Shown here: positions 1 through 28,088 of the stretch, one piece after another
Layout of the letters: every line of letters begins with the position of its first letter
How positions within the stretch are numbered: the first letter of the stretch is position 1
Origin: a virus
Reading direction: 5' to 3' (one strand)
IMG/VR virus record: IMGVR_UViG_3300046005_001260
Span: 1 to 28,088 of that record
DNA: 28,088 nucleotides
Program-made: the position numbers and the translations under genes
Notes under the pieces: generated by a model
Seen by the model: only the letters and a program-made list of their open reading frames with translations
Told to the model about the DNA's origin: nothing
Database searches by the model: none

Positions 1-2
1 TA

Positions 3-716
3 ACATTAGATGTTTCTAAGTCACAGATTTTTTGGTGTGACATTGAATGGTTGGGTGTAGGTTCAGTTCGTTGTGGATTTGTTATAGATGGCCAGTTTAT
101 TGTTTGTCATACTTTCCATCATGCTAATATAGCAAACAAAGTTTATATGACTACAGCTACGTTACCTTTACGATATGAAATTATTAGTACTGGACCAGCA
201 GCTTCAATGAGAGCGATCTGTTCTACGGTAATATCAGAGGGTGGTTATATGAATCGTAGTGAAACCCGTGCCATAGGAACTGCATTAACAGGTAAAGATC
301 TTAGTGCCAGTGTTTATAGACCATTAGTCTGTTTACGCATGAAGTCAACTGCCCTAGACTCTATAGTAGTACCAACAGCATTTGATGTATTTGGATTACA
401 ACAGGCAGCTTTTTCTTATGCTGTTATTCTTAATCCAACTCTCACAGGTGCCAGTTGGACTTCTGCAGGCACAGATAGTACAGTAGAATACGATGTTTCT
501 GCTACTGCACTTTCGGGTGGAAAGATTATAACAAAAGGTATATTTGTAGGATCTAATAAGGGTGGATCTGCTCAGGTTACTTCCAATGACATAGACTTTA
601 GTCAACAGTTAGGTAGAACAATAGCAGGCGTATCAGACATATGGTGCTTAGCAGCAATAGCTACTACAACTAATGATGATGCGGTTGGTATAGTGAACTG
701 GCAAGAGCATAACTAA
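3..716 (+). CDS. Virion structural protein, 3' part (5' end outside window)
   Basis: The reading frame is open from the first complete codon at base 3, so the gene begins upstream of the window; the TTG at 51 is simply an internal leucine codon. The 237 visible residues begin with LDVSKSQIFWCDIEW and continue with a GVGSVRCGFVIDG segment and VYMTTATLPLRYEI. This pattern recurs in large structural proteins of T4-type marine phages, usually annotated only as virion structural proteins. No catalytic motif is visible. The stretch is rich in Gly, Thr, Ser and Val, as expected for a beta-sheet virion protein. It lies just upstream of a T4-type late promoter and the head-associated genes, which fits a late function. 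The exact place in the particle is unknown. Confidence 0.75.
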   Translation, partial: TLDVSKSQIFWCDIEWLGVGSVRCGFVIDGQFIVCHTFHHANIANKVYMTTATLPLRYEIISTGPAASMRAICSTVISEGGYMNRSETRAIGTALTGKDLSASVYRPLVCLRMKSTALDSIVVPTAFDVFGLQQAAFSYAVILNPTLTGASWTSAGTDSTVEYDVSATALSGGKIITKGIFVGSNKGGSAQVTSNDIDFSQQLGRTIAGVSDIWCLAAIATTTNDDAVGIVNWQEHN

Positions 717-740
717 AATTATATTCTAGTATTTAAAAAG

Positions 741-748
741 TATAAATA
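741..748 (+). promoter_or_regulatory. T4-type late promoter
   Basis: The octamer TATAAATA is an exact match to the T4 late promoter -10 element, which is read by the gp55 sigma factor with the sliding clamp and has no -35 box. It sits 30 bases upstream of the start of the nucleotidyltransferase-headed protein in a short AT-rich gap. A second exact copy precedes the Ig-like protein gene at 4732, so chance is unlikely. Confidence 0.75.
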
Positions 749-778
749 ACTTACAGTTTATTTTATAGATGGGACCAA

Positions 779-2995
779 ATGAAACAGTACAGACAATTTT
801 TAAAGGAAATGCCTGCCAAAACAATTGTATTTGCTTTTGGCAGATTTTCTCCTCCTACCACGGGTCATGGACTGCTTATTAAGGTAGTTAAAAAGTTTGC
901 ATCTAGTAATAAAGCAGATTATGTAATATATGCTTCTAGAACTCAAGATAAAAAGAAAAACCCATTATCGGTGGATAAAAAGATTCATTATTTGAATCTA
1001 ATGTTTCCACACACCAATTTCAAACCTGCAACTGATACAGAGCGCACACCTATAGAGGTTGCGAAAGCATTAAACTCTAAATATAAAAATCTTGTCATGA
1101 TTGCAGGTTCTGATCGGGTTGGTGCTTTTGAAAAATTACTTAACCAATACAATGGTATAGAATATAATTATGATTCTATTCAAGTAATTTCAGCCGGTGA
1201 AAGAGATCCAGATGCTGATGATGCTTCTGGTATGTCTGGTACTAAGATGAGATCGGCAGCTTCTGAAGGTGATTACCAAATCTTTAAAAAGGGTTTACCC
1301 TCTACATTACGTGATATTGATGGTAAACTATTAATGAATGATGTTAGACAAGGAATGGGTCTTGATATCATTAAAGAACAATTTAAACTAAATGTTGATG
1401 AACTTAGAGAAAGATATTATAATAAAGAAATATTCAACATTGGTGATATTGTAGAATCAAATAACGAACCATTTGAGATATTAGACAGAGGTAGTAATTA
1501 TCTTGTTGTTGTAAATTCAATTGGTGAAACTAGTAAAAAATGGATACAGGACGTAGTAATGTCAGAACAAACTTTATTTGAAGATATTCAACCTGGAGAT
1601 GTACCTTCTGAAATTACATTCAAAGGTTATACAACTAAAAATCTTCATCATTCAGAAGATGCTATTAGAGCATTTGTACAAACTATAAAAATATCCGGTG
1701 ATCACGATCCAATATCTGTTTTAAATGCATTGAAAGCAACAGATATCTACATGGGTATTAATGATAGGCATTTAGAACAAGGAAAAGTTCCGGATGAACA
1801 AGAATTGAATCAATGGGAAGATGCACATATAAAAGCAAAAATAGCTTTGGAAAGAAATGGAGATTTCCTACACCATTTAGATTATTGGCATATGCATGGA
1901 ACTGAAATAGAACTTATGATAAATCAATTTAGAGCATCAACGGCAAATGGTATGACTGAAGAATTAACAGACAAAACTCTTAAAACTAATGACAAACTTA
2001 AAGTTGCTAGAATGATTGCAACTATTTTAGGATTTGATGATGCTGAGAAATCAAGTAATGCTGAAACATTGGTAAATAATGCATTACGTAAAACTAAAAC
2101 TTTAAATAAAGATTCATTAAAAATTGTTTCCAAAATGTTAAAACTTGCAGATGAAGTTGGTATTAACTATGATAAGAAATCAATTAAAAATATCTCAAAA
2201 AGTAATTTAACTGAAGAACAATTTCAGTTAGCTACTGAAAGGGCAGAACGTTATGGAAGACGCTTTCCAAACCCTATTGATAATGTTTGGATTAATGAAG
2301 TTAAAATTAATAAAACAATTAAATCTTTACCAAAGGATGATGCTGAAAAGATTGAAAATCTTGCAGCAACTGGACATGCAACTTTAAGTACTAAACGGCA
2401 TGGAGTTGATCAATCTGAACGTACACATGTAGGATCAAATTTAACTCCTGGTCCAAAAGGTACAGATACTATTGATAGAATGAAAGTCAGGTATATGTAT
2501 GAAGAATTAGAATTAGACGAAGATTTTGATCTTACTGAAGAAGAAATTGATGAAATAATAGATTCGCTTTCAGAAGAAGATATATTTGAGGCATATGATG
2601 ATGATGAATTTATTATTATTGATGAAGAAGGCAATGAAGTAGAAATTCAAGTTCCTGTAAGTGAAGAAGCTCTTATGGAAGTTCTTTCTAAAATGGAAAG
2701 AATGAAAGCAAGACTTAGAATGGCAAAATATGCACCTAAGTTAACTGCAAAACGTAAAATTGCTATGCGGACTCATTCAGATTCTAAAAAAATAAATAAA
2801 AGAGCTAGAAAATTAGCTGTTGGTCTTATCAAGAAAAAGTTGTTAAAAGGTAGAGATCCAGCTTCATTATCTACATCTGAAAGAGAAAGAATTGAACGTG
2901 TAATTGAGAAAAGAAAACCAATTATAAATCGTTTAGCTATGAAACTTACTTCAAAAGTTCGTAAAACAGAAAAAGATAGATTATCACATCACTAG
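779..2995 (+). CDS. Modular head-associated protein with N-terminal nucleotidyltransferase domain
   Basis: A 738-residue protein. Residues 1-10 (MKQYRQFLKE) resemble the T4 capsid-targeting sequence of internal proteins (MKTYQEFIAE), including an L-x-E site at 8-10 where T4 gp21 would cut. Residues about 14-170 form a cytidylyltransferase/NMNAT-like fold: TTGH at 27-30, GSDR at 110-113 and SGTKMR at 153-158. About 220-265 is a small beta module (FNIGDIV, DRGSNYLVVV) common in phage modular proteins. The middle is helical. The last 90 residues are very basic (AKYAPKLTAKRKIAMRTH, ERIERVIEKRKPIINRLA) and match a C-terminal module of many T4-type virion proteins. Residues about 580-625 are strongly acidic. 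It follows a late promoter and heads the dps operon. Inference: a packaged or core-associated protein; its nucleotide substrate is unknown. Confidence 0.75.
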   Translation: MKQYRQFLKEMPAKTIVFAFGRFSPPTTGHGLLIKVVKKFASSNKADYVIYASRTQDKKKNPLSVDKKIHYLNLMFPHTNFKPATDTERTPIEVAKALNSKYKNLVMIAGSDRVGAFEKLLNQYNGIEYNYDSIQVISAGERDPDADDASGMSGTKMRSAASEGDYQIFKKGLPSTLRDIDGKLLMNDVRQGMGLDIIKEQFKLNVDELRERYYNKEIFNIGDIVESNNEPFEILDRGSNYLVVVNSIGETSKKWIQDVVMSEQTLFEDIQPGDVPSEITFKGYTTKNLHHSEDAIRAFVQTIKISGDHDPISVLNALKATDIYMGINDRHLEQGKVPDEQELNQWEDAHIKAKIALERNGDFLHHLDYWHMHGTEIELMINQFRASTANGMTEELTDKTLKTNDKLKVARMIATILGFDDAEKSSNAETLVNNALRKTKTLNKDSLKIVSKMLKLADEVGINYDKKSIKNISKSNLTEEQFQLATERAERYGRRFPNPIDNVWINEVKINKTIKSLPKDDAEKIENLAATGHATLSTKRHGVDQSERTHVGSNLTPGPKGTDTIDRMKVRYMYEELELDEDFDLTEEEIDEIIDSLSEEDIFEAYDDDEFIIIDEEGNEVEIQVPVSEEALMEVLSKMERMKARLRMAKYAPKLTAKRKIAMRTHSDSKKINKRARKLAVGLIKKKLLKGRDPASLSTSERERIERVIEKRKPIINRLAMKLTSKVRKTEKDRLSHH

Positions 2996-3004
2996 GAAAT
3001 AAAA

Positions 3005-3442
3005 ATGAATGAATTATCCGCGGCATTGAAAATTGCCTTAGCAAACACTTTTGTAATGTATTTTAAGAGTCATTCATATCATTGGAATATTGAAGGACCT
3101 AACTTTAATGATTACCATGGTTATTTTGGTGGATTATATGAAGAATTACATAGTGCAGTAGATCCTATAGCAGAACATATTCGTGCTATTGATCAATACG
3201 CACCTGTAGGTCTTTCTGATCTTTATGATGCTAAAACTGTTTCAGATGACTCTTCAATAGTAGTATTAACAAAACAAATGTTTTTAAATCTTATTGATGC
3301 TAATGATGCAGTTATTGAAAGTCTAAATAAAGCATTTGATATTGCAACATATTCTAAAAAGCAAGGACTATGTAATTTCCTTGCAGATCGTTTAGATGTT
3401 CATGCTGCACATGCTTGGCAATTAAAATCATTAAGTAAGTAA
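3005..3442 (+). CDS. dps: Dps-like ferritin-family DNA-protection protein
   Basis: A 145-residue protein of the Dps family, which forms dodecamers that oxidise and store iron and shield DNA. The ferroxidase ligands are all present: H26, H38, D53 and E57, with spacings of 12, 15 and 4 that equal those of E. coli Dps (H51, H63, D78, E82). The neighbouring tryptophan is kept, in YHWNIEGPNF at 25-34. The C-terminus (DRLDVHAAHAWQLKSL) matches the final helix of the family. It lacks the lysine-rich N-terminal tail with which E. coli Dps binds DNA. The ribosome-binding site AGGAA lies 7 bases before the ATG. It is placed between two capsid-targeted-looking proteins in a late operon, which is unusual for a stress protein and suggests packaging or protection of genomes during late infection (inference). 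Confidence 0.88.
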   Translation: MNELSAALKIALANTFVMYFKSHSYHWNIEGPNFNDYHGYFGGLYEELHSAVDPIAEHIRAIDQYAPVGLSDLYDAKTVSDDSSIVVLTKQMFLNLIDANDAVIESLNKAFDIATYSKKQGLCNFLADRLDVHAAHAWQLKSLSK

Positions 3443-3443
3443 T

Positions 3444-3617
3444 ATGAAGACTTATAAAGAGTTGCTTGAAGATATTGCAACATCTGATATTAACGTTAAA
3501 AAATGGGTAGATAATAACGGGATTACTCGTACTAGAAAAGTTCATCCACGTATGGTTGATTTTAAAAATAGCAAATCTGGCGGTGAACCCAGTCAGAATG
3601 GCGAACCAAAAAGGTAA
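3444..3617 (+). CDS. Small protein with capsid-targeting-like N-terminus
   Basis: A 57-residue ORF that starts one base after the dps stop codon. It begins MKTYKELLED, close to the T4 capsid-targeting sequence MKTYQEFIAE, with an L-L-E site at residues 7-9. The rest is hydrophilic and basic (KKWVDNNGITRTRKVHP), ending in a Gly/Ser/Asn-rich tail. No known domain is recognised. The shared N-terminus with both flanking large genes suggests that it, too, is an internal head protein, delivered by the tag and trimmed by the maturation protease. This is inference from sequence resemblance only. Confidence 0.65.
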   Translation: MKTYKELLEDIATSDINVKKWVDNNGITRTRKVHPRMVDFKNSKSGGEPSQNGEPKR

Positions 3618-3623
3618 TAATAG

Positions 3624-4727
3624 ATGAAAAGTTATAAAGAATTAAATGAGTCATTAGCAGATGAATTGATGAAAATGAAAGGTGCAAAACCTCGTGGTTC
3701 AGTAACTGATCAAAAAGCTGCAAGAGACGCTGTAATTGCTAAAAGAAAAGAAACTAATCCTAATCCGCCGGCGCTTGGAACTTCAAGTGACAAGTATAAG
3801 TTAGGAGGTTATGATAAAAAGTCTAATCGTTCTTATAGTGAAGAAGTTGAATTAGAAGAAGGTAAAATTCCAGTAAACCATGCACACGATGCAGTTGGTT
3901 CAGTATTAGGGCAATCTGCGGCAGTTAAATTTGCATCTAATCTTAAAGCAGTAACTACTAAACACACTACTTGGAAAGATATCAATTCTGCTTTAGTAAA
4001 GCAAGGTGAACAAACTCATCATATTGCTAAGATTGCAGCTAAATTGAAACCAACTCAATACAATGAAGAAGTTGAAGAATTAGATGAAGTTTCTATGTCA
4101 ACATTAGATAGTTACCGCAAGAAAGCATTTGATGAACCTGGATTTAAAAGACAAGCTGGTAGAAAACTTGCTTATGATAAATCAAGTTCACACGGTGATT
4201 CTAAGGTTAAGTCTTCTGAAGAAATTGATGTAGCAAAATCTCAAATCAAAGATTTAATTAAACCTGAACATCATTCAAAGTATCCTATATCTAAAATTAC
4301 CAGTATGACCCATGGACGTAAAATTTATAGAGACGCAAGTGCTGCTGGTCATCTTAGAGAAGAAGTTGAATTAGAAGAAGCACATAAGATTGGTACTAAA
4401 GTAACTATTCATAAAGGTTCAGGAGCAGGAATTACTGGACGAATTGGTGAGATTAGTAGAAAGCACAAAGGCGATACAGATCCTTCTTATACAATTTTCC
4501 ATGGCGACAATCAAGCAATTAGAGCTAGTAAAAATCAATTTAAAACTATTAAAGAAGAAGTTGAATTGGATGAAAAAGAATTAACAGATATAGATGTTAA
4601 GCAAAAAGAAAAAGTTGTAAAGGGCATGAAGAAGAACTTACAATCTTTCAAAGATAAGTATGGTGAAAGAGCAAAAGGTGTTATGTATGCAACTGCAACT
4701 AATATCGCAAAAAAGATGCCTGATTGA
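3624..4727 (+). CDS. Modular internal head protein with repeated protease-like linkers
   Basis: A 367-residue protein starting MKSYKELNES, a capsid-targeting-like N-terminus with L-N-E at 7-9. Its body is built of modules separated by near-identical acidic linkers: EEVELEEG (73-80), EEVEELDEV (148-156), EEVELEEA (246-253) and EEVELDEK (311-318). Each contains an L-x-E tripeptide, the recognition site of the T4 prohead protease gp21, and two are followed by the preferred G or A. Modules between linkers: about 82-142; about 157-190, with STLDSYRKKAFD as in many phage proteins; about 254-310, a small beta domain (HKIGTKVTIHKGSG); and 319-367, a basic helical C-terminal module (KGMKKNLQSFKDKYGERAK) that recurs at the ends of phage proteins. 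Probably cut into separate internal peptides at head maturation. Confidence 0.7.
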   Translation: MKSYKELNESLADELMKMKGAKPRGSVTDQKAARDAVIAKRKETNPNPPALGTSSDKYKLGGYDKKSNRSYSEEVELEEGKIPVNHAHDAVGSVLGQSAAVKFASNLKAVTTKHTTWKDINSALVKQGEQTHHIAKIAAKLKPTQYNEEVEELDEVSMSTLDSYRKKAFDEPGFKRQAGRKLAYDKSSSHGDSKVKSSEEIDVAKSQIKDLIKPEHHSKYPISKITSMTHGRKIYRDASAAGHLREEVELEEAHKIGTKVTIHKGSGAGITGRIGEISRKHKGDTDPSYTIFHGDNQAIRASKNQFKTIKEEVELDEKELTDIDVKQKEKVVKGMKKNLQSFKDKYGERAKGVMYATATNIAKKMPD

Positions 4728-4731
4728 TCAA

Positions 4732-4739
4732 TATAAATA
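4732..4739 (+). promoter_or_regulatory. T4-type late promoter
   Basis: A second exact TATAAATA octamer, 29 bases before the ATG of the Ig-like structural gene, in the 41-base gap after the modular protein. Its spacing to the gene it serves (29 bases) is almost the same as at the first copy (30 bases at 741-748). Confidence 0.75.
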
Positions 4740-4768
4740 ACTAATAAACTTAAAATAAGGAATAAAAA

Positions 4769-5563
4769 ATGTCACTTTGGGGAAATAGAGATTCATTCTC
4801 AATTACAGGTACAAGCGTTAGTGTAGTAAATGGTTCACCTACTGTTACTAGCAATGGTGTTACACCAACTACTTTTTTAACAGACTTTCAAGAAGGTGAT
4901 ACAATTGTTATTGCCACAGTTAAATATAAAATTTTTAAAGTTGATTCATCCACTGTATTAACTTTAGTTGTCAATTATGCTGGTTCTACTGCTACTGTGG
5001 TAAATGCAAACCTTAAAGGAGCAGATATTCCTAAGTATATTCATCAACAAGATTTACAATATGTATTTTTCTTAGATCAAACAGAAGCTCAACAAGAAGA
5101 AAATATAGTTAAAGGTTTAAATGAACCAGGTTGGTGGTTTTACAAAACATATACTGATGCTCAAGGTCAAGTTCGTAATAAAGCAGAACACTTGGTTGCA
5201 TTTTCTGTATTACCTGCTGTATCAAGTGATGCTGCTGATGATGCTACCGTTGTTGATGGTACTATCACTATTACTTCACAGGGTTCTAATAGAACTATTG
5301 TTGCAGGATTACCAACAACATTTGTAGTTGCTGCTACATTAGTTGGTGGAACTACTTTGGCATATAAATGGCAAACCGCTACAGATGCTTTCCCAACTTA
5401 TGCTGATTTAAGTAATTCAGGAGTATTCTCCGGTGTAACTTTAGCAACATTATCAATTAGTGATGTCACAGGATATGATGGTTATAGATTCCGATGTGTA
5501 CTTAGTTCAGATGGTTGCACAAGCAAAACATCTACACCTAAAACATTGACTGTTACTGCATAA
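4769..5563 (+). CDS. Virion structural protein with C-terminal Ig-like domain
   Basis: A 264-residue protein rich in Thr, Val, Ser and Ala. The N-terminal half (SLWGNRDSFSITGTSVSV, then DIPKYIHQQDLQYVFFLD and GWWFYKTYTDAQG) matches a family of structural proteins in T4-type marine phages. About 175-264 is an immunoglobulin-like domain of the type found on phage capsid or tail surfaces: YKWQTATD, then ATLSISDVTGYDGYRFRCVL with a final TLTVTA strand. Such domains often mediate weak binding to sugars or cell surfaces. It has its own late promoter at 4732 and a good ribosome-binding site (AAGGAA), and is followed by an intrinsic terminator, so it is a single-gene late unit, as expected for an abundant virion component. 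Confidence 0.78.
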   Translation: MSLWGNRDSFSITGTSVSVVNGSPTVTSNGVTPTTFLTDFQEGDTIVIATVKYKIFKVDSSTVLTLVVNYAGSTATVVNANLKGADIPKYIHQQDLQYVFFLDQTEAQQEENIVKGLNEPGWWFYKTYTDAQGQVRNKAEHLVAFSVLPAVSSDAADDATVVDGTITITSQGSNRTIVAGLPTTFVVAATLVGGTTLAYKWQTATDAFPTYADLSNSGVFSGVTLATLSISDVTGYDGYRFRCVLSSDGCTSKTSTPKTLTVTA

Positions 5564-5570
5564 TTAATAT

Positions 5571-5593
5571 TGGGGAGTTAAGGCTCCCCTTTT
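5571..5593 (+). terminator. Rho-independent terminator
   Basis: A GGGGAG / CTCCCC stem of 6 GC-rich base pairs with loop TTAAGG is followed by TTTT. It lies directly after the Ig-like structural gene. It is the only GC-rich hairpin with a U-run that I found in the structural half. The AAGG in the loop is also the only Shine-Dalgarno-like sequence before the next ATG at 5597. Confidence 0.85.
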
Positions 5594-5596
5594 ATT

Positions 5597-5977
5597 ATGA
5601 TTGAAATATTAAATAAAGATAATTTTATACTTTATTGTATGAAACATTATGATAATCCTCAATGTACTTCCATAAAGGAATTTGAAGAGGATTTGAATAG
5701 GGTTTTATATATTCAGAAATTATTGACAAGATATATTAATAATAAAGATGAATTAAGAGAACGATTGATATTAAACCATTTTATCGTTCTCTTTAATTTA
5801 TTTAATGATGCTACAGTAAATATATTGTTTTATAAAATAGATAACGAATATTGGAATATATTGGTTACATTCCTAATTTATTTAAATAGGATGCCGGATA
5901 CATTACCTCAATATGGTATTATCGCATCTGATTATTTACTTGATGATTATATTGTTTCAAACTTAAGGAAAATTTAA
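5597..5977 (+). CDS. Conserved T4-type phage protein of unknown function
   Basis: A 126-residue, mostly helical protein. The segment HYDNPQCTSIKEFEEDLNR followed by LTRYINNKDELRERLILNHF resembles a protein conserved in the structural neighbourhood of T4-type marine phages. No function is known to me. The start lies only 4 bases after the terminator's T-run; the sole Shine-Dalgarno-like sequence (AAGG) is inside the terminator loop. The stop codon overlaps the next ATG by one base, which suggests translational coupling with the following gene. Confidence 0.7.
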   Translation: MIEILNKDNFILYCMKHYDNPQCTSIKEFEEDLNRVLYIQKLLTRYINNKDELRERLILNHFIVLFNLFNDATVNILFYKIDNEYWNILVTFLIYLNRMPDTLPQYGIIASDYLLDDYIVSNLRKI

Positions 5978-6519
5978 TGTCACGCATAGTTGATAATCTT
6001 ATAGCTTTTAGAGTCCTCTCGATGCTTGTTAAACCATTTCCTGAAACAGAAGCATTCAAGTTTGGTATAATTGATAAAGCAGGTAAAAAAATAAGAGATC
6101 CTAAAACTGAAGAAGAAAAGGATTCTTACGATTACCTAAGTCGATTGACATTCAATATGAAAAAATTGATAAATAAACTTCCTGGCGGAGATACTAAATT
6201 AAAAAATATAGTAGCTGCCTTGTTTTTAATCAAAGAACAATGGAATTCTAAATCTGAATTAGAGACTATTTCAGAACATGAGTTACAAAGAATTATAAAC
6301 CTTAATGTTGTTCTTGCAGAAGAAACATTACAGGTAAAGATGTTTGAAGATGGCGCTATTGTAGGTCAAGGGCAGGTTGTTGCTTCTACAGAACCAACTA
6401 ATAAAACAACCGGTTTAGTATCAACACAAGAACCAGTTATTAGAAAGAAAAGACCTCCTATTGTAAAAAGGCAATCAATGAAACAAATTGCTGTTGACAT
6501 TAATCAAAAAACACTATGA
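5977..6519 (+). CDS. Conserved T4-type phage structural-region protein
   Basis: A 180-residue protein containing VKPFPETEAFKFGIIDKAGK and DSYDYLSRLTFNMKKLINKL, followed by PGGDTKLKNIVAALFLI. This pattern is familiar from a conserved protein in T4-type marine phages that travels with the preceding gene. The function is unknown. The last 50 residues are low in predicted structure and end in a basic stretch (RKKRPPIVKRQ). The start overlaps the upstream stop by one base, and the stop overlaps the i-spanin start, so the three genes form a coupled unit. Confidence 0.7.
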   Translation: MSRIVDNLIAFRVLSMLVKPFPETEAFKFGIIDKAGKKIRDPKTEEEKDSYDYLSRLTFNMKKLINKLPGGDTKLKNIVAALFLIKEQWNSKSELETISEHELQRIINLNVVLAEETLQVKMFEDGAIVGQGQVVASTEPTNKTTGLVSTQEPVIRKKRPPIVKRQSMKQIAVDINQKTL

Positions 6520-7109
6520 TGTTCTTATTAAACTTCCTACCAGATTGGATATTCTATGCATCAGCATTTGCAGGTGTTATAGGAACAGTTTTAGTTATGG
6601 TATTTGGTGGTTTAATATCTTTACCGTATAAATTAGGATTACAGATTTTATCTGCATTTCTATTAGTTGTAGGTATATTCTTTATTGGTGGTATGTCTAA
6701 TGAAGCAGAATGGCAATTAAAAGTCAAACAGATGGAAGCAGAAATTGCTAAGAAAGAACTTGAGGCAGAAAAGATTAGTCATGAAGTTGTAACTAAATAT
6801 GTTGATAGAGTTAAAATTGTTGAAGGAAAAACCCATGAAATTATTAAGAAAGTACCAATTTATATTACCAAAGAATCTGATGATAAGTGTACTATTAATA
6901 ATGGGTTTGTCAGCTTGCACAACAGTAGTGCCAGTCAAACCAAAGTTCCCAACACCTCCAGAGATATTAATGAAGGAGCCTCCGATGTTAAACTCTCTGA
7001 GGTAGCAATAACAATTAGTAAAAATTACGGAACGTACTATCAAGTAGTAGAACAATTAAAATCATTACAAGAATGGATTAGAAATCAAAAGGAATTGAGT
7101 GATGGTTAA
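6516..7109 (+). CDS. Inner-membrane spanin (Rz-like)
   Basis: A 197-residue protein with two hydrophobic segments (about 11-34 and 40-59), followed by a charged coiled coil (about 63-115) and KKVPIYITKESDDKCTINNG then FVSLHN, a motif shared by Rz-like proteins of T4-type phages. It carries the o-spanin gene nested in another frame, the classical Rz/Rz1 arrangement. Together the pair spans the periplasm and disrupts the outer membrane at lysis. Two N-terminal membrane segments, rather than the single one of lambda Rz, is unusual but occurs in this phage group. The start is ATG ATG overlapping the previous stop; either may be used. Confidence 0.85.
   Translation: MMFLLNFLPDWIFYASAFAGVIGTVLVMVFGGLISLPYKLGLQILSAFLLVVGIFFIGGMSNEAEWQLKVKQMEAEIAKKELEAEKISHEVVTKYVDRVKIVEGKTHEIIKKVPIYITKESDDKCTINNGFVSLHNSSASQTKVPNTSRDINEGASDVKLSEVAITISKNYGTYYQVVEQLKSLQEWIRNQKELSDG
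6835..7005 (+). CDS. Outer-membrane lipoprotein spanin (Rz1-like), nested
   Basis: A 56-residue protein wholly inside the i-spanin gene in another reading frame. It has a basic N-terminus (MKLLRKY), a hydrophobic segment and a lipobox (LSAC, with the lipid-bearing Cys at 28), leaving a mature peptide of about 29 residues that is rich in proline (PVKPKFPTPPEI), as in Rz1. I chose the ATG at 6835 because GAAGGA lies 7 bases upstream. An in-frame ATG at 6799 would add 12 residues. An ATG at 6880 would leave a minimal signal peptide with no positive charge. Confidence 0.85.
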   Translation: MKLLRKYQFILPKNLMISVLLIMGLSACTTVVPVKPKFPTPPEILMKEPPMLNSLR

Positions 7110-7503
7110 TGAACTAAAAACAGAAGTAGCAGTTCTGCAATCAGTAGTTTATAAAATAGATTCTGCCGTAGCTGAAATAGCAAAATCTTCTACCGAAGTG
7201 ACAAGATTATTAGCAGTACATGATTCACGTATAGGTAATTTAGAGTTTGGTAGTAGAGAAACTTCAACAGATGTTCGTGAATTGTATAAGAAAATGAATG
7301 AAAATACAAAGGAAATAGTTGAAAAACTAGAGGATATGGAAGAAAGAATAGAACTTAAGTTAAAGGAGCATTCAGATAAATCCGTATCCCAGCATAAATC
7401 AATATCAGATAGGCTGACAGTATTAGAAAACTGGAAATGGATGGTAGTAGGTAGTGCAGTAGCAGTAGGTTTTCTAATTAAACATTTTGATATATTCAAA
7501 TAA
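7102..7503 (+). CDS. Coiled-coil protein with C-terminal membrane segment, possible holin
   Basis: A 133-residue protein. Residues about 3-110 form heptad-like coiled coils (KTEVAVLQSVVYKIDSAVAE, then KEIVEKLEDMEERIELKLKE). The C-terminus is one transmembrane helix (WKWMVVGSAVAVGFLIKHF). This architecture resembles XhlA-type holin-associated proteins and a family that sits beside the lysis genes in T4-type phages. Its position directly after the spanins supports a lysis role, but no holin activity can be read from the sequence. ATG 7102 is preferred over GTG 7099 because the AAAGGA site is then 8 bases away. It overlaps the i-spanin end by 8 bases. Confidence 0.65.
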   Translation: MVNELKTEVAVLQSVVYKIDSAVAEIAKSSTEVTRLLAVHDSRIGNLEFGSRETSTDVRELYKKMNENTKEIVEKLEDMEERIELKLKEHSDKSVSQHKSISDRLTVLENWKWMVVGSAVAVGFLIKHFDIFK

Positions 7504-7593
7504 ACTAACTAGCATTAACCTTGAAAAACCTGGTATAACCAGTATATCACAAAAGTAAACAGTTGTAAACAGTAAAATAAAAATATATTTTAA

Positions 7594-7622
7594 TGTACAA
7601 AATAACATCTACATGATATAAT
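7594..7622 (+). promoter_or_regulatory. Sigma70-type promoter before the zinc-ribbon gene
   Basis: TGTACA (-35), 17-base spacer, TATAAT (-10), 31 bases before the ATG at 7653. The -10 context CATGATATAATAA resembles the early promoter module found ten times further right, but the TAAACGTTTA palindrome and the standard leader are missing. This 149-base gap separates the late structural genes from the metabolic genes. It also holds a direct repeat GTAAACAGTT/GTAAACAGTA near 7555-7574. Confidence 0.65.
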
Positions 7623-7652
7623 AACCCTATTAAACTAAATAGGTAATTCATT

Positions 7653-7973
7653 ATGATTGATATAGATGTTAAGTACGCGAATTTAATAATCCCCCAATTA
7701 CAAAACGGTAAACAAAAATCTGAATTTGTTTGGAATTCAAGATGTTGTTTATGCGGTGATTCAAAAAAGAACCTCAAAAAAGCTCGATTATTCATCTATA
7801 AAAGATTTACAAGTCTATTTGTAAAATGTCACAATTGTCAATACAGTGGTTCACTTGGATCTTTTTTAGAAAAGGTTAATGCAGAATTGTATAAATTATA
7901 TGTTATAGAAAGATATAAAACTGGTAATGATAAATTACCCCATACAGATATAGCAAAGGTGTTAAATTTATGA
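7653..7973 (+). CDS. Stand-alone zinc-ribbon domain of T4 gp61-type primase
   Basis: A 106-residue protein containing C31-x2-C34 (RCCLCGDSKKN) and C59-x2-C62 (KCHNCQYSGS), separated by KKARLFIYK. This is the pattern of the N-terminal zinc-binding domain of T4-type primases, which recognises the template. The full primase has about 340 residues; here the protein stops after the zinc domain and no TOPRIM catalytic part follows. It may be a separate subunit of a split primase, with the catalytic part elsewhere in the genome, or a remnant that kept a nucleic-acid-binding role. It has its own promoter, and its stop codon overlaps the next start. Confidence 0.7.
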   Translation: MIDIDVKYANLIIPQLQNGKQKSEFVWNSRCCLCGDSKKNLKKARLFIYKRFTSLFVKCHNCQYSGSLGSFLEKVNAELYKLYVIERYKTGNDKLPHTDIAKVLNL

Positions 7974-8170
7974 GCCCAGAGGCATTAGAAATAATACAAA
8001 CAATAGGTGCATTCATTTTCGTATTAATAATTCTTTTTAGTATACGGATTATCGCCGTAGTTATAGGTTTTATTATTACTATGTTTGTAGGTGCAGGTTC
8101 TATTGTTATAGTTGTTGCTGGTATAGTTGCAATGATATATTTTGGGATACAGCATTTTATACCGGGATAA
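7970..8170 (+). CDS. Small membrane protein
   Basis: A 66-residue protein with two long hydrophobic segments (about 8-33 and 38-60), very rich in Ile, Val and Gly. It starts within ATGA overlapping the preceding stop, so it is translationally coupled to the zinc-ribbon gene. There is no recognisable family. It is presumably an inner-membrane protein made early in infection. Confidence 0.6.
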   Translation: MSPEALEIIQTIGAFIFVLIILFSIRIIAVVIGFIITMFVGAGSIVIVVAGIVAMIYFGIQHFIPG

Positions 8171-8186
8171 TTTAAAGGAGAAAATA

Positions 8187-9023
8187 ATGACGTGTGAAGT
8201 AAGAGTGATAGAGGATAGTTTAAATCCTCATAATAAAATAAGATTAACTACAATGCAATTAAAATATTGGAGAGGTATTCATGCGGAATTCATGACCCAC
8301 CGAGTATTTAGTCGCAATGCTTCTAGTTCTAGAGCAATACCTGTTTCAACATTTCTTAAACAAGTTTGGAATGATCCTGCGACACCTATTCATTGGGGTG
8401 CAAATCAACCAGGTATGAAAGCTCGTATTGAATTAACTGGATTCAAGAAATGGTTTGCTCAGTTTATGTGGAAAACTTCAGGACGTATAGTATGTTCTTT
8501 AGTATGGATAACTAATAAAGTTAGTAGTCCACATAAACAAGTATTCAACCGCTTGCTAGAACCATGGCAATATATATCTGTTATAGTAACATCTACTGAA
8601 TGGGATAATTTCTTTGAATTAAGAAATCATCCAGATGCCCAACCTGAAATACAAGAATTAGCGAGAGAAATGAAAAATGCAATGGACAATTCTACTCCTG
8701 CAGAACGGGTTTTTCACCTTCCTTATATTACTAATTCTGACTATATTGCTTTGGGACATGACAATACCACCGGAAGATTAATGGAAATATCTGCGGCAAG
8801 ATGTGCAAGAGTATCATATTTTACTCATGATAAACAGATACCTTCAATAGAAAAAGATTTAAAACTATTTAATGATCTTGTTGGATCAATACCATTACAT
8901 GCTTCTCCAACAGAACATCAAGCTTCCGCTGCAACAACTGATTCATTTAATAAGAATTTTAAAGGATGGATCCAACATAGAGTTACTGTAGAAGCTAACA
9001 TATATAATAAAGGAAATAAATAA
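8187..9023 (+). CDS. thyX: ThyX-like flavin-dependent thymidylate synthase
   Basis: A 278-residue protein. HRVFSRNASSSR at 38-49 corresponds to the ThyX signature RHRxxSxNxxSxR, which binds dUMP and FAD. HASPTEHQASAATTD and ISAARCARVSYF fit other conserved stretches of the family. ThyX makes dTMP from dUMP with methylene-folate and NADPH. The first Arg of the signature is Thr and the Glu after Asn is Ala, so this belongs to a divergent phage branch. A strong site (AAAGGAG) precedes ATG 8187; the frame is open upstream from a TTG at 8142, but that lies inside the previous gene. It is directly upstream of nrdB and nrdA, so the operon supplies dNTPs. Confidence 0.8.
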   Translation: MTCEVRVIEDSLNPHNKIRLTTMQLKYWRGIHAEFMTHRVFSRNASSSRAIPVSTFLKQVWNDPATPIHWGANQPGMKARIELTGFKKWFAQFMWKTSGRIVCSLVWITNKVSSPHKQVFNRLLEPWQYISVIVTSTEWDNFFELRNHPDAQPEIQELAREMKNAMDNSTPAERVFHLPYITNSDYIALGHDNTTGRLMEISAARCARVSYFTHDKQIPSIEKDLKLFNDLVGSIPLHASPTEHQASAATTDSFNKNFKGWIQHRVTVEANIYNKGNK

Positions 9024-10015
9024 TGTCGATAAGACTGTTAGAGAAAAAGTCTACATATACAATAGACTACCCAACTGCAATAGAATTCGCAAAACAACAA
9101 GCAGAAATATTTTGGTTACCGGATGAAATTGAAGTAGAAAAAGACTTGCATGATTTAAAGACTAATTTCACAGAAGCAGAATACCATGGTGTTATATCTA
9201 CCTTGAAATTGTTTACCATTTATGAATTATCAGTTGGTAATGATTATTGGCAGAATTATGTAGGTAAAATATTCCAAAGACCTGATATTCAAAGAATGGC
9301 TACAACCTTTGCATTTATGGAAATTGGAGTGCATGCTCCATTCTATAATAAGATTAATGAAATTCTAGGTTTAGATACTGATGAATTTTATAATGATTAT
9401 TTGAACGATGAAGTTTTAAAGAATAGAATGGAATGGATAGGGAAACGAGTAGAAAAAAGAGATTCTGTATATAATATTCTTAAGTCGATAGGTATCTTTT
9501 CAATGATTGAGGGTGCTATATTATACAGTTCATTTGCCTTTCTAAAACACTTCAATAATGTTGGCAAGAATAAACTTATAAACATTAATGCAGGTATTAA
9601 CTTTTCTGCTATAGATGAAACACTACATAGTCAGGCAGGTGCATGGTTATTTAGGACTCTATTGAAAGAAGCACTTGACGTTGGAGCTATATCAGAAGAA
9701 GCATTATTAGAATTAAGAACTGAACTTGAAGATACTACAAAAGTTATTCTCGAGCATGAAACAATTATTATAGATAAGATATTTGAAAAAGGACATATTA
9801 AAGGTATTACAGAAAATCAATTAAAAAACTTTGTTGAATCAAGACTAGATACATGTCTTAAAAATCTAGGGTATAAAATGATATTTAAACCGTCATATAA
9901 TCCTATAGCAGATTGGTTCTATCGTGATTTAGAATCAAGCACATTACACGATTTCTTTTCATCCACTGGCAATGATTATAATAGAGCATGGTCAGAAGGC
10001 AAATTCCAATGGTAA
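9023..10015 (+). CDS. nrdB: Ribonucleotide reductase class I, small (radical) subunit
   Basis: A 330-residue protein that generates the radical for NrdA and reduces NDPs to dNDPs with it. Candidate metal ligands are E68, E100, H104, the Glu in IEGAILYSS, and Glu/His in DETLHSQAG. The tyrosine at 108 (APFYNKINE) lines up with the radical Tyr122 of E. coli. The first histidine motif is E-x3-H instead of the usual E-x2-H. The end (AWSEGKFQW) resembles the tail that docks into NrdA. The length is typical. It overlaps the next small gene by 7 bases and sits in the thyX-nrdB-nrdA operon. Confidence 0.93.
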   Translation: MSIRLLEKKSTYTIDYPTAIEFAKQQAEIFWLPDEIEVEKDLHDLKTNFTEAEYHGVISTLKLFTIYELSVGNDYWQNYVGKIFQRPDIQRMATTFAFMEIGVHAPFYNKINEILGLDTDEFYNDYLNDEVLKNRMEWIGKRVEKRDSVYNILKSIGIFSMIEGAILYSSFAFLKHFNNVGKNKLININAGINFSAIDETLHSQAGAWLFRTLLKEALDVGAISEEALLELRTELEDTTKVILEHETIIIDKIFEKGHIKGITENQLKNFVESRLDTCLKNLGYKMIFKPSYNPIADWFYRDLESSTLHDFFSSTGNDYNRAWSEGKFQW

Positions 10016-10179
10016 CCGAGCAATTAAAAATGATAGAAGACGCACAAGTAAGATATTTAAGAATGGAACTAGCAAAGGCAACTGATCCTAAAAGAAGACA
10101 AGAATTAAAAGAACAACTGGATAAGTTAGATGAAGGTCTAGGCGAAATTAGTGAGAAACAAACTTTATTGGTGGAATGA
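10009..10179 (+). CDS. Small helical protein between nrdB and nrdA
   Basis: A 56-residue, highly charged, probably all-helical protein (KRRQELKEQLDKLDEGLGEI). The ATG at 10009 overlaps the nrdB end by 7 bases and has AAGG 9 bases upstream. Its TGA overlaps the nrdA ATG, so the three genes are coupled. No family is recognised. Its place inside the reductase operon suggests a related or regulatory role, but nothing in the sequence proves it. Confidence 0.6.
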   Translation: MVTEQLKMIEDAQVRYLRMELAKATDPKRRQELKEQLDKLDEGLGEISEKQTLLVE

Positions 10180-11885
10180 TGGTAAAATTTAAAAGTATAT
10201 ACGATGAATTAGGAGAAGAACGTAGACAACTCCAGTCTGAAGGCACATTACCTGAATGGGTAACAACACCCGCATATCAAATGTTAAAAGAGAATTATCT
10301 TTCAAAAGATTATCCAGATTTGAAATCTGTCTATACCCGCGTAGCTTCACATGCTGCAAGGTATACATCAAATCAAATATTATGGGAAAATAAGTTCTTT
10401 AATCTATTATGGAATGGTTACCTGGCGGCTTCTACTCCTGTATTATCTAATATGGGTACAGGAATTGGATGTCCAGTATCTTGTTCAGGTGGATTCCTTG
10501 AAGATTCTGTTTATTCATTTTACGGTGCTCAACAAGAAGCTGCAGTTCTATCAAAAAATGGATTTGGTACATCCGGTTATCTAGGAGCAATCAGACCTAG
10601 AGGTGCTAAGATTGCCGGCATAAAAGGTGCTGCTTCCGGTGTATTGCCGGTATTTAAAGACTTTGTGCAAATGTCAAGAGATATTAGTCAAGGTTCTCAA
10701 AGACGAGGTGCTTGGGCAGGTTATATTGAAATAGATCATAATGATTTTTATGAATTAGTTAACTATATTAATAAGAATCCAGATGATGCTAATATTGGTT
10801 GGAATATTTCAGATGCATTTATTGCTAGATTAGAAACAGGTGATAAAGATGCTATTGAGAGATACCAAAAAGCATTAAAGTTAAAGATGGTAACAGGTAA
10901 AGGATATTTTAATTTCATTGACAAAGTCAATAAACAAAATCCACAGATGTATAAGGATTTAGGGTTGACTGTAAAGGCTTCAAATCTTTGTTCTGAAATT
11001 CAATTGATGTCTGATGAAGACCATACCTTTTCTTGTGTGTTATCTTCAATGAATGCTAGTCTTTATGATCAATGGAAAGATACTGATGCAGTATTTGTTG
11101 CAACTGTATTCCTAGATTGTGTAAATCAAGACCTAATTGAGATTGGTACAAAAACACAAGGGATGGAAAAGGTAGTTCGTTTTGCTAAGAAAAGTAGAGC
11201 ACTTGGTTTAGGTATGTTAGGATTCCATACTTACCTTCAGGATCATATGATTGCATTTGAATCAATGGATGCTTATTACAAGAATACTGAAATCTTTAAA
11301 CATCTTCACGATGAAACATTAAGAGCAAGTCAATGGATGGCAAAAGAATGGGGAGAACCATTCTGGTGTAAAGGTTATGGTGTTAGAAATACACATAGAA
11401 TTGCTATAGCACCTAATCTAAGTTCAGCATTGATATGTGGTTCTGTTAGTCAAGGCATTGAACCAATCTATAAGAATGCATATGTACAAAATACATCGGC
11501 AGGTAAAATGGAAAGAGTCAATCCATCTTTATTAAAAGTAATGAAAGATAAAGATGTATATTCACAAGATACTATAAAAGATATTATTAGTCATAATGGT
11601 TCAGTACAACATGTTGAATGGTTGAATGAAGATGAGAAATCAGTATTTAAAACTGCATTTGAAATTGACCAAAAACAAATTATTCGTTTAGCTTCAGGTA
11701 GACAAAGATATATAGATCAAGCACAATCTATTAATTTGTTCTTTAGTGCTGATGAAAATGAAGAATATATTTCTGAAGTACATAAACTGGCATTTCTTGA
11801 TCCATATATAAAGAGTCTATACTATATACGTAGTGAATCAGGAGTAAATGTTAGTAAAGGTGAATGTACTAGTTGTCATGGATAA
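10176..11885 (+). CDS. nrdA: Ribonucleotide reductase class I, large (catalytic) subunit
   Basis: A 569-residue protein. The disulfide cysteines are C103 (CPVSCSGGFLEDS) and C287 (FSCVLSSMN). The active-site trio N270-C272-E274 lies in SNLCSEI. The C-terminal CTSCHG gives the CxxC pair (C564, C567) that is re-reduced by thioredoxin or glutaredoxin. LYYIR near 550 fits the radical-relay tyrosines. There is no N-terminal ATP-cone: the protein begins almost directly with the catalytic core and is about 190 residues shorter than E. coli NrdA, so dATP shut-off is expected to be absent. No intein or intron is visible. It is the last gene of the reductase unit. Confidence 0.93.
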   Translation: MMVKFKSIYDELGEERRQLQSEGTLPEWVTTPAYQMLKENYLSKDYPDLKSVYTRVASHAARYTSNQILWENKFFNLLWNGYLAASTPVLSNMGTGIGCPVSCSGGFLEDSVYSFYGAQQEAAVLSKNGFGTSGYLGAIRPRGAKIAGIKGAASGVLPVFKDFVQMSRDISQGSQRRGAWAGYIEIDHNDFYELVNYINKNPDDANIGWNISDAFIARLETGDKDAIERYQKALKLKMVTGKGYFNFIDKVNKQNPQMYKDLGLTVKASNLCSEIQLMSDEDHTFSCVLSSMNASLYDQWKDTDAVFVATVFLDCVNQDLIEIGTKTQGMEKVVRFAKKSRALGLGMLGFHTYLQDHMIAFESMDAYYKNTEIFKHLHDETLRASQWMAKEWGEPFWCKGYGVRNTHRIAIAPNLSSALICGSVSQGIEPIYKNAYVQNTSAGKMERVNPSLLKVMKDKDVYSQDTIKDIISHNGSVQHVEWLNEDEKSVFKTAFEIDQKQIIRLASGRQRYIDQAQSINLFFSADENEEYISEVHKLAFLDPYIKSLYYIRSESGVNVSKGECTSCHG

Positions 11886-11892
11886 ATAAAGT

Positions 11893-11932
11893 TTTACAAA
11901 TTGTAAATTGGTTTACCATATTGTAAGCCAAT
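11893..11932 (+). promoter_or_regulatory. Two adjacent inverted repeats after nrdA
   Basis: TTTACAA-A-TTGTAAA (11893-11907) is a perfect palindrome of 7-base arms. It abuts ATTGGTTTAC-6-GTAAGCCAAT (11907-11932), a 10-base stem with one G-T pair. No U-run follows, so this is a weak terminator candidate. It could be an operator or an mRNA-stabilising 3' hairpin in the 72-base gap between nrdA and the zinc-ribbon gene. Confidence 0.5.
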
Positions 11933-11957
11933 TAAATTAAATTAAATAAGGATAGAA

Positions 11958-12107
11958 ATGGCAACATCAAAAACATTTGAATGTAAATCATGTGAAACTG
12001 AAGGCAAAATAGTGATTATATCTAAAGATATAAGTTTAGAAGAAATTGTATATTGTCCAGTATGTGGAGCAGATATATTAGAAGACGACACGGATGACTA
12101 TTATTAA
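11958..12107 (+). CDS. Small zinc-ribbon protein
   Basis: A 49-residue protein with two CxxC knuckles, C9/C12 (FECKSCET) and C33/C36 (YCPVCGA), the spacing of a rubredoxin-like zinc ribbon, and an acidic tail (LEDDTDDYY). AAGGA lies upstream of the ATG. It overlaps the next start by one base (TAATG). Such mini zinc ribbons are frequent in T4-type phages; their targets are unknown. Confidence 0.7.
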   Translation: MATSKTFECKSCETEGKIVIISKDISLEEIVYCPVCGADILEDDTDDYY

Positions 12108-12550
12108 TGACTTGGTATTACAAGGATGTTGAGATAACTGAGTTACCTGATAATTGTATAGGTTTTGTATATTTAATAACTTGTATACCTTCAGGTCGTA
12201 AATATATAGGCAAGAAATCCGCTAAGTTTTCAAAAACAAAAACAAAAACTATTACTTTAAAGACCGGCGAAAAGAAAAAGAAGAAGATTAAATCAAAGGT
12301 AGATTCAGATTGGCTAGATTATTATGGATCTAGTATTGAACTATCTTTGGATGTATCTACATTAGGTCAAGATAAATTCAAACGCGAAATAATATATTTC
12401 TGCTCATCAAAAGCTGCATGTTCTTATTTAGAAGCAAAGGAACAAATTCTTCGCAATGTATTAGAATCAAATGATTATTATAATAATAATATAATGATTC
12501 GTGTGCATGGTAATCATATACGAGATAAAGTCCTTATTATTTCTCCCTAG
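12107..12550 (+). CDS. GIY-YIG-like nuclease-domain protein
   Basis: A 147-residue protein. GFVYLITCIPSGRKYIGKK (19-37) corresponds to the GIY-YIG motif, with VYL and YIG. A lysine-rich insert follows (about 41-64), then DWLDYYGSS, FKREIIYFCSS, and SYLEAKEQ with E109 as the candidate metal-binding glutamate. This matches a GIY-YIG protein conserved in T4-type phages rather than a typical homing endonuclease with a DNA-binding tail. It may be a free-standing nuclease; its position behind nrdA, a frequent homing site, leaves that option open. Confidence 0.7.
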   Translation: MTWYYKDVEITELPDNCIGFVYLITCIPSGRKYIGKKSAKFSKTKTKTITLKTGEKKKKKIKSKVDSDWLDYYGSSIELSLDVSTLGQDKFKREIIYFCSSKAACSYLEAKEQILRNVLESNDYYNNNIMIRVHGNHIRDKVLIISP

Positions 12551-12592
12551 GAAACAGTCTATTTCCTTATTGGTTAAAAATAAACGTTTACA
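12546..12592 (+). repeat. Upstream block of early promoter, copy 1
   Basis: A 47-base block starting CCTAGGAAACAGTCTATTTC and running into the -35 TTTACA. It recurs at 20672-20718 with 4 mismatches. AGGAAA/TTTCCT can form a small hairpin. The block lies just after a stop codon and just before the promoter module, so it may act as a weak terminator or as an operator. Confidence 0.7.
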
Positions 12593-12614
12593 ATAATGTA
12601 AACTAATATATAAT
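12587..12614 (+). promoter_or_regulatory. Early promoter module, copy 1
   Basis: TTTACA, 16 bases, TATAAT, preceded by TAAACGTTTA and followed by AGACTCATAAATTAAATAA and the GAGGAA ribosome-binding site before the ATG at 12652. This is the first of ten near-identical modules in the window. Confidence 0.88.
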
Positions 12615-12651
12615 AGACTCATAAATTAAATAAATGAGGAAATTATATATT

Positions 12652-12819
12652 ATGAAATACAGAGTAGATATTCAATTAAAACCAAAAGGAACATTTTCAG
12701 TACTAGATATTATCGCAGGTAATAAAGCAAAAGCAATTGCTTTAGCAATGGAAAATGTTATAGATTGTGGTTATACACTTTCTGATTTTAAGAAAGTTAA
12801 TGTGAAAGAGGTTAAATAA
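12652..12819 (+). CDS. Small early protein of unknown function
   Basis: A 55-residue protein (MKYRVDIQLKPKGTF...) with an alternating beta start and a central alpha helix (GNKAKAIALAMENVIDCGY). ATG 12652 is chosen because the in-frame ATG at 12634 belongs to the conserved leader sequence ATGAGGAA, which is the ribosome-binding site at all other modules. It may be distantly related to the 54-residue product at 17306, which has a similar start and layout. The function is unknown. Confidence 0.65.
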   Translation: MKYRVDIQLKPKGTFSVLDIIAGNKAKAIALAMENVIDCGYTLSDFKKVNVKEVK

Positions 12820-12821
12820 CT

Positions 12822-12938
12822 ATGTTAGAATTTGTGCAGTATTTTGTTGTAATTGCGTGTGTAATGGGTTTAGCAACATTAACGCTAGTCGATATTTGCG
12901 ATTGGTTTTCAAATAGATTAGAGAGGTTCAAAAAATGA
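12822..12938 (+). CDS. Tiny membrane protein
   Basis: A 38-residue protein with a single hydrophobic helix (about 5-27, YFVVIACVMGLATLTLV) and a short basic tail (NRLERFKK). It starts 2 bases after the previous stop, and its end overlaps the next ATG (ATGA). There is no recognisable family. Confidence rests on tight packing between real genes. Confidence 0.5.
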   Translation: MLEFVQYFVVIACVMGLATLTLVDICDWFSNRLERFKK

Positions 12939-13036
12939 GAAGTCCAGTAGCAAAAGCATTAAGAACTCCAAGGTTCAAGATGCAAATTGTGAAATCCAAA
13001 AAACTTTATAGTAGAAAAGGTGTAAAAATATCATGA
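12935..13036 (+). CDS. Small basic conserved phage protein
   Basis: A 33-residue, strongly basic peptide (MRSPVAKALRTPRF...KKLYSRKG). The beginning MRxPVAKALR and the ending KKxYxRKG resemble a short basic protein widespread in tailed phages, whose function is unknown to me. It overlaps its neighbours by 4 bases on both sides (ATGA), indicating a coupled operon. AGAGG lies about 8 bases upstream of the ATG. Confidence 0.6.
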   Translation: MRSPVAKALRTPRFKMQIVKSKKLYSRKGVKIS

Positions 13037-13215
13037 AATTAACAGCGACATTAGTATTGGTTTTAATAGTATTATTATCAATTGCACCTATATCATTAAT
13101 ATGGGCATTGAATACCTTGTTTCCAAGTTTAGCAATAGAATCATCACTTGAAAATTACCTTGCAGCATTGGTACTAATTTTAATTTTTAAACAATCAACA
13201 ACATCAGGAAAATAA
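13033..13215 (+). CDS. Small membrane protein
   Basis: A 60-residue protein with two hydrophobic segments (about 4-27, LTATLVLVLIVLLSIAPISL, and about 41-53, YLAALVLILIFK), separated by NTLFPSLAIESSLEN. Similar short proteins starting MKLTATLV are common in T4-type phages. It is probably in the inner membrane. It starts in the ATGA overlap of the preceding gene. Confidence 0.6.
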   Translation: MKLTATLVLVLIVLLSIAPISLIWALNTLFPSLAIESSLENYLAALVLILIFKQSTTSGK

Positions 13216-13216
13216 T

Positions 13217-13477
13217 ATGACATTAGTAGTGAGCAATCCGGTCGACAAGAAAAAAATCAAAGATGCTTTATTTGAGATTAGCAATTCCTTTACTAGAATT
13301 GACGCTGAAAAGGAACTCATTAAAGATATAGTTGAAGATTTGGCTGATAAATTTGAGTTACCTAAGAAACATATCAACAAAATTGCAAGAGCATATCATA
13401 AGCAAAACTATAATGAGCAAGTAACTGACTCTGAAGAATTTCAACATCTTTATGAGTCTTTACTTGAGACCGAATGA
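13217..13477 (+). CDS. DsbA-like double-strand DNA-binding protein
   Basis: An 86-residue helical protein. AEKELIKDIVEDLADKFELP followed by KHINKIARAYHKQNYNE and EEFQHLYESLLE parallels T4 DsbA, which binds double-stranded DNA and stimulates late transcription (the T4 protein has YNELIKDIRIRAKDEL and LLALYHKDN). Length agrees (T4 DsbA is 89 residues). It is the last gene before a 220-base control region. The presence of T4 late promoters in the window fits this role. Similarity is by eye and moderate. Confidence 0.7.
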   Translation: MTLVVSNPVDKKKIKDALFEISNSFTRIDAEKELIKDIVEDLADKFELPKKHINKIARAYHKQNYNEQVTDSEEFQHLYESLLETE

Positions 13478-13646
13478 TCTCTAATGTATTGATTCTATTT
13501 AATAAAATAAAAATAATCAGTTAGGCGCACACTTTTTTATTTTAAGGGTGATAGGATTAGCATAAAGTGAAAAAAGCCCACTTTTTAATAAAAAAAGTAT
13601 AATATAATCAATTACTTAAAAGTGCACTTTTTACACTTGGTAACTA
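13478..13646 (+). promoter_or_regulatory. Repeat-rich control region
   Basis: A very AT-rich gap of 221 bases in total before the 384-residue gene. It contains three direct copies of CACTTTTTWA/C (13530, 13579, 13625) spaced 49 and 46 bases, a perfect 14-base palindrome AAAAGTGCACTTTT (13618-13631), an AAAGTG/CACTTT hairpin followed by TTAATA (13565-13585), and overlapping TATAATATAAT boxes at 13598-13608. It could hold binding sites of a regulator or a replication start; I cannot decide between them. Confidence 0.5.
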
Positions 13647-13675
13647 TTTACTTTTTTCAGCTTTTGATATATAAT
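13647..13675 (+). promoter_or_regulatory. Sigma70-type promoter
   Basis: TTTACT, 17-base spacer, TATAAT, 24 bases before the ATG at 13699, with GGAG as ribosome-binding site. It lacks the TAAACGTTTA palindrome and the standard leader of the early module. Confidence 0.65.
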
Positions 13676-13698
13676 GGTACTTTGAAATTGGAGCAATT

Positions 13699-14853
13699 AT
13701 GGCTATAACAACTAAGAAAATCGAGCGGTCAGACTCTTTTGTTGAGAGTAAAAAAGCAAAAGCTGAAAAAAGACGGGACAAGGTTCGTAGTATTGAAGCT
13801 AAATTTAAAGGTGGAGATGAGCCTTCTACAGATCCTTTCAATTATAAAATGTCACTGGTTCATGTAACTAATTGGTATAATCTTAATATAGACTTTAAGC
13901 AAGCTAGAACATATATTCATGAATATCTTATCTCAACTGAAAGAAAGAAATTAGTCCCTACTATTAATAAAGCTTCTGATTCGGAAATAAGATCTCTCGG
14001 TGTTTTATGTCGTCTAAAACTTAGAGAAGAATATCTCGAAGATGTACATTCAAATTATATTGAAGATACAATTAAAAGGTTGATTGAGATTTACAGTTTA
14101 GTTAAAGAACCAGACATTTTAGTTACTACTAAAGTAGAACCTAAGATTAAAGTAGATAAAACCCATGAATTAGCAATTCAGTATTCTGAAGATATTGAAG
14201 GTGCTATCGATGATTTTGTCAAAAATAAAAAATCTGATTTTGATATTACAAGTTATTTAAAAGCTCGTGAAATCACCGGTCCTGTAGCTAAAGATATAGG
14301 TTCATATTATAATGAACTATTAAAAGAACTTGAAGAAGTAGAGACTGATTTAGATCTTCAAGAAGGATATAGCAATTTCACAAAAGCTCAATTAAAGAAG
14401 TTTATTACATTTGTTTCTTCTATAGTTAATGGATGCAATCAACGTATAGTTTCAGCAAAGGTATCTAAACCTAGAGTTAAGAAACCTATACCTCTAAATA
14501 AAATTATTGCAAAGGTTAAGTATCTTAAAGAGTTTGGTGATCTTAAACTAAAATCTATTTCACCTACATCCTTAGTTGATAGTAATGAAATATGGACTTA
14601 TAATACTAAGTACAGAAAACTTGCGGTATACAAAGCAGTTAAAGATACTAAATTGACTATTAAAGGTACAGCAATTCTTGGTTTTGATATAACTGAATCT
14701 ATACAAATTATGCTTAGGAAACCGGAGGAATTCTTTAATAATACTGCAATAGCAAAGAAAACTTTAAGTGCTGGTGTAAAAACAGTTAATGCAAAAACAG
14801 TAACACCAAATGGCAGGTTGAATGAAGACACAATATTATTGGGAGCATTCTGA
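13699..14853 (+). CDS. Conserved 384-residue protein of large phages
   Basis: A highly charged protein with a basic coiled-coil-like N-terminus (FVESKKAKAEKRRDKV). FNYKMSLVHVTNWYNLNIDF then QARTYIHEYL and the C-terminal ELKSISPTS-like, IWTYNTKYRKLAVYKA and KGTAILGFDITESIQIML segments resemble a protein conserved in T4-type marine phages, typically encoded beside RNase H. The function is unknown to me. The last residues (NGRLNEDTILLGAF) also follow the family pattern. It has its own promoter, and the TGA overlaps the RNase H start, so it is co-transcribed with a replication gene. Confidence 0.7.
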   Translation: MAITTKKIERSDSFVESKKAKAEKRRDKVRSIEAKFKGGDEPSTDPFNYKMSLVHVTNWYNLNIDFKQARTYIHEYLISTERKKLVPTINKASDSEIRSLGVLCRLKLREEYLEDVHSNYIEDTIKRLIEIYSLVKEPDILVTTKVEPKIKVDKTHELAIQYSEDIEGAIDDFVKNKKSDFDITSYLKAREITGPVAKDIGSYYNELLKELEEVETDLDLQEGYSNFTKAQLKKFITFVSSIVNGCNQRIVSAKVSKPRVKKPIPLNKIIAKVKYLKEFGDLKLKSISPTSLVDSNEIWTYNTKYRKLAVYKAVKDTKLTIKGTAILGFDITESIQIMLRKPEEFFNNTAIAKKTLSAGVKTVNAKTVTPNGRLNEDTILLGAF

Positions 14854-15755
14854 TGATTATATTAGATTATTCGCAGATAGCAATGTCTGTTATAACAAAC
14901 AGTGAATTCAAACCATTATTGGTTAGTGGTGATGAAACCCAAGTTAAGAATATTGTAAGACATGCTATATTGAATACTATATTATCTTATAAAAATAAGT
15001 ATAGTAAAGAATATGGCCAAGTTGTAATAGCAGCAGATGGTAGAAACTATTGGCGTAAAGAAGTATTTCCTTACTATAAAGGAGATAGAAAGAAAAGTCG
15101 TGAAAAGTCTGACTTGAACTGGAAACTAATATTTGATTGTATGACTAGTATCCGTGAGGATATTAAAGAATATTTTCCATACAAAGTTATGCATATTGAT
15201 AGAGCAGAAGCAGATGATATAATTGCAATACTATCTGAATGGTCTCAAACAAATGAACTAGCATCTACAGGTTTATTTGAGGAACCACAGAAAATAATGA
15301 TTATTAGTTCTGATCATGACTTTTTACAATTACAGAAATGGGATAACATTTATCAGTTTTCTCCTATAATTAAAAAGCAGTTAAAGATGTCAAAGCGAGA
15401 TCTTTATGAAAAGTATATCACCCATATTGTAAAGGCTTCTGATGACGGTATACCAAATATACTAAGTGATGATTCTGCCATAGTCACAGAAGGTGTAAGA
15501 CAAACCCCAGTTTCAGCAAAACGTCTTGCAGAATTTATCGAATTAGGAAAAGCGGCATGCAAAAATGATACTGAGATAAGAAACTGGGATAGAAATGAAC
15601 AATTGATATCATTTGAAAAGATTCCTGTTGATATAAGAGAAACTATTATCGATGAATATATAAACTGTAAACCCAAAATGGATCGAATGCGAATAATGAA
15701 TTATCTTATCCAAAATAGATGCAAATTACTATTAGACAAAATTGAGGAATTTTAG
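14853..15755 (+). CDS. rnh: T4-type RNase H (5'-3' flap exonuclease)
   Basis: A 300-residue PIN/FEN-like nuclease that removes RNA primers and flaps during lagging-strand synthesis. The metal-binding acids are visible: D5 (ILDYS), D62 (AADGRNYWRKE), E119/D121/D122 (RAEADDII), D154/D156 (ISSDHDFLQ) and D197/D198 (SDDGIPNIL). YYKGDRKKSREK (74-85) provides the conserved basic arch residues. Length agrees with T4 RNase H (305). It starts on the stop of the preceding gene and overlaps the next start by one base. Confidence 0.92.
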   Translation: MIILDYSQIAMSVITNSEFKPLLVSGDETQVKNIVRHAILNTILSYKNKYSKEYGQVVIAADGRNYWRKEVFPYYKGDRKKSREKSDLNWKLIFDCMTSIREDIKEYFPYKVMHIDRAEADDIIAILSEWSQTNELASTGLFEEPQKIMIISSDHDFLQLQKWDNIYQFSPIIKKQLKMSKRDLYEKYITHIVKASDDGIPNILSDDSAIVTEGVRQTPVSAKRLAEFIELGKAACKNDTEIRNWDRNEQLISFEKIPVDIRETIIDEYINCKPKMDRMRIMNYLIQNRCKLLLDKIEEF

Positions 15756-16228
15756 TGAGTAAATATTTAACAGAAATATTAGATGAAATTAATACTGATG
15801 CTTCAGCATTAATGAAATATAGAGAAAATGGGGCGTTAAGATTATTGTTTGAATATGCGTATGACCCAGCAAAACGGATGGTATTACCTGAAGGATCTCC
15901 GCCTTATAAGGAAGATGTGGCTCCAATTGGTATGACTCCAGGCAATTTAATGATGGAAGTAAAGAAGTTATATATCTTTTGTCGTACTGATTTAACAGCA
16001 TTACGTAGAGAATCTATCTTTGTCCAATTATTAGAAGGATTACATCCTACAGAAGCAAAGTTAATTCTTGCTATTAAAGAACAAGATTTGACTCCATTAT
16101 ACAAAAATTTAAGTCATAAATTTGCATTTGATAATGGATTAGTTTCTATTGCGCCTGTGGAAAAGGTGAAAAAAGAAAGAAAAAAGTCGGTGAAGACTGG
16201 TCAGGTAGACTCGCCAGAAACCGAATAA
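15755..16228 (+). CDS. DUF6433-like conserved phage protein
   Basis: A 157-residue protein with a GTG start that overlaps the RNase H stop, and GAGGAA 7 bases upstream. KYRENGALRLLFEYAYDPAK followed by LPEGSPPYK and then LEGLHPTEAKLILAIKEQDL matches my memory of DUF6433-type proteins found in T4-type phages next to RNase H and replication genes. The tail is basic (KVKKERKKSVK). The function is unknown. It is the last gene of the RNase H unit. Confidence 0.7.
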   Translation: MSKYLTEILDEINTDASALMKYRENGALRLLFEYAYDPAKRMVLPEGSPPYKEDVAPIGMTPGNLMMEVKKLYIFCRTDLTALRRESIFVQLLEGLHPTEAKLILAIKEQDLTPLYKNLSHKFAFDNGLVSIAPVEKVKKERKKSVKTGQVDSPETE

Positions 16229-16253
16229 AAGATAAAAAAAGTGAAAATAAATG

Positions 16254-16281
16254 TATACATTTCCTGAGAACGTGTTATAAT
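16254..16281 (+). promoter_or_regulatory. Early promoter module, copy 2 (divergent)
   Basis: TATACA, 16 bases, TATAAT; preceded by AGTGAAAATAAATG and followed by AAACTCATACATTAATTAAC and AAGGAAA before ATG 16318. The palindrome is degenerate here (AATGTATACAT). Confidence 0.85.
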
Positions 16282-16317
16282 AAACTCATACATTAATTAA
16301 CTAAGGAAAACTATATT

Positions 16318-16563
16318 ATGAGAACACAAAATTATGTAATGACATTAGATCCTAAATCTACCGTTGAAATGGCTCAATTAGCTTCTATTAGAGCCACAGT
16401 TAAAACTCTTAATAAGATTAATAAACAATCTTTTAGAGTATCTGTTAAAGGTAGATTAGGAAAGAATAATCCAGCGGCTGTTAAATATAAAAATATGGGT
16501 ATTGTTACTATAGCTTTAGCAGATGCTGTTCGTTGTGATATCTATATTCATAGAAGATCATAA
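16318..16563 (+). CDS. Small early protein of unknown function
   Basis: An 81-residue basic protein (MRTQNYVMTLDPKSTVEMAQ...) with a helical first half and a second half of short strands (SFRVSVKGRLGKNNPAAVKY, then VTIALADAVRCDIYIHRR). There is no recognised family; the basic, strand-rich end could bind nucleic acid (weak inference). It has its own early promoter and stands alone before the RNA genes. Confidence 0.65.
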   Translation: MRTQNYVMTLDPKSTVEMAQLASIRATVKTLNKINKQSFRVSVKGRLGKNNPAAVKYKNMGIVTIALADAVRCDIYIHRRS

Positions 16564-16577
16564 TAAATTTTATAAAT

Positions 16578-16652
16578 GCTCCCTAAGCATAAGTGGAGAT
16601 GCAGTTGACTTGTAATCATCATAAATCGGTTCGATTCCGGTAGGGAGCTCCA
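16578..16652 (+). tRNA. tRNA-Thr (anticodon UGU), CCA encoded
   Basis: 75 bases. Acceptor GCTCCCT/AGGGAGC is perfect. The D-arm is GCAT-AAGTGGAG-ATGC. The anticodon loop CTTGTAA gives UGU, on a stem GTTGA/TCATC with one T-T mismatch. The T-arm ATCGG-TTCGATT-CCGGT has one G-T pair. The discriminator is T and CCA is encoded. Confidence 0.9.
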
Positions 16653-16654
16653 AA

Positions 16655-16729
16655 TTATCACTATCTTCTAATGGTAGGATCCTGTACTAAAGATACGGGG
16701 AAAGGGTGTTCAACTCACTCTAGTGATAA
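16655..16729 (+). ncRNA. tRNA-like cloverleaf with long acceptor, no CCA
   Basis: TTATCACTA/TAGTGATAA is a perfect 9-base-pair outer stem. Inside are a D-like arm (TCTT-CTAATGGT-AGGA), an anticodon-like arm (CTGTA-CTAAAGA-TACGG, which would read AAA) and a normal T-arm (GGGTG-TTCAACT-CACTC). The outer stem is 2 base pairs too long, one base too many separates the D and anticodon arms, and no CCA is encoded, unlike all five tRNAs in the cluster. An AAA anticodon is almost unknown in bacteria. It is either a degenerate tRNA or a tRNA mimic. Confidence 0.65.
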
Positions 16730-16735
16730 CTTCAA

Positions 16736-16778
16736 TGCCGAAAGAAGTAGTGCTGCGGATTCGCAGTACAAGACGGCA
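16736..16778 (+). ncRNA. Strong two-stem hairpin
   Basis: An outer stem TGCCG/CGGCA encloses an 8-base-pair hairpin GTGCTGCG-GATT-CGCAGTAC (one G-T pair). There is no U-run of terminator type directly after the inner stem, though CTTTT follows the outer stem. It may be a processed stable RNA or an RNase landing structure. Confidence 0.55.
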
Positions 16779-16875
16779 CTTTTAATAAAACACATTAATC
16801 GAGTTTATATAAATTCGCTTACTCGTTAAGAATAGAGGCGACTAAAACTATTCTATAGTGTGTTTTATTAAAAGT
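16778..16875 (+). ncRNA. Three-way-junction RNA closed by 17-bp perfect stem
   Basis: ACTTTTAATAAAACACA (16778-16794) pairs perfectly with 16859-16875; three further pairs, one of them G-T, make 20. Inside are CGAGT/ACTCG (16800-16804 with 16821-16825) and AGAATAG/CTATTCT (16829-16835 with 16848-16854; 12-base loop). No ORF of note runs through it. I infer a stable noncoding RNA. Confidence 0.6.
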
Positions 16876-16948
16876 ATTTGGGTTGATTGTATCAATTAAC
16901 CTTTGCACACTTTAAGGTCACAGTGGACGATGTGTGTTGAAATACTTT
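16871..16948 (+). ncRNA. Second junction RNA overlapping the first
   Basis: AAAGTATTT/AAATACTTT (16871-16879 with 16940-16948) closes a domain with GGTTGATTG-TAT-CAATTAACC (9 pairs, one G-T; 16881-16901) and CACAC/GTGTG (16906-16910 with 16932-16936). Its first five bases are also the end of the preceding 17-base stem, so the two outer stems cannot both form fully. Confidence 0.55.
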
Positions 16949-16968
16949 AAAATAAGTGAAAATAAACG

Positions 16969-16996
16969 TTTACATTATCAGAAAAAGTGTTATAAT
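16969..16996 (+). promoter_or_regulatory. Early promoter module, copy 3
   Basis: TTTACA, 16 bases, TATAAT; preceded by AGTGAAAATAAACG (complete TAAACGTTTA palindrome) and followed by the standard leader and ATGAGGAAATAAA before ATG 17029. Confidence 0.9.
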
Positions 16997-17028
16997 AGAC
17001 TCATAAATTAAATAAATGAGGAAATAAA

Positions 17029-17235
17029 ATGATTAATGCTCCTGTTATAATGTACAAAATGCTTAGAGTTAAATTTAATGATAAGACTTATCGATTGACT
17101 GATAATGGTTATACTGGCATTTCTTTTGAAGTATATGATGATTATTCAGGTTGGTCTTCTTTGGATCAAGAAGAGCTTGAAGCTGAGTTTAATAATGAAG
17201 AAAGATATGCTATGGAAATGTTGTTTGACAAATAA
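17029..17235 (+). CDS. Small acidic early protein
   Basis: A 68-residue protein: a strand-rich first half (YKMLRVKFNDKTYRLTDNGY) and a very acidic second half (DQEELEAEFNNEERYAMEML). There is no recognised family. It has its own complete early module and is followed a few bases after its stop by the next promoter, so it is a single-gene unit lying inside the RNA region. Confidence 0.65.
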   Translation: MINAPVIMYKMLRVKFNDKTYRLTDNGYTGISFEVYDDYSGWSSLDQEELEAEFNNEERYAMEMLFDK

Positions 17236-17241
17236 TAAACG

Positions 17242-17270
17242 TATACTTTTAGTAATAAGTAGTTTATAAT
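17242..17270 (+). promoter_or_regulatory. Early promoter module, copy 4 (17-base spacer)
   Basis: TATACT, 17 bases, TATAAT; preceded by ATAAACG and followed by AACTCATAAATTAAATAAATAAGGAATATTA (given in parts across 17271-17303) before ATG 17306. It is the weakest -35 of the family and the only copy with a 17-base spacer. Confidence 0.8.
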
Positions 17271-17305
17271 AACTCATAAATTAAATAAATAAGGAATATT
17301 ATATT

Positions 17306-17470
17306 ATGAAAGAATATGAAATAAACTTTGATGTATGGAATATCCTTTGGGGTAAACATGAAAATAAATATGATTTTTTTGTTGCTAGTTCTCCTGAAAT
17401 AGCTTGTAATAAGGCTTATTGGAAATATGGAGATTTAATCGACATATTAAATGTTTCTATTTTTGAATAA
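17306..17470 (+). CDS. Small early protein of unknown function
   Basis: A 54-residue protein (MKEYEINFDVWNILW...) with aromatic-rich strands, a central helix (SPEIACNKAYWKYGD) and an end LIDILNVSIFE. Its layout resembles the 55-residue product at 12652; a common origin is possible but the identity is low. There is no known function. A single-gene unit with its own early module. Confidence 0.6.
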   Translation: MKEYEINFDVWNILWGKHENKYDFFVASSPEIACNKAYWKYGDLIDILNVSIFE

Positions 17471-17492
17471 TTTATAAATTAAAGAATTAATC

Positions 17493-17581
17493 GGAGTAAT
17501 TACCCGAAAAGTAAGCACTGCCAATAGTAGAAGGCGAATCTACTGGAACAACGGTGGGGTAAGAGTCCCTAATTACGCTCC
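17493..17581 (+). ncRNA. Cloverleaf-like RNA with expanded anticodon-like arm
   Basis: An outer stem GGAG-TAATTA/TAATTA-(CG)-CTCC of 10 pairs has a 2-base bulge. Alternatively a D-like arm TTAC-CCGAAAA-GTAA forms. CACTG/CGGTG (17516-17520 with 17552-17556) encloses a further hairpin AGTAGA-AGGCGAA-TCTACT (17526-17544), where an anticodon loop would be. GGG-GTAAGAGT-CCC lies where a T-arm would be. It does not decode as a tRNA. Confidence 0.55.
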
Positions 17582-17590
17582 TAATTTTAG

Positions 17591-17705
17591 AAAAACATAT
17601 TTGACGGTTATTCTAGTGCAACTCAACGGCATGGGGATAATTGGTGGTGCTGACACACTGCGAAAAGTTTATTTGTCAGAATAAATGAATATTAAGTATG
17701 TTTTT
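17591..17705 (+). ncRNA. Structured RNA closed by AAAAACATA/TATGTTTTT
   Basis: An outer 9-pair stem (17591-17599 with 17697-17705) runs into a T-run, so its 3' side could also end transcription. The next stem TTATTCT/AGAATAA (17608-17614 with 17678-17684) and AGTG/CACT (17615-17618 with 17656-17659) enclose a G-rich centre. It contains no coding region that I can support. Confidence 0.5.
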
Positions 17706-17720
17706 TAAAATTTTAATAAT

Positions 17721-17794
17721 GCCACTCTAGTATAATGATAATACAATTGACTTGTAATCTCTAGATCGCAGTTTGATTCTGCGGAGTGGCTCCA
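17721..17794 (+). tRNA. Degenerate tRNA-Thr-like (UGU), CCA encoded
   Basis: 74 bases. Acceptor GCCACTC/GAGTGGC and T-arm CGCAG-TTTGATT-CTGCG are perfect; discriminator T and CCA are present. The anticodon loop CTTGTAA equals that of the first tRNA-Thr, but the stem ATTGA/TCTCT has only 3 of 5 pairs, and the D-loop (AATGATA) lacks the G18-G19 pair. Either the second UGU tRNA is decaying or it has a specialised fold. Confidence 0.75.
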
Positions 17795-17795
17795 A

Positions 17796-17878
17796 TTTTG
17801 CTAACGCCCCAGACGTAAGGTTTCTAGAACCAAGAAGTCAAGAAAATTAAAGCAGCAGTTGGGTTCGCTGCGGCAAAA
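17796..17878 (+). ncRNA. Structured RNA between two tRNAs
   Basis: TTTTGC/GCAAAA (17796-17801 with 17873-17878) closes two arms: GAC-GTAA-GGTT-TCTAG-AACC-AAGAA-GTC (17812-17839) and GCAGC-AGTTGGGTTC-GCTGC (17852-17871). It starts 2 bases after the CCA of one tRNA and ends 8 bases before the next, like a tRNA-sized unit in the array. Confidence 0.5.
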
Positions 17879-17885
17879 ACATATA

Positions 17886-17961
17886 GGACCGATAGCATAA
17901 TGGTTAATGCTCCATCCTCATAAGATGTAAGATAGGAGTTCAAATCTCTTTCGGTTCACCA
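17886..17961 (+). tRNA. tRNA with CAU anticodon (Met, or Ile2 if C34 modified)
   Basis: 76 bases. Acceptor GGACCGA/TCGGTTC (one G-T), D-arm GCAT-AATGGTTA-ATGC, anticodon stem CCATC/GATGT (4 of 5 pairs) with loop CTCATAA, T-arm AGGAG-TTCAAAT-CTCTT, discriminator A, CCA encoded. The full first pair rules out initiator type. Whether C34 is modified to lysidine cannot be seen. Confidence 0.88.
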
Positions 17962-17967
17962 GTTTAA

Positions 17968-18044
17968 CGGAATGTAGCTCAGCTTGATAGAGCGGTGCGT
18001 TTGGGGCGCACAGGTCCAAGGTTTGAATCCTTGTATTCCGACCA
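17968..18044 (+). tRNA. tRNA-Pro (anticodon UGG), CCA encoded
   Basis: 77 bases. Acceptor CGGAATG/TATTCCG, D-arm GCTC...GAGC, perfect anticodon stem GTGCG/CGCAC with loop TTTGGGG, T-arm CAAGG-TTTGAAT-CCTTG, discriminator A, CCA encoded. It is the most canonical tRNA of the cluster and begins 6 bases after the preceding CCA. Confidence 0.94.
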
Positions 18045-18109
18045 ATTGATGTACCAGTGGTACAACCAAGTATCCGTATCGTCCGGATTATAATAGACGA
18101 CCAATTTAT
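18045..18109 (+). other. Hairpin-bearing spacer between tRNA-Pro and tRNA-Gly
   Basis: 65 bases with two small hairpins, GTACC-AGT-GGTAC (18051-18063) and ATCCG-TATCGTC-CGGAT (18072-18088). TATAATAGAC at 18090 copies the -10 region of the early promoters but has no -35 at 16-17 bases. It may be an eroded tRNA or a processing spacer. Confidence 0.4.
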
Positions 18110-18183
18110 GCGGGATTCGTAAAATGGTATTACCCTAGTTTTCCAAACTAGAGTCATCGGTTCGATTCCGTTATCCCGCTCCA
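18110..18183 (+). tRNA. tRNA-Gly (anticodon UCC), CCA encoded
   Basis: 74 bases. Acceptor GCGGGAT/ATCCCGC perfect, anticodon stem CTAGT/ACTAG perfect with loop TTTCCAA (UCC), T-arm ATCGG-TTCGATT-CCGTT, discriminator T as usual for tRNA-Gly, CCA encoded. It is the last RNA gene of the cluster. Confidence 0.93.
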
Positions 18184-18203
18184 TTTATATTAATAGGTGA
18201 TTT

Positions 18204-18368
18204 ATGCAATTTATAATATCAATTATCGCATTATGCGGTTTGATTGCTGTATCAGTTTATACAGTAAACCACGAAGACACTGTTAAGATGGAAATAGCAG
18301 CAAAATCTGGATTAATACAATGTCGTGAAGGGTCATTCGTATTGTGGAAGAAAGAGTGTACTAAATAA
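18204..18368 (+). CDS. Small membrane-anchored or exported two-cysteine protein
   Basis: A 54-residue protein with a hydrophobic N-terminus (MQFIISIIALCGLIAVSVYT) and a short exported-type tail with two cysteines (GLIQCREGSFVLWKKEC). The pattern of a Cys, then an aromatic VLW and a basic KKEC end, recurs in tiny phage membrane proteins. The cysteines probably face the periplasm and could pair (inference). AGGTG precedes the ATG. It starts 20 bases after tRNA-Gly. Confidence 0.6.
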   Translation: MQFIISIIALCGLIAVSVYTVNHEDTVKMEIAAKSGLIQCREGSFVLWKKECTK

Positions 18369-18393
18369 TTTTAATTAATAAAAGGAAAGTGAA

Positions 18394-18663
18394 ATGAGTG
18401 AAGTTACACCAATTAGAAAACAAGTATTGATTGCCCAAATAGCAAGAAAAACTGTATCAACCGGTGGTATTATTATTGAAGGCGCTAGATCGGTAGCTGA
18501 TAATGAAACAGGCAGAGTATTAGCAATTGGTTCAGAAGTTACTGAAGTTGCAGTTGGAGATGAAATATTATTAGATTGGTCTAAAGGTAATCCTGTTACT
18601 ATTAATGGTGAACAAAGAGTAATGATTAAAGAAGAATTCATTATTGCTGTATTAGACAGATAA
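18394..18663 (+). CDS. GroES-like co-chaperonin (T4 gp31 analogue)
   Basis: An 89-residue protein with the GroES fold pattern: IRKQVLIAQIARKTVSTGGI (7-26), including a mobile loop (ARKTVSTGG) that would dock into GroEL, then ETGRVLAIGSEVTEVAVGDE, and a C-terminal EEFIIAVLDR like the family ending that binds in the ring. T4 uses gp31 in place of GroES to fold its major capsid protein in the host GroEL chamber. The length (GroES is 97, gp31 is 111) suits a minimal phage co-chaperonin. AAGGAAAG precedes the ATG. It heads the unit with the methyltransferase and glycosyltransferase. Confidence 0.85.
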   Translation: MSEVTPIRKQVLIAQIARKTVSTGGIIIEGARSVADNETGRVLAIGSEVTEVAVGDEILLDWSKGNPVTINGEQRVMIKEEFIIAVLDR

Positions 18664-18669
18664 TATATT

Positions 18670-19203
18670 ATGAAAAAAGAATTGTTAATTGGGTGTGGAA
18701 GCAAATTAATTAAACAATTATCAACTACAGAAGATAAACAATGGAATAATCTTACAACGTTAGATATAAATCCAGATCATAATCCAGATATTATATGGGA
18801 TTTAGAAGAACTTCCTTTGCCTTTTGAAGATGAAACATTTGATGAGATTCATGCATATGAAGTTTTAGAACATATTGGTAGACAAGGAGACTATAAGTTT
18901 TTCTTTGCACAATTTGCAGAGTTTTATAGAATATTAAAACCAAATGGTTTAATTCATGCAACTGTTCCTCATTGGCAATCAAATTGGGCTTGGGGAGATC
19001 CATCACATACTAGAACTATTCAATTAGAAACACTAACATTTTTAAATCAACAGGAATATATAAACCAAATTGGTAAAACTTCAATGTCTGACTTTAGATA
19101 CATATATAAAGCAGATTTTAATCTTGCCGCATATGATATTAAAGATGGTAACTTTGCTTTTGTTTTACAAACAGTTAAACCGTCACGAATTGAGAATAAA
19201 TAA
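18670..19203 (+). CDS. SAM-dependent methyltransferase
   Basis: A 177-residue class I methyltransferase. Motif I is LLIGCGS (5-11), the acidic end of strand 2 is at D32 (TTLDINPD), strand 4 at IIWDLEELPLPFEDETFDEI, then YEVLEHIG (63-70) and the strand 5 region GLIHATVPHW. The substrate is unknown. It matches the Methyltransf_11-like proteins that phages carry beside glycosyltransferases and may act on sugars of the virion or host surface. The downstream glycosyltransferase start overlaps its stop by one base. Confidence 0.8.
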   Translation: MKKELLIGCGSKLIKQLSTTEDKQWNNLTTLDINPDHNPDIIWDLEELPLPFEDETFDEIHAYEVLEHIGRQGDYKFFFAQFAEFYRILKPNGLIHATVPHWQSNWAWGDPSHTRTIQLETLTFLNQQEYINQIGKTSMSDFRYIYKADFNLAAYDIKDGNFAFVLQTVKPSRIENK

Positions 19204-20033
19204 TGGATATTGAATTAAGTAAAGAAACTCTCGGTGGTAAAAGTCTATTAGTTGGTACTCCAATGTATGGTGGTCAATGCTATCATGAGTATCTACATGC
19301 TTTATTAGAACTGCAACATTTATGTTTACAGTATGAAATTCCTATTAAACTAATTAGTACATCTAATATTAGTTTAGTACAAGAAGCACGTAATCATATT
19401 GTTAATCAATTCTTGGAAACTGAATTTACACACTTATTGTTTATTGACGCTGACGTAGGTTTTAAGGCAATTGAAGTAATTGCTATGTTGGCTACAGGCA
19501 AACAAGTTATTGGTGGAGCATATCCAAGGAAACTTATTAATTGGAACAATATAAAAGATGTTATATTGAAGAATCCTGATATTGATCCAAGTTTATTACC
19601 ATCTGTAACAGGTTCATTTCCTATTATTCCTGTAGATACAAATGCTGAATATAGTTCTGCCAATATTATGAAAGTAAAGGGAACCGGAACAGGTTTAATG
19701 ATTATTGAACGAGATGTATTTAAACAATTCCGTGAGTCTTATCCAGATTATTATTATTCACCTGATGTAGATTCCTATCAATTAAAGGGCGAAGCAAAAC
19801 AGATTCAATTGTCTTATTCATATTTCAATGTAGGTATTACTGAAGTAGAAGATGGAGGAATTGTTCAAAAAGTAAATATGGGAGAAGATTATAAATTCTG
19901 TTATATGTGTAGAAAAATAGGTATTGATATTTGGTATGCTCCATTTACTAATACCACACATACAGGAACTTATGCATTTTCAGGTAGTATTGGGGCATTA
20001 GCAAAATACTCTAATGGAGGATTAGTAAACTAA
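19203..20033 (+). CDS. GT-A-type glycosyltransferase
   Basis: A 276-residue protein. The start LLVGTPMYGGQ is typical of a phage family of GT-A transferases. DAD at 82-84 (LLFIDADVGF) is the metal-binding DxD motif. GGAYPRK and MGEDYKFCYMCRKIGI fit the acceptor side and a conserved ED pair. It would transfer a sugar from a nucleotide-sugar donor; the acceptor is unknown (phage DNA, virion protein or host glycan are all possible). It overlaps the methyltransferase gene, suggesting one modification pathway. Confidence 0.8.
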   Translation: MDIELSKETLGGKSLLVGTPMYGGQCYHEYLHALLELQHLCLQYEIPIKLISTSNISLVQEARNHIVNQFLETEFTHLLFIDADVGFKAIEVIAMLATGKQVIGGAYPRKLINWNNIKDVILKNPDIDPSLLPSVTGSFPIIPVDTNAEYSSANIMKVKGTGTGLMIIERDVFKQFRESYPDYYYSPDVDSYQLKGEAKQIQLSYSYFNVGITEVEDGGIVQKVNMGEDYKFCYMCRKIGIDIWYAPFTNTTHTGTYAFSGSIGALAKYSNGGLVN

Positions 20034-20189
20034 ATGAGTAGTTGGAAAGGCGGTAAAGGTAGTAAACCAAGACCAATTTCAGACAGAAAGAAGTTTGATG
20101 ATAATTGGGATGCTATTTTTAACAAGAAAAAACAAGATGATTCTAAAACAAAAGAAGAGGTGAAAGATGGCGTCAACAGCAATAATTAA
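20034..20189 (+). CDS. Small conserved basic phage protein
   Basis: A 51-residue protein beginning SSWKGGKGSKPRPISDRKKF and continuing FDDNWDAIFNKKK. The pattern GGKGSxPRP...FDDNWDxIF belongs to a short protein that I recognise as widespread in tailed phages; its function is not known. It starts directly after the glycosyltransferase stop and overlaps the following zinc protein by 23 bases in another frame. Confidence 0.7.
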   Translation: MSSWKGGKGSKPRPISDRKKFDDNWDAIFNKKKQDDSKTKEEVKDGVNSNN

Positions 20190-20319
20190 AAAATGTGTTT
20201 GCAAAGATACTCCTGCGGCAAAATTCCAAGATAAAGAATATGGTCAAGGAAACAGAGTTTGTAATGAAGACCAGAAGAAAGGTTATAAATGCACTGTTTG
20301 TGGAACTAATCATAAATAA
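20167..20319 (+). CDS. Small cysteine-rich (zinc) protein
   Basis: A 50-residue protein with Cys at 10, 12, 32, 42 and 45 (KKCVCKD, RVCNED, YKCTVCGTNHK) and QDKEYGQGNRV between, a pattern common in small phage zinc proteins. GAGG lies 7 bases before the ATG, inside the preceding gene. It ends directly before the next early promoter; its stop codon is within 5 bases of the -35 box. Confidence 0.68.
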   Translation: MASTAIIKKCVCKDTPAAKFQDKEYGQGNRVCNEDQKKGYKCTVCGTNHK

Positions 20320-20323
20320 AACG

Positions 20324-20351
20324 TTTACATTCCCTAAAACTATGATATAAT
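20324..20351 (+). promoter_or_regulatory. Early promoter module, copy 5
   Basis: TTTACA, 16 bases, TATAAT; preceded by AAAACG and followed by AGACTCATAAATTAATTATT and GAGGAA before ATG 20387. Confidence 0.9.
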
Positions 20352-20386
20352 AGACTCATAAATTAATTATTGAGGAATATTATATC

Positions 20387-20665
20387 ATGAATAAAGTAGT
20401 ACAAGTAAGACTTCAAAAAATATCAGAATTTGGCGGCTGGGTGGGAATGATTCTTATCCAGTCCTCAACCATCCCAGTTTCAATAAGTATCATTCGTGGT
20501 AATGTTGAAAGAATACCTCCTATAGATATGACTATTATGATATGGGTAGGATTGTTCTTATTCTTATTAAGAGCTATTGCTAATAAAGATTCGTTATACA
20601 TAGTATCTAATTCAGTAGGATTCTTTTTTCAAACAATTCTATTAGTTCTTATAGCATATAAATAG
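20387..20665 (+). CDS. SemiSWEET/PQ-loop-like three-helix membrane protein
   Basis: A 92-residue protein with three hydrophobic segments (about 16-37, 48-64 and 69-91). FGGWVGMILIQSSTIPVSIS places a proline (P30) in helix 1 where SemiSWEETs have PQ. GLFLFLLRAIANKDSLYIVS followed by N75 and GFFFQTILLVLIAYK parallels helices 2-3 of SemiSWEET (a Y/R-G-x-kD-x-xIxxSN pattern with the substrate-site Asn). SemiSWEETs form dimeric sugar uniporters in the inner membrane. The PQ glutamine is Val here, so function is uncertain. It stands alone behind an early promoter. Confidence 0.6.
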   Translation: MNKVVQVRLQKISEFGGWVGMILIQSSTIPVSISIIRGNVERIPPIDMTIMIWVGLFLFLLRAIANKDSLYIVSNSVGFFFQTILLVLIAYK

Positions 20666-20671
20666 TTTCTT

Positions 20672-20718
20672 CCTAGGAAACAGTCTATTTCATATTTGGT
20701 TAAAAATAAATGTTTACA
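20672..20718 (+). repeat. Upstream block of early promoter, copy 2
   Basis: 43 of 47 bases equal the block at 12546-12592, including CCTAGGAAACAGTCTATTTC and GGTTAAAAATAAA. In both places it sits between a stop codon and the -35 box of an early module. Confidence 0.7.
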
Positions 20719-20740
20719 TTTACAGAAGCCATGATATAAT
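20713..20740 (+). promoter_or_regulatory. Early promoter module, copy 6
   Basis: TTTACA, 16 bases, TATAAT; AAATG replaces AAACG in the palindrome, and the leader is AGATACATAAATTAAACTAA then GAGGAA, before ATG 20775. Confidence 0.9.
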
Positions 20741-20774
20741 AGATACATAAATTAAACTAATGAGGAATTATATT

Positions 20775-21080
20775 ATGAAATCAACTACACCTATCCAAGA
20801 TCGTTTAGACAATGGATTTAAAATTATTGCAATTGCATCTTTAGATATAAGAAAACAACCTATAAATCGTGATGAAATTGCAAAAGAAGCAGTAAGAATC
20901 GAACGTTGTGTCGAACATTTTTATAAAATCGAAAACCATGATCTTCAATATCCTGAATATGCTACCAATTTTCTAACAGAAAAATACCGTGATATTATCG
21001 AAGGTAAATATGATGGTGAATGGTTAAATGATATTAAAGATGTAAATTATGTTGAAGAAACTTTTGGTGGTATAGAATGA
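20775..21080 (+). CDS. Small early protein of unknown function
   Basis: A 101-residue, mainly helical, charged protein (IQDRLDNGFKIIAIASLDIR, then RDEIAKEAVRIERCVEHFYK). ATG 20775 is chosen over the in-frame ATG 20760, which belongs to the leader's ATGAGGAA. There is no recognised family. It is the first gene of an eight-gene operon that ends at 22213. Its TGA overlaps the next ATG. Confidence 0.65.
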   Translation: MKSTTPIQDRLDNGFKIIAIASLDIRKQPINRDEIAKEAVRIERCVEHFYKIENHDLQYPEYATNFLTEKYRDIIEGKYDGEWLNDIKDVNYVEETFGGIE

Positions 21081-21238
21081 ATAAAGAAAGAGAGTTGTTG
21101 AAAAAGATTTTAGCCACAGGTTGGTTAAATCACGAGTTAAGTTGTGAAGTAGAAGAAATCCTCGCCCAGCAAGAGCAAGAAACGGAACAGGAATGGTATA
21201 GAAGAGGTTTAGAAAAAGGGTTCATTACAATAGAGTAA
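21077..21238 (+). CDS. Small acidic helical protein
   Basis: A 53-residue protein with a long charged helix (CEVEEILAQQEQETEQEWYR) and an end RGLEKGFITIE. It starts in the ATGA overlap of the preceding gene. No family or function is recognised. Confidence 0.55.
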   Translation: MNKERELLKKILATGWLNHELSCEVEEILAQQEQETEQEWYRRGLEKGFITIE

Positions 21239-21261
21239 TTACAAAGAATTGGAGGTAAGTA

Positions 21262-21429
21262 ATGAGTGAAAATATTTCAACAACTTTAATGCAATGGAAA
21301 TCAGATAAACAGATTAAAGCAGCAAAAAAGAAATCTGTTAAACAATTAGTGAAAGATGGTTCTAGTCATAATCTGGCAAAGAAACTTGTTAATGAAGCCT
21401 ACACCAGGATTAAAAATGAAAAGATATAA
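21262..21429 (+). CDS. Small basic helical protein
   Basis: A 55-residue lysine-rich protein (WKSDKQIKAAKKKSVKQLVK). A good site (GGAGGT) lies 7 bases upstream of the ATG. The last 14 bases overlap the next gene in another frame. The basic helices could contact nucleic acid, but no domain is recognisable. Confidence 0.58.
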   Translation: MSENISTTLMQWKSDKQIKAAKKKSVKQLVKDGSSHNLAKKLVNEAYTRIKNEKI

Positions 21430-21670
21430 TTGCAAGCATGGTCCGGTAGATATGATTGAAGAAGCAGAAGGTTATTGGGTAACTTATGATGAATATAACC
21501 AAAGCATGCTTGATAATAATAAATTAGTTGAAAAATCTTGGAGATCCAGAGATAGTTTAGCTATTGCGGATGGGATCAAAGAGGAAAAACTTCAAGATAT
21601 TATTGTAGGTTTATCTATTGCATTGTTTGCCGCAGTTGTTACATTATTGTTTATTTGGATGAGGAATTAA
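21416..21670 (+). CDS. Small protein with C-terminal membrane anchor
   Basis: An 84-residue protein. The N-terminal soluble part begins MKRYNCKHGPVDMIEEAEGY; the C-terminus is one membrane helix (QDIIVGLSIALFAAVVTLLF then IWMRN). The frame is open upstream to 21356, but ATG 21416 gives the natural start and a short overlap with the preceding gene. It is probably tail-anchored in the inner membrane. The function is unknown. Confidence 0.6.
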   Translation: MKRYNCKHGPVDMIEEAEGYWVTYDEYNQSMLDNNKLVEKSWRSRDSLAIADGIKEEKLQDIIVGLSIALFAAVVTLLFIWMRN

Positions 21671-21671
21671 T

Positions 21672-21773
21672 ATGGATGTACCTGACAGGCCAATTTATGG
21701 GAATAGTTTTGGTGTAAATACCGGTGTTACTAATGTAGTAACAAGTGCTTCTACGCTAGTGAATATAAAATGA
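21672..21773 (+). CDS. Very small hypothetical protein
   Basis: A 33-residue peptide (MDVPDRPIYGNSFGVNTGVT...) rich in Asn, Thr and Val. GAGGAA lies 5 bases upstream of the ATG, and the TGA overlaps the next ATG (ATGA), both typical for real genes of this operon. Nothing else can be said about it. Confidence 0.45.
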   Translation: MDVPDRPIYGNSFGVNTGVTNVVTSASTLVNIK

Positions 21774-22036
21774 AAACTATAGCTTGGGTAAATGTTTTAG
21801 AACGAGATTTAGATACTGATGATGATTCTAAAGTTATTAACTCATATCCATTCCCAGAGGTAAATATTAAAGGTCATTGGTGTTTATCAATATGGCAATT
21901 AAAAGAGTTAATAGATAAAATGGAAGATGAAATTATGAAGGAATGTTATCATACAAGATTACATTTCATAATGAATAGATGGCACCCAAAGAACTTTATC
22001 AATATAGAATTTAAAAATTGGAAATATGAGGACTAA
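21770..22036 (+). CDS. Small early protein of unknown function
   Basis: An 88-residue protein with aromatic and histidine-rich stretches (IKGHWCLSIWQLKELIDKME, then CYHTRLHFIMNRWHPKNFIN). There is no recognised family. It is coupled to the preceding mini-gene through ATGA and to the next gene, which starts directly after its stop. Confidence 0.58.
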   Translation: MKTIAWVNVLERDLDTDDDSKVINSYPFPEVNIKGHWCLSIWQLKELIDKMEDEIMKECYHTRLHFIMNRWHPKNFINIEFKNWKYED

Positions 22037-22213
22037 ATGCAAACCTATAGAGCACGGGATTTAACCAAAGGTCAAGTTATTTTAAAAAATAATGAACAAC
22101 TTGTTATTGATAGAGTTGATATATCTAATCGTGGTAATATTCTAGTTTGGGTTAATAACAAGATTAACCAAGTTATCCATTATGATCCAATGGATATTGT
22201 TATTTTAAAATAA
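22037..22213 (+). CDS. Small beta-rich protein
   Basis: A 58-residue protein consisting mainly of predicted strands (GQVILKNNEQLVIDRVDIS, then NILVWVNNKINQVIHY), ending DPMDIVILK. The layout suggests a small SH3/Tudor-like barrel, but this is a guess from the strand pattern. Its stop codon lies 3 bases before the -35 box of the next early promoter. Confidence 0.58.
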   Translation: MQTYRARDLTKGQVILKNNEQLVIDRVDISNRGNILVWVNNKINQVIHYDPMDIVILK

Positions 22214-22216
22214 ACG

Positions 22217-22244
22217 TTTACATTCTCAGAAACCATGATATAAT
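22217..22244 (+). promoter_or_regulatory. Early promoter module, copy 7
   Basis: TTTACA, 16 bases, TATAAT; complete palindrome TAAACGTTTA upstream and the standard leader with ATGAGGAA before ATG 22281. It is one of the copies closest to consensus. Confidence 0.92.
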
Positions 22245-22280
22245 AGACTCATAAATTAAATAAATGAGGAATATTATATC

Positions 22281-22562
22281 ATGATCAAAAAACCTACCGA
22301 ATTACAATTCAACCTAATGACTAAGATAGTCGAAGATGATTTTACTAGTTTCAATGGTAATGCTAAAGCATTAATTGAATCAAGTGAACCTATTTGCAGT
22401 GCTACTTGGACTTCCATGATCGTTGAATCAGCATCAGATAAAGGAACCTTAGCAAGTTTAATCAATGCTGATTTAGTTTGGCATGAAGGAGAAGGAAGAG
22501 ATTCTCTAGTAGGATTAACTGATTCTGGTTTTTTAGTTATGAAACAATTTTACGGAGTATAA
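22281..22562 (+). CDS. Small early protein, possible helix-turn-helix type
   Basis: A 93-residue protein (IKKPTELQFNLMTKIVEDDF ... ATWTSMIVESASDKGTLASL ... ADLVWHEGEGRDSLVGLTDS GF at the end, given in parts). The order of helices followed by a beta wing-like end (LVGLTDSGFLVMKQF) resembles a winged-helix domain of the MarR-type layout common in phage accessory proteins. This is a structural guess. It is transcribed from its own early promoter with the next two genes. Confidence 0.58.
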   Translation: MIKKPTELQFNLMTKIVEDDFTSFNGNAKALIESSEPICSATWTSMIVESASDKGTLASLINADLVWHEGEGRDSLVGLTDSGFLVMKQFYGV

Positions 22563-22563
22563 T

Positions 22564-22674
22564 ATGGAAATTGAAAAAGTATTGAAAGGTGCATTCGTGT
22601 TATCAACTTTTATATGGTCTATGACTACTGTATTCCTATTGATATCTGTATTGTTTGGATTAGGAGTATTATGA
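22564..22674 (+). CDS. Tiny membrane protein
   Basis: A 36-residue peptide with a single membrane helix (about 9-36, AFVLSTFIWSMTTVFLLISV). It starts 1 base after the preceding stop, and its TGA overlaps the metallophosphoesterase ATG. It is one of several single-helix mini-proteins in this region. Confidence 0.5.
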   Translation: MEIEKVLKGAFVLSTFIWSMTTVFLLISVLFGLGVL

Positions 22675-23462
22675 CTTTAATTGCTTACGGTTCGGATCTT
22701 CATTTAGAAATCAGAACCCTTGAAATTAACAATACAGAAGATGCTAAGGTATTAGTATTGGCTGGTGATATCTGTACTGTTACCGATTTAGATCCATTAA
22801 ACGATATTGGATACTTTAGAAGTCAGCGAATTCATAACTTCTTCAAGGATTGCTGCGATAAGTTCGAAAAAGTTATCTATATTATGGGTAACCACGAACA
22901 TTATCACCATCAGTTCTACGACACAATAGGTAGATTAAAGACAAATCTAGGTTATCTTCCTAATCTACATATACTTGATAGAGAAGCAATTACTATCGAT
23001 GGAACTACCTTTATCTGTGGAACTCTTTGGTCTGATATGAATAACGAAGACCCTGCTACTAAAGGATTTATGCTTATACGGATGAATGACTTTAGAATTA
23101 TTAAGAATGGAATGGTACGATTTAGTCCAAATGATGCTATAGTTGAACATCAGAGAATGGTTAAGTTTATTGATGATATAGTAGGTGAAGGAGATTATGT
23201 TGTAGTTGGTCATCATTCTCCTAGTTTTAGAAGTGTTTCAAAGGAATTTGAGAAAGACAAATTAATGAATGGTGGATTTCATTCTAATCTTGAGGAGTTC
23301 ATTACCAATAGACCTCAGATCAAGGTCTGGATCCATGGACACTGTCACTCCAATCACGACTATATGATTGGTGAAACTAGAGTTGTTTGTAATCCAAGAG
23401 GATATGCTGGTTATGAAGCAATTGCTGATACTTTTGAAATAAAATATATTAATTTAATATAA
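22671..23462 (+). CDS. Calcineurin-like metallophosphoesterase
   Basis: A 263-residue protein with the full dinuclear metal motif set: SDLHLE (D9, H11), AGDI (D33), GNHEHY (N74, H75), VVGHHSP (about 183-189) and HGHCHSNHDY near 228-237. Members hydrolyse phosphomono- or diesters, including nucleotides and nucleic acids. The substrate is not evident here. It resembles host-type proteins of about 260 residues that phages often carry. I chose ATG 22671 because it overlaps the preceding stop and gives the family's MxxxAYGSDLHLE start; the frame is open to 22614. Codon use is less AT-biased than its neighbours (more GAT/ATC alternation), which may point to later acquisition (weak). Confidence 0.85.
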   Translation: MTLIAYGSDLHLEIRTLEINNTEDAKVLVLAGDICTVTDLDPLNDIGYFRSQRIHNFFKDCCDKFEKVIYIMGNHEHYHHQFYDTIGRLKTNLGYLPNLHILDREAITIDGTTFICGTLWSDMNNEDPATKGFMLIRMNDFRIIKNGMVRFSPNDAIVEHQRMVKFIDDIVGEGDYVVVGHHSPSFRSVSKEFEKDKLMNGGFHSNLEEFITNRPQIKVWIHGHCHSNHDYMIGETRVVCNPRGYAGYEAIADTFEIKYINLI

Positions 23463-23465
23463 ACG

Positions 23466-23493
23466 TTTACATTCCCTGAAAACGTGTTATAAT
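23466..23493 (+). promoter_or_regulatory. Early promoter module, copy 8
   Basis: TTTACA, 16 bases, TATAAT; the palindrome TAAACGTTTA begins at the stop codon of the preceding gene. The leader is AGACCCATAAACTAATTAAT then GAGGAAAGTGAA before ATG 23527. Confidence 0.9.
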
Positions 23494-23526
23494 AGACCCA
23501 TAAACTAATTAATTGAGGAAAGTGAA

Positions 23527-23688
23527 ATGATGGTAAAATGTGTTGTAACTGGTAAAATGTATGACCCAGAAGTTGAATTTGCTAAGATTATGGCTCTACC
23601 TGAAACTATTGAAATGTTCGTAAGAATGAAAGAAGAAAGAGGTCGTGGTTGGCCAATCAATGAAGGATTTAACGTAGTTGATTCCTAA
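23527..23688 (+). CDS. Small early protein of unknown function
   Basis: A 53-residue protein (MMVKCVVTGKMYDPEVEFAK...) with a short strand, a helix (LPETIEMFVRMKEERGRGW) and an end INEGFNVVDS. No family is recognised. It is the first gene of an operon that seems to run to 25539. The next gene has a copy of the leader (TATAAATTATGAGGAA) without a promoter. Confidence 0.58.
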   Translation: MMVKCVVTGKMYDPEVEFAKIMALPETIEMFVRMKEERGRGWPINEGFNVVDS

Positions 23689-23721
23689 TACCAATTCTAT
23701 TATAAATTATGAGGAAGTGAA

Positions 23722-23913
23722 ATGAAAGTAACAATAGATTTGAATGATTTGAAGAAATTTATAAAGACTTTAGATTCGAATAGTGATGAATGGTATGGAC
23801 CAGAGAACTGGATGACTGGTAAATGTATCCAAGACTTCCTTGAATGGAAAGGTGAGAAAGAAATGGTTGAAGAATTTAATCAGTTTTTACAAAAAGAATT
23901 GTCGAGTTATTAA
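23722..23913 (+). CDS. Small acidic early protein
   Basis: A 63-residue protein beginning MKVTIDLNDLKKFIKTLDSN, with a central EWYGPENWMTGKCIQDFLEW. No family is recognised. Upstream, TATAAATTATGAGGAAGTGAA resembles the end of the early leader, but no TTTACA/TATAAT pair precedes it, so it may be a recombined or decayed module. Confidence 0.58.
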   Translation: MKVTIDLNDLKKFIKTLDSNSDEWYGPENWMTGKCIQDFLEWKGEKEMVEEFNQFLQKELSSY

Positions 23914-23914
23914 G

Positions 23915-24178
23915 ATGAGAATGACAACTTGGCGTAAAGAAATAACAACAGTGATGATATCAAATGAAGATAAGGATATCACTAACTATGTAACTACATT
24001 AACCGAAGAAGAACTAGATGTTGAGTTTGATGCTGGTTATGGTGGGACTAGAGGATTACCATTCACTCTTTGGACAACTTGGTGGGTTTACTTTCCGATT
24101 GAATATGATGGTGCAGAGTGGGCAGGGTCAGTAGATAGGAATCCAACATATCATCCAACATATCATCAAGGTGGTTAA
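23915..24178 (+). CDS. Small early protein of unknown function
   Basis: An 87-residue, tryptophan-rich protein (MRMTTWRKEITTVMISNEDK ... GLPFTLWTTWWVYFPIEYDG) with a histidine-containing tail (YHPTYHQGG). I start it at ATG 23915, one base after the preceding stop; the frame is open further upstream but overlaps that gene. No family is recognised. The last codons (caa ggt ggt) are mirrored at the end of the next gene. Confidence 0.58.
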   Translation: MRMTTWRKEITTVMISNEDKDITNYVTTLTEEELDVEFDAGYGGTRGLPFTLWTTWWVYFPIEYDGAEWAGSVDRNPTYHPTYHQGG

Positions 24179-24182
24179 GCAA

Positions 24183-24437
24183 ATGAGTAGTTTAAAAATG
24201 ACACCAATAGCTGTTTCTATACATAGAGAAAATGAACATCCCCTATTTGGAGAAGGAGTTATCCATCTTAAATTAGAAGATGAGGCAGGTGGGTTCTTTT
24301 TCACAGTTAGTCAGGAAGAGTGTTCTATGAGGATTGACTACGATGAAATTAAGCAATTGGTAATTGCAGCTAAGTTTCTATTAGATGGTGCGAGTGGACT
24401 GGGTCAGGAGATATTGAATCATAGACAGGGTGGTTAG
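24183..24437 (+). CDS. Small early protein of unknown function
   Basis: An 84-residue protein: strand-rich start (LKMTPIAVSIHRENEHPLFG), middle GGFFFTVSQEECSMRIDYDE and a C-terminal helix (IKQLVIAAKFLLDGASGL). ATG 24183 is preferred to GTG 24171, which lies in the preceding gene. No family is recognised. Confidence 0.58.
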   Translation: MSSLKMTPIAVSIHRENEHPLFGEGVIHLKLEDEAGGFFFTVSQEECSMRIDYDEIKQLVIAAKFLLDGASGLGQEILNHRQGG

Positions 24438-24438
24438 T

Positions 24439-24573
24439 ATGCCAGTAACTGATTTGCAATTAATTATTTTTATAGTTACCAGTGTATTGTCTGGTGGGTT
24501 AATATTGGCTACAATGTATAAGATGTTCAAATGTATTTTTGATAAATTTAATGAACTGAGAAAAAGATTATGA
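24439..24573 (+). CDS. Tiny membrane protein
   Basis: A 44-residue protein with one membrane helix (about 6-26, LQLIIFIVTSVLSGGLILA) and a basic tail (FDKFNELRKRL). It starts 1 base after the preceding stop and overlaps the next gene by ATGA. Confidence 0.5.
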   Translation: MPVTDLQLIIFIVTSVLSGGLILATMYKMFKCIFDKFNELRKRL

Positions 24574-24719
24574 GTGTTGAAAATATAGTATGTGGTTCTT
24601 TAGTGTTTATATCTATTATTCTTTTAGGAGAACCTGAATTCAAAGTTTGTGAGAATAAAATTGATGGTGTTTGTCCATTACATAATTTGCAATGTCAGTA
24701 TCCAGAGTGTGAGGAATAA
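24570..24719 (+). CDS. Tiny membrane-anchored cysteine-rich protein
   Basis: A 49-residue protein: a short hydrophobic segment (about 6-20, IVCGSLVFISIILLG) followed by a tail with Cys at 28, 36, 42 and 47 (VCENKIDGVCPLHNLQCQYP). The tail could form disulfides in the periplasm or bind a metal. It overlaps the preceding gene by 4 bases. Confidence 0.5.
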   Translation: MSVENIVCGSLVFISIILLGEPEFKVCENKIDGVCPLHNLQCQYPECEE

Positions 24720-24720
24720 T

Positions 24721-25071
24721 ATGAGAATTTATTTTGGAAGAAAACCAGAAGGAGATGAAATTCAAAAATTGGACAAAAAATTTGAATTTTATTTAATTGA
24801 AAATGATTATAATGTTGAGAAAACTGTTGACTTTATGACATCATATTTAGTAAACAATTGGGACGAAGATGATTTTAAAGATGTTGTGTGTCATAGCATT
24901 AATCCATTATTAATCAATTATTTTACCGATGATTTTGCTAAAGAATATTTATGGATAATTGATGAAGAAGGTAATCATATCAAAATGGGTGATGATGAAT
25001 CTATGTTAAAAAAATTAACAGTGCTTGGTCCAGGTGAAGTGGTGTGTGATGATTATAGGTCGCTCAAATGA
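24721..25071 (+). CDS. Small acidic early protein
   Basis: A 116-residue protein (MRIYFGRKPEGDEIQKLDKK ... TDDFAKEYLWIIDEEGNHIK). GAGGAA lies 4 bases upstream of ATG 24721; the frame is open upstream but overlaps the preceding mini-gene. It is highly acidic, pI clearly low. No family is recognised. It overlaps the next start by 4 bases. Confidence 0.6.
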   Translation: MRIYFGRKPEGDEIQKLDKKFEFYLIENDYNVEKTVDFMTSYLVNNWDEDDFKDVVCHSINPLLINYFTDDFAKEYLWIIDEEGNHIKMGDDESMLKKLTVLGPGEVVCDDYRSLK

Positions 25072-25355
25072 GTGGCGGATTTTTTAACCACAGTCAATAT
25101 AACCTAGACCAAATCTCAGCAGATATTGAAGATGAAATCTATTATAATGATTCAGAAGAAGTTAATGAATATTATGATAAGAAAGGCAATGGGTTTTCTG
25201 AAGATACTATACAAGAATTCAAATTGGCAGTATGGTATTTGAAACAAGCATTTGTATATACTCAGAGAATTGATTGGTTACTTTCTGGAGATGATGGTGA
25301 GGAAACATTTCACGAAAGATTGAAGAAAGATTTGGAGAGATTATATGACAAGTGA
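25068..25355 (+). CDS. MSGG-type conserved small phage protein
   Basis: A 95-residue acidic protein starting MSGGFFNHSQYNLDQISADI. The pattern MSGGxFNyxqYxxxxIAdxIExEI occurs in many unrelated phages and some bacteria; the function is unknown. A second half has helices (LKQAFVYTQRIDWLLSGDDG, ETFHERLKKDLERLY). It overlaps both neighbours (4 and 11 bases). Confidence 0.7.
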   Translation: MSGGFFNHSQYNLDQISADIEDEIYYNDSEEVNEYYDKKGNGFSEDTIQEFKLAVWYLKQAFVYTQRIDWLLSGDDGEETFHERLKKDLERLYDK

Positions 25356-25539
25356 TTTTATTGAAAGTAATAAAGAATTTTGGGGTCCAGAGTTTGCCGC
25401 TGCTGTAAATGTTGAATATAGACCAGAACACGATGCAATAGTTGCGATGGGTTGCTATACAATGGGGTATCATATTGCGGATAATTTTCGTGGTGGTGAA
25501 TTTAGAGCAGAGATTTTAGAGTTTATTGGAGTTGAATGA
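25345..25539 (+). CDS. Small early protein of unknown function
   Basis: A 64-residue protein (TSDFIESNKEFWGPEFAAAV ... VAMGCYTMGYHIADNFRGGE). Overlaps the preceding gene by 11 bases; a GGAGAG site lies upstream. No family is recognised. It appears to be the last gene before the next early promoter. Confidence 0.58.
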   Translation: MTSDFIESNKEFWGPEFAAAVNVEYRPEHDAIVAMGCYTMGYHIADNFRGGEFRAEILEFIGVE

Positions 25540-25576
25540 TGATTGAAAAAAGATTTGGAAAAACTAAAATAAAACG

Positions 25577-25604
25577 TTTACATTTCCAGAAAATAGTGTA
25601 TAAT
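25577..25604 (+). promoter_or_regulatory. Early promoter module, copy 9
   Basis: TTTACA, 16 bases, TATAAT; preceded by AAAACG and followed by AGACTCATAAATTAAATAAA, then GAGAGA instead of GAGGAA, before ATG 25640. Confidence 0.9.
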
Positions 25605-25639
25605 AGACTCATAAATTAAATAAAGAGAGATTATATATT

Positions 25640-25816
25640 ATGAAAAGAGATTTTATTAAATTAACAATAATGCAGTTTGGGATTGTTATTATTTTTAACA
25701 AAACCTTAGCGACAAAACTTAGAAATTTTGGTTGGGTAGTTCTCAGTATTTTTGGATACGAAATTGGAATATCCTACCCAGCTTGGGTTTTTAGATTAAT
25801 TCATAATGAGAAATAA
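25640..25816 (+). CDS. Small membrane-associated protein
   Basis: A 58-residue protein with two weakly hydrophobic segments (LTIMQFGIVIIFNKTLAT and FGWVVLSIFGYEIGISYPAW). There is no recognised family. It is the first gene after an early promoter whose leader has a weakened ribosome-binding site (GAGAGA). Confidence 0.52.
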   Translation: MKRDFIKLTIMQFGIVIIFNKTLATKLRNFGWVVLSIFGYEIGISYPAWVFRLIHNEK

Positions 25817-25817
25817 T

Positions 25818-26033
25818 ATGACAACTGTAGCAGAACTTATCACCTATCTCCAAACACTTCCACCAGAAACTACAGTTGATGTTCTCAATGAAGATTCATC
25901 AGGATACGGCAGTTATTGTCACTGGGTTGACCTAGAACTTCCAACTGAACATTTTCACGAATCTTCCGACTCAATGGATTTTTTCTCAGGTTCAGGCAAG
26001 ATTGGACCTTTCCTAAGACTTGGGGGTCAATGA
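25818..26033 (+). CDS. Small conserved-type phage protein
   Basis: A 71-residue protein. MTTVAELITYLQTLPPETTV resembles the N-terminal helix of many short phage proteins (MTTVxELIxxLxTLPxDxxV), whose function is unknown. The remainder is rich in Ser, Gly and His. ATG 25818 is chosen because the in-frame ATG at 25806 lies in the preceding gene. It overlaps the next start. Confidence 0.62.
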   Translation: MTTVAELITYLQTLPPETTVDVLNEDSSGYGSYCHWVDLELPTEHFHESSDSMDFFSGSGKIGPFLRLGGQ

Positions 26034-26239
26034 TGCCTACTAAAGAACGAGTAAAAGAAATCCAAGTTAAGATTGACCGATTGAATTGTGAATTGCGACA
26101 TATTAGATATGGTTGTAATCATATAGATACTTCAGTAGAACATATTGGTAGCACAGGAAACTTTGATCCTAGTGATGATGGTTATGAGAAAAAGTTTACC
26201 TGCCTAGATTGTGGCAAGATTTGGAGGGAAGATGTCTAA
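26030..26239 (+). CDS. Small zinc-binding protein
   Basis: A 69-residue protein with a helical start and a zinc site: CNH (about 29-31) and CLDCG (about 58-62), with GSTGNFDPSDDGYEKKF between. This C-x-H...C-x2-C pattern with GNxDPSxDxY occurs in many T4-type phage proteins of unknown role. Start is ATG ATG; either may be used. It overlaps both neighbours. Confidence 0.68.
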   Translation: MMPTKERVKEIQVKIDRLNCELRHIRYGCNHIDTSVEHIGSTGNFDPSDDGYEKKFTCLDCGKIWREDV

Positions 26240-26411
26240 AACATATACAACTGAAGTTTATGAGTTTGGTCCAGATAATGATTTGATAATTAAACTTCCC
26301 GAAGAACTATTAGAAGAATTGAAATGGTTTGACGGTGATAAGATAACTTGGATAGACAATAACGATGGTTCATTCTCACTGAGGAAAGCAGATGATTTAC
26401 TTAGATTATAA
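26232..26411 (+). CDS. AbrB/antitoxin-like small protein
   Basis: A 59-residue protein. LIIKLPEELLEELKWFDGDK followed by ITWIDNNDGSFSLRK has the layout of an AbrB/SpoVT swapped-hairpin domain (LPxELLxxLGWxxGDxIxW), similar to many phage proteins of this kind. It may bind DNA. GGAGGG lies 6 bases before ATG 26232. No toxin partner is visible next to it. Confidence 0.65.
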   Translation: MSKTYTTEVYEFGPDNDLIIKLPEELLEELKWFDGDKITWIDNNDGSFSLRKADDLLRL

Positions 26412-26571
26412 GTGGGAATTATTTTCCTTTGGCATTATTCTTGATGAAGAACTTAATACTGATGAAATTGGATGGAAAGAAGGCGATTGTTTTAGATTAG
26501 AAAAAGTTAAAGGTGTATCAAAGTTAGTTAAATTTAATACCAATATTATAAGGATAGATAATGAAATATAG
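26392..26571 (+). CDS. Small protein of unknown function
   Basis: A 59-residue ORF (MIYLDYKWELFSFGIILDEE...IGWKEGDCFRLEKVKGVSKL). The IGWKEGDCF segment resembles the WxxGDxF pattern of its left neighbour. It overlaps the AbrB-like gene by 20 bases and the broken gene by 11. GAGGAAAG lies 5 bases upstream. I consider it a real gene because no other frame covers 26412-26560. Confidence 0.6.
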   Translation: MIYLDYKWELFSFGIILDEELNTDEIGWKEGDCFRLEKVKGVSKLVKFNTNIIRIDNEI

Positions 26572-26744
26572 AAAGAAACCAGTAGTAATTGAAGCGTTTC
26601 AAATTACAGAAGTAACAAGAAATTCTAATTGTGATTGGGCCAGACTGGATGCATCGTGCTTGGCAAAAGGATGTGAAGGAAACTGGTTCATTATATCCCT
26701 GTAAACCACATATTTTTGAAATGACCTATGAGGCAGTAGAATGA
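26561..26744 (+). pseudogene. Broken gene of the MKYRKKPVVIEAFQ phage family
   Basis: The first frame gives a 47-residue peptide, MKYRKKPVVIEAFQITEV...GNWFIISL, ending at TAA 26702-26704. MKYRKKPVVIEAFQ opens a phage protein family of roughly 80-110 residues that closes with YPCKPDIFEMTYE. Exactly that closing block, YPCKPHIFEMTYEAVE, is found here in a different frame (26694-26744), overlapping the first stop. The gene has therefore lost a central part and the frame. The N-terminal peptide may still be made. AGGATAGATA precedes the ATG. Confidence 0.8.
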
Positions 26745-27163
26745 GTGATATAACAAAAAAAGATGGTCCAACAGGTGCACCATATCCTGGTGAAGTAAAT
26801 TATTGGTATGACAAGACTGAGGATATGAAAATGAATGAACAAGCAATAGGTATACAGAATCCAGGTTCTGAAACACAATTAGTATTAGTAGAATGTATCC
26901 ATCAATACCGTATGCGTTATGTTGTTGAAGTTCCATTTGGTAATTCTGTTTGGGCACTAGATACAGTTACAATGGAAGAAGCCAAAGAGTTTTCACAATT
27001 ATCTCTTGGCGAAACTATTATATCTCATAGGATAGTATCCCGAGATGAAGTCCTAAAGTTATGTGATGAAGATAATGATTATGATTATTGCCATTCTTGG
27101 ACTGATGAAGCGAAACTAGATGCATTTGTAACGTATGACAACGAAGATTTAATGGAGTATTAA
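26741..27163 (+). CDS. Conserved-type phage protein of unknown function
   Basis: A 140-residue acidic protein. VECIHQYRMRYVVEVPFGNS followed by WALDTVTMEEAKEFSQLSLG and ETIISHRIVS corresponds to a phage protein pattern I recognise (HQxRMRYVVE...WALDTVTMEEAKEFSQ) without known function. The first 45 residues are Pro/Gly/Asn-rich, probably disordered. It starts on the stop of the broken gene. Confidence 0.68.
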   Translation: MSDITKKDGPTGAPYPGEVNYWYDKTEDMKMNEQAIGIQNPGSETQLVLVECIHQYRMRYVVEVPFGNSVWALDTVTMEEAKEFSQLSLGETIISHRIVSRDEVLKLCDEDNDYDYCHSWTDEAKLDAFVTYDNEDLMEY

Positions 27164-27164
27164 A

Positions 27165-27425
27165 ATGAATAGAATTAAAGATAAAAATACTGTAAAAATG
27201 CTCGAAGATGTTTTAAATTACACTGATGAAGAGAAGAAAACTTTGGAAGAAAACTTTATTCCTTTGCAAATGTATTCTTCCGGAGAAAACATCACATTAC
27301 AAATTACATCAGCAATTAACAGAGGTCGTACTGATGCTAAATTATTTTATGCTAAAGTTCATTCTCCAACGGAATGTTCAATAGAAAGCGTTTTTGTGGA
27401 ATTTGAAGATGTTCTGGTGATTTAA
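27165..27425 (+). CDS. Small early protein of unknown function
   Basis: An 86-residue protein: helical start (KNTVKMLEDVLNYTDEEKKT) and strand-rich second half (ENITLQITSAINRGRTDAKL, ending EFEDVLVI). No family is recognised. It starts 1 base after the preceding stop, with GGAG upstream, and is followed directly by the next gene. Confidence 0.6.
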   Translation: MNRIKDKNTVKMLEDVLNYTDEEKKTLEENFIPLQMYSSGENITLQITSAINRGRTDAKLFYAKVHSPTECSIESVFVEFEDVLVI

Positions 27426-27426
27426 A

Positions 27427-27819
27427 ATGGAAAGATATAAGCAAAGATTTAGTGGTGTGTTCGCACAACTGATTAAGTCTAATACTGGGAAATGGGTTAA
27501 ACACGCAGAGTTTGAAGATATACTAAAAAGTAATGAAGACGCATTGTTTGATGTTATCAAAGAACGTAATGCAGATATTGAAATGCATAAACAGTGTATT
27601 GAAGAACTTAATGTGTTAATTAGTAAAGTTAATAAAATGAGAGAAGATGACCTTAAAGAACATCAAACAGATTCTATGGAAAATTTCTTAGAACTTCAAC
27701 GTCTAGGTGATGATTTGGAATATCTTAAAAATTGGAATACCAAACTGTTTTCGTTATTGGTAATTTCAACCGTTTTAAATTTTATTATGTTTGGTATTGC
27801 CGCGTTATATGTCGGGTAA
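27427..27819 (+). CDS. Coiled-coil protein with C-terminal membrane segment
   Basis: A 130-residue protein. GKWVKHAEFEDIL (21-33) is a motif that occurs at the start of many small phage proteins. A long coiled coil follows (about 40-100, NADIEMHKQCIEELNVLISK). The C-terminus is one membrane helix (LFSLLVISTVLNFIMFGIAA). The layout parallels the protein at 7102, but the sequences are unrelated by eye. The function is unknown. Last gene before the final early module. Confidence 0.6.
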   Translation: MERYKQRFSGVFAQLIKSNTGKWVKHAEFEDILKSNEDALFDVIKERNADIEMHKQCIEELNVLISKVNKMREDDLKEHQTDSMENFLELQRLGDDLEYLKNWNTKLFSLLVISTVLNFIMFGIAALYVG

Positions 27820-27854
27820 CATTTGAAAATAATTATTATTAGTGAAAATAAACG

Positions 27855-27882
27855 TTTACATTACCTAAAACTATGATATAAT
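27855..27882 (+). promoter_or_regulatory. Early promoter module, copy 10
   Basis: TTTACA, 16 bases, TATAAT; preceded by AGTGAAAATAAACG (as in copy 3) with complete palindrome, standard leader and ATGAGGAA before ATG 27919. Confidence 0.92.
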
Positions 27883-27918
27883 AGACTCATAAACTAAATA
27901 AATGAGGAATATTATATT

Positions 27919-28002
27919 ATGAAACAAACAATTCAAATGATAACGATGGCAATTACTACCGGTTTATTGTATATGGCTGCTAGTCTTGTTTTTAATATTT
28001 GA
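27919..28002 (+). CDS. Tiny membrane peptide
   Basis: A 27-residue peptide that is almost entirely a single hydrophobic helix (MITMAITTGLLYMAASLVFN). Its start is placed exactly where all other early modules place their first ATG, which is the main argument that it is translated. It is followed 10 bases later by another membrane protein start. Confidence 0.5.
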   Translation: MKQTIQMITMAITTGLLYMAASLVFNI

Positions 28003-28012
28003 GGATATAAAA

Positions 28013-28088
28013 ATGAAAGGTTTAATACGTTTAGTTGTTGGTGCATTAATGATTATAGGTTCCTTATTATATGTAGAGGTTAATCAAT
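28013..28088 (+). CDS. Membrane protein, 5' part (runs off window)
   Basis: At least 25 residues (MKGLIRLVVGALMIIGSLLY...), a basic start and a membrane helix. Short phage membrane proteins starting MKGxxRLxxGxxM are common. GAGGAT lies 8 bases before the ATG. The 3' end is outside the window. Confidence 0.55.
   Translation, partial: MKGLIRLVVGALMIIGSLLYVEVNQ

Follow-up and report, generated by a model that had tools for sequence, protein, structure and literature searches.

A tRNA-like element (TLS) that occurs in a group of uncultured phages, and in a 28-kb IMG/VR virus fragment among them (28,088 nucleotides, the whole of which was analysed and is referred to here as the window), is best accounted for, with a probability that we put at just under 0.6, as a former tRNA-Glu(UUC) that has neither a CCA end nor a decoding role and has been kept as the tRNA-like 5′ part of a structured phage RNA built from modules. 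On this reading it is more likely to be a structural or processing piece than a translational tRNA. The observations behind it are the cloverleaf itself, the compensatory changes in its stems and the absence of an anticodon loop from most variants, together with its likeness to tRNA-Glu, the consistent order of the modules that follow and a direct junction with a separate conserved structured RNA (module A), a point that the first-pass annotation of this DNA had missed.

The window carries genes for RNase H, NrdB and a SegE-like endonuclease, and its RNase H is closest to those of T4-type phages of Synechococcus, Pelagibacter and Methylophilales. The element is preceded by an 81-aa gene and then tRNA-Thr(UGU) (Table 1). 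Genes for a Cpn10-like co-chaperonin and a SegE-type GIY-YIG endonuclease were found at 18394–18663 and 12107–12550. A ~65-base repeat with boxes resembling TTTACA and TATAAT was present in ten copies (16959–17023, 22207–22271, 27838–27909, 23434–23521, 16233–16309, 25566–25624, 12577–12643, 20703–20770, 20314–20377 and 17234–17296), several of them directly before small genes, and these are probably repeated promoters.

Table 1. Positions in the window of the tRNA-like element, its parts and the adjoining features.
Feature	Position	Strand	Basis
tRNA-Thr(UGU) with encoded CCA, directly upstream of the element	16578–16652	+	ARAGORN; Rfam 48.7 bits
tRNA-like element (TLS)	16655–16729	+	ARAGORN; Rfam tRNA 39.9 bits; six variants with compensatory changes
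tRNA core of the TLS	16657–16728	+	Rfam tRNA model
Anticodon arm core of the TLS, CUGUA-CUAAAGA-UACG...	16683–16698	+	alignment of variants
Module A: pseudoknot ACUUC/GAAGU + UGCCG/CGGCA with a variable hairpin between	16729–16778	+	covariation, 12 sequences
Module B: long AT-rich hairpin (CUUUUAAUAAAACACAUU ... AGUGUGUUUUAUUAAAAG) with conserved core	16779–16875	+	fold z; core recurs in other contigs
Tail module: outer stem AAAGUAUUU/AAAUACUUU, hairpin GGUUGAUUG..CAAUUAACC, third stem	16870–16948	+	consensus fold

The cloverleaf at 16655–16729 is genuine. ARAGORN called it as tRNA-Phe(aaa), at 16656–16730, and an Rfam search with laxer filters matched the tRNA family RF00005 to positions 16657–16728 with 39.9 bits (E 4.5e-7), above the gathering score of 29, where a low covariance score would have spoken against a tRNA fold. 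The default whole-window Rfam gathering search skipped the element, although its score exceeds that threshold. The first-pass annotation had described four arms, a T-loop TTCAACT, AAA at the anticodon position, no encoded CCA and a 9-bp acceptor stem, and all of these were borne out except the last, which holds only in part: the covariance model gives an ordinary acceptor of 7 bp (16657–16663 with 16721–16727, A73 being 16728), outside which two extra pairs can form, U-1:A73 (U16656:A16728) and U-2:A74 (U16655:A16729). The outermost of these A residues, A16729, may alternatively pair within the first helix of module A. The acceptor is followed by U8 C9, a D arm that has a single U:U mismatch, a 5-bp anticodon stem with the 7-nt loop CUAAAGA (A34 A35 A36), a short variable region and finally a T arm whose loop reads UUCAACU. 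At the 3′ end A73 is followed by ACU, whereas CCA is encoded by the window's five other tRNAs and by 29 of the 35 distinct tRNAs predicted across these clusters. The folding energy of the element was weak evidence (z = -1.99), and what speaks against chance is therefore the score from the tRNA model, together with conservation among the relatives.

For this comparison, viral contigs (IMG/VR phage) were searched with proteins and sequence patterns; the small group of relevant contigs so collected yielded six distinct variants of the element: that of the window (identical in L009 and L035), that of L010 (identical in L052), and those of L051, L165, L014 and L080. Two other matches to the element pattern, L166 and L167, had no cloverleaf and look protein-coding, and blastn of the element against the phage collection gave chance-level matches only. 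The stem was kept in the relatives: over the 20 pairs shared by the six variants, 98.3% of cells held standard pairs, compared with 40–45% in slid controls. Two pairs had changed on both sides, in the acceptor (8:68, U-A/C-G) and in the D stem (13:25, U-A/G-C), and a third, 6:70, occurred as A-U, G:U and G-C. The covariation score of the element was reached by 1 of 500 shuffles; coming from six related sequences, this covariation is supportive, not conclusive. The conservation of the stems, with compensatory changes, upholds the earlier remark that the arms are in better shape than simple random decay would leave them.

The anticodon arm behaved differently from the stems. In four of the six variants (L051, L165, L014 and L080) its place was taken by a 3-bp mini-hairpin, for example CCU-GUAU-AGG or CCC-GUAU-GGG, that has no anticodon and itself stays paired through U:G, U-A and C-G, while the full 6-bp arm with its 7-nt loop was identical in the window, L010 and L052. 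The mini-hairpin variants went unreported by the Rfam tRNA model, both at E 0.5 for L014 and L165 and at E 1 for L080 and L051, and ARAGORN made no tRNA call for them in the L014- and L165-type contigs where it was run. Since the arm is replaced in four variants, which neither the Rfam model nor, where it was run, ARAGORN sees, the anticodon is not what this family conserves, and decoding through AAA would not, on this comparison, be its conserved feature. The window copy passes the gathering threshold of RF00005, but two traits of that family, a conserved anticodon loop and a CCA end, here encoded by most of the cluster mates, were absent from most of the variants and from all six, respectively. 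What defines a tRNA-like structure, a tRNA fold kept by selection without decoding, may apply here: in the few variants available the fold is kept with compensatory changes and the anticodon is mostly lost.

The likely source of the element was indicated by a covariance model built from it, which scored the tRNA-Glu(UUC) of L017 and L018 at 31.9 and 34.6 bits, and the window's other tRNAs at 13.8 bits or less. In L017 an intact tRNA-Glu with CCA (7623–7697) lies behind the same tRNA-Thr, in the position matching that of the element in the window. It has in common with the element the U8 C9, several acceptor positions and a D stem with U11-A24 and U13:G22, and differs in having a UUC anticodon and an encoded CCA. 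From these scores and the shared place, the element is most likely a derived tRNA-Glu(UUC). The suggestion that it was a tRNA with a meaningful A34 anticodon was not supported, given this likely source and the missing anticodon loop in most variants.

The main rival is that the element is a decaying pseudogene, a tRNA-Glu copy left from reshuffling of the cluster, on its way out and with no function of its own. The lack of CCA, the unusual anticodon and the deletion of the anticodon arm in four variants would all fit, as would the mosaic nature of the cluster and the tRNA remnants found in it, for example a cut tRNA-Thr in L051. That remnant (TGCTCCCTAAGCATAAGTGGC), just upstream of position 5816 on the minus strand, is fused to the start of the element and marks a visible deletion. 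However, nearly all stem changes keep pairing, the mini-hairpin stays paired through its substitutions, and the window and L010 elements differ at 3 of 75 positions, with no pair broken, against ~11% in the core genes. We therefore consider decay unlikely, while noting that with only six variants and a mosaic cluster, conservation of the element can be mimicked by recombination. The identity of the arm with the AAA loop in the window and L010, despite the divergence of the core genes, means that this arm may still matter in this lineage, although local recombination (97% identity just downstream of the element) can explain the unchanged arm too. This bears on a second and considerably less probable alternative, that in the window lineage the element is a live tRNA which receives its CCA after transcription and uses A34 to read UUU (Phe) or some other codon. 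It has a full cloverleaf above the Rfam cut-off and an arm and loop identical in the window, L010 and L052, and the window's genes use UUU often (30 per 1000 codons). Yet this codon is normally read by the host tRNA-Phe(GAA), the element is closest to tRNA-Glu and not to tRNA-Phe, most variants have no anticodon, CCA is not encoded as it is in the neighbours, and A73 can pair with U-1. Slightly less probable again is that the element is a decoy, a tRNA mimic with an altered or missing anticodon that would either keep the host's tRNA-cutting defence nucleases or tRNA-binding enzymes occupied or withstand them. Retention of the tRNA body with loss of the anticodon loop would suit such a role, and phage tRNAs are known to counter tRNA-cutting defence such as PARIS (PMC11455837), but the analysis indicated no nuclease target, and a free decoy would leave the fixed place upstream of module A unexplained.

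That fixed place was seen throughout: module A lay downstream of the element in all six variants and directly adjoined it in five. In the sixth, L165, the two are separated by an insertion of ~640 bases (8010–8650) that reads as a reverse-strand gene with repeats and is possibly a homing endonuclease. Module A is a pseudoknot in which UGCCG, in the loop of the first helix, pairs with CGGCA downstream. Among 12 distinct sequences the first helix covaried at all four pairs counted, occurring as CUUC/GAAG, CAAG/CUUG, CUAG/CUAG, CAUC/GAUG and UGGC/GUCA, and the pseudoknot helix was nearly unvarying. The covariation score of module A was 0.370, compared with 0.130 for shuffled alignments, and none of 500 shuffles reached 0.370. 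Behind module A come hairpin modules (C, B, Bx or G) and then the tail, in a consistent order; the segment 16728–16960 folds with z = -5.96, and the pairs of the tail consensus fold, from eight sequences, are mostly unvarying. Two further modules, F and E, lie at 17492–17700 and recur in the tRNA clusters of relatives; like module B, they seem to end in AT-rich inverted sequences that close them. Searches elsewhere for modules A, B and the tail gave little: blastn of modules A, B and the tail against the phage collection found no convincing match, the exact module B core was absent from the genome contigs, and among the matches listed for an end pattern of module A most were unrelated coding sequence and were discarded.

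Module A can do without the TLS: it stands after tRNA-Asn-CCA in L013, L015 and L137, and a different hairpin precedes it in L011 and L049. In L042 and L168 module A is preceded by other CCA-less tRNA-like units with short arms. The L042 unit (9249–9325; 42.4 bits) directly precedes module A and has a CGGU-AUAC-ACCG mini-hairpin in place of the anticodon arm, and L168 (7300–7440) has a tandem pair of degenerate units, both without CCA. By eye the latter look domain-swapped, since the 5′ acceptor half of the first could pair with the second unit's 3′ half, and the two inner halves with one another, an arrangement that is not the whole minimum-energy fold. It is tempting, at somewhat short of even odds, to see here a new modular phage RNA family in which tRNAs have repeatedly been turned into anticodon-less 5′ domains before a conserved pseudoknot, with interchangeable hairpins behind.

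No Rfam family matched the modules in 16560–17030 (E up to 1) or in the six relatives searched (L165, L168 and L014 at E 0.5; L080, L051 and L042 at E 1), which set aside identity with GOLLD or ROOL, and ARAGORN reported no tmRNA in the window or the relatives scanned. GOLLD and ROOL are phage-encoded structured RNAs near tRNA islands whose function is not known (PMC12286853). The RNA described here is likewise phage-encoded, highly structured and close to a tRNA island, but it has shorter modules that are shuffled between tRNAs, and a degenerate tRNA-like unit where those RNAs have a real tRNA. Small stable non-coding RNAs, C and D, are also found inside the tRNA cluster of phage T4; by description they share with the present RNA the trait of being small RNAs within the tRNA cluster of a T4-type phage. 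A literature search gave nothing usable on RNAs C and D or on anticodon-less phage tRNA-like RNAs. Other tRNA-like structures are those at the 3′ ends of plant virus RNAs and the tRNA-like domain of tmRNA. As in these, the acceptor/T-arm stack is kept, the anticodon arm is reduced and pseudoknots are joined to it; unlike them, the element lies 5′ of its partner RNA, is not split and has no CCA. The description that probably suits it best is that of a tRNA-like structure whose structured-RNA context is new.

If the element is indeed the 5′ domain of such an RNA, the order would be TLS, module A pseudoknot, hairpin modules and tail. Host RNase P, and perhaps RNase Z, would recognise the acceptor/T-arm stack in the polycistronic tRNA transcript, so that the TLS would mark or make an end of the downstream RNA; it might also, or instead, have a structural part to play by stacking on the module A pseudoknot. 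In either case the AAA loop would be incidental, and the downstream RNA is assumed to have a non-coding role during infection.

The name tRNA-Phe(AAA) given by annotation tools would imply odd decoding; the comparison instead favours co-option of a tRNA as one component of a phage RNA that is so far undescribed. RNAs of the GOLLD and ROOL kind are often encoded close to tRNA islands, and no role is known for them. A family in which the steps between an intact tRNA and an anticodon-less domain can still be seen would reveal the origin of such RNAs and would supply short, testable constructs.
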